DNA of 64,000 bases from Acidaminococcus sp. (GTDB lineage: Bacteria; Bacillota; Negativicutes; Acidaminococcales; Acidaminococcaceae). Positions 1 through 64,000 of the stretch are shown here, piece by piece. Made by a program: the position numbers and the translations under genes. The stretch is from assembly GCA_022482815.1 (NCBI GenBank), contig JAKVOM010000001.1:2438946-2502945 (forward strand), written 5' to 3'. Position 1 is the stretch's first letter, and every line of letters starts with the position of its first letter. Below the pieces are notes generated by a model that saw only the letters and a program-made list of their open reading frames with translations, had not been told where the DNA came from and did no database searches.

Positions 1-649
1 CGGGGAATCTTTTTTCAGCGAGAATCTGTTTCATCTCCGCATAGACCTGTTCGATTCCGGATATATCCGTTCCCGGACGGGCAGCAAGTGCTGCTGCTTC
101 CGATTCAAGAAGCGCACGCACCGCATAGTGGTCGCGAATATTTTTTTCCGTCATACCAAGTACGACAGCGCCCTTATTGGGGCGCAGGAGAACAAGTCCC
201 TGGCTTGCCAGCATCTGCAGGGCCTCTCTGACCGGCATGGAAGAAACGCCCATTTGCCGGGCTGTTCCTTCAAGGGTCAGGACGGTACCCTCCTTGATTT
301 CCTGGCGCAGGATTGCACGCCGCAAATAGGCGGCCACGCGCTCCCGGGCAGGGAGAAGATGAACCCTTGGCAAAGCAGCATTTTCCTTATTTTTTTCCCT
401 GCCTGCCTGATTTTTATTCAATGACCCGGCCACCACAATATGGCGGTTATTCATTTTTTCCACGACGCCTTCCGTTAAGAGCTTATTCAAAGCCTCGCGG
501 ACCGGCATCCGGGAGACACCGTAAAACTCTGCCAGCTCTACCTGTTTCAGTTCGGTTCCCGGTGCTAATTCCCCACTCTTGATTCTTGCCTTGATGGCTT
601 CTGCGATCTGCTCCTGGGCAGGCGGCCTTTTTGCACTTTGTCTATCCAT
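1..649 (-). CDS. GntR-family regulator with two tandem winged-helix domains (partial, 3' end outside window)
   Basis: Read on the minus strand from ATG at 649, the frame stays open to the window edge (216 residues visible). Two GntR-type winged helices can be seen: residues about 13-73, with GVSRMPVREAL at 44-54, and residues about 103-163, with GVSSMPVREAL at 134-144. A Lys/Asn-rich linker joins them. After the second begins an FCD-like helical ligand domain (RDHYAVRALLESEAAALAA, 172-190). A normal FadR/FCD regulator has one winged helix, so this is a duplication or fusion inside one protein. It starts 16 bases after the lepA stop and is probably co-transcribed with it; GGGAAGG upstream can serve as ribosome-binding site. 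Ligand and targets cannot be read from the sequence. Confidence 0.85.
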   Translation of the reverse strand, partial: MDRQSAKRPPAQEQIAEAIKARIKSGELAPGTELKQVELAEFYGVSRMPVREALNKLLTEGVVEKMNNRHIVVAGSLNKNQAGREKNKENAALPRVHLLPARERVAAYLRRAILRQEIKEGTVLTLEGTARQMGVSSMPVREALQMLASQGLVLLRPNKGAVVLGMTEKNIRDHYAVRALLESEAAALAARPGTDISGIEQVYAEMKQILAEKRFP

Positions 650-665
650 GAATGACCTTCCCTAT

Positions 666-2471
666 TTACTTATCATCCATTTTCAGTACAGCCATGAAAG
701 CTTCCTGCGGTAATTCTACCGTACCGACCTGCTTCATGCGCTTTTTGCCGGCTTTCTGCTTTTCCAGCAGCTTTCTCTTACGGGTAATATCGCCGCCGTA
801 GCACTTGGCAAGCACATCTTTGCGCAGGGCGCTGATGTTTTCACGGGCAATGATTTTGCTCCCGATAGCAGCCTGGACAGGAATTTCAAAGAGCTGACGT
901 GGAATGATCTTGCGCAGTTTCTGCACCAGGGCGCGGCCGCGCGTCTGAGCCCGGTCACGATGGACAATTGTTGAAAGCGCATCTACAGGTTCGCCGTTTA
1001 AGAGGATATCCACCTTGACCATGTCGGAAGGACGATAGCCGCTCAGTTCATAGTCAAGCGAAGCATACCCGCGTGATACGGACTTCAAGCGGTCAAAATA
1101 GTCGAAAATAATCTCGGAGAGCGGCAGGGAATAATGCAGCATGACGCGGTTTTCGTCAAGGTAGGTCATGTTTTCATATTCGCCGCGGCGGTCCTGGGAA
1201 AGCTCCATGACGGCCCCGACATATTCCTTCGGCACGATAATCGTCGCGTTCACAAAGGGTTCTTCCACGTGGTCAATGACCGTCTGCGGCGGGAAGAGAG
1301 ACGGATTATCCACCATTTCGATATCCCCGTTCGTGCGGACGACTTCGTAAATAACGTTCGGTGCCGTTGTGATGAGATCCAGATGGTATTCCCGTTCCAG
1401 GCGCTCCTTGATGACATCCATGTGCAAAAGGCCAAGGAATCCGCAGCGGAAGCCAAAGCCCAGTGCCGTTGATGTTTCCGGTTCAAAGAACAGGGATGCA
1501 TCATTCAGCTGCAGCTTTTCCAAGGCATCCCGCAGGTTATCATAATCATTGGTTTCCAAAGGATATAACCCGCAGTAAACCATAGGCGTGGCTTTGCGGT
1601 AACCGGGAAGGGGTTTGTCAGCAGGCCGTTCATCATCCGTCACCGTATCGCCCACACGGGCATCGCGGACATTTTTAATGGAGGCCGCAAAAAAGCCTAC
1701 CTGCCCTTCTCCCAGTTCATCTACGTTTACGAGAGCCGGTTTGAAAACACCTACTTCCGTAACTTCATAGACTTTGCCCGTCGCCATCAGGCGAATCTTC
1801 ATGCCTTTTTTGAGGACGCCATTGACAATACGGATATAGAGCATAACGCCCTTATAAGAGTCAAACTTAGAGTCAAAAATCAGGGCCTGCAGCGGCGCAG
1901 CATCATCTCCGCTCGGTGCCGGAATCCTGTTCACAACAGCTTCGAGGATATCGTCTACCCCCTCACCCGTCTTGGCGCTGCAAAGAATGCATTCTGAGCC
2001 ATCGATGCCCAGGACGTCCTCCACTTCCTTCTTGACGCGGTCCGGATCGGCGCTGGGAAGATCGATTTTGTTGATGACAGGAACGATTTCCAAATCATGT
2101 TCCATAGCAAGATATACGTTTGCCAGTGTCTGCGCTTCAATGCCCTGCGTGGCGTCAATCACGAGAAGCGCTCCTTCGCAGGCAGCCAGGGCACGGGAAA
2201 CTTCGTAGTTGAAGTCGACGTGGCCCGGGGTGTCAATCAAATTCAGGATATAATCCTTACCGTCCCTGGCTTTGTAATCCAGTTGCACGGCCTGGTCCTT
2301 GATAGTAATGCCGCGTTCCCGTTCCAGCGACATGTTATCCAGAACCTGATCTTCCATTTCACGTTTGGACAGAGTACCCGTCTTTTCAATGAGACGATCG
2401 GCCAGCGTGGATTTGCCGTGATCAATATGAGCAATGATAGAAAAGTTTCTGATATTCTGACTTTGTGCCAT
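666..2471 (-). CDS. lepA: elongation factor 4 (LepA), ribosome back-translocase GTPase
   Basis: 601 residues, the usual full length. The N-terminal translational GTPase domain shows G1 AHIDHGKST (about 14-22), G2 RGITIK, G3 DTPGH and G4 NKID; EF-G-like domains follow, then the LepA-specific C-terminal domain rich in Lys/Arg ([20 protein letters not shown]). LepA binds stalled or mistranslocated ribosomes at the membrane or in the cytosol and promotes back-translocation. It is followed closely by the tandem-domain GntR regulator and preceded by about 330 bases holding a multi-hairpin repeat and the rpsT terminator. Confidence 0.97.
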
Positions 2472-2586
2472 TGCATAAACCTACCTTTTATCAATACTTA
2501 TCTATATAAATCAGTTTAGCCTAACTGAAATATTATACCATGAGATGAGGAGCGTGTAAAAAGAGACACTTCCCGCCCTAATTAAA

Positions 2587-2659
2587 CCAAACCGTCAGGT
2601 TTGGCTTTCCTCTATAACCTTCTTCCACGTAGTCGGAAGAAGGAGAACCGCTTTGCGGT
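2587..2659. repeat. multi-hairpin dispersed repeat, copy 1
   Basis: Three adjacent perfect or near-perfect hairpins: CCAAACC-gtca-GGTTTGG (2587-2604), CTTCTTCC-N8-GGAAGAAG (2619-2642) and ACCGC-ttt-GCGGT (2647-2659). The same three modules in related sequence occur near 29.8, 36.4, 39.6, 41.9 and 63.1 kb. This copy lies between rpsT and lepA and has the same orientation as the 36.4-kb copy. Confidence 0.8.
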
Positions 2660-2758
2660 GGATGATAGCCGTATTTTTCATCTCATCCGCCGCATCTGCC
2701 AATTGACTGCAAGCTGCCATAAAAACCGAATGCGTTTTTACTATTTTTAAGAAAGAAA

Positions 2759-2795
2759 AAAGACTGGCAACCGGAATGAGTTGTCAGCCTTTCTA
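2759..2795 (-). terminator. rho-independent terminator of rpsT
   Basis: On the minus strand a 10-bp stem (GGCTGACAAC with GTTGCCAGTC, one G-U pair) is followed by a run of T, just after the rpsT stop. Confidence 0.8.
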
Positions 2796-2802
2796 CTCTT
2801 AC

Positions 2803-3066
2803 TTATTTTACTGCGTTTACTTTCTTGGCTAAACGGGATTTCTTACGAGCTGCAGCAAATTTATTTACGGTACCCTTACGAGCAGCTTTATCTAATAAGC
2901 TTGCAGCAGTCTTCAGAGCGGCCTGAGCCTCTTCTTTGGAACCTGCAGCAGCAAGAGCTTCAACCTTGCGGGCAGTACTGCGGATTTCCGCCTTTACAGG
3001 GCCATTAGCAGCGCGACGTTCAGCATCAGTCTTGACGCTACGAACGGAAGATTTAATATTCGGCAT
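2803..3066 (-). CDS. rpsT: 30S ribosomal protein S20
   Basis: 87 residues beginning MPNIKSSVRSVKTDAERR, the conserved S20 start; rich in Ala, Lys and Arg over its helical length. The frame is open further upstream (to 3114), but the ATG at 3066 is preceded by GGAGGTG at good spacing and matches the family start, so the longer form is rejected. It binds 16S rRNA early in small-subunit assembly. It is monocistronic, with its own terminator. Confidence 0.97.
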   Translation of the reverse strand: MPNIKSSVRSVKTDAERRAANGPVKAEIRSTARKVEALAAAGSKEEAQAALKTAASLLDKAARKGTVNKFAAARKKSRLAKKVNAVK

Positions 3067-3198
3067 GTTTTCACCTCCACCCTTAAAAGCTTTACCAAAG
3101 TATTCTACCATCAATAGAAGTAGAACGCAAGTAGAGATTTAGGAAATACCGCTGCTTACGGGGCATTCCGGAGTGTCAGGCGCCAAAACTTTCCCCGC

Positions 3199-4548
3199 TT
3201 ATACCCCACAGTGCTGCATTTTTTTCTCCTGAAGCAGCAGATGGCGGAAAAGGAAAATGCAGATAACCACAGAAACGAGGGAGCCTACGGAAGTCGCAAG
3301 TCCCATAGGGAGCAAGTTATCAGGGAAATTGACAGAGGCCCAGTAAACAAGGGGCACTCGGGCACAGGCAATGGCCGTAATATTATGAATGAAGGAATAA
3401 ATCGATTTGCCGCAGGCACAGAAATAACCGCTGAAGCTGAAATGGATGCCGGCAAACAAACAGTCAAGAATATAGCCTTTAAGATAAGGACCGCCTGCCG
3501 CAACAACAGACTCATCACCTGTAAAGAGTCCCACAAAACCATAGGCGGCAAACTGCATCAAGACAATCATGACAGCACCAAAACCAATGGCAATCTTGAT
3601 GGCATCGTAGAGAAATTCCCGGGCACGCTCCGGTTTGCCGGCTCCGATATTCTGGGCTCCCAGGGCAGAAACGGTCGAAAGCAGTGAAGACGGAACAAGA
3701 AAGATGAAGCTGATGATTTTTTCTACAATCCCGACAGCAGCCGCGTCCGTTACACCACGCTGATTGGCAATCATGGTAATAATCAGAAAAGAAATTTGGA
3801 TGAGCCCATCCTGCACGGAAATCGGCACACCAATCTTTAAAATATCCCGCATGATGCTTCCATCGAAGTGAAAATCATGCCGAGACACAGAGATGCCGAT
3901 ATTATGGGAAGTCATCACAAATAGTGAAATGGCTACACTGAAAATCTGAGCCAGCGTCGTACCGAGTGCAGCTCCGCTGGGTCCCATGTGGAAAGCTCCC
4001 ATAAAGAGGAAATCCAGAAGGATATTAACAATACAGGCAATGGCAATAAAGTATGTCGGCGTTCTTGAGTTGCCCAATCCGCGAAAAATAGAACTTACCA
4101 GGTTATATGCTGTAATAAAAGGAATTCCAAGAAAACAAATGAAAAGATAATCCGTAGTTCCCTTTACTGCTTCCGGCGGCGTCGCCATCACTCCGACAAT
4201 CCGGTCAATTTGATGTATCAACAAAATTGCCAGCACTATGGAAAGTCCCATAAAAAGCAGCACTGTATTGCCGGTGACACGCGCAGCCCGTTCCTTATTT
4301 CCGGCGCCGACAGACTGAGCAATGGATACAGTCGTCCCCATAGCGAGACCTACGAGCATAACCGTGAGCATATGCATAATCTGGCTTCCGACGGCTACGG
4401 CCGTAATACTTGCCGGCCCTTCGAACTGCCCGATGATAAAAAGATCGGCCATCCCATAAAGGGTCTGTAAAAAATAAGAAATTAAATAGGGAACGGAAAA
4501 AGCAATAATGCTTTTCCAGACGTTCCCTGTAGTAATTGCATTCGGCAT
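3199..4548 (-). CDS. MATE-family multidrug/toxin efflux transporter
   Basis: About 449 residues with a dozen hydrophobic segments and the two-fold repeat arrangement of MATE (NorM/DinF-like) cation-coupled exporters: TTGNVWKSIIAFSVPYLIS near the N terminus and QNIGAGKPERAREF after the centre, which are typical MATE sequences. It is expected in the inner membrane, exporting cationic drugs or metabolites in exchange for Na+ or H+; the substrate cannot be told. The ATG at 4572 lacks a ribosome-binding site. The ATG at 4548 (MPNAITTGN) follows AGGATGGG and fits the family, so it is preferred. It stands alone between rpsT and the AICAR formyltransferase gene. Confidence 0.9.
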   Translation of the reverse strand: MPNAITTGNVWKSIIAFSVPYLISYFLQTLYGMADLFIIGQFEGPASITAVAVGSQIMHMLTVMLVGLAMGTTVSIAQSVGAGNKERAARVTGNTVLLFMGLSIVLAILLIHQIDRIVGVMATPPEAVKGTTDYLFICFLGIPFITAYNLVSSIFRGLGNSRTPTYFIAIACIVNILLDFLFMGAFHMGPSGAALGTTLAQIFSVAISLFVMTSHNIGISVSRHDFHFDGSIMRDILKIGVPISVQDGLIQISFLIITMIANQRGVTDAAAVGIVEKIISFIFLVPSSLLSTVSALGAQNIGAGKPERAREFLYDAIKIAIGFGAVMIVLMQFAAYGFVGLFTGDESVVAAGGPYLKGYILDCLFAGIHFSFSGYFCACGKSIYSFIHNITAIACARVPLVYWASVNFPDNLLPMGLATSVGSLVSVVICIFLFRHLLLQEKKMQHCGV

Positions 4549-4651
4549 TCTATCAACCCATCCTGCTATCATAAAATTTTCAATAAAAGCGATTCCATTA
4601 TATCAAAATCAGCGATGATGGTAAATCAGAAGGCGTTAAGTGATGAGTTGC

Positions 4652-4700
4652 AAAAAAGAGGCTGCAGAGAAAGTGACTATTCACCACTCCACAACCTCTC
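4652..4700 (-). terminator. probable terminator of the AICAR formyltransferase gene
   Basis: On the minus strand GAGGTTG and CAGCCTC can pair across a loop of roughly 30 bases and are followed by TTTTTT. The loop is long, so the call is tentative. Confidence 0.4.
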
Positions 4701-4741
4701 AAAGATTTTTACCTAATTTAGTGACACAGCTTTACTACATA

Positions 4742-5917
4742 TTAATGGTGGAACAGTCTGCGGCCCGTCATGCACATGACAATGCCATATTTATCAGCTG
4801 TTTCGATAACCTGCGCATCACGAATGGATCCACCGGCCTGAGCAACGTACTTCACACCGCTACGGTGAGCGCGTTCAATATTGTCGCCGAACGGGAAGAA
4901 AGCATCAGAACCCAGAGCCACGTTCGTATTCTTGGCAATCCATGCTTTCCGTTCTTCGCGGGTCATCGGTTCCGGTTTTTCCGTAAAGATCGTCTGCCAG
5001 ATACCATCGGCCAGTACGTCTTCATAATCATCGGACAGATATACATCAATCGTATTGTCACGAACCGGTTTCGGCGTATCCGGCTTAAAAGGCAGGTTCA
5101 GAGCCTTCGGAGACTGACGCAGCCACCACTTGTCTGCCTTATCCCCGGCAAGGCGCGTGCAGTGTACACGGGACTGCTGACCGGCGCCGACACCAATGGT
5201 CTGACCATCCTTGACATAGCAGACAGAGTTGGACTGAGTATATTTCAGCGCAATGAGGGCAATCAGCAGATCGCGTTTAGCAGCGTCCGTCAGTTCCTTA
5301 TTTTGGGTAGGAATATTTTTGAGGCAGTCTGCCGTAATCGGATCCTGGTTGCGGCGCTGAGAGAAAGTCACACCAAATACTTCCTTGGTCTCAATTTCAG
5401 CCGGTACATAATTCGGATCGATTTGAATGACGTTGTAATTGCCCTTTTTCTTTGTCTTCAGGATAGCCAGTGCTTTATCTGTATATCCCGGAGCAATAAC
5501 ACCGTCGGAAACTTCATGTTTCAGGACTTTTGCGGTAGATTCATCACAAATATCTGACAGGGCAACGAAATCACCGAAGGAAGACATCCTGTCGGCACCG
5601 CGGGCACGGGCATACGCAGAAGCCAGCGGAGAAAGTTCATACCCTTCCAGGTGATAAACCTTCTTCATCGTATCATCAAGCGGAGAAGCGACAGCGGCTC
5701 CGGCCGGAGAAACGTGTTTAAAAGAAGCTGCTGCCGGCAGGCCCGTAGCTTCTTTCAGTTCCTTCACAAGCTGCCAGCTGTTCAGGGCATCCAGGAAGTT
5801 AATATAACCGGGTCTCCCATTCAACACCGTCACAGGCAGTTCACTGCCGTCACGCATATAAATGGATGCAGGCAGTTGGTTCGGATTGCAGCCGTACTTC
5901 AGCTTAATTTCTTTCAT
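4742..5917 (-). CDS. stand-alone AICAR formyltransferase (PurH C-terminal domain type)
   Basis: 391 residues covering only the formyltransferase half of PurH. It opens MKEIKLKYGCNPNQLPASIYM, where the family's AICAR transformylase domain begins, and carries the Lys-His pair (KHVSPAGAA), SDAFFPFGDNIERA, QAGGSIRD and the C-terminal GRRLFHH. The N-terminal IMP cyclohydrolase (MGS-like) half, about 190 residues, is absent, and no cyclohydrolase gene lies nearby. It transfers a formyl group from 10-formyl-THF to AICAR, giving FAICAR, in de novo purine synthesis. A ZTP riboswitch controls it, which fits: ZTP signals shortage of 10-formyl-THF, the co-substrate here. Confidence 0.92.
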   Translation of the reverse strand: MKEIKLKYGCNPNQLPASIYMRDGSELPVTVLNGRPGYINFLDALNSWQLVKELKEATGLPAAASFKHVSPAGAAVASPLDDTMKKVYHLEGYELSPLASAYARARGADRMSSFGDFVALSDICDESTAKVLKHEVSDGVIAPGYTDKALAILKTKKKGNYNVIQIDPNYVPAEIETKEVFGVTFSQRRNQDPITADCLKNIPTQNKELTDAAKRDLLIALIALKYTQSNSVCYVKDGQTIGVGAGQQSRVHCTRLAGDKADKWWLRQSPKALNLPFKPDTPKPVRDNTIDVYLSDDYEDVLADGIWQTIFTEKPEPMTREERKAWIAKNTNVALGSDAFFPFGDNIERAHRSGVKYVAQAGGSIRDAQVIETADKYGIVMCMTGRRLFHH

Positions 5918-5940
5918 AACGTTTTCCTCCCTTAATAAAG

Positions 5941-6038
5941 AAAAGGACCGGCCTCGGGCCCCTTTCGCCCAGACGGTCGGCTAACTTCAGCCATGCTCCC
6001 TGTGGGTGCATCCCACTTCCGTCAGTTACATGACCTGA
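5941..6038 (-). promoter_or_regulatory. ZTP (pfl) riboswitch with overlapping intrinsic terminator
   Basis: On the minus strand, between the promoter and the formyltransferase start, the leader reads TGACGGAAGTGGG, a GTGGG/CCCAC hairpin, CAGGGAGCATGG, then CCGTCTGGGC. These are the conserved pieces of the pfl/ZTP aptamer. GACCG and GGGC of the last block can instead pair with downstream GCCC and CGGTC to form a terminator ending in TTTTCTTT (5941-5978). This mutually exclusive pairing predicts an ON switch: ZTP or ZMP binding blocks termination. Confidence 0.9.
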
Positions 6039-6045
6039 TATGAAA

Positions 6046-6074
6046 ATTATAATATGCACGGCGAAAAGTGTCAA
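6046..6074 (-). promoter_or_regulatory. sigma-A/70 promoter for the ZTP-riboswitch transcript
   Basis: TTGACA (6069-6074) and TATAAT (6046-6051) on the minus strand, separated by exactly 17 bases; both hexamers match consensus. Confidence 0.85.
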
Positions 6075-6087
6075 ACAATCAGGAATA

Positions 6088-6300
6088 ACAGTGGTTAGTG
6101 GACAGTGATTAGTACACTCGTGCGGGCAGATTGTGAAGATGAACCCAACGCAGATAGCAGATGGCAGTCAGCAGTTAGCTGCATTTGGCTAAAAGGCGCA
6201 TTTAGCTTCTGGCATATGGCTTTTAACCTTGCCTTCGGCAGAGTAGTACGGCGCCTATGGCCGGAAGGGAAAAGAAAGCGCATTTGGTTTTCAGCGCGTG
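6088..6300. repeat. heptad-periodic dispersed repeat, copy 1
   Basis: Non-coding stretch of seven-base units: AGTGGTT-AGTGGAC-AGTGATT-AGTAC, then a GC-rich block (CTCGTGCGGGCAGATTGT), then AGATAGC-AGATGGC-AGTCAGC-AGTTAGC, followed by GCGCATTTAGC and GGCATATGGC. Related copies lie at 28.9 and 62.9 kb, and the last part resembles the phoBR-flanking inverted repeat. No gene is seen between 6075 and 6419. Confidence 0.65.
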
Positions 6301-6419
6301 GCTATTAGCCTAATCTGCAGCTTTTCCTCTTGCCTCTCTCTCCTATCGGCGTTATGCTATTGGAAGTAATTTAAATTTAAAGTTTACTTCTTAATTATTG
6401 AAAGGAAGTTTTATATCCT

Positions 6420-7331
6420 ATGGAAATTTGTAAGTTGTGCCCCCATGAATGCGGAGTTCAGCGTCCGCTGCACAAAGGGGAAGATGGGCAATATGGCATC
6501 TGCCGCAGTCCGATGATGCCCCAGGCCGCCCGTGCTGCCCTGCATATGTGGGAGGAACCCTGCCTCAGCGGCAACAAAGGCAGCGGTGCCGTATTCTTTT
6601 CCGGCTGCACGCTGCATTGCGTTTTCTGCCAAAATAGTGAAATCAGTACAGAAAATACCGGCTGGGAAGTCACGCCGGACCGTTTAAAAGAAATTTACGC
6701 TGATTTAATCCGCCAGGGAGCCCTCAATATTGACCTCATCACAGCCACGCAGTATCTTCCGCTCATTCTGGAATCCCTTGATAAACGCCTCCCCGTTCCT
6801 GTCGTTTATAATACCGGTGGTTACGAAAAGGTCGAAACGCTTCGCCTCCTGCAAGGCAAAGTCCAGATTTATCTGCCCGATTTGAAGTATACTGACGACG
6901 CGCTTGCCAAGCGCTACAGCGGCGCCCCGGACTATTTTGTAGTCGCTTCCAAAGCGATCCGTGAAATGTTTCGCCAGGTAGGTCCCTATAAGCTTGATAA
7001 AAACGGCATCATGAAAAAAGGCGTAATTATACGCCATTTGATTCTCCCCGGTCACACAGATGACAGTAAACGGGTCATTGACTGGGTGGCCCATACGTTC
7101 AAGCAGGGAGATGTCATGTTCAGCCTCATGCGCCAGTACATTCCCTGCGGCCGCGCTGCGGAGTATCCTGAAATTAATCGAACACTCACGGACGAGGAGT
7201 ATAATGAAGTCGAATCCTACCTCTTCGAAAGCTCCATTGAAGACGGCTTTGTCCAGGAAGAGCCCTCCGCAGACAGCAAATTTATCCCGGCCTTTGACGG
7301 AACCGGAATTTTAAAGGAAAAAAAGCAATAA
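6420..7331 (+). CDS. radical SAM protein, PflX/PFL-activase-like
   Basis: 303 residues. The radical SAM cluster motif CX3CX2C is SGCTLHCVFC (C63, C67, C70). A separate N-terminal cysteine group (C4, C7, C11, C28; CKLCPHECG and GICRS) is typical of the PflX branch and could hold a second cluster or metal. It resembles glycyl-radical-enzyme activases, but no glycyl radical enzyme gene is nearby, so the substrate is unknown. The gene is alone and faces rplT convergently with a shared terminator; GAAAGGAAG precedes the ATG. Function beyond SAM cleavage chemistry is inference. Confidence 0.88.
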   Translation: MEICKLCPHECGVQRPLHKGEDGQYGICRSPMMPQAARAALHMWEEPCLSGNKGSGAVFFSGCTLHCVFCQNSEISTENTGWEVTPDRLKEIYADLIRQGALNIDLITATQYLPLILESLDKRLPVPVVYNTGGYEKVETLRLLQGKVQIYLPDLKYTDDALAKRYSGAPDYFVVASKAIREMFRQVGPYKLDKNGIMKKGVIIRHLILPGHTDDSKRVIDWVAHTFKQGDVMFSLMRQYIPCGRAAEYPEINRTLTDEEYNEVESYLFESSIEDGFVQEEPSADSKFIPAFDGTGILKEKKQ

Positions 7332-7361
7332 CTGTCTTTACAAAGTTTTGATACCCATAAA

Positions 7362-7393
7362 AAAACGACCATCCTCATGGGTGGTCGTTTCTT
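7362..7393. terminator. bidirectional terminator between the radical SAM gene and rplT
   Basis: Hairpin of AACGACCA with TGGTCGTT and flanking A- and T-runs on both sides, positioned between two convergent genes. Confidence 0.85.
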
Positions 7394-7402
7394 TGTGTTC
7401 AA

Positions 7403-7756
7403 TTAGAGAGCAGCTTTAGCAGTTTCAACGAGCTTTGCAAAAGCAGGAGCATCGTTGACAGCCATGTCAGCCAGGACCTTACGATCCAGTTCAACACCAG
7501 CCTTGTTCAGGCCGCAGATGAAACGGCTGTAGCTCAGGCCGTTAGCGCGGGTTGCAGCATTGATACGAGCAATCCAGAGCTGACGGAATTCGCGCTTCTT
7601 AGCTCTTCTGTCACGACGAGCATACATCAGGCCCTTCATGACGGTTTCGTTAGCTTTTCTGAACAGCTTGCTCTTGGAACCTCTGTAGCCGGCAGCCAGC
7701 TTCAGAATGTGTTTATGACGTCTATGAGCAGTTACACCAACTTTAATTCTAGCCAT
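7403..7756 (-). CDS. rplT: 50S ribosomal protein L20
   Basis: 117 residues, the standard length, starting [26 protein letters not shown], with the long basic N-terminal extension that threads into 23S rRNA. Last gene of the infC-rpmI-rplT cluster. In other bacteria L20 represses this operon by binding its mRNA; the leader here was not resolved far enough to show such a site. Confidence 0.98.
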
Positions 7757-7788
7757 TGTTTATATCCTCCTTAACTTTCTTCGTGCGC

Positions 7789-7986
7789 TTATGCGTAAGG
7801 CAGCATCTTTGCTACGCGTTCATGGTCCGTCTTGTGAACCAGAGCAGCTTTGCGCAGGTTTCTCTTACGAGTAGGAGACTTGTGCTCCAGGATATGGCTT
7901 CTAAAAGCTTTAGCGCGTTTAAATTCACCAGAAGCAGTTGCTTTAAAACGTTTAGCAGCAGATCTGCGGGTTTTCATCTTAGGCAT
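7789..7986 (-). CDS. rpmI: 50S ribosomal protein L35
   Basis: 65 residues, [24 protein letters not shown], a highly basic protein of standard length. It lies between infC and rplT with short gaps (18 and 32 bases), the conserved IF3-L35-L20 order, and has a clear AGGAGGA ribosome-binding site. Confidence 0.98.
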
Positions 7987-8004
7987 AATTGGACATCCTC
8001 CTTA

Positions 8005-8523
8005 TTATTTGGAACTCTTGGGAGCAACAATCATGACCATGTTGCGGCCTTCGAGTTTCGGCTTTCTTTCGACAACTGCAATATCCTGCAGCTGCTCGGC
8101 CATTTTATTCAGCAATTCTTCTCCCAGTTCAGGATGGGAAAGTTCCCGGCCGCGGAACATAATCGTTGCTTTGACCTTGTCACCGCTTTCGAGGAAACGA
8201 ATAGCGTTCTTGGTCTTCACATCAAAGTCGTGCTGTTCAATACGAATGCGCAGCTTGACTTCCTTGACGTCGATAACTCTCTGACGTTTACGGGCTTCCT
8301 TTTCTCTTTTCTGCTGTTCATACTGGTATTTGCCATAGTCCATGATACGGCAGACTGGCGGCTTTGCCTTCGGGGCAATTTCAACCAGATCCAGATGACG
8401 GTCAGCAGCGAGGTCCAGAGCCTCGGCAATCGGCATGATACCGAATTGTTCACCGTCTGCAGAATTGACGCGGACTTCCCTTGCACGGATTTCCTGGTTA
8501 ATCCGTAATTCACCTTTCGCTAT
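8005..8523 (-). CDS. infC: translation initiation factor IF-3, with an apparent AUA start codon
   Basis: From ATA at 8523 the frame encodes 172 residues (IAKGELRINQEIRAREVRV... ending VAPKSSK), the normal IF-3 length with both domains. The only upstream ATG-free choices are ATA, GTC and ACA before an in-frame TGA at 8530-8532. The first ATG (8436) would delete the conserved RINQEIRAREVRV segment. GGAGGT ends 8 bases before the ATA. Rare start codons on infC are known from E. coli (AUU), where they let IF-3 sense its own level; the same logic is likely here. IF-3 keeps subunits apart and proofreads the start codon. Confidence 0.9.
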   Translation of the reverse strand: MAKGELRINQEIRAREVRVNSADGEQFGIMPIAEALDLAADRHLDLVEIAPKAKPPVCRIMDYGKYQYEQQKREKEARKRQRVIDVKEVKLRIRIEQHDFDVKTKNAIRFLESGDKVKATIMFRGRELSHPELGEELLNKMAEQLQDIAVVERKPKLEGRNMVMIVAPKSSK

Positions 8524-8560
8524 GACTGTTCACCTCCGAACAAAACATCACGCCCGACAT

Positions 8561-8592
8561 AAGAAAAACGGGCGAACCGAAGTCCACCCGTT
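8561..8592 (-). terminator. leader terminator/attenuator ahead of infC
   Basis: AACGGG pairs with CCCGTT around a CTTCGG-type loop on the minus strand and is followed by TTTTTCTT, between the infC promoter and its ribosome-binding site. This suggests attenuation control of infC-rpmI-rplT. Confidence 0.65.
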
Positions 8593-8669
8593 CACTGACG
8601 ATATCAATGACCCTGTCGAGCATGGCCGCAAGGTGAGAAGCAGGTGGCTTCTACTTTGGTTACTCGAAT

Positions 8670-8698
8670 ATATTACTACAAGGCAGCTGATATGTCAA
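8670..8698 (-). promoter_or_regulatory. promoter for infC-rpmI-rplT
   Basis: TTGACA (8693-8698) and TAATAT (8670-8675) with a 17-base spacer on the minus strand. It starts a leader of about 140 bases containing the attenuator hairpin. Confidence 0.75.
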
Positions 8699-8704
8699 CT
8701 TATT

Positions 8705-10615
8705 TTATTTCTTTTCCTTGATTTCTTTCTGCAGTTTTGCAATGAATTCGTCGGCCGGCATAGCACCGATTTCACCTTCACTGCGGCTGCGAACGGAAAC
8801 CGTACCATCGTTGACTTCCTTTTCACCGATGATGAGCATATACGGAACCTTCTTGACCTGTGCTTCACGAATCTTGTAACCGATCTTTTCATTGCGGTCG
8901 TCCAGATGAACACGGATGTTCTGAGCATCCATCTTGTCCACAATGGATTTTGCATAGTCGTTGAATTTATCGGTAATCGGCATCACACGAACTTGTTCAG
9001 GAGCCAGCCATACAGGGAATGCACCGGCATAGTGTTCGGTCAGGATACCGATGAAACGTTCAATGGATCCGTAAACAACACGGTGAATCATGACAGGACG
9101 ATGCTTCTGGCCATCTTCGCCCGTATAGGTCAGGTTGAATTTTTCAGGCAGCAGCATATCGAGCTGAATGGTACCGCACTGCCAGGTACGGCCGATGGAG
9201 TCCTTCAGATGGAAGTCAATCTTCGGGCCGTAGAAAGCGCCGTCGCCTTCGTTAATTACATAATCCAGGCCGAAGTCTTCCATAGCTTTTCTCAGGCCGT
9301 TCGTAGCCAGTTCCCAGGTAGCGTCATCGCCCATGGAGTTTTCCGGACGAGTCGACAATTCCGCATGATAACTCAGGCCGAAGGTTGCATAGACTTCGTC
9401 GAAGAGGCGAATGGTCTCCTGAATGACGTCTTCAATCTGATCCGGAGTCATGAAGATATGGGCATCATCCTGAGTGAAGCAGCGAACACGGAACAGGCCG
9501 TGCAGAGCGCCGGAGAGTTCATGTCTGTGAACCAGACCGAGTTCGCCGACACGCAGCGGCAGGTCACGATAAGAATGCGGTTCGTTAGCATAGACCAGCA
9601 TTCCGCCTGGGCAGTTCATCGGTTTGATGGCATAGTCTTCATTGTCAATCTTGGTAAAGTACATATTTTCTTTGTAGTGATCCCAGTGACCGGACATTTC
9701 CCACAGCTGGCGGTTCATAATCATCGGGGTCATGACTTCGTAATAACCGTATTTCTTATGGACTTGACGCCAGTAATCAATCAGGGTATTGCGGAGAATC
9801 ATGCCGTTCGGCAGGAAGAACGGGAAGCCGGGGCCGTAATCGCTGAGCATGAACAAGCCGAGCTGTTTGCCGAGTTTACGGTGATCGCGCTTTTCAGCTT
9901 CTTCCATCATGTGCAGGTAAGCATCCAGGTCTTCCTGGGAAGCAAAAGCAGTGCCGTAGATACGCTGCAGCATCTTGTTGTGTTCATCACCACGCCAGTA
10001 AGCACCGGCAATGCTCATCAGTTTGAAAGCCTTGACACGGCCCGTGGACGGGCAGTGAGGACCCGCGCACAGATCGGTAAAGTCGCCCTGAGTATAGGTG
10101 CTGATGACCGCATCTTCCGGCAGGTCTTCAATCAGTTCCACCTTGTACGGTTCGTCGGCTTTCTTGAACATATCCAAAGCTTCCTGTCTCGGCAGTTCCT
10201 TGCGAACCAGCGGATAGTTGGCTTTGATGATTTTGTGCATTTCTTTTTCGATAGCTTTCAGGTCATCCGGAGTGAAGACATGGTCACTGTCAAGGTCATA
10301 ATAGAACCCCTTTTCGATAGCAGGGCCAATGGCAAATTTGGTGCCCGGGAAAAGGTGTTTAATAGCCTGTGCCATCACGTGGGAAGCCGTATGGCGGATA
10401 GCATGCAGCCCCTCTTCGGAATCCGGGGTAATAAATTCTACAGAGGCATCCTTATCAAGAGTATCGGAAAGATCCTTATTGACACCATCTACTTTAGCCA
10501 GAAGAGCAGTCTTCCCAAGTTTCTGGTTCAGACTCTTGGCCAGGTCTTTTAAAGAAATCCCTTGTTCCACTTCTCTTTGGCTGCCGTCCGGCAACGACAC
10601 TTTAATCATTGACAT
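8705..10615 (-). CDS. thrS: threonyl-tRNA synthetase
   Basis: 636 residues from the ATG at 10615, which is 9 bases after GGAGG; an in-frame ATG at 10624 abuts that site and is less likely. Domains in order: TGS (about 1-62, VSLPDGSQREVEQGISLKDLA), editing domain with HTASHVMAQ (HxxxH) and the later C-containing CAGPH zinc motif, class II catalytic core (MNCPGGMLVYANEPHSYRDLP, RVRCFTQDDAHIF, WQCGTIQLDM), and the C-terminal anticodon-binding domain (VRVMPITDKFNDYA). It charges tRNA-Thr and removes mischarged Ser. A threonine T-box in its leader controls it. Confidence 0.97.
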   Translation of the reverse strand: MSMIKVSLPDGSQREVEQGISLKDLAKSLNQKLGKTALLAKVDGVNKDLSDTLDKDASVEFITPDSEEGLHAIRHTASHVMAQAIKHLFPGTKFAIGPAIEKGFYYDLDSDHVFTPDDLKAIEKEMHKIIKANYPLVRKELPRQEALDMFKKADEPYKVELIEDLPEDAVISTYTQGDFTDLCAGPHCPSTGRVKAFKLMSIAGAYWRGDEHNKMLQRIYGTAFASQEDLDAYLHMMEEAEKRDHRKLGKQLGLFMLSDYGPGFPFFLPNGMILRNTLIDYWRQVHKKYGYYEVMTPMIMNRQLWEMSGHWDHYKENMYFTKIDNEDYAIKPMNCPGGMLVYANEPHSYRDLPLRVGELGLVHRHELSGALHGLFRVRCFTQDDAHIFMTPDQIEDVIQETIRLFDEVYATFGLSYHAELSTRPENSMGDDATWELATNGLRKAMEDFGLDYVINEGDGAFYGPKIDFHLKDSIGRTWQCGTIQLDMLLPEKFNLTYTGEDGQKHRPVMIHRVVYGSIERFIGILTEHYAGAFPVWLAPEQVRVMPITDKFNDYAKSIVDKMDAQNIRVHLDDRNEKIGYKIREAQVKKVPYMLIIGEKEVNDGTVSVRSRSEGEIGAMPADEFIAKLQKEIKEKK

Positions 10616-10651
10616 AGAAAACATCCTCCTTTAGATGATTGCCAGGGAAAA

Positions 10652-10890
10652 TAAAAAAGGCCCGTCCCACATAGGGACGGGCTCATGCTCGCGGTTCCAC
10701 CCTGATTGATTCAAGTTATTGAATCCACTCGGTACCTTTAACGCAGGCGTACGATCTGTCTTACTCAGTTCGGCAGATGGTTTGAAGGTGGTTAGCTGTC
10801 ATTTGTCTGGATCGTTCTCAGCTTCCGATCTCTCTGTACAGTAGCCCTGACAGTTTGTCCTTCGCATGACCGATGGCAATTTTTGATTTG
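10652..10890 (-). promoter_or_regulatory. T-box riboswitch, threonine specifier ACC
   Basis: The leader holds the invariant T-box AGGGTGGAACCGCG (10690-10703) followed by the terminator GCCCGTCCC/GGGACGGGC plus a T-run (10652-10683). Stem I carries AGAGAGATCGG and GCTGAGAA. At its base GAAGG pairs with CCTTC, bracketing a loop whose 3' side reads CTAACCA, which puts the specifier ACC (Thr) at 10790-10792. Uncharged tRNA-Thr should favour the antiterminator. Confidence 0.93.
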
Positions 10891-10895
10891 TGTAC

Positions 10896-10923
10896 ATTGT
10901 ACCACGTAATGAACATATGTCAA
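10896..10923 (-). promoter_or_regulatory. promoter of thrS
   Basis: TTGACA (10918-10923) and TACAAT (10896-10901), 16-base spacer, directly upstream of the T-box leader. Confidence 0.8.
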
Positions 10924-11086
10924 GCGTAAAGAAATAAATTCTGTAAAAAATGTATGGATGAGATGAGGCAGCTCGCTTTCCGCCGTCCGCCGCCCGCCTG
11001 TGCAAGCACAATTGTCAAAGCAATTGTGTCTTGAATTAAATAATAAAACTGATTACACCCATCGATACCAGAATTCTTTCACATTT

Positions 11087-12250
11087 TCATTTTTCATAAG
11101 CGGGATTTTTGTAATGACGGTTCGCGAGATGCAGGGATAACCAGAAAGCATCTGCGGCACTATCATCCAGTTCCTTGTCCTGCATCGTTTTTTCACCTTT
11201 GAGATAAGGCAGAATGTAATCGATAGCAAGCTTCAGAGACCGGCCATTTGAACTTTTAGCGTCATACAAGTTGACGCCCAGTTCCTCCCCGACCCTTGCA
11301 AGTGTCAGATAAGCCCTGAGGGTCTGAAGGGAATCATCGAGCGGCCGGGTGCCTTTAAGTTCCATTGGCAGGGCGCCGTCTTCTGCAATCTGGACGGCCA
11401 TTCGCTTTTCAGGTACATCTGAAAGAATATTCTGTGCTGGTTCTTCATTTCCGGCAAAATGGGCAAAGACGCAAACCTCCGCGTCATACCAGAGGCCATA
11501 ATGGTTATCCGTGGCATCTGCTTCCTTGCCGAGCTCACTGGTAAGCAGCCAGTCCGAGTACGCTCCAAACCAGTGCTGATAGGACTCCCATTCTTCCTTA
11601 CTGCAGCAGTCCCGTAAGAGATACAAGGCATCCACGACATCAATCAATTTTACCGTTTCCATAATCCCCGTACTCTGACCTTCAAACCGGCCCGGTATCA
11701 GGTGGGCATAAGAAAGCCGCGGATTCATCCTTGTGGTACCATCAATGAACCAAGCCCTCGTCAAAGCAAGCGCCCGCTCCGCATAGGCTTTCCGGCCTGT
11801 CATCGCATACCCTCGTGCAAGGTCCTTTGCGGTATCCGCCATCGTGACGAGCCGTCTGGCATCATAGCGCGTTTCATCCCATTTTTCCGGATTCATTTCT
11901 TCCTTCCGTTTGACATAGGAAGTGCTGCCGGAAAAAGCGGGATTTGGCCGGTAATCCTCAGCAAGACTCGTATAATCGCGGCTGTCTCCGCTTGGAGGCA
12001 GCACCTCCTTATCCGTAATGAGAGGAATGAGTTCCTGCATTCGTTTCTCCGCTGCGGCAATCATTTCATTTTTTGTACCATAACAAGAAATCACTCTGCT
12101 GCCCGCTATGGCCGTCAGTTCGGATTTATCCTGCCAAATACCCTGTCCGTTTGAAGAGGGCGGTATCACCCTGGAAACAAATCGATAAAGCAGCACACAC
12201 AAAACCGCTCCCAGCACGCAGATCATTACTCCATAGACGAATCGTTTCAT
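11087..12250 (-). CDS. membrane-anchored alginate-lyase-like protein (PL5-type fold), hypothetical
   Basis: 387 residues. An N-terminal hydrophobic segment (about 5-25, VYGVMICVLGAVLCVLLYRF) acts as anchor or signal. The rest is an alpha-helical barrel-type domain resembling the alginate lyase family (PF05426-like): NPRLSYAHLIPGRFEGQSTGIMET, the DNHYGLWYD block in the place of the family's NNH motif, and DGALPMELKGTRPL. Similar proteins cleave uronic-acid polysaccharides in the periplasm, but no alginate genes are near and the true substrate is unknown. The stop of the upstream P1 peptidase gene is 7 bases away, so the two are probably co-transcribed. Confidence 0.7.
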   Translation of the reverse strand: MKRFVYGVMICVLGAVLCVLLYRFVSRVIPPSSNGQGIWQDKSELTAIAGSRVISCYGTKNEMIAAAEKRMQELIPLITDKEVLPPSGDSRDYTSLAEDYRPNPAFSGSTSYVKRKEEMNPEKWDETRYDARRLVTMADTAKDLARGYAMTGRKAYAERALALTRAWFIDGTTRMNPRLSYAHLIPGRFEGQSTGIMETVKLIDVVDALYLLRDCCSKEEWESYQHWFGAYSDWLLTSELGKEADATDNHYGLWYDAEVCVFAHFAGNEEPAQNILSDVPEKRMAVQIAEDGALPMELKGTRPLDDSLQTLRAYLTLARVGEELGVNLYDAKSSNGRSLKLAIDYILPYLKGEKTMQDKELDDSAADAFWLSLHLANRHYKNPAYEK

Positions 12251-12257
12251 GGCAGAA

Positions 12258-13205
12258 TTATCTCAAATCACGGTAGGCAGGACGTCCGCCCATGGCTTCT
12301 GCGGATTTTACGGCATCCAGGATAGCAAGACGAATTGCCTCTTCGGCCATGTACCCTACCGTATCGACGGAAACTTTCACATTACCGGCCGCCATGGTAA
12401 AGACCGTGTCCCCATCCATCGTTGTATGGACGGGACGAATGGCCCTGGCATAACCATCGTGCGCCATGCCGCTGACAGCCTTGCATTCCGCCTTGTTCAG
12501 GACAGCATTTGTAATCACACAGGCAATCGACGTATTGCCGCCGGAAAGATTCTTGTATTCTCCAAGAAGCAGATCCGGAGAGGAAAGCAGCGTCTTATCA
12601 TCATCAGCCAGAGCTCCCGCAAGAACCGTTTCACCGTCATACACCTCACCGCAGGCATTAACAGCTATGTAGGCACCAACATGGAGACCGTTCTTTCCCT
12701 CCAGTTCAGCATAGCCGGCCCCGCTCTTCATACAGTGTTCAAAGCCGCCGAGTTTTCCAACCGTGGCTCCGGTACCGGCGCCATAGCAGCCCACAGGAAA
12801 TTCCGAAGAAGCCTTCGACGCTGCTGCAAAGCCCATAGCTATATCCGGATAGGACTTATAATCACCGATAGCAAGGTCAAACAACACCGCACCACACACA
12901 ATGGGAACTACAGCTTCGCCCAATTTAAAACCGATTTTTTGCTGTGCCAGGTACCTCATAACCCCGCAGTCTGCTTCCAAGCCAAAAGAAGAACCTCCGG
13001 TAAGGACTACCGCATTGATTTGCTGGACCGTCTTTTCGGGACTCAAAAGATCCGTTTCCCGCGTTCCGGGTGCACAGCCCCTCACATCCACACCGGCAAA
13101 GGCACCTTCCCCGGGCGCCAGGATTGCCGTTACACCGGATAAGCCTTGCCTATCTTCCGCCGTCCCGATACGAAAACCGGGGACATGAATTGTTCTTTTC
13201 TCCAT
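12258..13205 (-). CDS. P1 family (DmpA/BapA-type) aminopeptidase
   Basis: 315 residues from ATG at 13205 behind GGAGGATC; an in-frame ATG at 13244 has no such site. The family marks are VLTGGSSFGLEADCGVMRYL, GCYGAGTGATVGK and the self-processing site GGNTSIACVITNA; the Asn-Thr bond is the expected autoproteolysis point, making Thr the N-terminal nucleophile. Family members are homomeric peptidases cleaving N-terminal amino acids or beta-peptides. No signal peptide is seen, so it should be cytoplasmic. It lies just upstream of the alginate-lyase-like gene; a shared job is not evident. Confidence 0.88.
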   Translation of the reverse strand: MEKRTIHVPGFRIGTAEDRQGLSGVTAILAPGEGAFAGVDVRGCAPGTRETDLLSPEKTVQQINAVVLTGGSSFGLEADCGVMRYLAQQKIGFKLGEAVVPIVCGAVLFDLAIGDYKSYPDIAMGFAAASKASSEFPVGCYGAGTGATVGKLGGFEHCMKSGAGYAELEGKNGLHVGAYIAVNACGEVYDGETVLAGALADDDKTLLSSPDLLLGEYKNLSGGNTSIACVITNAVLNKAECKAVSGMAHDGYARAIRPVHTTMDGDTVFTMAAGNVKVSVDTVGYMAEEAIRLAILDAVKSAEAMGGRPAYRDLR

Positions 13206-14153
13206 GGTTGATCCTCCGACAAAAAACTTTGACAGCGATTCCATATCCTGCGGCGTTATGGCAGCTGCCGTTACATCCGAATTTTTTATTTTTCAATACT
13301 CGTTAATTATAACACGAATCAATTTTACTTCAGTTGTCATCCGCATATGGTCATATCGTTTTTCTGTCAAAACTACACTAAATCAGCATAACCAGTAAAT
13401 TAGAAAAATCAAAAAGTATCCTTCACCATAAAACGGTTATTCCTTCCAACTTAATGGAGAAAGTTAGAGCGAAATACCAAACCTAAAGTGAAAACACCGC
13501 ATTAGCTATTGCTTAAAGACGAATGCGATAGTAAATGTGCCCGTGCTTAAAATTTCCGCATAAGCTATTTTCATTTAATAGAGATGGAAAATATCCTGTG
13601 GAATTCCCACTAAACGGCATCTCAAAAATTAAACTAACAAATATGCTCCGCAAAAGCACAAGTTCGGATAACACTACTCTTGTCATTTTTTCCTACTTCA
13701 GCCTTACAGCTTATAATTTTTCTAGATTTAGCAAGTTTTGCAACTTCATCGAAAGACCCCTTTCATCGTCAAGGCCTCTGGTCTGGTGTTGTTTTCTGGA
13801 ACTTTTCGGATTATCAGAGCTCTTGGGGCTTTCAGTGCACGGGTGCACCTTCTTCTCTTTATGGGTGAGTCTCAATTTGGTCTTTTTGGTTTGTAGCACT
13901 CGTAAAGCCATTATGAAAGATACTATAAGCAATATTAAATTACGTAAAATTTAATTATTAGAAAAGGCACTCATGAAACTTATCAATACAGCAATGTCAT
14001 AAATAAGCTCATTCAGACTTTTCCTCCTATTTGTAAAATCGTCTTAATTTTTGTACCGTATTTCACAGTCAAATAAGTTTTCCTGCATTTTAAGACCATC
14101 TTTCTTAACTTTAATTTCAAGAGATATAAATTTTACTAGGATTTAAAGATAAA
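13206..14153. other. AT-rich gene-poor stretch containing the left part of the ssrA element
   Basis: No convincing gene. Reading frames here (for example 13535-13954 plus strand) lack ribosome-binding sites and family features. A minus-strand frame at 13711-13932 gives a short hydrophobic start (LLIVSFIMALRVL) and a basic tail, but begins at TTG without a ribosome site. An AGGAGG at about 14022-14027 on the minus strand is followed only by a 21-codon frame with CTG in start position. Base composition is clearly lower in GC than the housekeeping genes, as in transferred DNA. Confidence 0.5.
13553..13586. other. left att-like repeat (decayed ssrA 3' end copy)
   Basis: Contains ATAAGCTATTTTCATTT (13560-13576) identical to the right copy, preceded by TTTCCGC and followed by AATAGAGATG, where ssrA has GGTGGAGATG. 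Confidence 0.7.
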
Positions 14154-14208
14154 TTCATAATTTATGAAAAAATTTGTTGTAACTGCCAGAAATTTCATGT
14201 ATTATGAA
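14154..14208 (+). promoter_or_regulatory. promoter and two palindromic operators of the immR-like gene
   Basis: Promoter TTGTAA (14177-14182), 17 bases, TATTAT (14200-14205). Two 15-bp palindromes of one type, TTCATAATTTATGAA (14154-14168) and TTCATGTATTATGAA (14194-14208), are centred 40 bp (about four helical turns) apart. The second covers the -10 box and the first lies upstream of the -35. This is the layout of cooperative autorepression by the adjacent XRE protein. Confidence 0.75.
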
Positions 14209-14233
14209 GGTAAAATCAAAAGGAGGTTTCCAA

Positions 14234-14641
14234 ATGAATGCTGCTAATATTAAGCTTTACATCGCTTCGCAAATTAAAAAGTATCGAAAATTAGCTGGGC
14301 TTACGCAAAAAGAGTTGGGTGAGAAGATTGGGGTGAAACACAATACGATTTCATCATACGAATCCGGTACGAATGAGCCGGAACAGGACATGTTGTTTAA
14401 GATTGCAAATGCCCTCGGTGTGAGCATTAATGACTTGTTTCCTCCTACAGAAAATCCGCGGTTCGGGCAAGGTATACCAAGTTCCAAAATAGGAGATGAT
14501 ACGTCCGATCTGATGCGTTCCCTCTCGAATTCTCCAAAGCTTTTAAAATTAGCCAGAAATGCAGCAGACCTCAAAGAAGATAAACTAGATCAACTTAATG
14601 CATTGATTGATTTTTTTAAGAATGGAGGAAAAAATGCTTAA
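14234..14641 (+). CDS. XRE-family repressor (ImmR-like)
   Basis: 135 residues from ATG at 14234, which follows AAAAGGAGG; a frame extension to 14204 has no ribosome site and would run over the operator. The helix-turn-helix lies at about residues 9-63 (IASQIKKYRKLAGLTQKELGEKIG, NTISSYESGTNEPEQDMLF, ALGVSINDLF). The C-terminal part (LMRSLSNSPKLLKLARNAADLKEDKLDQLNALIDFF) is predicted helical and may dimerise. It overlaps the ImmA gene by 8 bases, so the two are translationally coupled. By analogy with ICEBs1 it keeps the element quiet until cleaved; here its targets beyond its own promoter are unknown. Confidence 0.9.
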   Translation: MNAANIKLYIASQIKKYRKLAGLTQKELGEKIGVKHNTISSYESGTNEPEQDMLFKIANALGVSINDLFPPTENPRFGQGIPSSKIGDDTSDLMRSLSNSPKLLKLARNAADLKEDKLDQLNALIDFFKNGGKNA

Positions 14642-15434
14642 TAGTAAACGACGTCATGCAATCATAAAAGAAGCGTACCGAACGTTAGAAATATTGGGCA
14701 TAGAATCTTTCCCGATTTCATTATTCGATTTAAAAAAGTTACTTCCCAATAAGTTAAACATCATTGTTGGCTCCTATTCGGAGTATGCACGAAGCGCTAA
14801 CCTTTATCCTGGAGATGTTGCCAACGCTGTCGGATCACATGATGCTGTAACTTTTTGCAAAGGTAAAGATGTCCTTATGATGTATAACGATTCATGTATG
14901 CGTCCTCGGGAAAGACAACTTTGGAGCCTCAGTCATGAATTAGGGCATTGCCGTTTAAAGCACTTTAGCCTTTTGGCCGATTATCAGAGCAAGGGGCTTC
15001 AATGCAGTGACGAAATGAAAAAAGATATCGAATTAGAAGCGGACTTCTTCGCTCGAAATTTTTTAGCACCTCTAGAAATCGGATTAGCACTGATTGGGAT
15101 ATTTCCAAATTTCCGTCCAGATAGGTATCTCATCTTTAGTTTCCATCGTTTCTTTTTTGGCTTAAGTGGTGAAGCATCATACAACTGCGCCTTGGATTAT
15201 GCTAAAGGAAAAATAGAAAATTACTTATGCCCCGGCGTGATAGATAGGTTTCAGCCATATATAGATAAAGTGCGTGCTTGCTACGATGGAGCCCAAATTA
15301 ACGCCCTTTTATCCCGAGAAAGCGTAGCCTACGACTGTGCTCGGAAGGCTTATTATAATAAGCTAAATGGTAAATTCTCATTGGCAGCGCGCCCATCTCG
15401 TGTGGGAGATGTTCTTATGAACATGTGCCATTAG
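14634..15434 (+). CDS. ImmA/IrrE-family metalloprotease
   Basis: 266 residues from ATG at 14634 (GGAGG five bases upstream, inside the end of the repressor gene). The zinc motif is LSHELGHCRLKH (HExxH), followed by ELEADFFARNFLAP, where the Glu supplies the third ligand. The C-terminal half (about 150-266) has no motif I recognise. Such proteases cleave the partner XRE repressor after DNA damage or quorum signals. Coupling to the repressor gene supports that role. The distance from stop to the right att-like site is only about 140 bases, leaving no room for an integrase gene. Confidence 0.9.
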   Translation: MLNSKRRHAIIKEAYRTLEILGIESFPISLFDLKKLLPNKLNIIVGSYSEYARSANLYPGDVANAVGSHDAVTFCKGKDVLMMYNDSCMRPRERQLWSLSHELGHCRLKHFSLLADYQSKGLQCSDEMKKDIELEADFFARNFLAPLEIGLALIGIFPNFRPDRYLIFSFHRFFFGLSGEASYNCALDYAKGKIENYLCPGVIDRFQPYIDKVRACYDGAQINALLSRESVAYDCARKAYYNKLNGKFSLAARPSRVGDVLMNMCH

Positions 15435-15528
15435 TGAAGAAAGAGTGAAAAAGTGGACAACTAGTGCGCAAGCTTTGCCCGATGGGACGTATTAATACGT
15501 ACTCATACGGAATCGCAGAAAACCAGAA

Positions 15529-15568
15529 ACACCGCATCAGTACTGTATTAAATACTAATGCGGTGTTA
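15529..15568 (+). terminator. hairpin after the ImmA gene
   Basis: AACACCGCAT and ATGCGGTGTT form a strong stem, extended by AGTA/TACT, around an AT loop. There is no clear T-run, so it may be a terminator or a structural site of the element; part of the stem sequence recurs near the left end (about 13497-13507). Confidence 0.45.
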
Positions 15569-15574
15569 TACGTA

Positions 15575-15621
15575 CTTATACGGAAATTTTCCGTATAAGC
15601 TATTTTCATTTGGTGGAGATG
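15575..15621. other. right att-like site with inverted core arms
   Basis: CTTATACGGAAA and its exact inverse TTTCCGTATAAG, separated by one T (15575-15599), resemble a tyrosine-recombinase core. TACGTACTTATACGG here and TACGTACTCATACGG at about 15496-15510 form a direct repeat that could be an arm-type site. The 3' end of ssrA lies at the right edge. Confidence 0.65.
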
Positions 15622-15959
15622 AGGGGAGTCGAACCCCTGTCCGAAAGCATTGCAATGCAACTTTCTCCGAGCGCATCCAACATACTTTATTTCGCAGTAT
15701 CATCGCCTATTGGCGGGCTAATCAACCACTATCTCGATGGATTTCCCACACCGGCCTCCGAGAATTGACTGATGGGTATCCTGCAAGTGTCGTTCACGAT
15801 TCTTCAGCAGGAGTGAAGAAAGGGAACGTTAGCAATTTAAGCTGCTAAAGCGTAAGAATCGTCTGCGTTTATAACGCGTTTCCACCGTTTAATGGGGTTG
15901 ATGGAATCCCAGCTCGCTTATCACACCACATCTACCCCCGTCGAAACCAGTACATCCCC
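15611..15959 (-). ncRNA. ssrA: transfer-messenger RNA (tmRNA)
   Basis: On the minus strand the RNA starts GGGGATGTACTGGTTTCGAC and ends GGTTCGACTCCCCTCATCTCCACCA-like (T-loop, acceptor stem, encoded CCA). GGGGATG pairs with CATCTCC to make the tRNA-like end. The tag reading frame ends at TAA (15837-15839) and encodes ...ADDSYALAA. Together with SmpB it rescues stalled ribosomes and marks the product for proteolysis. Its 3' end carries the att-like repeat of the neighbouring element, a common integration site. Confidence 0.96.
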
Positions 15960-15981
15960 AGGGTTGATGCTTGTTGCTATC

Positions 15982-16010
15982 ATTCTAGCACAAGGATACC
16001 AGGAAGTAAA
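15982..16010 (-). promoter_or_regulatory. promoter of ssrA
   Basis: TTTACT (16005-16010) and TAGAAT (15982-15987), 17-base spacer, about 22 bases before the RNA 5' end. Confidence 0.6.
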
Positions 16011-16055
16011 CAGATTAAAAGGGTTCTGCACATTAGAAGTGTAATTAATGGTACA

Positions 16056-16098
16056 CTAAAAAACCATGGACTGTCTGGAGCAGTCCATGGTTTTTAAG
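16056..16098. terminator. terminator of gltS
   Basis: AAAACCATGGACTG pairs with CAGTCCATGGTTTT, with A- and T-runs on the flanks, so it can act in both directions. It sits just after the gltS stop. Confidence 0.85.
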
Positions 16099-16106
16099 TT
16101 TCAATA

Positions 16107-17327
16107 TTACCGCATGCCTGCAGCAATATTGATGAAGTTTGTAATAATGATAGCGTTCGTGATGTTGCTCAGGAAGCCGCCGATTACCGGCACTACAAAG
16201 AAGGCCAGCTTGGAGTATCTGTACTTGTCGCAGACCGTCTTCATGGTGGTCATGGATACAGGCACAGCGCCCAGACCGAATCCGGTATGACCTACAGCGA
16301 TGATTGCTGCATCGTAGTTCTTACCGCAAATATAGAAGTCAATGAAGTAGCAGTAGAACAGGATAAATACAACCTGAGCCATCAGCATGACGACCATAGG
16401 ACCAGCCAGTCCGGCCAGCTGCCACAGTTTCATGGAGATGATGGACAGGGATACGAAGAGGCCCAGAGAGAAGTCACCGACAGTGTTGATGGCTTCGTAC
16501 ATGGAATCTGGCGTATTCCCCTTTTTATCCAGATACAGACGAACAAGGATACCACCGAGCATGCAGCATACGTGAATCGGGAAGGAAATGTGGAAACTCT
16601 TCAGGATTGCCATGAAAACTGCACCAAGGCCGAGGCAGAAGCACATCAGGTACATTGCCTTGACAACGTCGCCGTTGAACATAGCCGTACCGACTTCTTT
16701 ACCTGTTTCTTCTGCTTGTTCAGCCTTACCATCCAGTTCAGGATCTTCAAGATGATGTTTTCTGATAATCCAGCGGCCGAAAGGCCCACCAATAATGCAG
16801 CCGGAAATCAGGCCAAATGTTGCAGAAGCAATGGCCACTTCCAAAGCAGCCGTGGCGCCCTTTTCAACAGCCATAGGCGCAAACGCGGCAGCGTTGCCGT
16901 GACCACCGGTCATAGGCGTGGAACCGGTCATCAGCGCAATCAGAGGATCAACTCCCATGGCGATACCAATGCCCATGGACAGAATGTTCTGCAAAATAGC
17001 CAGGACAGCGGCAGAAATACAGAAAATAATAACAAGTTTTCCGCCTTTTTTCAGCAGAGACAAGCTGGCTGCCGCACCGCTGGCTGCGAAGAAGATGCAG
17101 TAGAAAAGGTTATTCGCTACTTTGTAATCAAAGGAAAGTTCGGCAATACCTGTTTCGTACAGGATCAAAGAAATGATTGACACGATAGTACCGCCGACAA
17201 CAGCGCCCGGCAAACAGTACTTTTTCAAAATCGGCATCTTGTTACGACACCACTGGCCAAGCCAGATTGAAACGACCGCTAGTGCCAGGGATTGGAACAT
17301 GTCCAGTTTAATTGCTAATCCACCCAT
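16107..17327 (-). CDS. gltS: sodium/glutamate symporter
   Basis: 406 residues, the GltS length, with about ten hydrophobic helices in two inverted halves. Marks include GSTPMTGGHGNAAAFAPMA (conserved pore region), FAASGAAASLSLLKKGGKL and the second-half VGHTGFGLGAVPVSM. It imports glutamate with Na+ across the inner membrane. It is alone, with its own terminator and a 630-base AT-rich upstream region. In a glutamate-fermenting Negativicute it would feed catabolism, but that link rests on the inferred host. Confidence 0.95.
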   Translation of the reverse strand: MGGLAIKLDMFQSLALAVVSIWLGQWCRNKMPILKKYCLPGAVVGGTIVSIISLILYETGIAELSFDYKVANNLFYCIFFAASGAAASLSLLKKGGKLVIIFCISAAVLAILQNILSMGIGIAMGVDPLIALMTGSTPMTGGHGNAAAFAPMAVEKGATAALEVAIASATFGLISGCIIGGPFGRWIIRKHHLEDPELDGKAEQAEETGKEVGTAMFNGDVVKAMYLMCFCLGLGAVFMAILKSFHISFPIHVCCMLGGILVRLYLDKKGNTPDSMYEAINTVGDFSLGLFVSLSIISMKLWQLAGLAGPMVVMLMAQVVFILFYCYFIDFYICGKNYDAAIIAVGHTGFGLGAVPVSMTTMKTVCDKYRYSKLAFFVVPVIGGFLSNITNAIIITNFINIAAGMR

Positions 17328-17914
17328 CTTAAATCCCCCCTAAGATTTAGATTCTGGTGCAGCTCTCCAGAAGCACACAGCAAAATCATAATGTTATTAT
17401 ATCATCATTTTATTTGTTTTACTATAATTTTTTCCTTAATTTTTTGAATTTTTTTATTTACAGTTAAACCAGAAATAATTGGTTATTGTATTATGTATTC
17501 AGCATTCCATGTATGTAAATATTTTTTTATTAATTTTTTAACACTTAATTGAGTCATTCATTTTACCCTAGTTATAGTTGGTTTTATCAATAAGTAATAT
17601 TTATTGCTATTTAAATGAATATAAATTCTCATATTGTGTATTTTTATGTGTTTTGTATCCACAATTTTGCAAATAATTGTTAATAAATTGACAAAATATA
17701 CGTTTCTGAGTCGAAAGAAAAGGTGCACTTGGCGTTTAGCAATTCGCATTTGGTCCGTTCTTAGGCAGAAAAGGATCCTCATTCATGTTGAGGTGAATAG
17801 TCCAATTATGGGGTTACGCTGAATACAAGAACTATTTTTCGAGCCAATCCTTATTATTCCGCTACGCACCTACCGCAAGCGCGCGACAGATAGCAAACTG
17901 CGGCTTTAAACAAA
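17328..17914. other. AT-rich intergenic region upstream of gltS
   Basis: Very AT-rich (especially 17390-17700). I see no gene with a ribosome site and no repeat of the dispersed families, and no promoter I would commit to. It probably contains the gltS control region. Confidence 0.4.
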
Positions 17915-17915
17915 A

Positions 17916-17948
17916 AAAGACTACTGCATTTCTGCAATAGTCTTTTCT
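17916..17948. terminator. terminator of htpX
   Basis: AAAAGACTA, TTGCAGAAATGCA loop region and TAGTCTTTT form a hairpin with a T-run on the minus strand after the htpX stop; symmetrical enough to work on both strands. Confidence 0.8.
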
Positions 17949-17958
17949 CGTTTAAAAT

Positions 17959-18828
17959 TTATGCTACGGGGTCAATTTTTCCGGCGGCACGCATAGCAGC
18001 AGCCTGCTTCCTCAGCCGCTCAATTCGGTCTTCCGTAGCCGGGTGAGTCGAAAACAGAGCCTTGGCGTCCCTGGCACTAAACGGGGATATGATGAAGAGA
18101 TGAGCCGTATTCTCTGTTGCATTCGGCATCGTATGGACGCTTTGGATGCTTTCTATCTTTGCCAATGCGTCAGCCAGAGCATCCGGATCTCCGCACAGCT
18201 CCCCGCCGCTTTCATCGGCCATGTACTCTCTCGTTCTTGACACGGCAAGCTGAATGATAGCTGCCATGAGAGGTGTTAAGACCACGAGGAATAAACCGCC
18301 TAATCCACCGCCATCATCCCTGTCGCGGCGTCCGCCGAAAAAGAGCAGGAAACGGGACAGGTAGGAAATGAGGCCAGCCATACCGGCGGCGATGGTTCCA
18401 ATCAGAATATCGTTATGTCTGATGTGGCTCAATTCATGGCCCAGTACTCCGGAAAGTTCCCGCGGAGTCAAAATATCCATGAGGCCCGTCGTGACGCAGA
18501 CGGCTGCGTGTTCCGGATTACGGCCTGTTGCAAAGGCATTCGGCACGCGGCTGTCAATAATGCAGACGCGAGGCATCGGAAGTCCGGCTCTCCGCGTCAG
18601 TGCTTCCACAATATTCCAAAGGCCCGGTGCCATTTCCTTATTGACCTCCTGCGCCCCATACTGGCTGATGACAATTTTGTCACTGTTCCAGTAAATGAAC
18701 ATATTGGAGAGGATGGAAATGAGAAGCATCACAGCCATTCCGTTTGTACCGCCGACATAATCACCGATGACGAGAAGCAGGGCCGTCATCAAACCCATCA
18801 ATAACGTGGTTTTGAGCATTCTGCTCAC
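17959..18828 (-). CDS. htpX: HtpX-type membrane zinc metalloprotease
   Basis: 289 residues. Four hydrophobic segments (about 8-24, 28-45, 153-170, 183-205) anchor it in the inner membrane. The M48 active site is GVLGHELSHIRHND (HExxH) with the third ligand in REYMADESGG. It degrades misfolded membrane proteins under stress, overlapping with FtsH. It starts 3 bases after the yibQ-like stop with GGAGGTG as ribosome site, so the two share a transcript. Confidence 0.95.
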   Translation of the reverse strand: MSRMLKTTLLMGLMTALLLVIGDYVGGTNGMAVMLLISILSNMFIYWNSDKIVISQYGAQEVNKEMAPGLWNIVEALTRRAGLPMPRVCIIDSRVPNAFATGRNPEHAAVCVTTGLMDILTPRELSGVLGHELSHIRHNDILIGTIAAGMAGLISYLSRFLLFFGGRRDRDDGGGLGGLFLVVLTPLMAAIIQLAVSRTREYMADESGGELCGDPDALADALAKIESIQSVHTMPNATENTAHLFIISPFSARDAKALFSTHPATEDRIERLRKQAAAMRAAGKIDPVA

Positions 18829-18831
18829 CTC

Positions 18832-19926
18832 CTAATGCAATAACTCAGGAACACTCACCATGGTAATTCCCGAATTAAGAACTGCCTGATAGCACTGCTG
18901 CCAGGCTTTTGCCGTATTCGGTCTTGCATGACAGATGACAATGGCAGAGCCGTAACGATCAGCGGCTTTTACAGCCTTGATAATCTGTGCCTCGATGTCC
19001 CCGACATCACTGCTGTTATCAAGGAAAAATGCATTGTGCGCCGTTGGTACGCCCATTTCACTGGCGGTCTCTTCTGCCACAGAAGAAGCACTTGTACGGC
19101 TGTCAACAAAGAACAGCCCGCGTTCCTTCAGTACTCCCAATACTGCCCGAATGGTCGGGCCATTGGACGTCGCTGCCGAGCCTTGATGGTTGTTGACACC
19201 TGTCACCCCGGGCAGGCTGTCCAGCGCTTCCCGGGTAAAATCCTGGATTTGCTGTTTCGTCATACCTACCCGGACGGAACGGCTCTCCGAACTGCCGCCT
19301 GAAAATGGCTGCATCGGCAGATGCAGCATTGCTGTGTGGCCGCTGCCTTTGATGATGGAAAGCGCCGCTTCACTGTTCGTTTTAAAAGGAATAACCGCAA
19401 AAGTCATATTAAGCGGCAGACTTGTCAGTGTCCGTACCGGATCCAGCTGATATCCACAATCATCAATAAGGATTGCGAGCTTTCCGCTGTACTGACCGGC
19501 TGCAAGCCCCGGGAGTTCATCCCCGCCGCCGGATTCTGCCGGTGCCGGCTGCTCCTGCGTTTCAGGCTTTGTCTCCGTTTTAGGTTCAGCTTTCGGTTTG
19601 GCTTTCTTTTCCTGCTTGGCAGATTGTTCTTTCTGTTCAGCAGTTTTTTTCGCCTTTTCCTGCTGAATTTCCTTCTTTTCCTTTTGCTTGATTTCCTGAA
19701 CTTTCTTCTTGACCGGTTCAGGCAGCGTTTCCTTTACTTTTTCCTTAACAGGTTCCGGCATGATGTCCTCTATGACATCGGGCCACGTTTCCTCGGGATT
19801 CTGCCGTTTATGGGCAGTCAAAAACATGCCCAGGCCTATGACGACTACAAGGATCAAAATAACCCAGAAGTGTCCGCCTTTTTTCTTTTTTCTGCGCGGT
19901 TGGCGCGTATATCGTCTACTTGGCAT
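18832..19926 (-). CDS. divergent polysaccharide deacetylase family protein (YibQ-like)
   Basis: 364 residues. A basic N terminus (RRYTRQPRRKKKK) precedes one membrane helix (about 22-41), then a low-complexity Lys/Glu/Pro/Gln linker to about residue 140, predicted to span the periplasm. The C-terminal domain (about 145-364) begins LAILIDDCGYQLDP and contains MLHLPMQPF, GVNNHQGSAATS and FVDSRTS, the metal-site pattern of the divergent deacetylase (DUF610) family. It is probably an inner-membrane-anchored periplasmic protein acting on the cell wall or envelope glycans; the reaction has not been shown for the family as far as I know. Confidence 0.88.
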   Translation of the reverse strand: MPSRRYTRQPRRKKKKGGHFWVILILVVVIGLGMFLTAHKRQNPEETWPDVIEDIMPEPVKEKVKETLPEPVKKKVQEIKQKEKKEIQQEKAKKTAEQKEQSAKQEKKAKPKAEPKTETKPETQEQPAPAESGGGDELPGLAAGQYSGKLAILIDDCGYQLDPVRTLTSLPLNMTFAVIPFKTNSEAALSIIKGSGHTAMLHLPMQPFSGGSSESRSVRVGMTKQQIQDFTREALDSLPGVTGVNNHQGSAATSNGPTIRAVLGVLKERGLFFVDSRTSASSVAEETASEMGVPTAHNAFFLDNSSDVGDIEAQIIKAVKAADRYGSAIVICHARPNTAKAWQQCYQAVLNSGITMVSVPELLH

Positions 19927-19991
19927 AAAACAAAACTTCCTGTCACGTTTTAATTCCTTTTCAGGACTGTGCCGATAAAGGATTTAGGGAT

Positions 19992-20019
19992 AGTATAGCC
20001 CCTCAGCAAATTCTGTCAA
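19992..20019 (-). promoter_or_regulatory. promoter for yibQ-like gene and htpX
   Basis: TTGACA (20014-20019) and TATACT (19992-19997), 16-base spacer, starting 6 bases after the xerD-like stop codon. Confidence 0.75.
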
Positions 20020-20025
20020 GCCTCG

Positions 20026-20931
20026 TTAAGCACGAGGATGACTCTTATCGTAGACAGCCTTCAGACGATTGTTTGTCAGGTGCGTATAGATCTGTGTAGT
20101 TGAAATATCGGAATGCCCAAGCAATTCCTGCACAGTGCGCAAGTCAGCCCCGTTATCCAGCATATGCGTGGCGAAGGAGTGACGCAGGATATGCGGAGTC
20201 AGGTGCTTTTGAATGTGAACAGCTTCACCATATCCCTTGATGACCTGCCAGAACCGCTGTCTCGTCATCCCCGTTCCCCGCACGGAGAGGAAAAGGACGT
20301 CCGTCGGTTTATCTTCCTTCAGGAACAGAGGGCGCACCCTGTCGATATACTCTTTCAGGAATTTAACGGCATACTGCCCCAGAGGAATCAGCCGTTCTTT
20401 AGAACCTTTCCCATAAGCAATAACGTACTGTGCCTTCAGATCAACCCGCTGAAGTGTCAGGGAGAGCAGCTCTGACACCCGCATGCCCGTCGCGTACATG
20501 ACTTCCAGCATCGTCCGGTCCCGGAAACCTTCCGGTTTCTTGAGGTCAGGTGCTGAAAAAAGACGCTTTACTTCCTCGACAGACAGCACCTTCGGCAGCA
20601 CTACGCCCCGGGTGTCCGATTCGATAACTTCGCAGGGATCCTCGTCAATGTAGCCTTCACTCGTCATAAAGCGAAAGAAGGATTTCAAAGCGGCAAGTTT
20701 CCTTGCAGAGGAAGTAGGTGCGTAATTTTCTTTTTTCAGATCACTCATATACTTCGTAATGTCGTCACGGGTAATGTCTTTCAGTTCTTTCTTAACCCGT
20801 ACGGAAAACATGCGAAGATCTCTTCCATAGGAATCTCTCGTGTTAGGCGAGAGTCCCATTTCTACAGTCAAATAATCCAGAAACACAACGATTTCTGCTT
20901 CCAGTTTATTCTTTAGCGACATCCTGGTCAT
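20026..20931 (-). CDS. xerD: tyrosine recombinase, XerC/XerD type
   Basis: 301 residues. The SAM-like core-binding domain is at about 10-95 ([23 protein letters not shown]) and the catalytic domain follows: Arg in [12 protein letters not shown], Lys in [25 protein letters not shown] (HxxR), [14 protein letters not shown] with the nucleophilic Tyr. Length and motifs fit chromosome-dimer resolution rather than a mobile-element integrase. The gene overlaps hfq by 26 bases; ATG at 20922 may be the true start. No dif site was identified in the window. XerC versus XerD cannot be settled by eye. Confidence 0.85.
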
Positions 20932-21175
20932 TCCCTTTTTTCAAAGTTAAGATTGCACCCGTTTCCATCGGTGCGATAGTAGAAATTGCATGCTTATAAA
21001 TCAGCTGCTGCTTGCCTTCACTTTCCACGATGACTGTGAAGTTATCAAACCCCCACACTCTTCCACGGACCTGGAAGCCGTTCAGCAGATAAATTACGAT
21101 GGTTCTTTTTTCACTGCGTACTTTGTTCAAGAAACTGTCTTGCAGGTTAAGCTGTTTACTTGTTCCACTGTTCAT
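20906..21175 (-). CDS. hfq: RNA chaperone Hfq
   Basis: 89 residues. Sm1 motif: [20 protein letters not shown]; Sm2: [12 protein letters not shown]. The N-terminal [12 protein letters not shown] is the conserved opening, with Gln of the proximal RNA site. The hexameric ring matches small RNAs to mRNAs. It is located directly after miaA, the same order as in proteobacteria and many Negativicutes. Confidence 0.97.
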
Positions 21176-21193
21176 AATGACCCCTCGCCTTTC

Positions 21194-22123
21194 CTAAATA
21201 AAATGACTTTCCTTTAGCAGCGTAAGCATGCGCTGAGTACATGCCTCATAATCCGGCTCCGCCGAAAGCGTCAGCCAATGGATATAGGGCATCTTTTTAT
21301 ACCAGGTAATCTGCCTTTTGGCAAAATTACGAGTAGCCTGTTTAATCTTATCCACACATTCCTCGAGTGTATATTTTCCCTGAAAATACATCACTGCCTG
21401 ACGGTAACCGATACTCTTCATCGACTGGGCATCGAGACTGATGCCTGCCTTGTAAAAATGCTCTGCCTCCTTGAGAAGACCGGCTTCCATCATAAGATCC
21501 ACCCGGCGGTTGATTCTGTCATAAAGGATTTCCCGCGGCATCGTGAGCCCGAAAACGAAGGCGTCATAGGGGAACTGACTGTCCCTATCCCGGGAGACCG
21601 TCCCTCCGCCCTCTATGGATTCAAGTGCCCTGATAACTCGCCGCCTGTCGTTGACGGAGAGCCGTGCTGCCGTTTCGGGATCTTTTTCGGCAAGCTTTGC
21701 ATGAAGTGCCGCGTTACCGTACGTATCGGCATACCGGGAAAGTTTTTCCCGCAGTGTCTGCGACTCCTGCACATCGGAAAAATGGTAATTTTCCAAAAGC
21801 GCCTTGAGATAAAGGCCCGTACCGCCGACGACAATCGGCAGATGGCCGCGCGCATGGATTTCACGGATGAGTGCTCCCGCCTGCTGCTGAAAATCGACGA
21901 CAGTGTACTTGTCACCGGGTTCACAGATATCAATCAGATGATGAGGCACTGCCGCCCTTTCTTCGGGAGTCGGTTTCGCGGTGGCAATGTCCATACCCTT
22001 AAAAACGAGCATGGAATCGCCCGAAATGATTTCACCTTGAAGACGCTGGGCAAGCAGGATGCCGCAGGCCGTCTTTCCTGTCGCTGTAGGTCCGGCAATG
22101 ACAATGAGTTTTTGTTTTTCCAT
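21194..22123 (-). CDS. miaA: tRNA dimethylallyltransferase
   Basis: 309 residues from ATG at 22123, eight bases after GGAGG. P-loop GPTATGKT (about 10-17), SGDSMLVFKGMDIATAKP, DICEPGDKYTVVDFQ, VGGTGLYLKALLENY and RQITWYKK are all typical. It adds the dimethylallyl group to A37 of tRNAs reading UNN codons. MiaB, encoded upstream in the same run, then adds methylthio to the same base, so both steps of ms2i6A synthesis are together. Confidence 0.97.
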   Translation of the reverse strand: MEKQKLIVIAGPTATGKTACGILLAQRLQGEIISGDSMLVFKGMDIATAKPTPEERAAVPHHLIDICEPGDKYTVVDFQQQAGALIREIHARGHLPIVVGGTGLYLKALLENYHFSDVQESQTLREKLSRYADTYGNAALHAKLAEKDPETAARLSVNDRRRVIRALESIEGGGTVSRDRDSQFPYDAFVFGLTMPREILYDRINRRVDLMMEAGLLKEAEHFYKAGISLDAQSMKSIGYRQAVMYFQGKYTLEECVDKIKQATRNFAKRQITWYKKMPYIHWLTLSAEPDYEACTQRMLTLLKESHFI

Positions 22124-22125
22124 TC

Positions 22126-22917
22126 TCACTGCCTCCTTATAATGCCATATTTGACACGGCTGTAGCGGCCGCCCCGGATTTCTGAGGCACCCAGTTTCTC
22201 CATATAGCCGCGATAGCGTTCCTTGACGACGACCCGCGGTGCCACACGCAGTGCAGCTTCTACAAAGGCCCTGTCCGGTTCTTCATGGAAAGCGGCAGGA
22301 CGCAGAGGCTGCATGTTGGATGAGCCCTCGACCGGTGTCTGGAACATCGGGTCAAGGTACACGACCGAAAAAGAATCGTCAGGAAGTGTCCGGATATATT
22401 CCCGGGCATTCGCCCGTATTACCGTGATGCGGCGCAGGGCCTCAACAAGCTCCGGCGGCGCATCGGTATAAGTTTTAAGGCCTTCGGAAACTACTTTCCA
22501 TATGAGCGGTGATGCTTCGAGCCCTACGACCTTGCCGGAAGGGCCTGTGACATAGGAGGCAATGGCCGCATCAGCAGCAAGGCCAAGTGTGCAGTCGAGC
22601 ACTCTGTCACCCGGTTTCAGTTCACAGGCATCGACAAAATGATCGAGATGACCTCGTTCCAGTTCCTGAACGCGGAGCACGGCCATACCCGGATGATACC
22701 GCAGTATGCCCTCTTCCGTATCGACCTGAGGCCCTCGCGCGGTCGCAACGAGTAACCCCGCCAACCCGTAACGCTCCCGCATTTTGGACAGGGACTCACC
22801 GCGGCGCCTTTTAAGGAAAGGCAGCTGCAGTTCTTCTGCCCAGGTGCGGGCCGTCCGGGAAAGAAGGGGTCCTCCTTTCAGGCCTACCGTCACGGCAAAA
22901 CTCTCTGCCGCCGTCAT
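22126..22917 (-). CDS. class I SAM-dependent methyltransferase, RsmJ-like
   Basis: 263 residues. SAM-binding motif VLDCTLGLAADAAIAS, acidic loop VVGLEASPL, and catalytic-region motif VVYLDPMFQTP, which matches the DPMFP signature of the RsmJ family (PF04445-like). RsmJ methylates G1516 of 16S rRNA at N2; the assignment here is by motif only. The N-terminal 60 residues (KRRRGESLSKMRERYG) are basic. It overlaps the mutL stop by four bases and ends at the miaA start. Confidence 0.75.
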   Translation of the reverse strand: MTAAESFAVTVGLKGGPLLSRTARTWAEELQLPFLKRRRGESLSKMRERYGLAGLLVATARGPQVDTEEGILRYHPGMAVLRVQELERGHLDHFVDACELKPGDRVLDCTLGLAADAAIASYVTGPSGKVVGLEASPLIWKVVSEGLKTYTDAPPELVEALRRITVIRANAREYIRTLPDDSFSVVYLDPMFQTPVEGSSNMQPLRPAAFHEEPDRAFVEAALRVAPRVVVKERYRGYMEKLGASEIRGGRYSRVKYGIIRRQ

Positions 22918-24809
22918 GTTCTCTTAAAGAGCTTAAACAGCTCTGCCGAATTGACTTCAATCATGCAGGGACGGCCATGGGGACACGTGAAAGGATGCTC
23001 CGTATTAAGAAGTTCCAGAATCAGTTCCCGCATTTGACGAATATTCAGTACTTCTCCGGCACGGATAGCGCTGTGGCACGCTGCGTAATGCAAGACTTCT
23101 TCCCGCAGGTCGCTCGTCTTGATTTCTTTATTCTCAGAAAGCATCTTCAGAATGTCACTGATAAAGCCTTCTGCCTGCCCTGCTTCTACGTCAGCAGGAA
23201 GAGCCGACACGCGCAGCATCGTTTCTCCGGCTGGTTCCGCATCGACACCCAGTTTCAGGAATTCCTCCCGATAGTGGTCCACCGCGTCCACGTCCTGCGG
23301 CGTAACCGTAAGAAAAAGAGGCATAAGCATCTGCTGGGACGGCACGGGCTGCTGCTGACGTACAAATTTATCATACATAATGCGTTCGTGAGCCGCATGC
23401 TGGTCAATCAGATAGAGCGAATTCTCTGACTGGGCAATGATAAACGTCCGGTCAACCTGGCCGAGCGGCCAGATGACGTCAATGCCATTTTGTGCGGCTG
23501 CTGCCGCCATATTTTCAGCCTCTGACGGTGCGGCATCACCCTGGGCACTGCCATTGCTCTCTGCACCTGGCTGCGAAAGATTCTCCGTAGTCCGCTGGGC
23601 ACTAAAAATAGCATCTGTCCGCGTTTCCTGGGTTTCCGGATTTCTCCAGATTTGTTCCGTATAAGTAGAGCGCGGCGTCAGCGGACTCTGCCTGCCCAGG
23701 CGGTTCCACCCGGAGGGGGCCTTAAAGAGCGGCTCATTTTCCACTGAGGCAGCTTTATAAGGCGCCGTCCCGTCCGGCTTTGTGGCCACGATACTGCCGC
23801 TTTCTTCCCTGCCGGCCATGGGGCGCGTCAAGGTATTGCAAAGAGCATGATACACGGCCCGATAGACAGCCTGCTCATCCCCAAATTTAATTTCACTCTT
23901 CTGGGGGTGCACGTTAATATCGATAGTATGCGTATCCACAGTCAGATTCAGCACCGCAAAGGGAAATCCTGCCTTCGGAATCTGGGATTGATACGCATGG
24001 TCGATAGCTTTGGAAATCATGCGATTGTTGATAGAACGGCCGTTGACGAAAAGCGTCTGCCACGTCCGCGTTCCCTTAAGCAGGGTCGGTTTGCTGATAT
24101 AGCCATCTACCTGAATGCCGTCCTGGTCATGATGCACTTCGAGCAGCTGGGAGACAACTTGTTTCCCGTATAAAGACCCAATCGTATCTACAAGGCTGCC
24201 GCTGCCGGGAGTATTGATGACTTCCTTATCGTTGCTCATCAGCGTGATATGGACATCCGGCCGGGAAAGTGCAATTCTGGAAAGAACTTCATTGATGTAA
24301 CGGCCTTCTGTATTAACAGTACGGAGGAATTTCCGCCGTGCCGGCACATTATAAAACAAATCTTTGACCGTCACCGTCGTCCCCACATCTCCGCCCATGG
24401 AATCAACGGTTATGTCTTCACCGCCGTCAATAGTGATGGACGTGGCAAAATCGGAACCGTCTTCCCGCGTCAACAGATTGAAGTGAGATACGGACGCGAT
24501 ACTCGGCAAGGCTTCACCGCGGAATCCCAGCGTATGAAGCGTCAGGAGATCCTCCGCTTTGACAATTTTACTTGTCGCGTGGCGCAAAATCGCCATTCTG
24601 GCATTGGCTTCGTCCATGCCGGATCCATTATCTTTCACACGGATGAATTCCGTGCCGCCTGCGTAGATTGTCACTTCAATGTGGTCGGCGCCGGCATCGA
24701 GAGAATTTTCCACAAGTTCCTTCACAACGGAAGCAGGTTTCTCAACCACTTCACCGGCAGCGATCTGGTTTGACGTATTCTGGTCAAGGAGTTTGACTTC
24801 TGCTTTCAA
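22914..24809 (-). CDS. mutL: DNA mismatch repair protein MutL
   Basis: 631 residues. N-terminal GHKL ATPase (about 1-330): ELVENSLDAGA, DNGSGMDEAN, TLGFRGEALPSIAS. A long Pro/Gln/Ser linker follows, then the C-terminal domain (about 440-631) with the endonuclease metal site DQHAAHERIMYDKF, ACHSAIRAGE and CPHGRP. The last acidic residue of the DQHAxxExxxxE motif is Asp here instead of Glu, a conservative change. MutL couples MutS mismatch recognition to strand nicking. The four-base overlap with mutS indicates coupled translation. Confidence 0.97.
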   Translation of the reverse strand: MKAEVKLLDQNTSNQIAAGEVVEKPASVVKELVENSLDAGADHIEVTIYAGGTEFIRVKDNGSGMDEANARMAILRHATSKIVKAEDLLTLHTLGFRGEALPSIASVSHFNLLTREDGSDFATSITIDGGEDITVDSMGGDVGTTVTVKDLFYNVPARRKFLRTVNTEGRYINEVLSRIALSRPDVHITLMSNDKEVINTPGSGSLVDTIGSLYGKQVVSQLLEVHHDQDGIQVDGYISKPTLLKGTRTWQTLFVNGRSINNRMISKAIDHAYQSQIPKAGFPFAVLNLTVDTHTIDINVHPQKSEIKFGDEQAVYRAVYHALCNTLTRPMAGREESGSIVATKPDGTAPYKAASVENEPLFKAPSGWNRLGRQSPLTPRSTYTEQIWRNPETQETRTDAIFSAQRTTENLSQPGAESNGSAQGDAAPSEAENMAAAAAQNGIDVIWPLGQVDRTFIIAQSENSLYLIDQHAAHERIMYDKFVRQQQPVPSQQMLMPLFLTVTPQDVDAVDHYREEFLKLGVDAEPAGETMLRVSALPADVEAGQAEGFISDILKMLSENKEIKTSDLREEVLHYAACHSAIRAGEVLNIRQMRELILELLNTEHPFTCPHGRPCMIEVNSAELFKLFKRT

Positions 24810-27418
24810 ACTGTCTTACCCCCTTCCCGTTTTGCTTCTTCCGATAATTTATAAAGGGTATTCATGGCCTCAAGAGGCGTCATGGTCGTGACATCCAGTC
24901 CAATCAGCTCTTCTCTCAGGACATCACCGAAAAGACTCGTCTGCAGTTCCGGCTCTGCCTCAGCAGCCTGCGGCTTCTGGGCATTTTTAGGCGCTTCGGC
25001 ATGACGCGTGCCTTCGGCTGCATACTGTTTCAAAAGTTCATCAGCACGCTCCAGCACCTTGTTCGGGAGCCCGGCCAGCCTTGCTACGTGAATGCCGTAG
25101 CTGCGGTCCGTTCCGCCCGGTACAATGCGGCGCAGAAACACAATGTCCTTACCCTTTTCCTTCACCGCGATGGAGTAATTTTTAATACCTTCCATTTCAT
25201 CTTCCATCTCGATGAGTTCATGATAATGCGTGGCAAAGAGCGTCTTTGCCTTGATTTTCGTATTGATATACTCCACGACGGCACGGGCAATACTCATCCC
25301 ATCGTAGGTACTGGTCCCGCGGCCCACTTCATCGAGAATAATAAGCGAATGGCTCGTTGCGTTCTTAAGAATATTGGCTACTTCGTTCATCTCAACCATA
25401 AAGGTACTTTGTCCGGTCGCCAGGTCATCGCTGGCACCGACTCTCGTGAAGATGCGGTCCACTGGACAAATGGAAGCTTCCCTGGCAGGGATAAAGCTGC
25501 CCATCTGGGTCATCAGCGTCAGCAGTGCAATTTGACGCATATATGTTGATTTACCGGCCATGTTCGGGCCTGTAAGGATAATCAGCCGTTCATCCGTACA
25601 ATTCAGATGTACGTCATTCGGGACAAAAAGCTCCCGTTCCAGCAGTTTCTCGACAACGGGATGACGGCCATCCTTAATGCTGATTTCTTCTTTATCATTC
25701 AGCCGCGGACAGATATAGTTGCCCTTAAAAGCGGCCATTGCCAAAGAATAGAGCACATCGAGTTCACCAATAGCCCGTGCCGTTTCCTGGATGTGGACGA
25801 TCTGCTTCCGCACACACTGACGGATTTCATTAAAGAGATAATACTCGAGCTGCTGAATTTTTTCGTGGGCACTCAGAATTTTATTTTCGAACTCTTTCAG
25901 TTCCGGCACAATATACCGTTCCGCGTTGACAAGAGTCTGCTTACGGATAAAATTGTCCGGCACCAAATTAATCTGCCCCTTGGAGACTTCGATATAATAG
26001 CCAAATACTTTGTTGAATCCGACTTTCAAATTTTTGATGCCCGTCGAATCTTTGATGCGCTGCTCGAAATTCTGCATCCATTCGTTATTATTCTCCGCGA
26101 TTTCATGCAGCTCATCCAGTTCCGCATTGAAGCCTTTGCGAATCATGCCGCCTTCCCGCACGGTAAAAGGCGGGTCATCGACAATCCCCCGTTCCAGAAC
26201 ATCAAGCACATCCTGATGTGGGGAAATCCGCAAATCAAGCTGATGCAGCAGGCCGCCCGCAACAGGCGCGAGAAGCTGCTTGAGCGTCGGTATCACACGC
26301 AGTGCGCTGCGCAGTGCTACCATATCCCGGGCGTTGGCCGAGCCTACTTCGATGCGGGATAAGATGCGCTCCAGGTCCGTAATATCCTTCAGGGCATCTC
26401 CCAGACTTGTCCGGAAAGATGCATTTTCCAAAATCGTCTTTACAGCCTGCTGACGCAGAGAAATCCGCGTCACACTAAGGAGAGGTGCTTCAATCCACTG
26501 CCGCAGCAGCCGGGCTCCCATGGCGGTGCAGGTGTAATCCAGGATATCAAGAAGGGTACCGTGTTTGGTGCCGTCCTTCATGTTGCGAATCAGTTCCAGA
26601 TTGCGAATCGCTGTCGCGTCAAGGGTCATGACCTGATCTGTCGTGATTTCACTGAGACGGTTGATCTGAGCCAAATCCCCTTTTAAATTTTCGTGAATAT
26701 ACTGGAGCATGCGCTCCACCGTATTTCTCACAAAAGGATTGGAAGCAGCCTTGTCACTGTCCCCGAAATGACGGCTGAAGTCATTGACGGAACCATCTGC
26801 ATGGAATCGGTTAATCATGCAGTGCGGCAGGCGCTCTGCAAGCATCGTGCTGACTGCTTCTGGCAGTTCTGCTTCCGGTTCCAGAATCAGTTCTGCCGGC
26901 TGCATGCGGTAGATTTGATCCAAAATTAAATCTTCTACATTGCTGCCCGCTGCCTCATACCAGGAACATTCTCCTGTCGATACGTCGGAAAAACTGATAC
27001 AAGCATGTTTCTTTTCCCAGGAGAGACAAGCCAGATATTGGTTATGCTGTTCATCCAGGACGGCATCGCTTAGTACCGTTCCCGGAGTGAGGATTTTCGT
27101 TACTTCGCGCTTTACGATACCGACGGCTTTTTTCGGGTCTTCCATCTGGTCACAGATGGCAATCCGGTATCCTTTTTTAATCAGCTTTGCCAGATAACTG
27201 TCTACTGAATGAAAAGGCACGCCGCACATCGGAATCGGATGTTTCGTGTTGCCCGCACGGTGTGTAAGCGTCAGATTGAGCTCACGTGACGCGGTCACAG
27301 CATCATCAAAGAATAGTTCATAAAAATCGCCCAGGCGGAAGAAAAGAAGTTTATCCTGATGTTCTTTCTTGACCGCCATGTACTGCTGTACCATGGGCGT
27401 ATAGCCTTCTTTTTCCAT
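24806..27418 (-). CDS. mutS: DNA mismatch repair ATPase MutS
   Basis: 870 residues, full length. Mismatch-binding domain at the N terminus with FFRLGDFYELFFDDA (Phe-x-Glu), connector and lever domains, then the ABC-type ATPase: Walker A TGPNMAGKSTYMRQ, STFMVEMNEVANIL, Walker B ILDEVGRGTSTYDG, and a C-terminal tail (SLFGDVLREELIGLD). Start and the miaB stop share a base (TAATG). MutS dimers bind mismatches and recruit MutL encoded next. Confidence 0.98.
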   Translation of the reverse strand: MEKEGYTPMVQQYMAVKKEHQDKLLFFRLGDFYELFFDDAVTASRELNLTLTHRAGNTKHPIPMCGVPFHSVDSYLAKLIKKGYRIAICDQMEDPKKAVGIVKREVTKILTPGTVLSDAVLDEQHNQYLACLSWEKKHACISFSDVSTGECSWYEAAGSNVEDLILDQIYRMQPAELILEPEAELPEAVSTMLAERLPHCMINRFHADGSVNDFSRHFGDSDKAASNPFVRNTVERMLQYIHENLKGDLAQINRLSEITTDQVMTLDATAIRNLELIRNMKDGTKHGTLLDILDYTCTAMGARLLRQWIEAPLLSVTRISLRQQAVKTILENASFRTSLGDALKDITDLERILSRIEVGSANARDMVALRSALRVIPTLKQLLAPVAGGLLHQLDLRISPHQDVLDVLERGIVDDPPFTVREGGMIRKGFNAELDELHEIAENNNEWMQNFEQRIKDSTGIKNLKVGFNKVFGYYIEVSKGQINLVPDNFIRKQTLVNAERYIVPELKEFENKILSAHEKIQQLEYYLFNEIRQCVRKQIVHIQETARAIGELDVLYSLAMAAFKGNYICPRLNDKEEISIKDGRHPVVEKLLERELFVPNDVHLNCTDERLIILTGPNMAGKSTYMRQIALLTLMTQMGSFIPAREASICPVDRIFTRVGASDDLATGQSTFMVEMNEVANILKNATSHSLIILDEVGRGTSTYDGMSIARAVVEYINTKIKAKTLFATHYHELIEMEDEMEGIKNYSIAVKEKGKDIVFLRRIVPGGTDRSYGIHVARLAGLPNKVLERADELLKQYAAEGTRHAEAPKNAQKPQAAEAEPELQTSLFGDVLREELIGLDVTTMTPLEAMNTLYKLSEEAKREGGKTV

Positions 27419-28740
27419 TACTCCACCTTTCCTTTAAGGAGCCAGGTCTGAGCTTTCTCGATATGGACCGGTACAATATCCCCGGGTTTGGGATTCGTAC
27501 TCCCCTTCGGCCACAGGACGAGATTATTCCCATCGGTCCGGCCGCTCAGAACATCCGGATTACTGCGGCTCGGGCCTTCCACCATGACGGGCAGCGTTTT
27601 CCCGATCAGGCGTTTATTACGCTCCAGGCTGCATTGATTCTGGACTTCCATCAACCGGTCCAGACGTTCTTTTTTAACGGCATAGGGCACCTGATTATCC
27701 ATCCTGGCGGCCGGTGTGCCGGAACGTTTGGAATAAATAAACGTAAAGGCATCATCAAACTGAACTTCCTTTACGAGGCTCAGTGTTTCCTCAAAATCTT
27801 CTTCTGTTTCACCGGGAAAACCGACAATAAGGTCGGTAGAAATAACGGCATCCGGTACATACTTACGGATGGTATGGACAAGTCCCAGATACATTTCCCG
27901 GTCATATCCCCGATTCATGGCCTTCATGATACGGCTGCTCCCGGACTGCACGGGAATGTGGAAATTCTTGCAGATATGGCGGCTGTCAGCGATGGTCTTC
28001 ACGACTTCCTCGCTCATGTCGCGGGGATGACTCGTCATATAACGGATGCGCTCCACACCAGGAATTTCGTCAACCATCTGGAGAAGATGGCTGAAAGCTT
28101 CCTTCTCTCCCCTGTCCTTCCCATAGGAATTGACATTCTGTCCCAGGAGGGTAAATTCCTTATAACCCTGGGCCACTGCTTTTTCGATTTCCCTGCAGAT
28201 GGCAGAAGCCTCGCGGCTTCTCTCACGGCCCCTTACATAAGGAACAATGCAGTATGTGCAGAAATTATTGCAGCCGTACATAATCGGCACCCAAGCTGCA
28301 AAACTGCTCTTTCTGACGAAACTGCCCTCAAATTCCTGAGGCATAACAGTCAGGTCATCAAAAAGGCCCTGACCGTCACGGTTTGCCAGATAATTCTGCA
28401 GGATAGAACTGAATGAATTGACATGAGCCGTGCCCAGCAGGAGGTCGACCTGTGGGTATTTTTTGAGGAGATCCTTCCCCCACTTCTGGGCCATACATCC
28501 AGTAACACAAAGAACGGAACCAGGATGGTTCCGTTTAACCTGCTTCATCTCACCTATTTTGCCAAGAATTTTCTTTTCCGCGCTTTCACGGACGCAGCAT
28601 GTATTAATAATAATGACATCGGCTGTATGGTAATCCGGGGTATAAGAATACCCAAGGTCCATCAGCTGGCCGGCATAATGCTCGGCATCACTTTCGTTCA
28701 TCTGACAGCCATAATTTAGGACATGGTAGTATCTTGTCAT
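27418..28740 (-). CDS. miaB: tRNA-2-methylthio-N6-dimethylallyladenosine synthase
   Basis: 440 residues. N-terminal UPF0004 domain with cluster cysteines (NYGCQMNESD, NTCCVRESAE, VTGCMAQ), radical SAM domain with CX3CX2C in YGCNNFCTYCIVPYVRG, and C-terminal TRAM domain (about 375-440) that binds tRNA. It methylthiolates i6A37 of tRNA. It is the first gene of the leftward run miaB-mutS-mutL-rsmJ-miaA-hfq-xerD. Confidence 0.97.
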   Translation of the reverse strand: MTRYYHVLNYGCQMNESDAEHYAGQLMDLGYSYTPDYHTADVIIINTCCVRESAEKKILGKIGEMKQVKRNHPGSVLCVTGCMAQKWGKDLLKKYPQVDLLLGTAHVNSFSSILQNYLANRDGQGLFDDLTVMPQEFEGSFVRKSSFAAWVPIMYGCNNFCTYCIVPYVRGRERSREASAICREIEKAVAQGYKEFTLLGQNVNSYGKDRGEKEAFSHLLQMVDEIPGVERIRYMTSHPRDMSEEVVKTIADSRHICKNFHIPVQSGSSRIMKAMNRGYDREMYLGLVHTIRKYVPDAVISTDLIVGFPGETEEDFEETLSLVKEVQFDDAFTFIYSKRSGTPAARMDNQVPYAVKKERLDRLMEVQNQCSLERNKRLIGKTLPVMVEGPSRSNPDVLSGRTDGNNLVLWPKGSTNPKPGDIVPVHIEKAQTWLLKGKVE

Positions 28741-28879
28741 GAATCAAATTTACTCCTTACATCAGTTGTCACACTATATTATACTGTACTTTCGTTTAAA
28801 TTTACAGTTGTAAAATCGAAATTAACAAACTATTCATGATTAGCAAGTTTATTTAATGGTCAAATTTAAAATGATGATA

Positions 28880-29045
28880 GTTGTGAGTTATGAGTTGTGA
28901 GTCAGCAGCAAAGTGGTAAGTGGATAGTGGTTAGTACACCCGTGCGGGCAGATTGTCAGGCGAAGGCCCAAGGCAGATAGCTGATAGCAGTTAGCAGATA
29001 GCCCCGCCTGCGGCAGCATGGTACGGCCTTCGGCCGGAAGAAAAG
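28880..29045. repeat. heptad-periodic dispersed repeat, copy 2
   Basis: Seven-base periodic text: TTGTGAG-TTATGAG-TTGTGAG, then AAGTGGT-AAGTGGA-TAGTGGT-TAGTACA, the GC block CCCGTGCGGGCAGATTGT, and AGATAGC-TGATAGC-AGTTAGC-AGATAGC, ending in CGGCCTTCGGCCG. The group II intron lies just beyond it and a multi-hairpin repeat beyond the intron, suggesting the intron entered a composite repeat. No gene is seen between 28741 and 30027. Confidence 0.65.
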
Positions 29046-29063
29046 TTAAAAACAAAAGAAACT

Positions 29064-29729
29064 GTCGAGTAGACGGGTCGAGTTGCCTCGCCCGCCCCTC
29101 ACAGAACCGTACGTGCGGTTTTCCCGCATACGGCTCTTAGAATAATCTTTCAGCACCATATCTGCACTCTTGCACTTGGTGCCTTAATTTCTGTGTCGCA
29201 ATTTCCATTATGATAACCTCCTTGTGTTACCTTCTGTTTTGAGACAGAAATCGATTATTCTTTGCCCCCTTCGCTCCGCCTACTTTCATAGGTTTCATCA
29301 CTACAATGAGGCAATCCGACTACTGACCCAGCTTTTGCCAACCTCCGTACAGTTAAGTATTTAAGTCAGCATACCACTGTCCCTTGGAGTGAGTCAGTTC
29401 TCCCAGGTACATGAATAGTGTTTGTGTACTCGCCGTGCACTTAGACCCCGATGGAACTCTGTACAGTTCTCGCCGCAGTTTTCTGCTAACGAACTGCACG
29501 CTTCTGCCTGCGACCGAGGATAGGGTATCGGCTTCCATGTTACGGTTAACGAGGCTGATTCTGCTTTACGCCTTGCTCATCGCATTTGGCATTACGGCTC
29601 TCACACTCCCTGTCTACGCTTCATGCTCACCTCACGGCTCTGCATGCAAGACTCGGTACCAGCTGCTTGCTGGGCTTTACTGGATTCGGACTTTCACCGA
29701 ACTACACTATTCACGCCGAACTGGCGCAC
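29064..29729 (-). mobile_element. group II intron with its protein-coding region deleted
   Basis: On the minus strand the 5' end is GTGCGCCAG (29729 downward) followed by typical domain I sequence (AGTGTAGTTCGGTGAAAGTC, CCGAATCCAGTAAAGCCC). The 3' part holds domain V (29104-29136: GAGCCGTATGCGG, GAAA-type loop, CCGCACGTACGGTTC) and a domain VI hairpin ending CTACTCGAC at 29064, with the expected branch-point A. Total about 666 bases, against 2 kb or more for an intact intron. The ribozyme ends survive while the reverse transcriptase/maturase is reduced to 23 codons. Upstream of the 5' end is a strong hairpin (CAGCGCT/AGCGCTG). Confidence 0.85.
29137..29208 (-). pseudogene. remnant of the intron-encoded protein (23 codons)
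   Basis: ATG at 29208 follows AAGGAGG at ideal spacing and opens a 23-residue frame (MEIATQKLRHQVQECRYG..) that stops immediately before domain V. A normal intron-encoded protein is several hundred residues with reverse transcriptase, maturase and often endonuclease domains. All of these are missing, so this is the start of the gene joined to the 3' part of the intron by deletion. A new function for the short peptide is possible but nothing supports it. Confidence 0.75.
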
Positions 29730-29803
29730 ATCCTCCACCGCTGTCGTCAGCGCTTCCTGTGGTTAGCGCTGACTGCGGTTCTCCTCTAATTTACTTTCCT
29801 CCC

Positions 29804-29869
29804 CCACTTCGTGGTCCCTCCTTCCGAGCGGACGGAGGTGGCAGAGGATTTCCAAACCTTACGGTTTGG
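29804..29869. repeat. multi-hairpin dispersed repeat, copy 2
   Basis: CCACTTCGTGG (29804-29814), CCTCC-N-GGAGG central hairpin and CCAAACC-ttac-GGTTTGG (29852-29869); opposite orientation to the 2.6-kb copy. It lies in the region upstream of the intron 5' end. Confidence 0.75.
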
Positions 29870-29879
29870 CTTAACATAT

Positions 29880-29912
29880 AAAAAAAGCGCCCCGATTCTG
29901 ACGAATCGGGGC
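29880..29912 (-). terminator. terminator of the pst-phoU operon
   Basis: GCCCCGATTC and GAATCGGGGC with a four-base loop, followed by a T-run on the minus strand, 115 bases after the phoU stop. Confidence 0.85.
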
Positions 29913-30027
29913 CAATCACAATGAAAAACAAGGAAGAAAATGAACAGCAAAAATGGAGAAACTTATTTTCCGGGCCATATCCGCTCACAGAGAGATACAT
30001 CCCCGGCAAACAGGCCTCCCCAAGCTG

Positions 30028-30675
30028 TTACAGCGTAATTTTGCTGGTATCACGATAACCAATCCACTCGGCAATGTTGTCGGAATGGTCAGCCATCCGC
30101 TCGATGTACTTTACAATCATCGTGTAGAAGATATAGTCCATCGCTTTGTCAGGAGCTTTACCGATAGAACCGGCAAACTCCTTCAGAAGATTATTAAAGA
30201 GAGCGTCGACCATATCGTCCTTATCTTTTACCAGCTTTTGATCAAAGGGTTCATGACGGAAATACCCTTTCAGGACTTCCCGAACCATGGTCGCCATAAT
30301 GTCATACATCTCAAGCAAATGTTCAGGAAGTTCCACTTTGGTTCCTTCCTTTGCCATCACCAGGATGTAATAACTGATATCAGCGCAGTGATCGGCAATG
30401 CGTTCCAAATCGGAAAGGATTTTCAGCGTTGCCATCAAATTTCTCCAGTCGCGGGCAACCGGTTCCTGAAGCATGCTGAGTGCCATATCCTCTTCCATGC
30501 ACTTTTTGATCAGGTCATTGATTGCCTTGTCACCATGATAGATTTTTTCGGCCAGATGCACGTCATTGTTCTCAAGAGCAGATCTGGTACTGTCAATTGT
30601 CGTGGTGAGCGTTTGAGCCAGGTTCTCCAGGTCTTTTTCCAGAGCCTTAAGGCCAGTATCGTATTTTTCCAACAT
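30028..30675 (-). CDS. phoU: phosphate signalling regulator PhoU
   Basis: 215 residues, all-helical, with the two-fold PhoU repeat (DKAINDLIKKCMEEDMALSM and ERIADHCADISYY in the first half; FNNLLKEFAGSIGKAPDKA and KYIERMADHSDNIAEW in the second). Each half carries the E(R)xADH metal motif. PhoU links the Pst transporter to PhoR so that the kinase is off when phosphate is plentiful. It is the last gene of pstSCAB-phoU. Confidence 0.96.
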   Translation of the reverse strand: MLEKYDTGLKALEKDLENLAQTLTTTIDSTRSALENNDVHLAEKIYHGDKAINDLIKKCMEEDMALSMLQEPVARDWRNLMATLKILSDLERIADHCADISYYILVMAKEGTKVELPEHLLEMYDIMATMVREVLKGYFRHEPFDQKLVKDKDDMVDALFNNLLKEFAGSIGKAPDKAMDYIFYTMIVKYIERMADHSDNIAEWIGYRDTSKITL

Positions 30676-30695
30676 AATGTGACTCTCCTTATTCT

Positions 30696-31502
30696 TCAGC
30701 CGAAACGACCCGTAATATACTCTTCCGTCTTCGGATTGGACGGATTGGTAAAAATATGAAGCGTATCATCGAATTCAATAAGGTTGCCAAGCAGGAAAAA
30801 GGCCGTTTTGTCAGAAATACGTTTTGCCTGCTGCATATTGTGCGTTACGATGATAATCGTGTACTTTTCCTTCAGCTTCAGGGCCAGATCCTCAATCTTC
30901 TGTGTAGAAATCGGGTCCAGTGCAGAAGTCGGCTCATCCATGAGAATGACGGAAGGACGAGCGGCCAACGTACGGGCAATACACAGGCGCTGCTGCTGAC
31001 CACCGGAAAGACCGAGCGCACTGCTGGAGAGACGATCCTTCATTTCATCCCAGCAAGCAGCTTGTTTCAGGCTCTGTTCCACAATGTCATCAAGGGTACT
31101 CTTATTGTGAATTCCCTGGATACGAGGACCATAAGCAACATTTTCATATACGCTCTTCGGAAACGGCGTCGGCTGCTGAAAGACCATGCCCACACGGTAA
31201 CGCAGAGCCAGGAGGTCACATTCCGTAAAGATATCTTTCCCCTCAAAGCGGATATCTCCCGTGACGCGGCAGCCTTCGACGAGGTCGTTCATGCGATTCA
31301 GGGTCTTTAAAAAGGTAGATTTACCACAGCCGGAAGGTCCGATCAGAGCAGTAATCTCATTTCTTTTTATATCCATGGAGACCTCATGCAGTGCCTGATG
31401 CTCTCCATAGAACAAATTCATGTTACGAATCTGGAACACGTAATCGTTCGCGTTTTGAGATTCGGCGGTACCCTGTTTCAGGGCTTCATCTGTAGTTGCC
31501 AT
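30696..31502 (-). CDS. pstB: phosphate ABC transporter ATP-binding protein
   Basis: 268 residues. Walker [22 protein letters not shown]-loop, signature [16 protein letters not shown], Walker [14 protein letters not shown] and switch His in IVTHNMQQ. The NRMNDL text after Walker A is specific to PstB. It powers phosphate uptake through PstAC. It starts at the pstA stop (TAATG). Confidence 0.97.
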
Positions 31503-32383
31503 TAGCGATTGCCTCCCATTTTCTTATCTAAGTGATAACTGAGGGCACGTGCAGCCAGACTGAAAGAAACAACAAGCACGATCAGAATAGCGGAGCAAAC
31601 AGCCGCCTGTTCGTTTGCATTGGCTTCCAAGGCTTCCGTACGCAGTGCCCAGATATGTAATGTCAGTGTCTCGCCCGGCCGGAACGGGTTCAGTGGGCAC
31701 AGGCGACTTGAAACGTCCCAATTGTCCCAATGAATATCCGTAGACATACCAGCAGTGAACATCAAAGCAGCTGCTTCGCCGAAGCCACGGCCTGCAGCCA
31801 TAATGAGCCCCGTCATGATGCGTGGAAAGGCAGCAGGGAGCAGGATACGCCAAATGGTCTGCCATTTGGAGGCTCCCAGGCCATAACTGCCCTGGCGATA
31901 ACTGTCAGGCAGACTCTGCAGGGCATCCACTGTGACAGAGGTCACGAGCGGAAGCATCAGGATAGAAACACTGAGTGCACCGGCAAACAAGTTCCATTGA
32001 GAACCCGTCATTACGATAAAGACGAGGTACCCAAACAAACCGACAACAATTGAGGGCAAAGAAGAAAGTGTCTCCACAGCCATACGTACTGCCTTAACGA
32101 CTTTCCCCTTTCTTGCATATTCGGAAAGAAAGATACCGGCCGGAACACCGAGTAAGGAACTGAAAACCAAGGCCAGAAAAACCAGGTAAAGAGTGTTAAA
32201 CAGCTGATTGCCCAGGCCGCCGTTTTCAAACGACATGATCTTGGCCGTCATATGGCCAAACCCCTCTATCATGACATAACCGACGAAAGCAATCAGCAAA
32301 ATAACCGCCAGCCCAGCTCCGGCAAAAAAGACCATGGTCATAAAATGGTCCATTCTCTTTTTAGCATTGACAGCTGAGTTCAT
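31502..32383 (-). CDS. pstA: phosphate ABC transporter permease PstA
   Basis: 293 residues with six membrane helices and the EAA-type loop ([29 protein letters not shown] split over the cytoplasmic side). [11 protein letters not shown] and [13 protein letters not shown] are typical PstA. With PstC it forms the channel. The start overlaps the pstC stop (TAATG). Confidence 0.96.
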
Positions 32384-33306
32384 TAGCGTTTATCTCCTTT
32401 TAGTGTAAACATATCGTTCATCGTATGAATGATAAAAATAAAGATGAAGGACAGGATGAAAAGCAGCAACGCCATCGTCCACAAAGCCGCACTATACTCG
32501 CCGCCTTCCATGGCACCGCCCATATCTGCGGAAATAGCCGTGGTGAGCGTGCTCGCCGGAAGGAACAGCGATTTTGGGAATACCTTCATCTGACCGATCA
32601 CCATAGCAACGGCAAGTGCTTCCCCAAAAGCACGGGCCAGTCCAAGAATGATGCCGGTTACAATACCACCCTTGGCAGCGGGCAGAACTACGTGTGCAAT
32701 CGTTTCCCACCGGGTAGCTCCCAGTCCATATGAAGCCTCACGCCAAGCCTGCGGCACGGACGTCATAGCATCAGCTGCCATCGTCGTGATTGTCGGATAA
32801 ATCATGACGGCGAGTACAATACCCGCCGCCAGAAGCGAAAAGCCAAAGGGCATGGGAAAGATTTTTCTAAGGAAAGGAATGAGCACCGTCATTCCGACAA
32901 AGCCGTAAACTACGGAAGGAATCCCCGTGAACAGCTCGACAGCCGGCTGAACCATTCTGCGCATCTGCGGCGTCGCAATTTCGGTCATAAAGATAGCCGA
33001 AGCAAGGCAGAGCGGCAGTGCGAAGATCAGGGACAAGCCGCACACAGCCAGGGAACCGGTAATGAACATAGCGGATCCGATTTTCCCGCCGCCTTCCGCA
33101 GTATCACTCGGATCCCATTCTCCTGAAAAGAGAAATTCGGATAAGGGGTGATGGAAGGTAGTAAAGGTATCAGTCCCTTTCACGAAAAGGAAAATACCTA
33201 TCAGGAACGGAATCAAAGTCATAATCAGGCCACACGCCGTGATGAAAATGCGGGCTGTCCGCTCATCGCGATGGGCCTTTTTTACAGCGGACGTAATGGA
33301 TGTCAT
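32383..33306 (-). CDS. pstC: phosphate ABC transporter permease PstC
   Basis: 307 residues with six membrane helices. Typical PstC segments: FHHPLSEFLFSGEWDPSD (periplasmic loop), GIPSVVYGFVGM and the EAA loop SVPQAWREASYGLGATRWET. GAGGGAGA gives a good ribosome site at 33306. Partner of PstA in the inner membrane. Confidence 0.96.
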   Translation of the reverse strand: MTSITSAVKKAHRDERTARIFITACGLIMTLIPFLIGIFLFVKGTDTFTTFHHPLSEFLFSGEWDPSDTAEGGGKIGSAMFITGSLAVCGLSLIFALPLCLASAIFMTEIATPQMRRMVQPAVELFTGIPSVVYGFVGMTVLIPFLRKIFPMPFGFSLLAAGIVLAVMIYPTITTMAADAMTSVPQAWREASYGLGATRWETIAHVVLPAAKGGIVTGIILGLARAFGEALAVAMVIGQMKVFPKSLFLPASTLTTAISADMGGAMEGGEYSAALWTMALLLFILSFIFIFIIHTMNDMFTLKGDKR

Positions 33307-33337
33307 AGAAAAGTCTCCCTCACCTTGGAAGAGGCTC

Positions 33338-34225
33338 TTAGTGAACCTCTTTGGTCTGCATCTTGGAGCTTACGCCGTAGCCCAGTTCTTCGATGCGCTT
33401 ACCATATTCGGAACCAGTGATGAAGTCAATGAATGCCTTCACAGCCGGTTTTTCTTCCTTAGCCGTATAGATGTGTTCGAAGCCCCATACCGTATATTTG
33501 CCGCTGTAAGTATTTTCCAGCGTCGGTTCTACACCATCGATGGAAAGCTTATCAACAGTCTTATCATTCACCAGATAAGGCAGAGCTACATAACCGATAG
33601 CGCCGGAGTTGGAAGCTACGCTCTTTACCAGGATACCGGAGTTATCCGTTTCCAGAGACTTATTGTCGGCTTCTTCCGCGCCGTTAATAGCATATTTCTT
33701 GAAGAGTGCACGAGTACCGCTGGTCTTAGGACGGGTTACCAGAATAATCGGTTTATCCGGGCCGCCAACTTCTTTCCAGTTGGTAACTTTAGCCGTAAAG
33801 ATATCGGCCAGTTGTTGTTTGGTCAGGTTCTTGACTTTGACATCCTTATTGACAATAGGCACAACAGTCATAACGCAGATTTTGTGATCCTTCAGCTTAG
33901 CAGCCTTATCTTTCGGCAGCTTGGCTTCAGCAGGCACATCGGAGTTCCCCATATCTACGGAACCATCGGAAACCTGCTTCAGGCCCGTACCGGAACCGCC
34001 GGCATTCAAAGTGATGGAAACGTCTTTGTTCTTGGCCTTGAATTTTTCGGCAGCATCCTTTACCAGAGGCAGCAGAGCAGAAGAACCAGAACCGGTGATA
34101 GTACCGCTAACAGCACCGCCGGCAGATGATTTCGGGGTTTCTGCTTTCTTCTGGCCACCACAGCCAATCATACTCGTTGCCATAACAGCAGCCAGAACCG
34201 CAACAGCTAATTTTTTTGCTTTCAT
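33338..34225 (-). CDS. pstS: phosphate-binding lipoprotein PstS
   Basis: 295 residues. A signal peptide ends in the lipobox SMIGC (Cys about residue 22). The mature part has the phosphate-binding protein fold: SGTITGSGSSALLPLV, the LNAGGSGTGLKQVSDGSVDMGNS loop, and RPKTSGTRALF. It captures phosphate in the periplasm and hands it to PstAC. First gene of the operon, directly downstream of the TTTTAC repeat box. Confidence 0.96.
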   Translation of the reverse strand: MKAKKLAVAVLAAVMATSMIGCGGQKKAETPKSSAGGAVSGTITGSGSSALLPLVKDAAEKFKAKNKDVSITLNAGGSGTGLKQVSDGSVDMGNSDVPAEAKLPKDKAAKLKDHKICVMTVVPIVNKDVKVKNLTKQQLADIFTAKVTNWKEVGGPDKPIILVTRPKTSGTRALFKKYAINGAEEADNKSLETDNSGILVKSVASNSGAIGYVALPYLVNDKTVDKLSIDGVEPTLENTYSGKYTVWGFEHIYTAKEEKPAVKAFIDFITGSEYGKRIEELGYGVSSKMQTKEVH

Positions 34226-34301
34226 TGAAAAATCCTCCCTTTGTGTTCACATCAAATGATTTAAGTCTTCTTCGTTTACAGCCATATCGTAACAGCCACA
34301 T

Positions 34302-34339
34302 GTAAGAGAACCGTATAATCAATGTAAAATTTTGTAAAA
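34302..34339 (-). promoter_or_regulatory. candidate PhoB/PhoP box upstream of pstS
   Basis: Minus-strand half-sites TTTTAC (34334-34339), TTTTAC (34324-34329), TTATAC (34313-34318) and TCTTAC (34302-34307), spaced 10, 11 and 11 bases. Direct repeats with one-turn spacing are the layout of PhoB/PhoP binding sites. A similar array precedes phoB. Confidence 0.75.
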
Positions 34340-34524
34340 TTTGATACGACATGCAAAAGACGTATCCTGACCGAGAAGCTAATACCTTGATGAGCCGTTT
34401 TGTCTGGCTTTTATCAGTAATGACGGGTGAATCAAAAAAGGGGCTGTCGCAAGTGACCGATTTTTAATCCCTGAAATAACTTGCTAAAGGCCCCAATTTG
34501 CCTTACTTTTTAGTTGAATATGTT

Positions 34525-34592
34525 TTGAGATGAAAAAAGGGCGCACGAAATTAAGCAACTCTAAGTTGCTTTTTTTCGTGCGCTCTTTTTGT
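34525..34592. terminator. terminator hairpin after the IS1182 transposase
   Basis: AAAAAAGGGCGCACGAAA pairs with TTTCGTGCGCTCTTTTT; an inner stem GCAACT/AGTTGC strengthens it. Confidence 0.75.
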
Positions 34593-34597
34593 ATCTT

Positions 34598-36226
34598 TTA
34601 GGCCTCTTTTTTCAGCGGATATAAGTGCAAATCCTCTTTGCCGTCTTGAACTTTGTGATGGACCTTCAGGACATTCCGTGCCATGGCACATATTCCCACT
34701 GTTACCAGGGCATTTCCTTTGCCTCGGGTTTCTAGTCTTCTGACGTTTAATGAATCCTTGAGATCCGCAAAGGCTCCTTCTGCCTGTATACTGCGGTTCA
34801 TCCTCAGTTCCTTACCATATTCGGAAGTAATGTTCTTCAGGGATTCTGCCCTCAATGCAGCAAAATTCTTCGAGACCACTAATTTCTTGTTTCTTTTCTC
34901 CATGGGTGTCCTGCAATTGTTCCCATGGATGCACTGTTCCTTGTAGGGACAACCGCTGCAGTCCTTACATTCGTAATATGTTTTCTCTGACACATATCCT
35001 GACCGGTTCTTTACCTGGGTTACTTTACTGACTTTCAGCAGTCTCCTACCTTTACAGATATACATGTCTTGATCAGGCAAATATGTCATGTTTTCTGCTT
35101 TGCCGATGTCGTTCTTATACTTTTTCCTCTTGCTTCTTTCATAATTGTTAGGCTTGATATATGAAGTATACTGATTCTTCTTCAGCCAGACCAAGTTCTC
35201 TTCGCTTTCATAGCCTGCATCGGCTACAATGTTTGCAAATTTCTGACCGAAGTGGGCTTCAAATCCTTCAAGAAAAGGAATGAGTGTCCGCATATCTGTT
35301 GGATGTGCACTCACATCTGCAAACAAGGTAAAACCGGAATTGTTGGCATATTGGACATTGTATCCCGGCTTTAAGGCGCCATTAAGCATGGCGTCTTCTT
35401 TCATCCTCATAAAGGTAGCATCCGGGTCTGTTTTGGCAAAGCTGTTCCGTTCCCCACAGATGTGAAGCTGCTTCGTATACACCTTAAGCCGTTTGAGATA
35501 GTTAGCTAAAATCTCATAGTACTTCTGTAGAATGGTCTTTCTTTTCCCACATCCGTGAACAAACTCGATCCCTTCAGCCCGCTTTATGACAAGCAGTTTT
35601 TTTAGGAGCTTCTTTAAATGACGGATGTGGAAAGTGTTTCCGTAACAGACCTTGATTCCGAAACGTTCCTCGATTTCGGGAACCAGTTGCTCCAGTTTCT
35701 CTATGAGTTTGTTCTGGCTGCCTAAGACTCTGTTTTTCCAAACAAATTTGTATTTGTTTGCCACAGATTCAATTTTTGTCCCATCGATGAACAGGCTATC
35801 CAGCGTGATGAAACCGCGAGCCAGCAGCCATTTATCCATCTGAATCATGAGCTCCTTGATACATGGTTTTAGATGGAGGGAACAAAATCTTGCAATGGTT
35901 GCATTATCCGGAGCTTTTTTCCCATCTAAGAGGAACATGAAATGAGTGTCTCTTTTACAGGATTGCTCTATCTTACGCGAACCACGAATTCCTTCCATAC
36001 ATGCATAAATGACGATCTCCAGCAGCTGAATTGGTGACGTTAATTTATTCTCGACATGAGAATACGTGTCATACAATGCCTTTACATCCATCCCTTCTAC
36101 CATGGCACGCACCAAGCGAACAGGATCGTCATTAGGGATTTGTACTTCAAAATTTAGAGGAAGAAAAAGTTGATAAGAACTGCCAATTTTTGTATAATCC
36201 TTTTGTGTAGGTTTGTTTTTTGGCAT
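34598..36226 (-). CDS. IS1182-family transposase
   Basis: 542 residues, intact. N-terminal DUF772-like domain (YSHVENKLTSPIQLLEIVIYA, GIRGSRKIEQSCKRD), DDE core with LDSLFIDGTKIES, IVADAGYESEEN and the late Glu in MNRSIQAEGAFADLKD, and a cysteine-rich insert (CKDCSGCPYKEQC). It is probably active or only recently silent since no frameshift is seen. Confidence 0.92.
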   Translation of the reverse strand: MPKNKPTQKDYTKIGSSYQLFLPLNFEVQIPNDDPVRLVRAMVEGMDVKALYDTYSHVENKLTSPIQLLEIVIYACMEGIRGSRKIEQSCKRDTHFMFLLDGKKAPDNATIARFCSLHLKPCIKELMIQMDKWLLARGFITLDSLFIDGTKIESVANKYKFVWKNRVLGSQNKLIEKLEQLVPEIEERFGIKVCYGNTFHIRHLKKLLKKLLVIKRAEGIEFVHGCGKRKTILQKYYEILANYLKRLKVYTKQLHICGERNSFAKTDPDATFMRMKEDAMLNGALKPGYNVQYANNSGFTLFADVSAHPTDMRTLIPFLEGFEAHFGQKFANIVADAGYESEENLVWLKKNQYTSYIKPNNYERSKRKKYKNDIGKAENMTYLPDQDMYICKGRRLLKVSKVTQVKNRSGYVSEKTYYECKDCSGCPYKEQCIHGNNCRTPMEKRNKKLVVSKNFAALRAESLKNITSEYGKELRMNRSIQAEGAFADLKDSLNVRRLETRGKGNALVTVGICAMARNVLKVHHKVQDGKEDLHLYPLKKEA

Positions 36227-36374
36227 ATTTAAATTCTACACCAAGGCGCGGTCTCATTCAATGAGGCCGCGCCTTGCTTTTACCTTGTTTTTGATACAAA
36301 AGGGGCCGTCGCAAAAAGCGACAGCCCCTTTTTCACGCTTTCCGCAGCCCGCCGTCCACATCCCGGCCTTAGAA

Positions 36375-36666
36375 GAAAAATGACCTTTCATTAAACCCAA
36401 CCGTCAGGTTGGGTATTCCTTTGGGACCTCCTTCCACGCAGTCGGAAGGAGGAGGCCACGAAGTGGCGGAAGATAGTACCAATCCAATGCTAAATGCCAT
36501 AAACAAAAGGATAAAAGTACCTTTTTAAAATAAAACCTGAAATTTAGGTTATCTGCTAAATTTCAGGTTTTATATCCTATTTTACTTGAACCAAAAACTT
36601 AAACACACTGCTGTCGCCGAGGCTAAATGGCATATGCCAAAAGCCAAATGCGTTTTTTATTTTTTC
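36375..36666. repeat. ~290-bp inverted repeat, left arm (contains multi-hairpin repeat, copy 3, at 36395-36467)
   Basis: The first ~150 bases are identical to the inverse of 41820-41970; the rest is about 85% alike. It contains ACCCAACC-gtca-GGTTGGGT, CTCCTTCC...GGAAGGAG and GCCACGAAGTGGC. A further hairpin, AACCTGAAATTTAG with CTAAATTTCAGGTT, lies at about 36533-36571 and may end phoR transcription. In the other arm the same hairpin reads AGCTGAAATTTAG with CTAAATTTCAGCT, so paired bases changed together. Confidence 0.85.
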
Positions 36667-36682
36667 ACAGGCACATTTTTAC

Positions 36683-38440
36683 TTATGCCTGGGCGGCCGC
36701 TTCCTGCTTTGTTTCCCCTTTAGGAAATCGAATAATGAATGTCGTACCGTCTCCCACTTCGCTTTCCACGGTAACTGTACCATGATGAATATCTATAATA
36801 TGTTTGACGACAGCAAGACCAATCCCCGTTCCCTTGATTGTCTTCGAGCGGCTGGAATCCACACGGTAGAACCGCTCAAAGATGCGTTTCTGCTCACCCT
36901 TGGGAATACCGATGCCTGTATCACGAACCGTATAGACAGCCTGATTTCCCTCATCCTTGACAGTCACATAGATATGACCGCCCTGGTGATTATACTTAAT
37001 AGCATTATCGATAAGGTTCATGAAGCATTCACGCAGCAGCCCCGGATCTCCTATCATCGTAGTTTCTGCAAGGTCGAGATGCACTTTGACTTCTTTATCC
37101 TCGAGTACAGGATCCATAAAAGCCACGATATCCCGTGTGACCTCGTCGAGACGGACAGGAACCATGTTCACCTTGATCCGCTTTTCCTCGATACGCCCCA
37201 GATGCAGGATTTCTTCAATGAGTTCCAACAGGCGATGGGATTCTTTATAAATCAAATTTCCGAAATGAGCCACATCATCATCATTCTGGAAAAGTTTTTC
37301 CTTCAGAACTTCCGAAAATCCGCTGATAGAAGTAAGCGGCGTTTTCAGTTCGTGGGATACGTTGGAAGTAAATTCGCGGCGCAGCTGCTCCCGTTCTTCC
37401 ATTTCTGTAATATCGCTTGCAATAAAAAGAAAACCATAAAACTCGCGTTCCAGATAAATCGGCTGCCGCGTCACGGCAAAGAAAATACCGTCACGTTTGA
37501 TTTTCTCGGTATCAATGGTCCCTGCGGGCGGAACAGGGCCTACGGTAGGCCAGGAAACTTCCGGCAGAAGAAACGACAGATTTTTTTCTTTCACCCGGGG
37601 TTCACTTTTTTCATGAAGAAGTTCCACGGCACTTTTATTGGCTGTCAGAATCTTATAGGAACCATCCGTTAAGATTACAGCTTCCTGCATATTTTCAAGA
37701 ATCAACTTCACCATATTTCTCTGACGTTTAACCTGCTCGAAAGAAGCGGAAAGGGCTACAGCAAGGTCTGCAATCTTGCGCACGAGAGGTCTGACTTCCG
37801 AATCAATATTTTCAATTTCCTGTTCGTCAATATCACTGATTTCAGCCGGCCCGCTCTGACGCACATGGGAAATGAGGTGCACAGCATGACGGAGCGGATA
37901 AAGCAAATCCACCGATAATTTTCGGGAAGCCCATAGACAGATGAAAAAAGCCGCCATCAGAAATGCCAAAAAATAGGGAGCCATCGAAGCCCAGTGACCA
38001 TAGATATTGCGTTCTCTTATGCCGGCCCGCAGGACGGAACCATCCGGCATCCGAACTGCTTTATAAAGAAGATTTTCCGAAACAGTCGTGGAATCGCGCA
38101 CGGCCTTGCCCTTACCATATTCCAGTGCGTCTTTCACTTCAGGACGGTCGATATGATTTTCCATCTTGTCTTTGTCATAGTTGGAATCGTAAAGCACACT
38201 GCCGTCCTGACTGATCCACGTCAGCCGAATATAAGGTGTGTCAAAACCAAGTTCTTGTAAAAACTCAATAGGACGGTGGCTCTCATTCATTCCTGCCGAC
38301 ACAGTCCGCAATGAAAGGTCCAGTTCATCTTCGGCATGACTTTCCGTATAACTGTGAAAAAGCCAAGTAAAAATCCCTGTCAGGATGAGCATGCAGGACA
38401 CACCCATCATGAGCAGGGATAAAAAAATCTTACGTTTCAT
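36683..38440 (-). CDS. phoR: phosphate-sensing histidine kinase PhoR
   Basis: 585 residues. TM1 (about 8-30), extracytoplasmic sensor (about 31-150), TM2 (about 153-172), HAMP-like stretch, PAS domain (about 245-350, ILENMQEAVILTDGSYKILT), HisKA with FTSNVSHELKTPLTSISGF, and HATPase with NLIDNAIKYN, DTGIGIPKGE and GTGIGLAVVKHI. It autophosphorylates when phosphate is low and phosphorylates PhoB. Its start overlaps the phoB stop by four bases. It lies inside the segment bounded by inverted repeats. Confidence 0.93.
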   Translation of the reverse strand: MKRKIFLSLLMMGVSCMLILTGIFTWLFHSYTESHAEDELDLSLRTVSAGMNESHRPIEFLQELGFDTPYIRLTWISQDGSVLYDSNYDKDKMENHIDRPEVKDALEYGKGKAVRDSTTVSENLLYKAVRMPDGSVLRAGIRERNIYGHWASMAPYFLAFLMAAFFICLWASRKLSVDLLYPLRHAVHLISHVRQSGPAEISDIDEQEIENIDSEVRPLVRKIADLAVALSASFEQVKRQRNMVKLILENMQEAVILTDGSYKILTANKSAVELLHEKSEPRVKEKNLSFLLPEVSWPTVGPVPPAGTIDTEKIKRDGIFFAVTRQPIYLEREFYGFLFIASDITEMEEREQLRREFTSNVSHELKTPLTSISGFSEVLKEKLFQNDDDVAHFGNLIYKESHRLLELIEEILHLGRIEEKRIKVNMVPVRLDEVTRDIVAFMDPVLEDKEVKVHLDLAETTMIGDPGLLRECFMNLIDNAIKYNHQGGHIYVTVKDEGNQAVYTVRDTGIGIPKGEQKRIFERFYRVDSSRSKTIKGTGIGLAVVKHIIDIHHGTVTVESEVGDGTTFIIRFPKGETKQEAAAQA

Positions 38441-39120
38441 GCGTGACCCCCGATTTGATAGCCAACGCCGCGGACAGTGCGAATAATTTTTCCGCCTTCT
38501 CCCAGCTTCTGGCGCAGCGTTTTAATATGCATATCAATAGTGCGGCTTTCGCCGGCATACGTAAATCCCCAGACGGCCTCCATAATCTGTTCGCGTGTCA
38601 GCACTATGCCTGAATTGACGAGAAGATACCGCAGCAGTTCAAATTCTTTTGCCGTCAGCACACATTCCTTGCTGTCCACAGTTACAGTGTATGTATCCGT
38701 ATCCAGCGTAACCGGGCCATAGGACAAAGTATGTTTTTCTTCGGTCGTATTCTGACTGCGGCGCAGCACCGTACGGATGCGGGAAATCAATTCCAGGATA
38801 CTGAAAGGTTTGCAGACATAATCGTCAGCACCGCCGTCCAGTGCCTTGACTACATCATATTCACTTGTTTTTGCCGTCGCCATAATGACAGGCAGATCCT
38901 TGTATACGGGATGGTTGCGGATTTCTTTTAAAATATCCGTTCCGCTCTCGCCCGGCAGCATAATATCCAGCAATACAAGCGAAGGTACCTTCTTTTCCAT
39001 GGCGGACCAAAAGGCCTTGCCGTCAGCGAAGGTTTCCACATCAAAATGCTGCCCCTTCAGGGCGTATGCCACCAATTCCCGAATATTTTCGTCGTCCTCG
39101 ACACAATAAATGAGCGACAA
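38437..39120 (-). CDS. phoB: phosphate regulon response regulator PhoB/PhoP type
   Basis: 227 residues. Receiver domain with acidic pocket VEDDE, phospho-acceptor in LVLLDIMLPGESG, Thr in MATAKTSEYD and Lys in VCKPFS. C-terminal OmpR-type winged helix (LTAKEFELLRYLL, IMEAVWGFTYAGESRTIDMHIKTLRQKLGE). The family's target is direct repeats as found before pstS and before phoB itself, so positive feedback is likely. Confidence 0.93.
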   Translation of the reverse strand: MSLIYCVEDDENIRELVAYALKGQHFDVETFADGKAFWSAMEKKVPSLVLLDIMLPGESGTDILKEIRNHPVYKDLPVIMATAKTSEYDVVKALDGGADDYVCKPFSILELISRIRTVLRRSQNTTEEKHTLSYGPVTLDTDTYTVTVDSKECVLTAKEFELLRYLLVNSGIVLTREQIMEAVWGFTYAGESRTIDMHIKTLRQKLGEGGKIIRTVRGVGYQIGGHA

Positions 39121-39198
39121 TTTGCTCGACTCCCTTCAGAAGTTATGATTCCATGTTTCGGATACAGAAAAAATAAGGTAATTATCCCCGGTACATTT

Positions 39199-39204
39199 AT
39201 TATA
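39199..39204 (-). promoter_or_regulatory. -10 element upstream of phoB
   Basis: TATAAT on the minus strand, about 79 bases before phoB, with no good -35. It lies about 44 bases downstream of the TTTTAC array; whether they act together is unclear. Confidence 0.4.
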
Positions 39205-39247
39205 ACAAATAAGTTCAGTGGATAAACCCTGGAACCGTAGAAAGAAG

Positions 39248-39275
39248 GTAAAGGACGTGTAAAATTTGGGTAAAA
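39248..39275 (-). promoter_or_regulatory. candidate PhoB/PhoP box upstream of phoB
   Basis: Minus-strand TTTTAC (39270-39275), TTTTAC (39259-39264) and CTTTAC (39248-39253), exactly 11 bases apart; same half-site as upstream of pstS. Confidence 0.7.
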
Positions 39276-39360
39276 TTTCTTCCTCTATATTTACATTCTT
39301 CCCTTAATCCCTGTGAGATCTGATTTCGAACTATCTATCTGTCAATCAATTTGGTGTCAA

Positions 39361-39561
39361 TTAATGAAACAATCGCAGTATAAGATTCAAAATGACGCTG
39401 ATTACGATACAAGTCACGATAGGAAAGTAAAAGCTGCCGTGTTCTCCGGAAATATGGATATCCCCGGGCAGATGTCCCAGCGGCAGAAAATTGGAGCCAA
39501 ATTCCATGACGACTCCGATAATGACCAGAAGAATTCCCAGGGTAATGAGCATTCTCCCCAT
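39361..39561 (-). CDS. DUF2905 family small membrane protein
   Basis: 66 residues from ATG at 39561 (AGGAGGTGAGACG upstream; an ATG at 39597 falls before the ribosome site). Two membrane helices (about 4-20 and 44-62) flank LGHLPGDIHISGEHGSFYFP, which matches the LPGDI...FYFP centre of DUF2905. Function unknown. A strong hairpin sits immediately upstream of its ribosome site. Confidence 0.85.
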   Translation of the reverse strand: MGRMLITLGILLVIIGVVMEFGSNFLPLGHLPGDIHISGEHGSFYFPIVTCIVISVILNLILRLFH

Positions 39562-39582
39562 CGTCTCACCTCCTCTGTCGAT

Positions 39583-39672
39583 GATAAGGAAGTCCAAGCC
39601 GTCGGCTTGGACTTTCTTATCATTATCTTACTCCACTTTGTGGTCCGCACTCCTTTCGACTACGTAAAAGGA
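39583..39672. repeat. variant multi-hairpin repeat, copy 4, in the leader of the DUF2905 gene
   Basis: A long stem GATAAGGAAGTCCAAGCC with GGCTTGGACTTTCTTATC (39583-39621, a single mismatch), then CCACTTTGTGG (39633-39643) and TCCTTT-N8-AAAAGGA (39651-39671). The modules correspond to those elsewhere, but their order differs. The long stem ends about 21 bases upstream of the DUF2905 start codon. Confidence 0.65.
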
Positions 39673-39753
39673 AACGGCAGTGAATAGCAGATTTTCTCTG
39701 TCTGCCGCATTTCATTCATAAAGGTGCTCCAACAGGCAGATATAAATTGCAAA

Positions 39754-40083
39754 TTACGCTACACCGGGAAAAGCATTCACGTAGCGAATTCTGATATCAG
39801 GAAAATGCGTAACAAACTGAATCGTAAAGTCTTCGCCATATTCCACGAACTGCCATTCCCCTATTTCTTCGGGAAAATGTTCTACAACCTTTACGTTCAA
39901 ATCCGGAAAAGCTGTCACAACCTGAACCTTCACATCAGGATTGTACTCGACGACACGGACCTTACCGCACATTTTAATATTATTAAAATAACCATCATCG
40001 CTGATTACGGAAGAAGCAAAGCACGTTGCCGCAAGGCAGAAAAACAGTCCGACTATGATTGAAAATACAGTCAACTTTTTCAT
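39754..40083 (-). CDS. small exported protein with repeated beta-strand motif, unknown function
   Basis: 109 residues from ATG at 40083 (GGAGGGATTGTC upstream; the frame runs further but without a ribosome site). A signal peptide MKKLTVFSIIVGLFFCLAATCFASS is visible (cleavage near residue 25). The mature ~85 residues consist of short degenerate repeats: VRVVEYNPDVK, VQVVTAFPDLN, VKVVEHFPEE, WQFVEYGEDF, IQFVTHFPDIR, IRYVNAFPGV. They alternate hydrophobic and polar residues, suggesting a small beta-repeat protein in the periplasm. I do not recognise the family with certainty. It lies within the inverted-repeat segment next to an ISL3 copy. Confidence 0.8.
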   Translation of the reverse strand: MKKLTVFSIIVGLFFCLAATCFASSVISDDGYFNNIKMCGKVRVVEYNPDVKVQVVTAFPDLNVKVVEHFPEEIGEWQFVEYGEDFTIQFVTHFPDIRIRYVNAFPGVA

Positions 40084-40221
40084 GACAATCCCTCCTTCGC
40101 TTATTATAACAAATTTGGAAAAAAAGAAAAAACAGGGACAGAGAAACAATGAATACTCATTGTTTTTCTGTTTCGCATGCGGTGAACAATAGCAAGCATA
40201 AACAAGAGACTGCAAAAATTA

Positions 40222-41680
40222 GGTTCTTCACGTTTTTTTCGGGAGTATACCTCTTACGGTCGGAATTGAGAGGTAGCGAATTAACGTGAAAAAGTACTCA
40301 TCATCTCTGTATCCGTACGCTCTTCTTTTGGCCACTTTAATCTTGTTGTTGAAACCCTCAAGCTTCCCTGTGTTTATCGGGTACAGGGCATGGTTCACCA
40401 GACCGTCTATCCTTGGCAGCTTAATCTTAGCAAACCTAACCAGGGCCGGAATCCCGCTGCCTAGTGCAGCTTTAAACCAGCGCTTCCATCCTGCAAGAGC
40501 CTTGTCATAGTCCCTTAATTCATAGAGGGCTACCATCTCTTCCTTCATGGAATAACATATTGCCAGATCCTCGTGCTCTGCAAAGATGGCCTGCAACGCT
40601 TCTTTGTTCTTAGGATTCAGCCTATCTTCATTGGTGAGTAACGGCCAGCGGACTTTCTTCAATTTGTGGTAGCTCTTCTTTTCATTGAATATCTGCTCTT
40701 TCAAAGCCGGCTTGTCTTCATTGCTTGCGTCTTTTAATGCTTCTTGCATGTTTCTGGCTTTATCCCTATGCATTCTGGCCTCATCAAGTCTTACTACACC
40801 TAATACTTCCTTCCCGAATTGAGCCTGCATGTGGTAACGATCATACACGACCTTAGCTTGCGGCAGATGTTCTTGTACCAGCTTGTTGTAGGAAGCGTTC
40901 ATATCCATGGCGACTGCCTTGACCTCTGTCAGCTTTGTCTGATCATATTCCTTGAAGAAATGCTCGAAGTCAGCTATCGCCCGACCTCTGCCGACCCAGA
41001 GAATATAACCTGTCGCTAAATCCATGACGCAAGTGGCATAAGTGTGTCCCTTATGGATAGCAAACTCATCGATGGCCAGAAAACGGGGCTTGTAAGAGGT
41101 CAGCTCCAATTCCATTTCATATTTATCGAGAGATTCATCCATGAGCTGTTTGTGGACATAGCGAATCGTGCTCCAGTGAATTCCTGACATCTTGGCAATT
41201 GCATTGGCAGGGATTCCATTACGAAGCAGCGTCTCAATCCAAAGGGAAGCCCTCATGGTAATGCGAGTCCCGGGATATTTAAAGGGAATAGGCTCAGTGA
41301 TGGTTGCATGGCAGCAGGAGCAACGGAAGCGATGCCCTTCAAAGCGGATCATCCTGGTATGCTCAGGATACGCAGGAAAACTTTTCAAGTAGGTAGAAAA
41401 TGGCTCGTAAGAATACATTTTCTGACCACATTTAGGACAACGGAAGTCGGTATATTTCTTTTCACTGCAAATAACAATCTCCTGGCTGTCATCAAAAGGG
41501 TCTTCCGGCATGAAGACATTGTAAAAGACATCTTGACATTCTGCATTATTTTGAATAGTGTAATTAGTAAAGGACATTTTCTCCTCCCAAGGTATGGTTT
41601 CGTCGCTTATATTTTGGAGGAGTTAATGTCCTTTTTCAATAGTCAAATGTCTTCTAGTCCACAAATTTCCGTGAAGAACC
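40222..41680. mobile_element. ISL3-family insertion sequence, copy 1
   Basis: 1459 bp with ends GGTTCTTCACG and CGTGAAGAACC (imperfect inverse in between) and a perfect 8-bp target duplication AAAAATTA (40214-40221 and 41681-41688). As far as I can compare by eye it is identical base for base to the copy at 50642-52100, so one is a recent product of transposition. Confidence 0.95.
40228..41577 (-). CDS. ISL3-family transposase, copy 1
   Basis: 449 residues, intact. N-terminal zinc-binding region (FRCPKCGQKMYSY, HRFRCSCCHATI), helix-turn-helix (IAKMSGIHWSTIRYVHKQL), and the DDE core with FLAIDEFAIHKGHTYATCVMD, VAMDMNASY and the late Glu in NTGKLEGFNNKIKVAKRRAYG. Protein identical to the second copy. 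Confidence 0.95.
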   Translation of the reverse strand: MSFTNYTIQNNAECQDVFYNVFMPEDPFDDSQEIVICSEKKYTDFRCPKCGQKMYSYEPFSTYLKSFPAYPEHTRMIRFEGHRFRCSCCHATITEPIPFKYPGTRITMRASLWIETLLRNGIPANAIAKMSGIHWSTIRYVHKQLMDESLDKYEMELELTSYKPRFLAIDEFAIHKGHTYATCVMDLATGYILWVGRGRAIADFEHFFKEYDQTKLTEVKAVAMDMNASYNKLVQEHLPQAKVVYDRYHMQAQFGKEVLGVVRLDEARMHRDKARNMQEALKDASNEDKPALKEQIFNEKKSYHKLKKVRWPLLTNEDRLNPKNKEALQAIFAEHEDLAICYSMKEEMVALYELRDYDKALAGWKRWFKAALGSGIPALVRFAKIKLPRIDGLVNHALYPINTGKLEGFNNKIKVAKRRAYGYRDDEYFFTLIRYLSIPTVRGILPKKT

Positions 41681-41970
41681 AAAAATTAAAAAGCGCATTT
41701 AGCTTTTGGCCTATGGCATATAGCCTCGGCGATAGCAGTGTGTTAAAGCTTTTGATTTAAATAAAATATAATAAAAAGCTGAAATTTAGCAGGTAACCTA
41801 AATTTCAGCTTTTGTTTTAAAAAGGTACTTTTATCCTTTTGTTTATGGCATTTAGCATTGGATTGGTACTATCTTCCGCCACTTCGTGGCCTCCTCCTTC
41901 CGACTGCGTGGAAGGAGGTCCCAAAGGAATACCCAACCTGACGGTTGGGTTTAATGAAAGGTCATTTTTC
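41681..41970. repeat. ~290-bp inverted repeat, right arm (contains multi-hairpin repeat, copy 5, at 41878-41950)
   Basis: Inverse of 36375-36666. The outer ~150 bases are identical; the inner part differs, with compensating changes in a stem. The ISL3 target duplication lies at its inner edge. Weaker similarity continues outward to about 42003, matching sequence at about 36340. Confidence 0.85.
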
Positions 41971-42008
41971 GTCCACAGGCGAAATGCGGGCTGCGGAAAG
42001 CGACAAGG

Positions 42009-42044
42009 GACTGTGAAAAAATGAAATCATTTTTTCACAGTCAC
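42009..42044 (-). terminator. hairpin after the glycosyltransferase gene
   Basis: GACTGTGAAAAAATGA pairs with TCATTTTTTCACAGTC around a short loop; probably the terminator of the long 42-49.6 kb gene run. Confidence 0.6.
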
Positions 42045-42061
42045 CCTCTCTAACACTATAT

Positions 42062-43276
42062 TTATTTTGTCTCCGGCCCTCCCGTGTGAGTATGGGCGAT
42101 AGGAACCCATGTTCTGGACGGGAAGAAGAAGGCACTGACCGCAACAAGTGTGATCAGGATGCAGTAAAAACCGCAGGTCAGGATACCCGGCAGCATCTTT
42201 TTGACGCTGAGACCACTTTTCTTTACAGATAAATATCCTGTTCTGACACTTAAAATGTATAGGAAAATCCACCAGATAATATCCTTGGGAGCAAAAAGCG
42301 GAAGACCTTTCACAGCATTATAAACCAGCCAGCACACGTTGGTAATAAAATAAAATCCGAAAATCGTACACAGCAAAATGGGAATAAAGTTATCGATGAG
42401 CCGCATATCGAAATTGATTTTAAAATACCGCAGCCACACTCTCCAGTAGGTTGTAGCTATCTGGAAATTTCCGGTGCACCAGCGGCGAAGCTGGCTGATC
42501 ATGGTATGGAACATAACAGGCTGCTCATCATAAAAGTGAGCCTTATCCTGATATTCCGGGAAGATGCCCTTGAAGTTCATCTGCATGGAAAATTCCATAT
42601 CTTCCGTTTTGGTCACAGTGTGCCAGCCGTCCTTACGAATCAGGGAAATATCAAAACCGAATCCCGTTCCGGAAATAATAGCCGGCATATAAACATTGTA
42701 CCTCGGAAGACAGTACAATTTATCAACCGTCAGCCAGTACATGGAATACCACTCACTGATCAGGTTGTCATAGGGATTCAGCGGCAGCCGGTTTCCCATC
42801 ACAAGCCGTGCACCGTTACAGAAGCTTTCATTCATAGCAGAAAGGAAATCAGGGTCTGCCACATTATCGGCATCGAAGATGATTACATGGGTATAAGCAT
42901 CTGCATACTGCTTCAGAAAGATTTCCATCCCCCATTCCAGTACAGCCCCTTTTCCGCTGCGGGGACCCGATGTACGCTCGAGTACCGTCACCTGTTCATA
43001 GCGTCTGCCGATTGCCACGGTACCGTCTTTACAATGGTCAGCCAAGAGAAAAATATGGAAATCTGCCGGGTCGTAATGCTGGCTGATAAGACTCTTGAGA
43101 AGCTTATCCAGCACGCGTTCTTCGTTATGCGCACAAATGACAATAGCGAACTTTTTGTTTTCCTGTGCCGGCATAGCGCTCCGCTTCCGCGTAATCATAC
43201 CGACAAAAATAGTGCTGCACGCCCAGAGAAAAGTTACCAGCAGAATAACCTGAATGACTAATGTAAAGGTGTACAT
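42062..43276 (-). CDS. membrane glycosyltransferase, GT2 family
   Basis: 404 residues. An N-terminal membrane helix (about 5-25) is followed by the GT-A domain: IVICAHNEERVLDKLL, IIFDADNVADPDF (DxD), TKTEDMEF (catalytic Asp/ED) and QLRRWCTGN (QxxRW, the mark of processive enzymes). Three or four helices at the C terminus follow. It resembles poly-beta-1,6-GlcNAc or cellulose synthase-like enzymes; the polymer is unknown and no export partner is near. It starts 11 bases after the preceding membrane-protein gene, at the end of the folate gene run. Confidence 0.88.
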   Translation of the reverse strand: MYTFTLVIQVILLVTFLWACSTIFVGMITRKRSAMPAQENKKFAIVICAHNEERVLDKLLKSLISQHYDPADFHIFLLADHCKDGTVAIGRRYEQVTVLERTSGPRSGKGAVLEWGMEIFLKQYADAYTHVIIFDADNVADPDFLSAMNESFCNGARLVMGNRLPLNPYDNLISEWYSMYWLTVDKLYCLPRYNVYMPAIISGTGFGFDISLIRKDGWHTVTKTEDMEFSMQMNFKGIFPEYQDKAHFYDEQPVMFHTMISQLRRWCTGNFQIATTYWRVWLRYFKINFDMRLIDNFIPILLCTIFGFYFITNVCWLVYNAVKGLPLFAPKDIIWWIFLYILSVRTGYLSVKKSGLSVKKMLPGILTCGFYCILITLVAVSAFFFPSRTWVPIAHTHTGGPETK

Positions 43277-43287
43277 GGCTATGCTCC

Positions 43288-44013
43288 TTACATGCCCGTC
43301 ATGACCAGAATAACCACACTCAGTGCGCCAATCGTATACTCAATGACCGGTTCTCCAAAGTTAGACTGGAAGAGCCAGCAAAAACCGAAAGCCACAGCAA
43401 GAGCCGTCAGAGAAATACGCAGGATAGCTACAGCGAGGAGATGGGAAGTCCATTTATCATCACGGATTTGCTCCCATACCGCTTTCCCGTTTTCCCGGAA
43501 GAAATAGCGTCCGGCGTACATGAAAACCGTTTGCGCACCGATGATGGAAAAAATCAAAGTCGGAATCATAATCGGTAAAAAAGCCTTAGTAAAAGGAACA
43601 ATCCGCAGCATTTCACTGCCAAGTCCCATCCAAAGCCCCACTGGAACAGCAGAAATGATGGAAAGGATAAACGCCATGGTTCTCGTCCGTCCATCACAAA
43701 CAAGAAGTACCGGCTCCCGTTCACTGCGCATTCCCTGCCATACCCGGAACGGCACATAGGCACTTAAAAAGGCCGTTAAAAATTCAAAAGGAAACAATAT
43801 CGGCTGAGCCATGACAGCCATGGATCCCAAAAGAGCCCCCAAACCGGCCGAAAAAGCTCCCAGTCTGCCAAACACCATCCCGTAAGTCAGGGATAAAAGG
43901 GCATTAAGATGCAGATCTGGTACTCCCGGAATCAACGTAAACGCCCGTCCCGCCATGGTCACCAGGGAATACACAAAAATGAGCATGCAGCCCATCTTAA
44001 TACGTTCTTTCAT
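43288..44013 (-). CDS. integral membrane protein, possibly ECF-transporter S-component-like
   Basis: 241 residues with about six hydrophobic helices. The segment LHLNALLSLTYGMVFGRLGA followed by a Gly/Ala-rich helix resembles substrate-binding (S) components of ECF vitamin transporters, but it is longer than usual (241 versus about 180) and no ECF ATPase or T component is nearby. Location between folK and a glycosyltransferase gives two readings: a cofactor-related uptake protein, or a partner of the glycosyltransferase. I cannot decide. Confidence 0.5.
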   Translation of the reverse strand: MKERIKMGCMLIFVYSLVTMAGRAFTLIPGVPDLHLNALLSLTYGMVFGRLGAFSAGLGALLGSMAVMAQPILFPFEFLTAFLSAYVPFRVWQGMRSEREPVLLVCDGRTRTMAFILSIISAVPVGLWMGLGSEMLRIVPFTKAFLPIMIPTLIFSIIGAQTVFMYAGRYFFRENGKAVWEQIRDDKWTSHLLAVAILRISLTALAVAFGFCWLFQSNFGEPVIEYTIGALSVVILVMTGM

Positions 44014-44063
44014 GTTATTACATCCAGCTTTCCCTCATTAAATTATTTTACTTCCATTCATTT

Positions 44064-44552
44064 CTATTGACCGCAGTCAGGTTTTTGGCCTTGATTTTGT
44101 AATTCTTCCCACAAGGTTTGAATTGTCTTTTTATATACGGGATGAATCACCTGCGGTGCTATCTCTGCCAACGGCTCAAGTACAAAAGAACGGTGAATCA
44201 TATCGGGATGAGGTAAGTTCAAATCGTCGCTGTGTATGACTTCATCCCCGAAAAGAAGGAGATCCAAATCAATATTCCTCTCCCCCCAATGACGTTTGCG
44301 CTGCCGGCCCATGGCAAGCTCAATGCCGAGCAAAGTATGAAGCAATGACTCAGCGTCCCCGTTCCACAGGACTTCACATACGCCATTTAAAAATTCCGGC
44401 TGGTCCGTTACTCCATACGGCGCGGTGCGGTAGAAAGAAGACACTTTGCGAATCTGGATTCCTGCCTCTTTCATATGAGCAAGAGCCGTTCTCAGATTGT
44501 TCTCCTTGTCTCCCAAATTACTTCCGAGGGCGACATAGGCTATTTGCGGCAT
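44064..44552 (-). CDS. folK: 2-amino-4-hydroxy-6-hydroxymethyldihydropteridine pyrophosphokinase (HPPK)
   Basis: 162 residues. VALGSNLGDKENNL at the N terminus, SSFYRTAPYGVTDQPEFLNGV, and the signature RHWGERNIDLDLLLFG followed by LPHPDMIHRSFVLEPL. It transfers pyrophosphate from ATP to the pterin hydroxymethyl group, just before FolP. It overlaps folP by 13 bases. Confidence 0.97.
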   Translation of the reverse strand: MPQIAYVALGSNLGDKENNLRTALAHMKEAGIQIRKVSSFYRTAPYGVTDQPEFLNGVCEVLWNGDAESLLHTLLGIELAMGRQRKRHWGERNIDLDLLLFGDEVIHSDDLNLPHPDMIHRSFVLEPLAEIAPQVIHPVYKKTIQTLWEELQNQGQKPDCGQ

Positions 44553-45739
44553 TCCTGAATCGCCTCCAGCATCCGAATCAAACGGACATTTTCTTTGACA
44601 TCGTGCACGCGAACCATCTGAGCCCCGGCATATACGGCCGCTGCGGAGAGAGCCATGGTGCCTTCCAGCCGTTCTTCTGTCGGCTGATCTCCCAGAACGT
44701 GACCGATAAAGCCTTTCCGGGATCCGGCCAGGAGCACAGGCATACCATGCCCCGTCAATTCATAGAGTCCTTTACAAAGCTGCAGGTTGCCATCAACATC
44801 TTTGGCAAATCCCAGTCCCGGATCGAGAATCATCTGTTTTTTCGTAAAGCCCTTTTCCAGGCAGACATCTACACGCTTTAAAAGATATTCTGCCACGTCC
44901 GTAACGACGTTATGATAATTTTTCATTTCTGCCCTGACCATGCTTTTCGGGGTTCCGCGCATATGCATCAGAATGATAGGTGCCTTATATTTCAGGCACG
45001 TATCCAGCATAGCCGCGTCTCCGGTACCGGCTGTCACATCGTTAATGATATGGGCGCCTGCATCAAGCGCAGCCTCAGCCGTAGCGGCATGATAGGTATC
45101 AATCGAAAGCACGGCCTGCGGATAATACTTCTGCAGGACCTTCACCGCCGAAATGACGCGCCTTTTTTCTTCTTCGGGCGTCACAGGGTCAGCACCGGGA
45201 CGGGTGGATTCTCCGCCGATATCAAGAATTTCAGCACCTTCCTGCAGCATGCGTCCCGCTTTCGTAAGGAGTGCTTCTTCGCTGCTTACGCGGGAACCGG
45301 CAAAAAACGAATCCGGCGTCACATTGAGAATCCCCATGACACACATCTTGTCATAAGACAATACCCTACCATTGGCCAATACCGTCTCCGGTTTTCCCGG
45401 GGCCAGGAACTCCTGCAAATCATCGATAACCTTTTGGATTCCGAACCAGGCTGCCATGGAAGAAAGCTTGCGAACCAGATACGCATAGTGGTCGCGCCTT
45501 CCGATTAAAAGCAAATCGGAGTATTCGGCCGAACAATTCACGGTTCCCTTCTCATCGGCGCACTCGGCTCCTATGGCCAGACATTCCTGCTTGATGATAT
45601 TGGCAGCCGGCGATTTGACGTGAAGAATCCTTACCGGGTACCAAAGCGCTTTCTTGGCCATGATTTTCTGTCCGGCCGGATGTACATCCATCTTAGAAAG
45701 TTCATAAGCGACTTGGTCACATGGAATCGGAATATACAT
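44540..45739 (-). CDS. folP: dihydropteroate synthase (long form)
   Basis: 399 residues; the usual TIM-barrel enzyme is about 270. The catalytic part is residues about 130-399: MGILNVTPDSFFAGSRV, DIGGESTRPGADPV, SIDTYHAATAEAALDAGAHIINDV, LDPGLGFAKD, LAGSRKGFIGHVLG and RVHDVKENVRLIRM. The N-terminal ~125 residues (ILHVKSPAANIIKQECLAIGAEC, LLLIGRRDHYAYLVRKL) form an extra alpha/beta domain found in some Firmicutes DHPSs, role unknown. It joins pterin diphosphate with p-aminobenzoate. Confidence 0.95.
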   Translation of the reverse strand: MYIPIPCDQVAYELSKMDVHPAGQKIMAKKALWYPVRILHVKSPAANIIKQECLAIGAECADEKGTVNCSAEYSDLLLIGRRDHYAYLVRKLSSMAAWFGIQKVIDDLQEFLAPGKPETVLANGRVLSYDKMCVMGILNVTPDSFFAGSRVSSEEALLTKAGRMLQEGAEILDIGGESTRPGADPVTPEEEKRRVISAVKVLQKYYPQAVLSIDTYHAATAEAALDAGAHIINDVTAGTGDAAMLDTCLKYKAPIILMHMRGTPKSMVRAEMKNYHNVVTDVAEYLLKRVDVCLEKGFTKKQMILDPGLGFAKDVDGNLQLCKGLYELTGHGMPVLLAGSRKGFIGHVLGDQPTEERLEGTMALSAAAVYAGAQMVRVHDVKENVRLIRMLEAIQECRK

Positions 45740-45741
45740 GA

Positions 45742-46509
45742 CTATTCTCCTTTTTCGACACAGGCAAAGGCGTTGTGATTATGGATACTTTCCTGGCTTT
45801 CCACCGTCACAGAATACCATTCAATGCGTTCGTCCGCATTGAGGCGAATTGCAATTTCACGTGTTGCGTCTTCCACAAAGCGCGGATTTTCATACGCTTC
45901 TTCTGTCACAAATTTTTCGTCCGGCCGTTTCAGCAGGGAATAAAGAGGAGATGAAGCGGATTTTTCGGCAATATCGACCAGTTCTTCGATCCATACAGGT
46001 TTGGTGGAACGAATCACCATTTTGGCCCAGGCACGCTGGTTGTGAGCTCCATACTTACTGATTTCCTTAGAGCACGGGCACAGTGTATGGATAGGCACAT
46101 CGACGCCGATATCCAGCTGGAACTTATCTCCTTTTTCTGCGCGGTAATGACAGGATACATCCAGGTAGGATTTCTGGCCGGACACAGGAGCAGCTTTTTC
46201 AATGAAATAAGGAAAATCCATTTCAATGAGCGCCTTTTTGGCACCCAGTTTTTCTTTCAGCGTATCCAGCATGACTTCCAAGCCGTGAGGATGGACCGGT
46301 CCCATCAGTTTCAAACATTCTACAAACCGGCTCATATGAGTTCCCCGCTGTTCATGCGGCAGATCTACCGCCAATTTAACAGTAGCCACAGAATGCTGCA
46401 CCCCATTCTTGGGATCCTTTAAAAGAACAGGCCAGCGCAAGTCCTTGATACCCACGTGTTTCAGAGGAATATGTCTCACATCTTCCTGAGACTGTACATC
46501 TTTCAGCAT
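45742..46509 (-). CDS. folE2: GTP cyclohydrolase FolE2 (type IB)
   Basis: 255 residues from ATG at 46509 behind GGGGGGAAAC; the longer frame to 46551 lacks a ribosome site. Typical FolE2 text: GTHMSRFVE, CHYRAEKGDKFQLDIGVDVPIHTLCPCSKEIS split around the active-site Cys, and NPRFVEDATREIA. The enzyme makes dihydroneopterin triphosphate from GTP with various divalent metals, starting both folate and queuosine pathways. It overlaps the PTPS gene by seven bases. Confidence 0.96.
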   Translation of the reverse strand: MLKDVQSQEDVRHIPLKHVGIKDLRWPVLLKDPKNGVQHSVATVKLAVDLPHEQRGTHMSRFVECLKLMGPVHPHGLEVMLDTLKEKLGAKKALIEMDFPYFIEKAAPVSGQKSYLDVSCHYRAEKGDKFQLDIGVDVPIHTLCPCSKEISKYGAHNQRAWAKMVIRSTKPVWIEELVDIAEKSASSPLYSLLKRPDEKFVTEEAYENPRFVEDATREIAIRLNADERIEWYSVTVESQESIHNHNAFACVEKGE

Positions 46510-46865
46510 GTTTCCCCCCTGTATACCAGACCGCTTGTCTTCGTTTCCCACACTTCGATTTCATAGAGCTTGTAATTGGGCCCCGTAAGCGGTTTTTCAA
46601 GCTGCTGCCAAACCCAAACGGCAATATTTTCCGCGGAAGGCTGCGGCAGCAAATCATTCAGGCACGTATGGTCCAGCTTATCCACGACCAGTTCCTTCAC
46701 GGTTTTCTTGAATTGAACAAAATCAAGCACCATGCCTTCTGCATCGCGCGTACCTTCCACTTTGACTACCAGCTTGTAGGTATGGCCATGCAGATGTTCA
46801 CATTTGCCATGATAGTTGGGAAGATAATGGGCCGCATCAAAATCAAATTCCTTAATACAAATCAT
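46503..46865 (-). CDS. 6-pyruvoyl-tetrahydropterin synthase / QueD family, CExxHGH motif
   Basis: 120 residues. Zinc ligands: His in DAAHYLP and HGH in KCEHLHGHTYKL. The catalytic-loop text is C-E-H-L-H-G-H. QueD enzymes carry CxxxHGH, and PTPS-III enzymes, which replace FolB, carry ExxHGH; this protein has both residues (CExxHGH). It sits directly before folE2, folP and folK, and no folB is present. It may therefore make both carboxytetrahydropterin for queuosine and hydroxymethyldihydropterin for folate. Motif reading is direct; dual function is inference from family knowledge. Confidence 0.9.
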   Translation of the reverse strand: MICIKEFDFDAAHYLPNYHGKCEHLHGHTYKLVVKVEGTRDAEGMVLDFVQFKKTVKELVVDKLDHTCLNDLLPQPSAENIAVWVWQQLEKPLTGPNYKLYEIEVWETKTSGLVYRGETC

Positions 46866-47329
46866 ATGGTTCCCTCCTGTAAGTCAAAATCATTCTGCCG
46901 CAATGCTTCATAAAGCACAATGGCTACGGAATTTGCTAAATTAAGTGACCGTGCTTCGCTGACCATCGGAATGCGTACACAGTCCTCTTCGTACTTTTCC
47001 CGGAAAGCAGGATCAAGGCCTGCAGATTCCTTGCCGAAAATCAGGAGAGAATCCGGCCCGTAATGCACCCGTGCGTACGATTTATGGGCATGGGTCGTGA
47101 GCAAAAAGCGCGGATTATCCGGATATTTGGCAAGGACTTCTTCCACGGAGTCATAATAATGGATATCTACCAGATGCCAGTAGTCAAGACCGGCACGTTT
47201 CAAATATTTATCGTCCACGGAAAATCCCAGCGGCCGCACAAGATGCAGCGTAGCTCCCGTCGCGGCACAGAGCCGGGCGATATTGCCCGTGTTCCCCGGA
47301 ATTTCCGGTTCTACCAAAACAACATGCAT
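46862..47329 (-). CDS. trmL: tRNA (cytidine(34)-2'-O)-methyltransferase, SPOUT family
   Basis: 155 residues. MHVVLVEPEIPGNTGNIARLCAATGA at the start, LLIFGKESAGLDP and the knot region IPMVSEARSLNLANSVAIVLYEALRQ are the TrmL signature. It methylates the wobble ribose of tRNA-Leu isoacceptors. Four-base overlap with the PTPS gene; the link with folate genes is positional only. Confidence 0.95.
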   Translation of the reverse strand: MHVVLVEPEIPGNTGNIARLCAATGATLHLVRPLGFSVDDKYLKRAGLDYWHLVDIHYYDSVEEVLAKYPDNPRFLLTTHAHKSYARVHYGPDSLLIFGKESAGLDPAFREKYEEDCVRIPMVSEARSLNLANSVAIVLYEALRQNDFDLQEGTI

Positions 47330-47340
47330 TCCTTACACCT

Positions 47341-48204
47341 CTAAAATAATTTCTGACCTCCGGAAACGGAAATCATAGATTTCATCTGCTCATGGATATT
47401 CATGATTTTCTCTGAATAATAGCTGCCCATGGCCCAGGTACCGTTAAGCTGCGACCAGGTAGTCGCAAAGCCGGTGTTTTTCTTCAGGCGGACAACCATA
47501 TCATAGCGCGGGTCAACAATCGGCGTCAGCGGAATCCGGTCCGTTGTGTAGGCCATCAGATGCTGGATATGTGCCCGGACGCCAAGCTCCGGCGTGGAAA
47601 AATAGGCACCGCGCACACCGCCACCCGTTGTACCCAGCCCGCAGAAGTTATTCTGCGCCGGCACCACGGTTCCGCCAAACGTAAAGAACCCTGTTTCGAC
47701 AAGGGCCTGACAAAAAGCGATGTCCCAGCGAATACCTTCCCTCCGCGCTTCCTTGTAGTAAAGCTCGACGATTTCTTCCGGCGTAGCCGCAATGGGGAGT
47801 TTCGGATTATAAAGTTCCAATAAGGCAATTGCCTGCTGACGCGTCACATCGGCATCCCCCATGATCGTCATCGACTTGTAGTCTTCCGGGATATGCCAGA
47901 TAGAAGCCTGCGTCATCAGGCGGTCTGAAATTAATTTTAAGTTGGGGTCGGAAATGACTTTGCCGGCCATGTTCCTCTCGCGTCTGGATTCCAAAGTGAG
48001 AGGCGCAGGTAAGGAAACAGCCTTGCCTTCAATTTCCGTGACAACCCGTCCCAGAATACCCTTAAACGGGGCCGCCGGGGAAGCTGCCTTAGCATCCGCC
48101 TTCTGGTTCTTTGCTGCCTTGTACTGCGCTTCCGAAACGGAAAACGGCATAACAAGAAGCATAAAAAGCAAAAACGGAGTCACTATTTTCATTTTATTAT
48201 TCAC
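47341..48204 (-). CDS. exported glucosaminidase-domain protein
   Basis: About 287 residues. The most likely start is GTG at 48204 (AGGAAG upstream), with ATG at 48192 as alternative; either gives a signal peptide (KIVTPFLLFMLLVMPFSVSEA). The C-terminal domain (about 130-270) is of the endo-beta-N-acetylglucosaminidase family: IAFCQALVETGFFTFGG with the catalytic Glu, QNNFCGLGTTGGGVRGAYF, GVRAHIQHLMAY. It probably hydrolyses peptidoglycan glycan strands in the periplasm. Its start overlaps the symporter stop, so translation is coupled. Confidence 0.88.
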   Translation of the reverse strand: MNNKMKIVTPFLLFMLLVMPFSVSEAQYKAAKNQKADAKAASPAAPFKGILGRVVTEIEGKAVSLPAPLTLESRRERNMAGKVISDPNLKLISDRLMTQASIWHIPEDYKSMTIMGDADVTRQQAIALLELYNPKLPIAATPEEIVELYYKEARREGIRWDIAFCQALVETGFFTFGGTVVPAQNNFCGLGTTGGGVRGAYFSTPELGVRAHIQHLMAYTTDRIPLTPIVDPRYDMVVRLKKNTGFATTWSQLNGTWAMGSYYSEKIMNIHEQMKSMISVSGGQKLF

Positions 48205-49627
48205 ACTTATCTTCCTCTTTTTCTGGCAGCAGCACCAGACTGACAGCCATAATGAGTGCCGCGGCAAGGATACCTGTCGATGTCGCGTTCAGGATACCGA
48301 TTCCCTTCCCTCCGTTAAAAATCCGGAGTCCGAGAACCACGGCTACGCCAATTCCCGCCGACAGGAATGCTCCTTTGACGGATGCCCGTTTGGTAAACAG
48401 CCCGAAAAGGAACGGTGCCGCAAGGCAGACCGTCATAAGTGAATAGAAAATGGCCATGGCCGTAATGATATTTGCCATATAGTAAGCGGCAAATATGCCG
48501 ATAATTCCACAAATCACTGTGATGATACGGGATACATGAAGCAGCTCGGCATCCGATACCTGCGGCCGGATAAAGGTCTTATACAGGTCCTTGCTGAGCG
48601 AAGTAGCGAGCATGTAGAGTACCGTATCACATGTGCTGATTTCTGCCGCGAAAATGGCAGCAAGTGCCAGCGCTGAAATTCCCACGGGGAGCATTTCGCG
48701 CATCACCTTAGGCAGTGCCAATTCCTGATTTTGCAAATCTGGAAAGGCCGCAAAGGCACACATTCCGATCAGCATCGGCAAAAAAGCAAAAAGAAGCTGA
48801 ACAATGCCATTCAGAAGCGTCCCCTTACGAATAGCCGCTTCATCACGGGCACTGTAAATTTTTCCGATAAGTCCCGGGGAAATGCAGAAAGCCGGCGTCA
48901 GCATAATGAAATACCCCAGAATCGTCGAAGTTCCCATACCATCCCACGAAAAATAACGGGATACGGCCGCAGGGTCGGCAAGATGACTGCTGACGGCAGC
49001 ATGAAGCCCGTTCCAGCCTCCAACATACTGCAGGGCAAAAGGAACAGCCAGGCAAAATCCAATCAAAATCACGGCAAGCTCAATGATATTGACAATCGCT
49101 GCCGATTTTAAACCGCCTGATGAAAAATAAATGGTCACGACGACGGCGGCAATCATGATACCGTATAGCTTCGGTATATCGGCGGCCACATTCAAAATCC
49201 AGGCAATACCCAGAAGCTGTCCCGAAAAAAGAGCCAGCGTTCCGAGCGACATCAGAATAGACGTTACCCCTCGAAAAGCCGGTGAATAACGGTCATCCAG
49301 ATAGTCACCCATGGTAAAGAAATTTTTCTTTTTGGCCACCCGCCAAACAGCAGGGCCTACTACGTAAGCAAGAAGCAGGGAACCTAGTCCGCTGCAACCA
49401 ATCCACCACCAGCTGGAAACGCCGTACTTATAGGCCAGTCCGGTCACGCCGACCGTAGAACCGGCACCGATATTAGCGGCAATCAATGTCGTAAAAAGCA
49501 GCTGCCAGCTGAAAGAACGTCCCCCTACAAAAAAGTCTGACGCGCCTTTCACGTGATGCCCGATAAGATACCCCAGCAAAACGAGCAGCGCCGCATACCC
49601 AATAATGACAATAAGATAAAAGTTCAA
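48197..49627 (-). CDS. sodium:solute symporter (SSS family)
   Basis: 476 residues, TTG start at 49627 behind AAAAGGAGAA. About thirteen hydrophobic helices; SSS marks are GHHVKGASDFFVGGRSFSW, ATLIAANIGAGSTVGVTG-like text after TM2 and the late AAIFAAEISTCDTVLYMLAT. It imports an organic solute with Na+; the substrate is not evident. First gene of the leftward 49.6-42 kb run. Confidence 0.92.
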   Translation of the reverse strand: MNFYLIVIIGYAALLVLLGYLIGHHVKGASDFFVGGRSFSWQLLFTTLIAANIGAGSTVGVTGLAYKYGVSSWWWIGCSGLGSLLLAYVVGPAVWRVAKKKNFFTMGDYLDDRYSPAFRGVTSILMSLGTLALFSGQLLGIAWILNVAADIPKLYGIMIAAVVVTIYFSSGGLKSAAIVNIIELAVILIGFCLAVPFALQYVGGWNGLHAAVSSHLADPAAVSRYFSWDGMGTSTILGYFIMLTPAFCISPGLIGKIYSARDEAAIRKGTLLNGIVQLLFAFLPMLIGMCAFAAFPDLQNQELALPKVMREMLPVGISALALAAIFAAEISTCDTVLYMLATSLSKDLYKTFIRPQVSDAELLHVSRIITVICGIIGIFAAYYMANIITAMAIFYSLMTVCLAAPFLFGLFTKRASVKGAFLSAGIGVAVVLGLRIFNGGKGIGILNATSTGILAAALIMAVSLVLLPEKEEDKCE

Positions 49628-49685
49628 GCAGTTCTCCTTTTTATAGAAACTTCCTTTTATAAGTGCACAAATTGATACGTATACA

Positions 49686-49714
49686 ATTCTACTTTACTTC
49701 CCGCAACTTGTAAA
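49686..49714 (-). promoter_or_regulatory. promoter of the symporter-to-folate gene run
   Basis: TTTACA (49709-49714) and TAGAAT (49686-49691), spacer 17 bases, about 59 bases before the symporter start. Confidence 0.65.
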
Positions 49715-49913
49715 GCTTTCTTAACAGTAGAAAAAAGCAGTAAAGTACGTAAAACTATGACTATTAACCCTCTGACAAATCCCGAAGGCGGCAGGAGTTT
49801 CCGGATAAAAATCGAAGGAGTATAAAGAAAGAGCTGCTTTTTTGTAGTAAAATAAAGGCAGAAGTTTAGAAAACTTTAAGAAGTTTAAATAACGTGAGAA
49901 GGAGGATGCAATT

Positions 49914-50579
49914 ATGACTGTTTTCCATTATATCCACCATTCCTGCTTTACCTTGAGTGACGGCAAAACGACGCTGCTCTTCGATCCCTACCTGGACGGC
50001 AACCCCGAGGGACTGCACGCCCGCGACATCAAGGCAAACTACATTTTTGTCAGCCATGCTCATGGCGACCATCTGGGTTCAGCCTATGAAATTGCTAAAA
50101 ATAACGGAGCCCTCATCATCTCGACGGCCGAAATTGCCAATGACGCCCAGGCTCATGGATGCTCTTCCCATGCCATGCACATCGGCGGCACTTTTAAGTA
50201 TCCTTTTGGCAAAGTGCGTATCACGCCTGCTTTTCATGGCAGCGGCATTGCCGGCGGCCATGCCTGCGGTTTTATCGTCCATTTCGACGGCAAGATCTTC
50301 TATTTTGCCGGTGACACGAGTTTGTTCGGCGATATGAAACTTCTGGGAGAACTGGAAAAAATCGATTATGCCTTCCTCCCCATCGGTGATAATTTCACGA
50401 TGGGTCCCGATGACGCCGTACTTGCGGCGAAGTTTTTGGGCGCTCACACCGTTATCCCGATTCATTACAGCACCTGGCCTATTATCGCTCAGGATCCGGA
50501 AGCATACAAGGCAAAAACGGAATCAGAAACGAACGCTAAAGTTCTTGTCGCAGCTCCCGGGAGCACGGTAGAACTGTAA
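49914..50579 (+). CDS. metallo-beta-lactamase-fold hydrolase (UPF0173/UlaG-like)
   Basis: 221 residues with GAAGGAGGATG as ribosome site. YIHHSCFTLSDGKTTLLFDPYLDG, VSHAHGDHLGSAYE (HxHxDH), FAGDTSLFGDMKLL and PIHYSTWP supply the metal ligands. The family (metal-dependent hydrolase of the L-ascorbate-6-phosphate lactonase type) acts on various esters or nucleic acid derivatives; substrate unknown. Only rightward gene in the region, followed by a terminator that an ISL3 copy has entered. Confidence 0.9.
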   Translation: MTVFHYIHHSCFTLSDGKTTLLFDPYLDGNPEGLHARDIKANYIFVSHAHGDHLGSAYEIAKNNGALIISTAEIANDAQAHGCSSHAMHIGGTFKYPFGKVRITPAFHGSGIAGGHACGFIVHFDGKIFYFAGDTSLFGDMKLLGELEKIDYAFLPIGDNFTMGPDDAVLAAKFLGAHTVIPIHYSTWPIIAQDPEAYKAKTESETNAKVLVAAPGSTVEL

Positions 50580-50597
50580 AGCAATTAAAATCAAACA

Positions 50598-50641
50598 GGC
50601 TGTGAAGAAATCAAAAGTCATTTCTTCACAGCCTTTTTTTT
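50598..50641 (+). terminator. terminator of the hydrolase gene, T-tract split by ISL3
   Basis: GGCTGTGAAGAAAT pairs with ATTTCTTCACAGCC, followed by T8. That T8 is the target duplication of ISL3 copy 2, which means the insertion kept a full T-tract on both sides. Confidence 0.85.
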
Positions 50642-52100
50642 GGTTCTTCACGTTTTTTTCGGGAGTATACCTCTTACGGTCGGAATTGAGAGGTAGCGAA
50701 TTAACGTGAAAAAGTACTCATCATCTCTGTATCCGTACGCTCTTCTTTTGGCCACTTTAATCTTGTTGTTGAAACCCTCAAGCTTCCCTGTGTTTATCGG
50801 GTACAGGGCATGGTTCACCAGACCGTCTATCCTTGGCAGCTTAATCTTAGCAAACCTAACCAGGGCCGGAATCCCGCTGCCTAGTGCAGCTTTAAACCAG
50901 CGCTTCCATCCTGCAAGAGCCTTGTCATAGTCCCTTAATTCATAGAGGGCTACCATCTCTTCCTTCATGGAATAACATATTGCCAGATCCTCGTGCTCTG
51001 CAAAGATGGCCTGCAACGCTTCTTTGTTCTTAGGATTCAGCCTATCTTCATTGGTGAGTAACGGCCAGCGGACTTTCTTCAATTTGTGGTAGCTCTTCTT
51101 TTCATTGAATATCTGCTCTTTCAAAGCCGGCTTGTCTTCATTGCTTGCGTCTTTTAATGCTTCTTGCATGTTTCTGGCTTTATCCCTATGCATTCTGGCC
51201 TCATCAAGTCTTACTACACCTAATACTTCCTTCCCGAATTGAGCCTGCATGTGGTAACGATCATACACGACCTTAGCTTGCGGCAGATGTTCTTGTACCA
51301 GCTTGTTGTAGGAAGCGTTCATATCCATGGCGACTGCCTTGACCTCTGTCAGCTTTGTCTGATCATATTCCTTGAAGAAATGCTCGAAGTCAGCTATCGC
51401 CCGACCTCTGCCGACCCAGAGAATATAACCTGTCGCTAAATCCATGACGCAAGTGGCATAAGTGTGTCCCTTATGGATAGCAAACTCATCGATGGCCAGA
51501 AAACGGGGCTTGTAAGAGGTCAGCTCCAATTCCATTTCATATTTATCGAGAGATTCATCCATGAGCTGTTTGTGGACATAGCGAATCGTGCTCCAGTGAA
51601 TTCCTGACATCTTGGCAATTGCATTGGCAGGGATTCCATTACGAAGCAGCGTCTCAATCCAAAGGGAAGCCCTCATGGTAATGCGAGTCCCGGGATATTT
51701 AAAGGGAATAGGCTCAGTGATGGTTGCATGGCAGCAGGAGCAACGGAAGCGATGCCCTTCAAAGCGGATCATCCTGGTATGCTCAGGATACGCAGGAAAA
51801 CTTTTCAAGTAGGTAGAAAATGGCTCGTAAGAATACATTTTCTGACCACATTTAGGACAACGGAAGTCGGTATATTTCTTTTCACTGCAAATAACAATCT
51901 CCTGGCTGTCATCAAAAGGGTCTTCCGGCATGAAGACATTGTAAAAGACATCTTGACATTCTGCATTATTTTGAATAGTGTAATTAGTAAAGGACATTTT
52001 CTCCTCCCAAGGTATGGTTTCGTCGCTTATATTTTGGAGGAGTTAATGTCCTTTTTCAATAGTCAAATGTCTTCTAGTCCACAAATTTCCGTGAAGAACC
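50642..52100. mobile_element. ISL3-family insertion sequence, copy 2
   Basis: 1459 bp, ends GGTTCTTCACG and CGTGAAGAACC, target duplication TTTTTTTT (50634-50641 and 52101-52108). Same orientation and apparently the same sequence as copy 1. Confidence 0.95.
50648..51997 (-). CDS. ISL3-family transposase, copy 2
   Basis: 449 residues, identical in protein sequence to the copy at 40228-41577, with the same zinc-binding N terminus, helix-turn-helix and DDE core. Intact, so probably functional. Confidence 0.95.
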   Translation of the reverse strand: MSFTNYTIQNNAECQDVFYNVFMPEDPFDDSQEIVICSEKKYTDFRCPKCGQKMYSYEPFSTYLKSFPAYPEHTRMIRFEGHRFRCSCCHATITEPIPFKYPGTRITMRASLWIETLLRNGIPANAIAKMSGIHWSTIRYVHKQLMDESLDKYEMELELTSYKPRFLAIDEFAIHKGHTYATCVMDLATGYILWVGRGRAIADFEHFFKEYDQTKLTEVKAVAMDMNASYNKLVQEHLPQAKVVYDRYHMQAQFGKEVLGVVRLDEARMHRDKARNMQEALKDASNEDKPALKEQIFNEKKSYHKLKKVRWPLLTNEDRLNPKNKEALQAIFAEHEDLAICYSMKEEMVALYELRDYDKALAGWKRWFKAALGSGIPALVRFAKIKLPRIDGLVNHALYPINTGKLEGFNNKIKVAKRRAYGYRDDEYFFTLIRYLSIPTVRGILPKKT

Positions 52101-52215
52101 TTTTTTTTCACTACAATCCAGGTTTATTTGTCTGTTTAATTCCTTTAGAACAAAATTACCGCTGCAATTTTATTTCCATGGGCGGCCGGCGACGCGACCT
52201 GCGACCAGCGGCTTT

Positions 52216-55200
52216 TTACATTTTCCCTTCCGTACAGAAGTAGACGAACGGACAGTGGTCACACGTATCCGTCTTGGCCGGATAATCTACTTCCTCATGG
52301 CAGGACGCAATATGGTTCAGAAGTGCCTGCAGTTCTTCCTCCTCGGTTTTTCGGTTAGTGAGTACATAGATGGAGAGATCTCTCAAAAAATGCAGTTCTG
52401 CAGCCGAAACGGGTTTATGGTAAAGTTTTTCCGCTGCCAGCGCATAAATCACGAGCTGCCGCGTATAACCTTTTTTAGCTTCCCCGCTCGCAGGCGGCTG
52501 TCCCGTCTTATAATCAATGATTTTGAGAGTACCATCGGGCATAAAGACAAGTTTATCAATGCTGCCCTGGAAACGGACATTCTGATTTCCCACCGTAAGA
52601 AGGGGCAGGTCAAAGCCCAATTCGCCCTCTTGTTCCAAGTCTCTGACGTTCTTATAGAGATTGCTTTGTACGTAGTTTTCAATAAGAGGTGTTCCTTCTT
52701 CCTTCAGGATCCGCTTTTCAAAGGCGCTGTATTCGCCGTCTTCAAGAGCCAGCTTGACAGCATCGTCCAGCGGGTACTGCAGGGAAAGTTCCAGTGCCTT
52801 ATGAACAAACGTGCCAAGCGTGGAAGGTGCGATGCGGCTCGTGCCGGCACTGACCAGATCTGGATCTTCCCCGGGCATATGCTGGTCATAAGCATAAAAG
52901 AAACGGCGCGGACAAAAATCGTAAGTAAGAAGTGCCGATGCACTCAGCTTCCATTCCCTTGGCAGTTCAATCGGCGCAGTCTGGTCAAAAACTGCATCCG
53001 GTACCGTAAACACGCCGGTATTTTTCGCGGCTTGCTCTTTTGCATCCAAAAGTTCCTTGCCTGAAACATCTTCCCACGTTACAAGGTTCTGGGTACCACG
53101 CCCAAAGACGCGCTGCAGGGATTCACTCCAATTTTCAGCACCGGAGGATTTCTTTTTAGAACTATCTGTCAGGGCTGATACGTAAAGGTATTTTTCCGCA
53201 CGTGTCATGGCCACATAGAGCTGCCGTTTTTTCTCAGCATGTTCCAGGTCCTTTTCATGTTCCTTGATTTCACTAAAAAGGCTCGTTTCCACAATGTCTC
53301 CATCCGGCCCGGGCACTTTGATTCCCAGACCAGCTGACTGCATAAAATGCAGACCTGAACGGTCGCTTTGGCCGCGGTACTGCAAATCCGGCAGAAAGAC
53401 GGCCGGAAATTCCAGTCCTTTTGATTTATGAATAGTCATGATATTGACAGACTGGGAATCTTCATCGAGATTGGCTGCACTTTCCCGGGCGCCAAGGCTG
53501 CGCATTATGCGGAGTTTCTGCAGAAAGTCGTCCACAGAACCCCCTTCATTCATAGCAAAGGTAACTGCCATAGAGCGCAGTTTGCGCACGTTGGCCAGTT
53601 TCTCCCGGCCGTGAGGCTGCGCGCACAGTAACGGTTCCATATGCAGTCTTTCCATGATATCGTCAAAAAGTTCCGGAAGGGAGCTCATTTTTGCTTTGAT
53701 ATGGAGTTCCGTCAGTGTTTCATAACAGGACACAAAAGGTTCCGTAATGGCCTGTCCCAAGGCTTCCCACAGGGTAAGATCAGGCCATTTCTCCCGCAGC
53801 TGCATAATTTCATTATCACTGACTCCGCCGTAGGGAGAACGAAGATAGCCGGCAACTGCCCAATCCTGCTGCGTATTGACAAGGCATTCAAGAAGATTGA
53901 TGATGTCGACAATCTCCTGACGCTCATAAAATCCCTTGCCATCGGTAATATTGCAGGCTATTCCTGCTTCAGCAAGAGCTGCTGCATAAGGATCTGCGAG
54001 GCGGATGGCAGAAACCAGGATGGCCACATCGCCGTAAGAAATTTCGGGGTGAGCCGTTTTAAGTTTCTGGATTTTCTTTACGGTCCAGCGGGCCTGTGCC
54101 ATGGCCGCTTCCTGTTTGGTCAGGTCCGTCGTATCGATAAGACCGGCCACGGGATTCGCTGTGCTCTCCTGATGCGGCACAAGATTCTGAGAGGTAACAT
54201 CAGCCTGCGGATCATTTCCCAGAAGGTCCCTGAAAAGCGTATTGCAGGCAGTGATGATTTCCGGCGCCGAACGAAAATTGTCGGCCATGACGATGTTCTT
54301 GCCGCCGGCTTTTTCGATATCATCGCGCACTTTGCGGAATACGCTTACGTCGGCACCGCGGAAACGATAAATGGACTGCTTGGCATCTCCTACCACGAAG
54401 AGCTTATCTCCTTTCAACACATTCGCATCTCCGCCGCACAGAAGATAAACCAGTTCTTTTTGCTGCAAATTCGTATCCTGAAATTCATCAACCATAATCG
54501 CATCAAAACGATTCTGATATTTTTGGCAAAGTTCCGGATTATCCTTAAGGAGCTGTACAGCCCGCCCGGAAAGGAAGGAAAAGCTGAAACATTCCTGACG
54601 CAGTGCTTCCTGCATCAGCCTTTCATAAAGGTTCTTGAAAACGTGCTGCCAGGCACGGGCAATGGAAATGGCAGCCTCATCGTTTGTCAGCAGGGCATAG
54701 TCTTCTACGCTGCTTTTCCAGGCTTTGATGAGGTCAGAAACTTTACCGGCTGCCCGCACTGTCGTAAAGGTGCCAAGCGACTCAAAATCGGCGTGGTCAA
54801 TCGCTGTCAGGATATCTTCTTTTTGTTCCAGCATGGCCATCAATTTTTCCTGTGTCTTTTTACCGGCCTCATTGATATGAGCGAGCAGTTCTTCCAACGC
54901 CCTGCGGCAAGTTTCAGCCAATACATCCTTCTTTGCCAGCCGCTCTTCATACGGGGCAGCCAAGTCTTGAATGGCTAATACATCGGGCAGACGTTCCACA
55001 AAGTCAAAAAGAATATCGGCAAGGCGGCGCGGGGTATAAAGATGAAGCAATTCTGCAACATCGTTATTCCCGCTTTTTACCATATCATTCAGGAAAGCAG
55101 TAATCGTGTCAGTACGAAACTGCGTCGTCTCATAATCTTCCTGCACTTCAAAATTGGGATCCATTCCTGCTTCAACCGGATTTTCCCGCAGGATGAGACT

Positions 55201-55518
55201 GCAGAAGCTGTCAATTGTCGTGATAAAAGCGCGGTCAGACGCCTTAAGCTGTTCCTGCCAGTGAGCTTTATCTGCACCGCTTGACGTTTCCACGCGCTCC
55301 AAAATGGCCTTTCGTACCCGTTCTTTCATTTCTTTTGCTGCCTTACGGGTAAAGGTAATGGCAAGAATCCGGCCGGCGTCAGCCTTCGGATCTTCCAGAA
55401 TATGCAGGAACCGCTCTACAAGAACGCGGGTTTTTCCGGAACCGGCACCAGCTGATACGGACACATTGCAGTGAAGGGTGGTAATGGCCTGCTGCTGTTC
55501 AGGTGTAAAGTTTGCCAT
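52216..55518 (-). CDS. addA: ATP-dependent helicase/nuclease subunit A
   Basis: 1100 residues from ATG at 55518, one base after the addB stop. UvrD-type helicase: VSVSAGAGSGKTRVLVERF (Walker A), IMVDEFQDTN (Walker B), VGDAKQSIYRFRGADVSVF, NIMTIHKSKGLEFPAVFLP and YVAMTRAEKYLYVS. C-terminal PD-(D/E)XK nuclease with LKIIDYKTGQ. Unusually, the nuclease region also shows a four-Cys pattern (YDFCPRRFFY and CDHCPFVYFC at the end) like that of iron-sulphur nucleases. With AddB it resects double-strand breaks and loads RecA. Confidence 0.95.
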   Translation of the reverse strand: MANFTPEQQQAITTLHCNVSVSAGAGSGKTRVLVERFLHILEDPKADAGRILAITFTRKAAKEMKERVRKAILERVETSSGADKAHWQEQLKASDRAFITTIDSFCSLILRENPVEAGMDPNFEVQEDYETTQFRTDTITAFLNDMVKSGNNDVAELLHLYTPRRLADILFDFVERLPDVLAIQDLAAPYEERLAKKDVLAETCRRALEELLAHINEAGKKTQEKLMAMLEQKEDILTAIDHADFESLGTFTTVRAAGKVSDLIKAWKSSVEDYALLTNDEAAISIARAWQHVFKNLYERLMQEALRQECFSFSFLSGRAVQLLKDNPELCQKYQNRFDAIMVDEFQDTNLQQKELVYLLCGGDANVLKGDKLFVVGDAKQSIYRFRGADVSVFRKVRDDIEKAGGKNIVMADNFRSAPEIITACNTLFRDLLGNDPQADVTSQNLVPHQESTANPVAGLIDTTDLTKQEAAMAQARWTVKKIQKLKTAHPEISYGDVAILVSAIRLADPYAAALAEAGIACNITDGKGFYERQEIVDIINLLECLVNTQQDWAVAGYLRSPYGGVSDNEIMQLREKWPDLTLWEALGQAITEPFVSCYETLTELHIKAKMSSLPELFDDIMERLHMEPLLCAQPHGREKLANVRKLRSMAVTFAMNEGGSVDDFLQKLRIMRSLGARESAANLDEDSQSVNIMTIHKSKGLEFPAVFLPDLQYRGQSDRSGLHFMQSAGLGIKVPGPDGDIVETSLFSEIKEHEKDLEHAEKKRQLYVAMTRAEKYLYVSALTDSSKKKSSGAENWSESLQRVFGRGTQNLVTWEDVSGKELLDAKEQAAKNTGVFTVPDAVFDQTAPIELPREWKLSASALLTYDFCPRRFFYAYDQHMPGEDPDLVSAGTSRIAPSTLGTFVHKALELSLQYPLDDAVKLALEDGEYSAFEKRILKEEGTPLIENYVQSNLYKNVRDLEQEGELGFDLPLLTVGNQNVRFQGSIDKLVFMPDGTLKIIDYKTGQPPASGEAKKGYTRQLVIYALAAEKLYHKPVSAAELHFLRDLSIYVLTNRKTEEEELQALLNHIASCHEEVDYPAKTDTCDHCPFVYFCTEGKM

Positions 55519-55519
55519 G

Positions 55520-58500
55520 TTATTCATCCTCTCCTTCCATGCCGTGCTGCGGATTATCCCGGTAGCGGCAGATGTCCCGGGCCGGGCAATAGTCCGGGCA
55601 CTTGCCGTCTGCCGGCCTGGCCGGAAACTCTCCTGCACCAATGCCGAATGCTGCATTTTGAATCACAGTATCAAGAGACGCCATCACAGCTTCAGCATCT
55701 GCGGCCGTCTTCCGCTTCTTGTCCATCGCCTTCACAGTACTCGTCCAGAATCCGCCCTTGCGGGTGCCCTGCTTCAGCGCCCCATACTGGGCTCCGGCAA
55801 TTTTTTCCACCGGGACATTGTTTTCGGAAACCGCTTTCACATAAAGTGGGAGCTGCACAGCAAGACCATCTGTGATCTGCGCTTTTGAAGGCGGGTCCCC
55901 CGTTTTATAGTCCATCACAGCAAATACGCTCTGATCGGGGCTGGCATCGATTCGGTCCACCTGGCCGGATACAAAGACAGTCATATCCCCGGTTTTATAA
56001 CAGAGTGCGTCCCATTCACTCCCCTTACGGCCAAAAGCTTTTTCCACGGCGTAAGGACGCAGGGCAAGCGGGTCATTTGCCTCATAGGCAATCTCTTTTT
56101 TCAGCCATCTGCTCAATTGATTTTCATACTGTTCTTTTAAGTGCCTGGTAAAGGGGGATACGGGCAGCTGCCCGTCGTTTTCCATTTCTTCATACACATC
56201 GAGGAAAGACTGTTTCAGTTCGCTTTGGAGACTATTTTCATCCGCCTGAGACAAGTCTTCCTGTAAATGCTTCCCCAAAAAACGCGCCAATGTACGGTGA
56301 AACAGGTTTCCTACGGCATCCGGTGTCGGGAGCGCACCGCGTTCTTCCGGCATGTCGAGACTCCAGACATAGCCTGCGAGGTAACGAAATGGGCAGGCAA
56401 GATACACGTCCAGTGCCGAAGCAGAAAGATGCAGTTCCTTCTCTTTGCGGTCGAGGCACCCGTTAAAAGGAGACTTGCCTTCCCAGCGATTGGCATTGTG
56501 CTGCTTTTTAGCAAAAAAGTCGGCACCACACCGGCTGCTTTCAGTCATCCACTCTTTTTCCTTCTCCCCCAGTTTCGGCTGTTCGGCAAGAAAATTCATG
56601 AGCTGCGCCTGACTTGCACACCCGGAAAGAGTACTCCGAACCGAATTGACCGAAAGGGAATCTTCATCAAAGAAGCGTGTCAGCAGCTCGATATAGGAAG
56701 AAGGGCCGCCGTCATCATCGGCATACCAGGAAAGCTGTACCTCTTTTTCGGCCATTGCCACGGCAGAGGCAAAGAAATAATGATCCTGCTCAAGGTCCTG
56801 AACGGCCAGTGTCAGCGGGATTCCGAGGCTTGTCAGTGTTCCCCGTTCCTTATCGTTATAAATCCAGTTTTCATGAGGAATATACGGGAAAAGCCCATCT
56901 CGAACGCCCATGATAAATACGTAGGGAATCGTCATTCCCTGTACGTCAGAGACTTCATTGACGCGGATTCCCTGGCTGTCACCGGGCGCAACAGGCAATG
57001 TCGTTCCTCTCAGGAAATCCTGCCAGAACTCGCGGACTTCTGCAGGAGAAACCTGTTCTCCCTCATGACCGCACTGGTTGAGCGTCGTTTCCAGTTGATC
57101 AAGGCAATTTCTGACAGTTTCCTCGGTCAGTGCCATGGACTTGACCTGCTGCAGCGTTGCCTTATGCGACTTATGCCATTCACCCCACGTCTTGGTAAGA
57201 TTCCAGGCGTCGAGCTGTTCTGTGAAATAGTCACGCCACTCTTTTGGTAAGTGAGAAGTCGATACGAATCCCAGCAGCTCTTTCACATCGTGACTTTTCG
57301 GCAGATTTGAAACAAGATTAATCATCTGATTCACAGAAGCCACATATTTCGTATAAAGGAGCTCATCGACGGCCTCGCGGGGAACACCCCAGACAAACTC
57401 TGCAAGAGGAGCACGGAACAAAGCTTTATAAGTCTCCAGGTCATCATGGTTCAGTGCTGCCGCAAAAAGTTTGGAAAGAAAGTCGCAGAGAGGCTGACCA
57501 GCCATATCGGTCTGATTCGTCAAGGTAGTCGGAATGCCATACTCATCAAAATAGCGGCGGAGGCCAGGGTAATCACTCATATTCCGTAAAAGGAGCATCA
57601 TATCCTGCGGCTTGACTCCGGCCCTTAATTTGGCTTTTACCGCAGTGAGGACACCGCGGATTTCAGCCTCGGCACTCGGTGCTTCCCAAAGGGAAACATG
57701 CTGCGCCGGGCAGCCTGCCTTCTGCCCGCTTTGCCAATACTCACAAAATGCAGTAAGATCCTTTTCTCTCTTTCTCGCCGCAGGCACGACTTTAAGTTCA
57801 AATCCGAGACCCAAAAGAGCTTCTTCCAAATGGCTCGTCGCTGCACTGAGTTCAGGCCGATTGGCATCATAAAAAATCCCAAACGAGATATCACAGTAAG
57901 CGGCAAGCTTCTCGATCAGTTTAAGCTGCAGTCCGTTCAAGCGGTTAAATTCGCTGAAATAAAGGTGCTGCCAGGGTAATTTCAGTTCTCCGTCCTGCAA
58001 AGCTTCAACAGCAGCTTCATAAAGTCCCTGCAAGTCACACATTCTTTGGGATTGCAGCAGCGCCTGATAAGTCGTAAAGAAGAGTGCCAGTTCCTTATCC
58101 TTCTGCCGCTGCACTTCCGTCCTGTCTTCCCAGGACAAAACGACATGGCTCCATTCTTCCGGCGAGACACCCTGCTTTTCCAGTTCTTCAATGAAACGCA
58201 GGAGGCTGTCCCGGAAACCTTTTTTATCGGCCAGCTTCTGAAAGTATTCCAGCTTTCCCTTCTGATTCAGATAAGCGATGCACTGTTCGAGTAATTTGGT
58301 CTGAGTATAGCGGGAAATCAACGTGACATCCGGGGCTTTTCCGCTCATCTCCAGAATGGCCCGGGGCAGCACATCGATGGATGCGGTTCTTACCAGGCCG
58401 GTATGACCAACGACGCGCCGAAAGAATTTATTAGGGACAAGGAAAAGAGCCTTCCCGTATTCAAATCCGGAGGCTTCCTGAATGAATGAATCCCGCATTG

Positions 58501-58543
58501 ATTCTCCCAGAGCCGTAGTATAAAGATAGTGCTTATATGGCAT
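55520..58543 (-). CDS. addB: ATP-dependent helicase/nuclease subunit B
   Basis: 1007 residues from ATG at 58543, eight bases after AAGGAG (an ATG at 58561 is also in frame). The N terminus (HYLYTTALGESMRDSF) has no Walker A motif, as in RexB-type subunits, so the helicase fold is likely inactive. The C-terminal nuclease shows FAVMDYKTGD and the Fe-S cysteines in YLACPFRYL and CPDYCPARDIC. AddA is encoded immediately after. No chi sequence was assigned. Confidence 0.93.
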   Translation of the reverse strand: MPYKHYLYTTALGESMRDSFIQEASGFEYGKALFLVPNKFFRRVVGHTGLVRTASIDVLPRAILEMSGKAPDVTLISRYTQTKLLEQCIAYLNQKGKLEYFQKLADKKGFRDSLLRFIEELEKQGVSPEEWSHVVLSWEDRTEVQRQKDKELALFFTTYQALLQSQRMCDLQGLYEAAVEALQDGELKLPWQHLYFSEFNRLNGLQLKLIEKLAAYCDISFGIFYDANRPELSAATSHLEEALLGLGFELKVVPAARKREKDLTAFCEYWQSGQKAGCPAQHVSLWEAPSAEAEIRGVLTAVKAKLRAGVKPQDMMLLLRNMSDYPGLRRYFDEYGIPTTLTNQTDMAGQPLCDFLSKLFAAALNHDDLETYKALFRAPLAEFVWGVPREAVDELLYTKYVASVNQMINLVSNLPKSHDVKELLGFVSTSHLPKEWRDYFTEQLDAWNLTKTWGEWHKSHKATLQQVKSMALTEETVRNCLDQLETTLNQCGHEGEQVSPAEVREFWQDFLRGTTLPVAPGDSQGIRVNEVSDVQGMTIPYVFIMGVRDGLFPYIPHENWIYNDKERGTLTSLGIPLTLAVQDLEQDHYFFASAVAMAEKEVQLSWYADDDGGPSSYIELLTRFFDEDSLSVNSVRSTLSGCASQAQLMNFLAEQPKLGEKEKEWMTESSRCGADFFAKKQHNANRWEGKSPFNGCLDRKEKELHLSASALDVYLACPFRYLAGYVWSLDMPEERGALPTPDAVGNLFHRTLARFLGKHLQEDLSQADENSLQSELKQSFLDVYEEMENDGQLPVSPFTRHLKEQYENQLSRWLKKEIAYEANDPLALRPYAVEKAFGRKGSEWDALCYKTGDMTVFVSGQVDRIDASPDQSVFAVMDYKTGDPPSKAQITDGLAVQLPLYVKAVSENNVPVEKIAGAQYGALKQGTRKGGFWTSTVKAMDKKRKTAADAEAVMASLDTVIQNAAFGIGAGEFPARPADGKCPDYCPARDICRYRDNPQHGMEGEDE

Positions 58544-58601
58544 GCTTCTGACTCCTTTCAATCAGAGAATTAAAAAGGCGGGCCAGCGCCCGCCCTTTTT
58601 A

Positions 58602-59015
58602 TCAATCCGCCGTCTCCGGCTGTTTTTCTGCCTCATCCGCAGCAGGCTTGTTATGATAAAGCTTTGCCACGATGACATCAACATGGTCGACATAAAAATC
58701 GGTCAAGGCCACCACTTCTTTGACAATGGCTTCCCGCAGTGTTTCAATGACGTCCGAAACGGCAACACCGTATTCCACGGAAACGCGCACTTCAAAAGAA
58801 ACATGTCCTTTCGTAACCGTTCCGTTTTCATCGACAAAAGCGTCCGTCTTCGTGACGCTGACGGGCGGAATCACTTTATCCGTTACTCTTTTAGCCAGGG
58901 AAAATAAGGATCCTCCCTCGCTTTGTGCAAAGGTTACGTGCTCAATCTTTTCCGACGCTACTTTTACAATTTCAACAAACACTTCATCGCTGATAATGGT
59001 CTTGCCCTGAATCAT
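58602..59015 (-). CDS. Asp23/Gls24 family envelope stress protein
   Basis: 137 residues from ATG at 59015 behind AAGGGAGGG; the frame upstream crosses a terminator and is rejected. The Asp23 domain covers residues about 5-115: ISDEVFVEIVKVASEKIEHV, VTKTDAFVDENGTVTKGHVSF, VRVSVEYGVAVSDVIETLREAI. The acidic tail (ADEAEKQPETAD) is not conserved. Family members sit at the membrane and respond to alkaline or cell-wall stress; their molecular role is unknown. Confidence 0.9.
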   Translation of the reverse strand: MIQGKTIISDEVFVEIVKVASEKIEHVTFAQSEGGSLFSLAKRVTDKVIPPVSVTKTDAFVDENGTVTKGHVSFEVRVSVEYGVAVSDVIETLREAIVKEVVALTDFYVDHVDVIVAKLYHNKPAADEAEKQPETAD

Positions 59016-59037
59016 GAGAATCCCTCCCTTAAATAAA

Positions 59038-59079
59038 AAGCCGGCAGCAGCGAACCTTATGAAGATTCGCCCTGCCGGG
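59038..59079 (-). terminator. terminator-like hairpin immediately upstream of the Asp23 gene
   Basis: CCGGCAGGGCGAA pairs with TTCGCTGCTGCCGG (one base bulged) and is followed by CTTTTTATTT on the minus strand. It lies between a promoter and the Asp23 ribosome site, so it can terminate the upstream nitroreductase transcript or attenuate the Asp23 one. Confidence 0.75.
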
Positions 59080-59093
59080 CAACCTTTTTCCTT

Positions 59094-59122
59094 ATTGTAA
59101 CATATCAAAGAACCACGTACAA
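59094..59122 (-). promoter_or_regulatory. promoter upstream of the Asp23 gene
   Basis: TTGTAC (59117-59122) and TACAAT (59094-59099), spacer 17 bases; the start point would fall just before the terminator-like hairpin. Confidence 0.6.
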
Positions 59123-59159
59123 TTAGCTATCCCAAAAAATACCCACCATGCGATTACAA

Positions 59160-59975
59160 TCAGTCGCGGAATTCAACTTTCAGATGCTGGCGGTCAGGCA
59201 GCTTGTGGTATTTGTATTTTGGATAGCCGACGAGCAGACAGCCCACGGCAATCTGTTTAGCCGGAATGTCGAGGAGTTCGCGGAGCGGCTTATAATCCAT
59301 CTGTGCACAAGTTTCAATGAAACCCATAATGGTCGTGCCGAGACCCAGTGTCGGTGCATACAGTTCAATGTAAGCCAGGGCCTGCTCACTGTTGCTGATA
59401 GCCGTAACATTCAGACGGCGGGTCAGTACAAAGACGAGCTGTTTGGCATTACGCCCGATGATATCAATACCGCGGTCACGGTAGATATGAAGAATTTTCA
59501 TGAAATAACGGCGGCGCGGCGACTTATTGTCGATTTCTTCCTGCATCCAGTCTGCCACACAATCCGTAATTTTTTTGATAGTTTCACGATTATTGATGAC
59601 AAGATAATACAATCCCTGGGAATTAGCTGCCGTTGGAGCATAGCGAGCCACTTCCAGCAGTTCCTTCATCTTTTCATCCGAAACCATTTCATCGGTAAAG
59701 TTACGGATACTCCGTCTCATCCGCATAAACTGAAAAGCCGTCTTGGAATCCAGCATTGGCATCGTAATCGGATCCATTTCTGCAGACGGGCAGCGGGAAT
59801 TTTCCAGTGCACCGACCGGGCAGACGGAAACGCAGTGGCCGCAGGACATGCAGGACAAGTCGTTAATGCAGACGGGCCCGTTTTCTCCCATTTCAAGGAT
59901 GCAACTGGGGCAAACCTTGGCACAAGTTCCGCATTTTACACATTTACTCTGATCAATCGTGATAATTCCAGCCAA
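59160..59975 (-). CDS. ferredoxin-domain nitroreductase
   Basis: 271 residues with TTG start at 59975, six bases after GAGGTG. Residues 1-65 carry two 4Fe-4S motifs (CVKCGTCAKVCPSC and CMSCGHCVSVCP). The rest is an FMN nitroreductase fold: RMRRSIRNFTDEMVS, LLEVARYAPTAANSQG, GLGTTIMGF. It is likely an electron-transfer flavoprotein of anaerobes acting on nitro or quinone compounds; natural substrate unknown. The open frame runs backwards through tRNA-Asn to 60143, which must not be used as start. Confidence 0.9.
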   Translation of the reverse strand: MAGIITIDQSKCVKCGTCAKVCPSCILEMGENGPVCINDLSCMSCGHCVSVCPVGALENSRCPSAEMDPITMPMLDSKTAFQFMRMRRSIRNFTDEMVSDEKMKELLEVARYAPTAANSQGLYYLVINNRETIKKITDCVADWMQEEIDNKSPRRRYFMKILHIYRDRGIDIIGRNAKQLVFVLTRRLNVTAISNSEQALAYIELYAPTLGLGTTIMGFIETCAQMDYKPLRELLDIPAKQIAVGCLLVGYPKYKYHKLPDRQHLKVEFRD

Positions 59976-60018
59976 AAGTAACACCTCAACATGTTCTGCC
60001 GCTGGACACGGCATATCC

Positions 60019-60044
60019 AAAAAAAGCCGGACTCCCGTCCGGCC
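60019..60044 (-). terminator. terminator after tRNA-Asn
   Basis: GCCGGAC-ggga-GTCCGGC followed by TTTTTTT on the minus strand, about 12 bases past the tRNA 3' end. Confidence 0.85.
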
Positions 60045-60055
60045 TGTTCTTAAAT

Positions 60056-60131
60056 TGGCTCCCCGAGTAAGACTCGAACTTACAACAACTCGATTAACAG
60101 TCGAGTGCTCTACCGATTGAGCTATCGGGGA
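60056..60131 (-). tRNA. tRNA-Asn (anticodon GUU)
   Basis: 76 bases with encoded CCA. Acceptor stem TCCCCGA/TCGGGGA, D arm TAGCTCAATCGGTAGAGCA, anticodon loop CTGTTAA, T arm GTTCGAGTC. All stems pair. Confidence 0.97.
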
Positions 60132-60310
60132 ATCTTTCGTCAACGCTGATTATTCTACACTAGACAGGAAAAAATGTCAAGTTTTTTGGTTTATGATTTT
60201 AAACAAAAATTTTCCATGTCTCTGCTCGGCTTATTTGATTTGCTGTTCCCTGCTAAAAAGGAGTGCCAGCAACCTAAAACCGGTTTGACACTCCCTGATA
60301 AGTACTTGCC

Positions 60311-61264
60311 TTATTTTCCTGTAAATTCCTTTCTTGCTTCAACGACCTCCCCGATATGCTCAGCCACAGTCGTACAGCAGCCGCCGACAGCCGATGCACC
60401 GGCTTTCATATAAGCCAGGGCATATTCCTTGAAGCTGCGGCTATCCGGGCTGCCGTGCCAGGTTTTCGTCACAGGGTCATAGATTTCCCCGCTGTTGGGG
60501 TACACGAATATCGGCAGTGTTGTGCCCTTACGAAGTTCTTTGACGAGCCCTTCCATATATTCGGGCTTGGAGCAGTTGGCACCCATCGCTTCCAGATGCA
60601 GATACCCCTCCTTAAATGCGCATGCACAATCAACAATAGCATCGCCTTCATTGATATGAGCAGCGTCCTTGCAGGAATAGCTGATCCAGTACGTGGCTCC
60701 CAATTTTTCGGCAATCTCCGCTTCAATCTTTGACTCAGCAAGGGACGGCTGCGTTTCAAAAAGGAGCACGTCCGCGCCGGCCTGCCAAAGAAGCTCCGCT
60801 CTCCTGGCATGAAAATCATATAAAGTCTGGTCAGACACACCGTAATGGCCTTTATATTCTGAGCCGTCCGCCAGGTAGGCACCATAAGGCCCGATACCGG
60901 CAAGGCAAAGCGGATAAGCTCTGCCGGCAGATTTACCTTCTTTTTCCCACCATTCATCGCGGGTTTCCAGGAAAAGTTTGACAGAACGTACAATCAGATC
61001 TTCCGCTTCTTTTTCCGAGTAGCCTCCTGCCATGAGCCCCGGAATCGTAGCCTGATAACTGCAGGTAATGTGGGCATCAGCCCCGGCACGCAAATACATC
61101 AGATGAACCTGCTTTACGAGTTCCGGCTGTTCGGCCAGTACTTTGGCGGTCCACAATTTATCATTCAAATTGGCTCCCAGCTGTTCGAGCGCCGTACCCA
61201 TGGATCCATCAATTACACAAATTTTATTTTTTTGCAAAATATCCTTTAAAGAAGCTTTCACCAT
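60311..61264 (-). CDS. homocysteine S-methyltransferase family protein (MmuM-like)
   Basis: 317 residues. IDGSMGTALEQLGANLND at the start, RAGADAHITCSYQATIPG, MGANCSKPEY and the C-terminal SAVGGCCTTVAEHI provide the three zinc Cys of the Pfam homocysteine methyltransferase family. It most likely methylates homocysteine to methionine from S-methylmethionine or SAM. It starts at the stop of the AGCS symporter gene (TAATG), so the pair may import and use one amino-acid compound. Confidence 0.9.
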   Translation of the reverse strand: MVKASLKDILQKNKICVIDGSMGTALEQLGANLNDKLWTAKVLAEQPELVKQVHLMYLRAGADAHITCSYQATIPGLMAGGYSEKEAEDLIVRSVKLFLETRDEWWEKEGKSAGRAYPLCLAGIGPYGAYLADGSEYKGHYGVSDQTLYDFHARRAELLWQAGADVLLFETQPSLAESKIEAEIAEKLGATYWISYSCKDAAHINEGDAIVDCACAFKEGYLHLEAMGANCSKPEYMEGLVKELRKGTTLPIFVYPNSGEIYDPVTKTWHGSPDSRSFKEYALAYMKAGASAVGGCCTTVAEHIGEVVEARKEFTGK

Positions 61265-62712
61265 TAATTACTTCCTTTCTCAATTTCAGTGCCATAAGAC
61301 ACTACAGGAGGATTTTCACCGCGCTCCTTTGCCGGCAGATAGCGGAACCAGAAATCGCGGAAAAGGCGCATAATTTCTCCCTGCTGCGTATAAATAAAGA
61401 GCAGTGTAAAGAAGACATAAATTGCAGATAAAATATCCGTCATGGCCCAGAGAGCGTCAGCCTTCACATCGTACATAATGACGCAGGGAATCATATAATA
61501 AAGCATGTAGATTTTCGTAGCGAGCCGGTTGCGCTTCGTGTCTCCGAACGCATAGTTGACAGACTTTTCACAGCTGTAATACATACCCACTATTGTCGTC
61601 CAGGCAAAGATGGTAATGGCAATTGCCATGAACCAGGCGCCGAATTGACCATAAGCTTCACGGAAAGCAACGGTCGTAAGACGTGCGCTGTCAACGCCCG
61701 GATAATCTATATAGACATTCGTCAGGATGATTGACAGGGCTGTAACGGAGCAGACTACAATCGTGTCCAGAAAGACTTCTCCCCAGCCCCAGGAGGCCTG
61801 ACGCACGGGGTGATCCGTCTTGGCGGAAGCATGCGCAATAATGCCATAGCCCGTGCCGGCATCATTGGAGTAAAGACCGCGGGCAATCCCGTAGCGGAGT
61901 GCATCCTTTACCGTTGCCCCTGCAAAGCCGCCAACCGCGGCCATGGGCGAAAATGCGCTTTTGATAATGAGTCCGAAGGCAGCAGGCACTTCTGTCAGAT
62001 GCTGCAGCAAAATGCCAAGTCCGCCCAGGATATAAAGCAGCGCCATAAAAGGAACGACTTTTTCCATGACGGAAGAAATACGTTTCAGGCCGCCAAAAAT
62101 CGTCACGAAACAAGTAATGCCAAGGAAAGCAACCGTAATCCGTGAATCCATACCAAAGCCTTCCTTCATGGCACCGACTACGGACTCTGTCTGTACGCAG
62201 TCAGTCCAGGGGCCAAGCATGAAGCAGGCCACAGCGAGAACGACAGCACCTTTGGCCCATCCCAGAGCGTTTTTCATGACAAAAGAACGGTCGCACATGT
62301 ATTCATCCATGGATTTTGAGTATTTCACACGGAAGCGCTGTCCCAAAATGATTTCGCAGGCCTTAGTCGACATTCCGAGAAGCCCGGAAACCCACATCCA
62401 GAACACAGCGCCCGGACCGCCGGAAACAATAGCTGTAGCTACGCCGCCGATATTTCCGACACCGATGGTATTGGCCATAGCTGTGCAGGCAGCGGCAAAC
62501 CCCGATACAGTGCCGCGCCCTTCCCCTTTTTGAAACATTCGGCCAAAAGTATTTCTGAAATTAAATCCGATTTTACGGAAATTATAGCGAAAACCAAAAC
62601 GGACACTGAGATACAGCCCTGTCCCCACAAGAATGACGACCATGGGCGTGCCCCACAGGGCATCAGAAATAGACGTCAGAATCGATAACAGCAATGCAAT
62701 TCCCCCAATCAA
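61264..62712 (-). CDS. alanine/glycine:cation symporter family protein (AGCS)
   Basis: 482 residues with about eleven hydrophobic helices. TGLYLSVRFGFRYNFRKIG, CTAMANTIGVGNIGGVATAI (conserved AGCS region), GPGAVFWMWVSGLLGMSTK and SNDAGTGYGIIAHASAKTDHP are typical. It couples Na+ to uptake of small neutral amino acids. Coupled translation with the homocysteine methyltransferase suggests a sulphur or methyl-donor amino acid as substrate, which is inference only. Confidence 0.92.
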   Translation of the reverse strand: MIGGIALLLSILTSISDALWGTPMVVILVGTGLYLSVRFGFRYNFRKIGFNFRNTFGRMFQKGEGRGTVSGFAAACTAMANTIGVGNIGGVATAIVSGGPGAVFWMWVSGLLGMSTKACEIILGQRFRVKYSKSMDEYMCDRSFVMKNALGWAKGAVVLAVACFMLGPWTDCVQTESVVGAMKEGFGMDSRITVAFLGITCFVTIFGGLKRISSVMEKVVPFMALLYILGGLGILLQHLTEVPAAFGLIIKSAFSPMAAVGGFAGATVKDALRYGIARGLYSNDAGTGYGIIAHASAKTDHPVRQASWGWGEVFLDTIVVCSVTALSIILTNVYIDYPGVDSARLTTVAFREAYGQFGAWFMAIAITIFAWTTIVGMYYSCEKSVNYAFGDTKRNRLATKIYMLYYMIPCVIMYDVKADALWAMTDILSAIYVFFTLLFIYTQQGEIMRLFRDFWFRYLPAKERGENPPVVSYGTEIEKGSN

Positions 62713-62904
62713 ATATCAATTGCTAATGATTGAGATTGTAACAAGTTATAGTTCAATAGTCAACTAAAAGATTACATTTGTATATAGCAGTCCCTTGAAT
62801 AGATTTTTTTGATTGTTCAGGACGTATTAGCTACGCGGAGATGATGATTGTCTTCCATACCTCCTGAAAGGCGTGCAAATAGCGTAAAAATCTTTTTTAG
62901 GGAA

Positions 62905-62990
62905 GTAGTTAGTACAAGCAGATGGTTGGTCAAAACACAAGGCAGATAGCTGTTAGCAGTTAGCCGATAGCTGCAGATAGCAGTAGAGAA
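62905..62990. repeat. heptad-periodic dispersed repeat, copy 3
   Basis: AGTTAGTAC, then AGATAGC-TGTTAGC-AGTTAGC-CGATAGC-TGCAGATAGC. Same motif and order as at 28.9 kb but with a shorter first part. No gene is seen between 62713 and 63200. Confidence 0.65.
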
Positions 62991-63081
62991 ATTTTTTAAT
63001 TTTGTTTTCATGAACGGAAGACAAAAAAGGGCCTGTGAAATATGAAACCATTTTCCAGCGACCCTTTTAGTGCTTTCCTCC

Positions 63082-63147
63082 CCACTTCGTGGTCCTTCCG
63101 ACTGCGTGGAAGGAGGTGGCAGAGGAATGCCAAACCTAACGGTTTGG
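63082..63147. repeat. multi-hairpin dispersed repeat, copy 6
   Basis: CCACTTCGTGG (63082-63092), CCTTCC-N8-GGAAGG and CCAAACC-taac-GGTTTGG (63130-63147); same orientation as the 29.8-kb copy, again next to a heptad repeat. Confidence 0.75.
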
Positions 63148-63155
63148 TCTATAAA

Positions 63156-63195
63156 AAACTGTCAATTGCCTCTGCAAAGACAATTGACAGTGCTG
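63156..63195 (-). terminator. terminator of the MscS gene
   Basis: CTGTCAATTG pairs with CAATTGACAG and is followed by TTTTTTAT on the minus strand, directly after the stop. Confidence 0.85.
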
Positions 63196-63200
63196 TTATC

Positions 63201-63992
63201 TCAGGTCGTGCGAATCAGGATCTTAATATTTTCTTTTTTATATTCATTAAATATTGCTTTGATGAACTGATGCTTCAGCTTCGGTTCATCGATGATATTT
63301 TTGATGCGAAGCACTACGTTAAAAGAAATTCCGTAGTCACCCATTTTGTCATAGCGAACAGCCGGCTGAAATCCTTTGACACCATATTGACTGCGCTCGA
63401 GGATGGTCTGCGCAACACGTACAGTAACTTCTTCTACATGCTGCAGGTCATTGTCATAGGTAATGGTAATAGGTATCAGCATTGTGCATTCTGCCTGAGG
63501 CTGCTCGTAGTTGGTAATCACTGAAGCCGCAATATTTTTATTCGGGACTATAATCATATTCCCAGTGCTGGTCCGGATGGTCGTATTACGCCAGTTCATA
63601 TCTACCACGCGTCCTGCCTGCCCGGTAGCAAGGCTGATATAGTCCCCCATGCGAACCTGGTGAGATACAATGGTCGTAATACCGGAGAACAAGTTAGCCA
63701 AAGTGTCCTGCAAAGCCAGAGCGGAAGCAAGACCGCCGGCGCCAAGTGCTGTGAGGAGCGGGGAAATAGAGATACCGTAGGAATTGAGCAGAACCACGAA
63801 GCCCGCCATATAAACAGCAAGATCAATAACCGTCGTCAAAATGGACATGGACGACGATTCACTTTCACTGCGCGACAAGCGCGATTTAATAAGAGAAGAA
63901 CACAAATGGGCACAGAAAAACGTAACCGTAAACACGACAAGTCCGTGAAAGTTTTTATTCAGGAGGTCGGTGATAAACGGAGGTACATTCAC
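63201..63992 (-). CDS. small-conductance mechanosensitive channel, MscS family (5' end uncertain, may start outside the window)
   Basis: 263 residues from GTG at 63992, but the frame stays open to the window edge and the GTG has only AGAGG three bases away, so the true start may lie beyond. Three membrane helices, the last being the pore helix LTALGAGGLASALALQDTLANLFSGI. The beta domain follows with VRMGDYISLATGQAGRVVDMNWRNT and IVPNKNIAASVITNY, then the C-terminal cytosolic cage. It opens under membrane tension to release solutes at hypo-osmotic shock. Confidence 0.93.
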   Translation of the reverse strand: MNVPPFITDLLNKNFHGLVVFTVTFFCAHLCSSLIKSRLSRSESESSSMSILTTVIDLAVYMAGFVVLLNSYGISISPLLTALGAGGLASALALQDTLANLFSGITTIVSHQVRMGDYISLATGQAGRVVDMNWRNTTIRTSTGNMIIVPNKNIAASVITNYEQPQAECTMLIPITITYDNDLQHVEEVTVRVAQTILERSQYGVKGFQPAVRYDKMGDYGISFNVVLRIKNIIDEPKLKHQFIKAIFNEYKKENIKILIRTT

Positions 63993-64000
63993 GAACCTCT

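Follow-up and report, generated by a model that had tools for sequence, protein, structure and literature searches.

A probable stump of a phage-type integrative element with an intact repressor/ImmA-type pair behind ssrA in an Acidaminococcus genome

Next to the tmRNA gene (ssrA) in the genome of a gut bacterium of the genus Acidaminococcus, assembled as a single contig of 3.06 Mb, lies an AT-rich block of about 2 kb that is probably the stump of an integrative element of the temperate-phage type (a prophage or a phage satellite), which would have entered the 3' end of ssrA. More tentatively, and by analogy with known systems, we propose that the stump may have kept immunity. What can be read directly from the sequence are the ends of the block, a pseudogene, a missing integrase, an intact operon and paired palindromes; from these we infer the direction of integration, arm binding, repression, cleavage and immunity. 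On 2 kb of evidence a phage, a satellite and a conjugative element cannot be told apart. Overall, ordinary decay seems to account for most of what is seen in the block, and there is a hint that it paid to keep the switch. All positions (Table 1) refer to the window, i.e., the whole stretch of 64,000 nucleotides that was analysed.

Table 1. Features of the block and of the adjoining ssrA gene, in window positions.
Feature	Position	Strand	Remarks
Left (distal) att-type repeat	13492-13586		core and decayed hairpin but no arms; interpreted as the original 3' end of ssrA, displaced
17-bp exact core, left copy	13560-13576		
Element left end	13600-13918	-	homologue of the left island end at ssrA in A. 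intestini; alignment score 204.5
Pseudogene of a 69-aa protein	13674-13871	-	frameshifted
Operator-like palindrome TTCATAATTTATGAA	14154-14168		
Promoter-like site TTGTAA-17-TATTAT	14177-14205	+	
Operator-like palindrome TTCATGTATTATGAA	14194-14208		
HTH (Xre/ImmR-type) repressor gene, 135 aa	14234-14641	+	HTH_3 E 2.8e-20; AAGGAGG before ATG
ImmA-type metalloprotease gene, 266 aa	14634-15434	+	HELGH encoded at 14934-14948
Two integrase-arm-like words, 11 bp apart	15453-15471	-	putative arms
Right att-type repeat	15527-15621		overlaps the tmRNA 3' end
Terminator-like hairpin behind ssrA	15528-15567	-	15-bp inverted repeat
Perfect 12-bp inverted repeat	15575-15586 / 15588-15599		span 15575-15599
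17-bp exact core, right copy	15595-15611		
ssrA (tmRNA)	15611-15959	-	sole Rfam match

The two copies of the 95-bp direct repeat that bracket the block are identical at 69 of 95 positions (52 of 78 outside the core), while the right copy, aligned without gaps anywhere else in the window, reaches at best 47/95 on the forward and 46/95 on the reverse strand, which rules out a chance origin of the repeats. The core 16-mer TAAGCTATTTTCATTT was found exactly at two places in a whole-genome search, both of them at this locus, with no exact copy elsewhere in the 3.06 Mb and three more places when two mismatches were allowed. Given the extent of the tmRNA gene, the sole Rfam match, the right repeat covers the last 11 bases of its 3' end. 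The GC content is 0.379 in the block, compared to 0.495 in the 5 kb to its left and 0.473 in the 5 kb to its right, and altogether the block looks like an integrated element. A preliminary description of this DNA had already pointed to AT-rich sequence of 2 kb between direct repeats with a 17-bp core, to one repeat copy lying on the tmRNA 3' end and to perfect 12-bp inverted arms at the right copy, all of which stand; the 15-bp direct repeat that it placed nearby has to be corrected, since the direct repeat is 18 bp long with one mismatch (15495-15512 / 15568-15585) and the 15-bp repeat is the inverted one that forms the hairpin.

Going away from the tmRNA, the right end consists of the perfect inverted repeat, the hairpin (ACACCGCA...TGCGGTGT), a spacer and the two arm-like words TTGCGCAC and TTGTCCAC. 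A profile of this end module, built from three module copies and searched against 59 genomes of the family, gave E < 1e-30 in three of them, which are its own three source copies: this locus, the ssrA of an uncultured Acidaminococcus (G001) and the tRNA-Ser(UGA) of A. intestini (G003). The module is thus found behind two different RNA genes, as expected of the end of a mobile element. Weak matches (E 2.8e-4 to 0.1) appeared in six more genomes and corresponded to the hairpin alone except in G080 and G009; the best of them, in G080 (another genus), lies behind a tRNA-Ser together with a pair of TTGCACAC words, and inspection by eye of the match in G009 found no arm pair. The hairpin pattern itself occurred in three of the nine genus genomes, the reversed control giving none. 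Words with the same 11-bp spacing (TTGCCAAC) are also present behind ssrA in G006 and G007, and in both genomes equally spaced words sit between tRNA-Ala(CGC) and the gene of a 397-aa integrase. The words of the window are therefore best described as candidate integrase-binding arms. One such pair occurs in the window, where about 0.08 per 64 kb would be expected by chance (100 resamplings of window-like sequence). The arm-pair pattern gave 42 rows in overlapping loci, corresponding by our count to 13 distinct places, of which 11 adjoin an RNA gene, att copy or integrase and two lie elsewhere, in loci that had partly been picked for just such a position. The arm-like words do not figure in the preliminary description.

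The opposite end of the block is in a much poorer state, without any recognisable arm pair now, and what is left of it shares homology with the left end of an island at ssrA in A. intestini (alignment score as in Table 1, against a best of 94 in 300 shuffles). In that genome (locus L044) the 3' end of ssrA is present a second time (~3627-3710), oriented as ssrA itself (11023-11369). By eye, about 63 bases of the two copies are identical, from inside the tmRNA into the hairpin, and the copies enclose an island of ~7.3 kb. Inside the left copy there is a paired arm (GGTGCGCACTTAGTGCGCAA) and then a small gene of 69 aa; the other island genes encode a dehydrogenase, RidA, PhzF, a GntR/aminotransferase regulator, an FMN reductase and a group II intron protein. 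Within the 7.3 kb no match to the integrase family was found. The small gene, intact in A. intestini, is represented at the corresponding place of our block by a pseudogene with 64-70% identity, in which the count of frameshifting indels varies from 2 to 9 with the gap cost chosen. Part of the gene (62% over 37 aa) was also found in G001, 4.8 kb from ssrA. The repressor and the HExxH protease, previously given as the sole genes of the block, are in fact the only intact genes seen there, and the frameshifted copy of the 69-aa gene has to be added to them. Repeats at ssrA without the gene pair, which the preliminary description had named as evidence against its interpretation, are precisely what the A. 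intestini island presents; it follows that the pair does not define the element, although the block may still be one.

Outside Acidaminococcus, relatives of the left-end gene were found in six contigs, and a terminase gene lies within 1.2 kb of the relative in three of these, namely one for a small subunit in Mesosutterella (L245), one for a large subunit, preceded by an HNH gene (L248), and one for a gpA-type protein (L250). No terminase was found in the other three, one of which carries a DNA methylase (L251), with nothing recognised in the remaining two (L247, L249). The company of terminases points to a likely phage origin of the left-end gene, although its PHROG matches were marginal (best E 0.0084) and it matched none of 50,697 phage records. 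A 12-bp match between immA and the left end falls inside the pseudogene and was treated as chance.

The reading frames of the repressor and of immA are both intact and overlap by 8 nt. In the alignment, the ImmA-type protein keeps the HELGH motif and the downstream glutamate of its relatives; its score against Peptidase_M78 (18.1 bits) is below the Pfam cut-off of 22, and since the assignment comes from PHROG, capP and the alignment instead of Pfam, the term "ImmA-type" is to be taken as a claim of similarity. Both proteins match phage families and three phage records, at less than 31% identity. The aligned ImmA relatives have 358-371 aa and zinc-ribbon-like tails, with one exception of 205 aa (G051), so the protein of the window, with 266 aa and a tail without any match, may be shortened. 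The possibility that its C-terminus is an integrase fusion received no support from profile or tblastn searches, and a single-sequence AlphaFold2 model was poor (mean pLDDT 36.5). No close relative of the pair turned up in the searches made. Pattern searches for close ImmA relatives gave 100 stretches in genome contigs and nine in viral contigs, none of them confirmed, and 60 other genomes held two distant matches, with none in the eight genus-mates, by first-look and pattern methods that may miss distant relatives.

The five phage and plasmid relatives all have a small gene ahead of immA on the same strand; four of these genes are annotated as a repressor or HTH regulator, the remaining one as hypothetical. 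In four of the five relatives an integrase follows immA on the same strand, directly or past one or two genes; no integrase was found in the stretch shown of Javan235. The element at tRNA-Ser(CGA) of the host genome runs from an HTH gene and a HELAH protein, both named by eye, through two small genes to an integrase and the tRNA, with no match to the M78 profile reported in this genome. In the block, only 18 bp separate the immA stop from the arm-like words and, judged by gene order, the integrase is missing from its usual slot downstream of immA. No significant trace of an integrase was detected in the block, either by tblastn with 21 integrases picked by motif from 33 loci (best E 0.14) or in the list of ORFs, which likewise contains no transfer genes and no intact packaging gene.

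One could also consider the pair as a host regulator, a toxin-antitoxin or a defence switch of the CapH/CapP type that merely adjoins ssrA. Both proteins have profile similarity to this system, the PADLOC matches being to capH (E 1e-11), to capP (E 7.6e-10) and to many further HTH profiles, and an HTH/metalloprotease pair in Brucella has been described as a toxin-antitoxin. However, att-type ends bracket the pair, the five phage and plasmid relatives have it beside phage-type genes, and none of the four neighbours scanned (alginate-lyase family, S58 peptidase, glutamate symporter and XerD-like recombinase) was recognised as a defence or toxin gene; nor, unlike CapH/CapP, was any CBASS or other defence operon recognised alongside. 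We regard a host switch as very improbable.

As for the control of the pair, the two palindromes before the repressor gene flank and overlap the promoter-like site. Their motif TTCATNNNTTATGAA occurs at these two places only in the window, with 0.02 matches expected by chance, and elsewhere among 251 loci just once each in two viral contigs; the region has no excess of promoter-like sites as such over shuffles (8 vs 6.8). The natural reading is that of an autoregulated repressor, which, going by known ImmR/ImmA pairs, would bind both palindromes and limit its own promoter. It would likewise shut down incoming elements that are related and share its operators, and ImmA would cut it after DNA damage. 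Pairs of the ImmR/ImmA type are described as controlling ICEs and prophages and as responding to DNA damage, and those of ICEBs1, TnSmu1 and pneumococcal prophages have the same arrangement of a small HTH repressor followed by a HExxH protease (PMC10233336, PMC12637031), although here there is no element left to control.

The most economical history of the locus would begin with an element integrating at the ssrA 3' end via an integrase and bringing along an ssrA 3' end, a hairpin and integrase-binding arms of its own, which would now form the right end. The native ssrA 3' end and its hairpin would have been displaced by 2 kb, becoming the left copy, and then decayed, while deletions would have removed the integrase (downstream of immA in the relatives) and all the rest except the broken left-end gene. 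The right end would have been kept because ssrA needs it. Of the excision function, the integrase is absent, the left end decayed and the left-end gene broken, and with neither an integrase nor a sound left end the block should not excise unaided. A decayed element with a kept immunity module, one of the two possibilities offered in the preliminary description, is in this way well supported by the att-type ends, the broken left-end gene, the missing integrase and the intact operon with its palindromes. The frames of the pair remain open over 1.2 kb, next to a gene of 0.2 kb that has two frameshifts or more, and this comparison suggests retention; a later arrival of the pair would explain the open frames too. 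Such an arrival belongs to another scenario, in which one ancestral insertion at ssrA was refilled by unrelated genes and the pair came later, from outside the original element. This would agree with ends that are common to species at the same gene, and with a whole-block DNA search of the eight other genus genomes, in which the end module alone was matched, in one genome. Against it, the pair is placed and oriented as one would expect of a lysogeny module at the integrase end, and we find a refilled insertion unlikely.

The ssrA region was compared across the genus with one genome per species. The DNA behind ssrA differs by eye among the nine genomes, including the nearest relative (ssrA 95% identical), with two exceptions: G006 and G007 have the first ~200 bases in common, and G000 and G001 the module. 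An arm pair lies within 400 bp of ssrA in four of the nine (G000, G001, G006 and G007), and the only integrase-family genes within 10 kb of it are 304-aa XerD-like open frames, in five genomes, the 5' side of ssrA being cut by contig ends in G001, G005 and G006. The S58 gene that flanks our block was found in only 2/9, in the second of them on a different contig. A search at 67% identity over 30 bases gave no second ssrA core in the stretch from G001, and none of the genus genomes examined showed a clean empty site. The block also suggests that leftover ends of elements accumulate at ssrA in Acidaminococcus, since an arriving end provides the tmRNA 3' end together with its terminator and is then not easily lost.

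The same genomes could be seen as hosts of a living non-autonomous element (CIME-like or a satellite island) with kept ends and exchangeable cargo, moved in trans or by accretion via the integrase of another element. Three Acidaminococcus genomes have parts of the same ends at ssrA with differing cargo and no integrase-family gene found there; the integrase locus of G006 at tRNA-Ala matches 21 of 28 ssrA-side core bases, including the run TTTTCATTTGGTGGAGA, and integrase-less ssrA islands in Dehalococcoides have been suggested to be cis-mobilizable (PMC3146451). Nevertheless, in our block both the left end and its gene have decayed, and G001 has the gene in part only. Besides two Xer-like genes, the host genome has two integrases, at tRNA-Ala and tRNA-Ser, and the stretches around them contain neither the arm pair nor the 16-bp core. 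A living element is therefore rather unlikely; the minimal satellite mobilised by another integrase that had been put forward earlier finds little support in these two loci, which also do not provide the integrase sharing the att core that the preliminary description had proposed to look for elsewhere in the genome. A bolder version, in which ssrA of Acidaminococcus hosts a family of islands that have no integrase, conserve their ends, exchange their cargo and are kept and moved in trans, the smallest being a site-guarding immunity switch alone, has against it that the left ends are decayed and that the host genome lacks a matching integrase, and we hold it to be quite unlikely.

Considered as a decayed stump, the block can be set beside several known systems. 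Phage satellites such as PICIs have their own integrase, regulators and packaging-interference genes and depend on a helper, while the block has neither an integrase nor an intact packaging gene. CIMEs are described as elements without integration and transfer genes that keep attL and attR (PMC5704250), and the block is formally like them: putative att-type repeats flank it, it lies at an RNA gene, and it has neither an integrase nor transfer genes. A CIME derives from an ICE or IME; the left-end gene here points to phages (terminase nearby in three of six contigs). The Dehalococcoides islands at ssrA that lack an integration module also have an ssrA fragment at the far boundary and no integrase; that island family is described with serine recombinases and insertion in the T-loop region (PMC3146451), in contrast to the arm-type repeats found here and to a repeat that extends 11 bases into the tmRNA. 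For grounded (cryptic, defective) prophages, superinfection immunity is a proposed benefit, put forward as a hypothesis (PMC6379469). The block shares with them a presumed loss of excision, the kept lysogeny switch and the similarity to temperate-phage genes at an integration site, and differs in that only ~2 kb are left, without any intact structural gene. Since the CIME definition, the grounded-prophage hypothesis and the Dehalococcoides islands are all published, the block is best filed under known kinds. As a natural example of the grounded-prophage idea it would be a very small one, with mobility lost or broken and the repressor/protease operon and palindromes intact, and if immunity were shown it would provide a test of whether bacteria keep phage switches for protection. 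Among the matches listed in the literature on Acidaminococcus, tmRNA and integrase, nothing concerned this ssrA locus.

Finally, the end sequences were also searched for in viral contigs. The ssrA-junction and module patterns were found in none of these, and the arm pattern gave 54 stretches, by eye mostly chance or coding. One of these viral stretches (L240) matched the module profile with an E of 1.9e-4.

Within the small integrase-bearing element at tRNA-Ser(CGA) of the same genome lies an HTH gene with a HELAH gene, arranged in phage order, and this pair is possibly an intact counterpart of the repressor and ImmA-type metalloprotease genes stranded in the block, the probable AT-rich element remnant at ssrA. 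In the element at tRNA-Ala(GGC), visual inspection points to type I restriction genes and a gene of relaxase-like type; two mutually similar autotransporter-like genes adjoin the element.

Features beside and beyond the block, with their coordinates
Feature	Location	Genome or context
Integrase-bearing element at tRNA-Ala(GGC)	L051, C1:435000-453000	own genome
Small integrase-bearing element at tRNA-Ser(CGA)	L052, C1:1353000-1372000	own genome
Alginate-lyase-family and S58 peptidase genes	window 11087-13244	beside block
Tandem end modules	L046 14608-14975	uncultured Acidaminococcus
tRNA-Ala(GGC) region beside integrase locus	L156 4448-4560	G006
Weak end-module match	L240 7816-7891	viral contig
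Group II intron protein gene	L044, about 9150-11000	A. intestini, on the stretch separating ssrA from its island

The end module (the inverted repeat, hairpin, spacer and two integrase-arm-like words of the block's right end) occurs twice in tandem behind ssrA in an uncultured Acidaminococcus, the outer copy being the weaker match (E 3.7e-4), a possible trace of two successive insertions. In the genus-mate G006, the nine bases after tRNA-Ala(GGC), AAATGAAAA, are those that the window has behind ssrA; this tRNA gene is also followed by a hairpin whose arms read CCGCAT/ATGCGG. The match in the viral contig (E 1.9e-4) lies around an AAGCTTGCGCAC word.

The alginate-lyase-family and S58 peptidase genes flanking the block are also neighbours on another contig in the closest relative, and the S58 peptidase gene was not found in the remaining seven genus genomes. 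In A. intestini, the group II intron appears to start immediately behind the ssrA hairpin.
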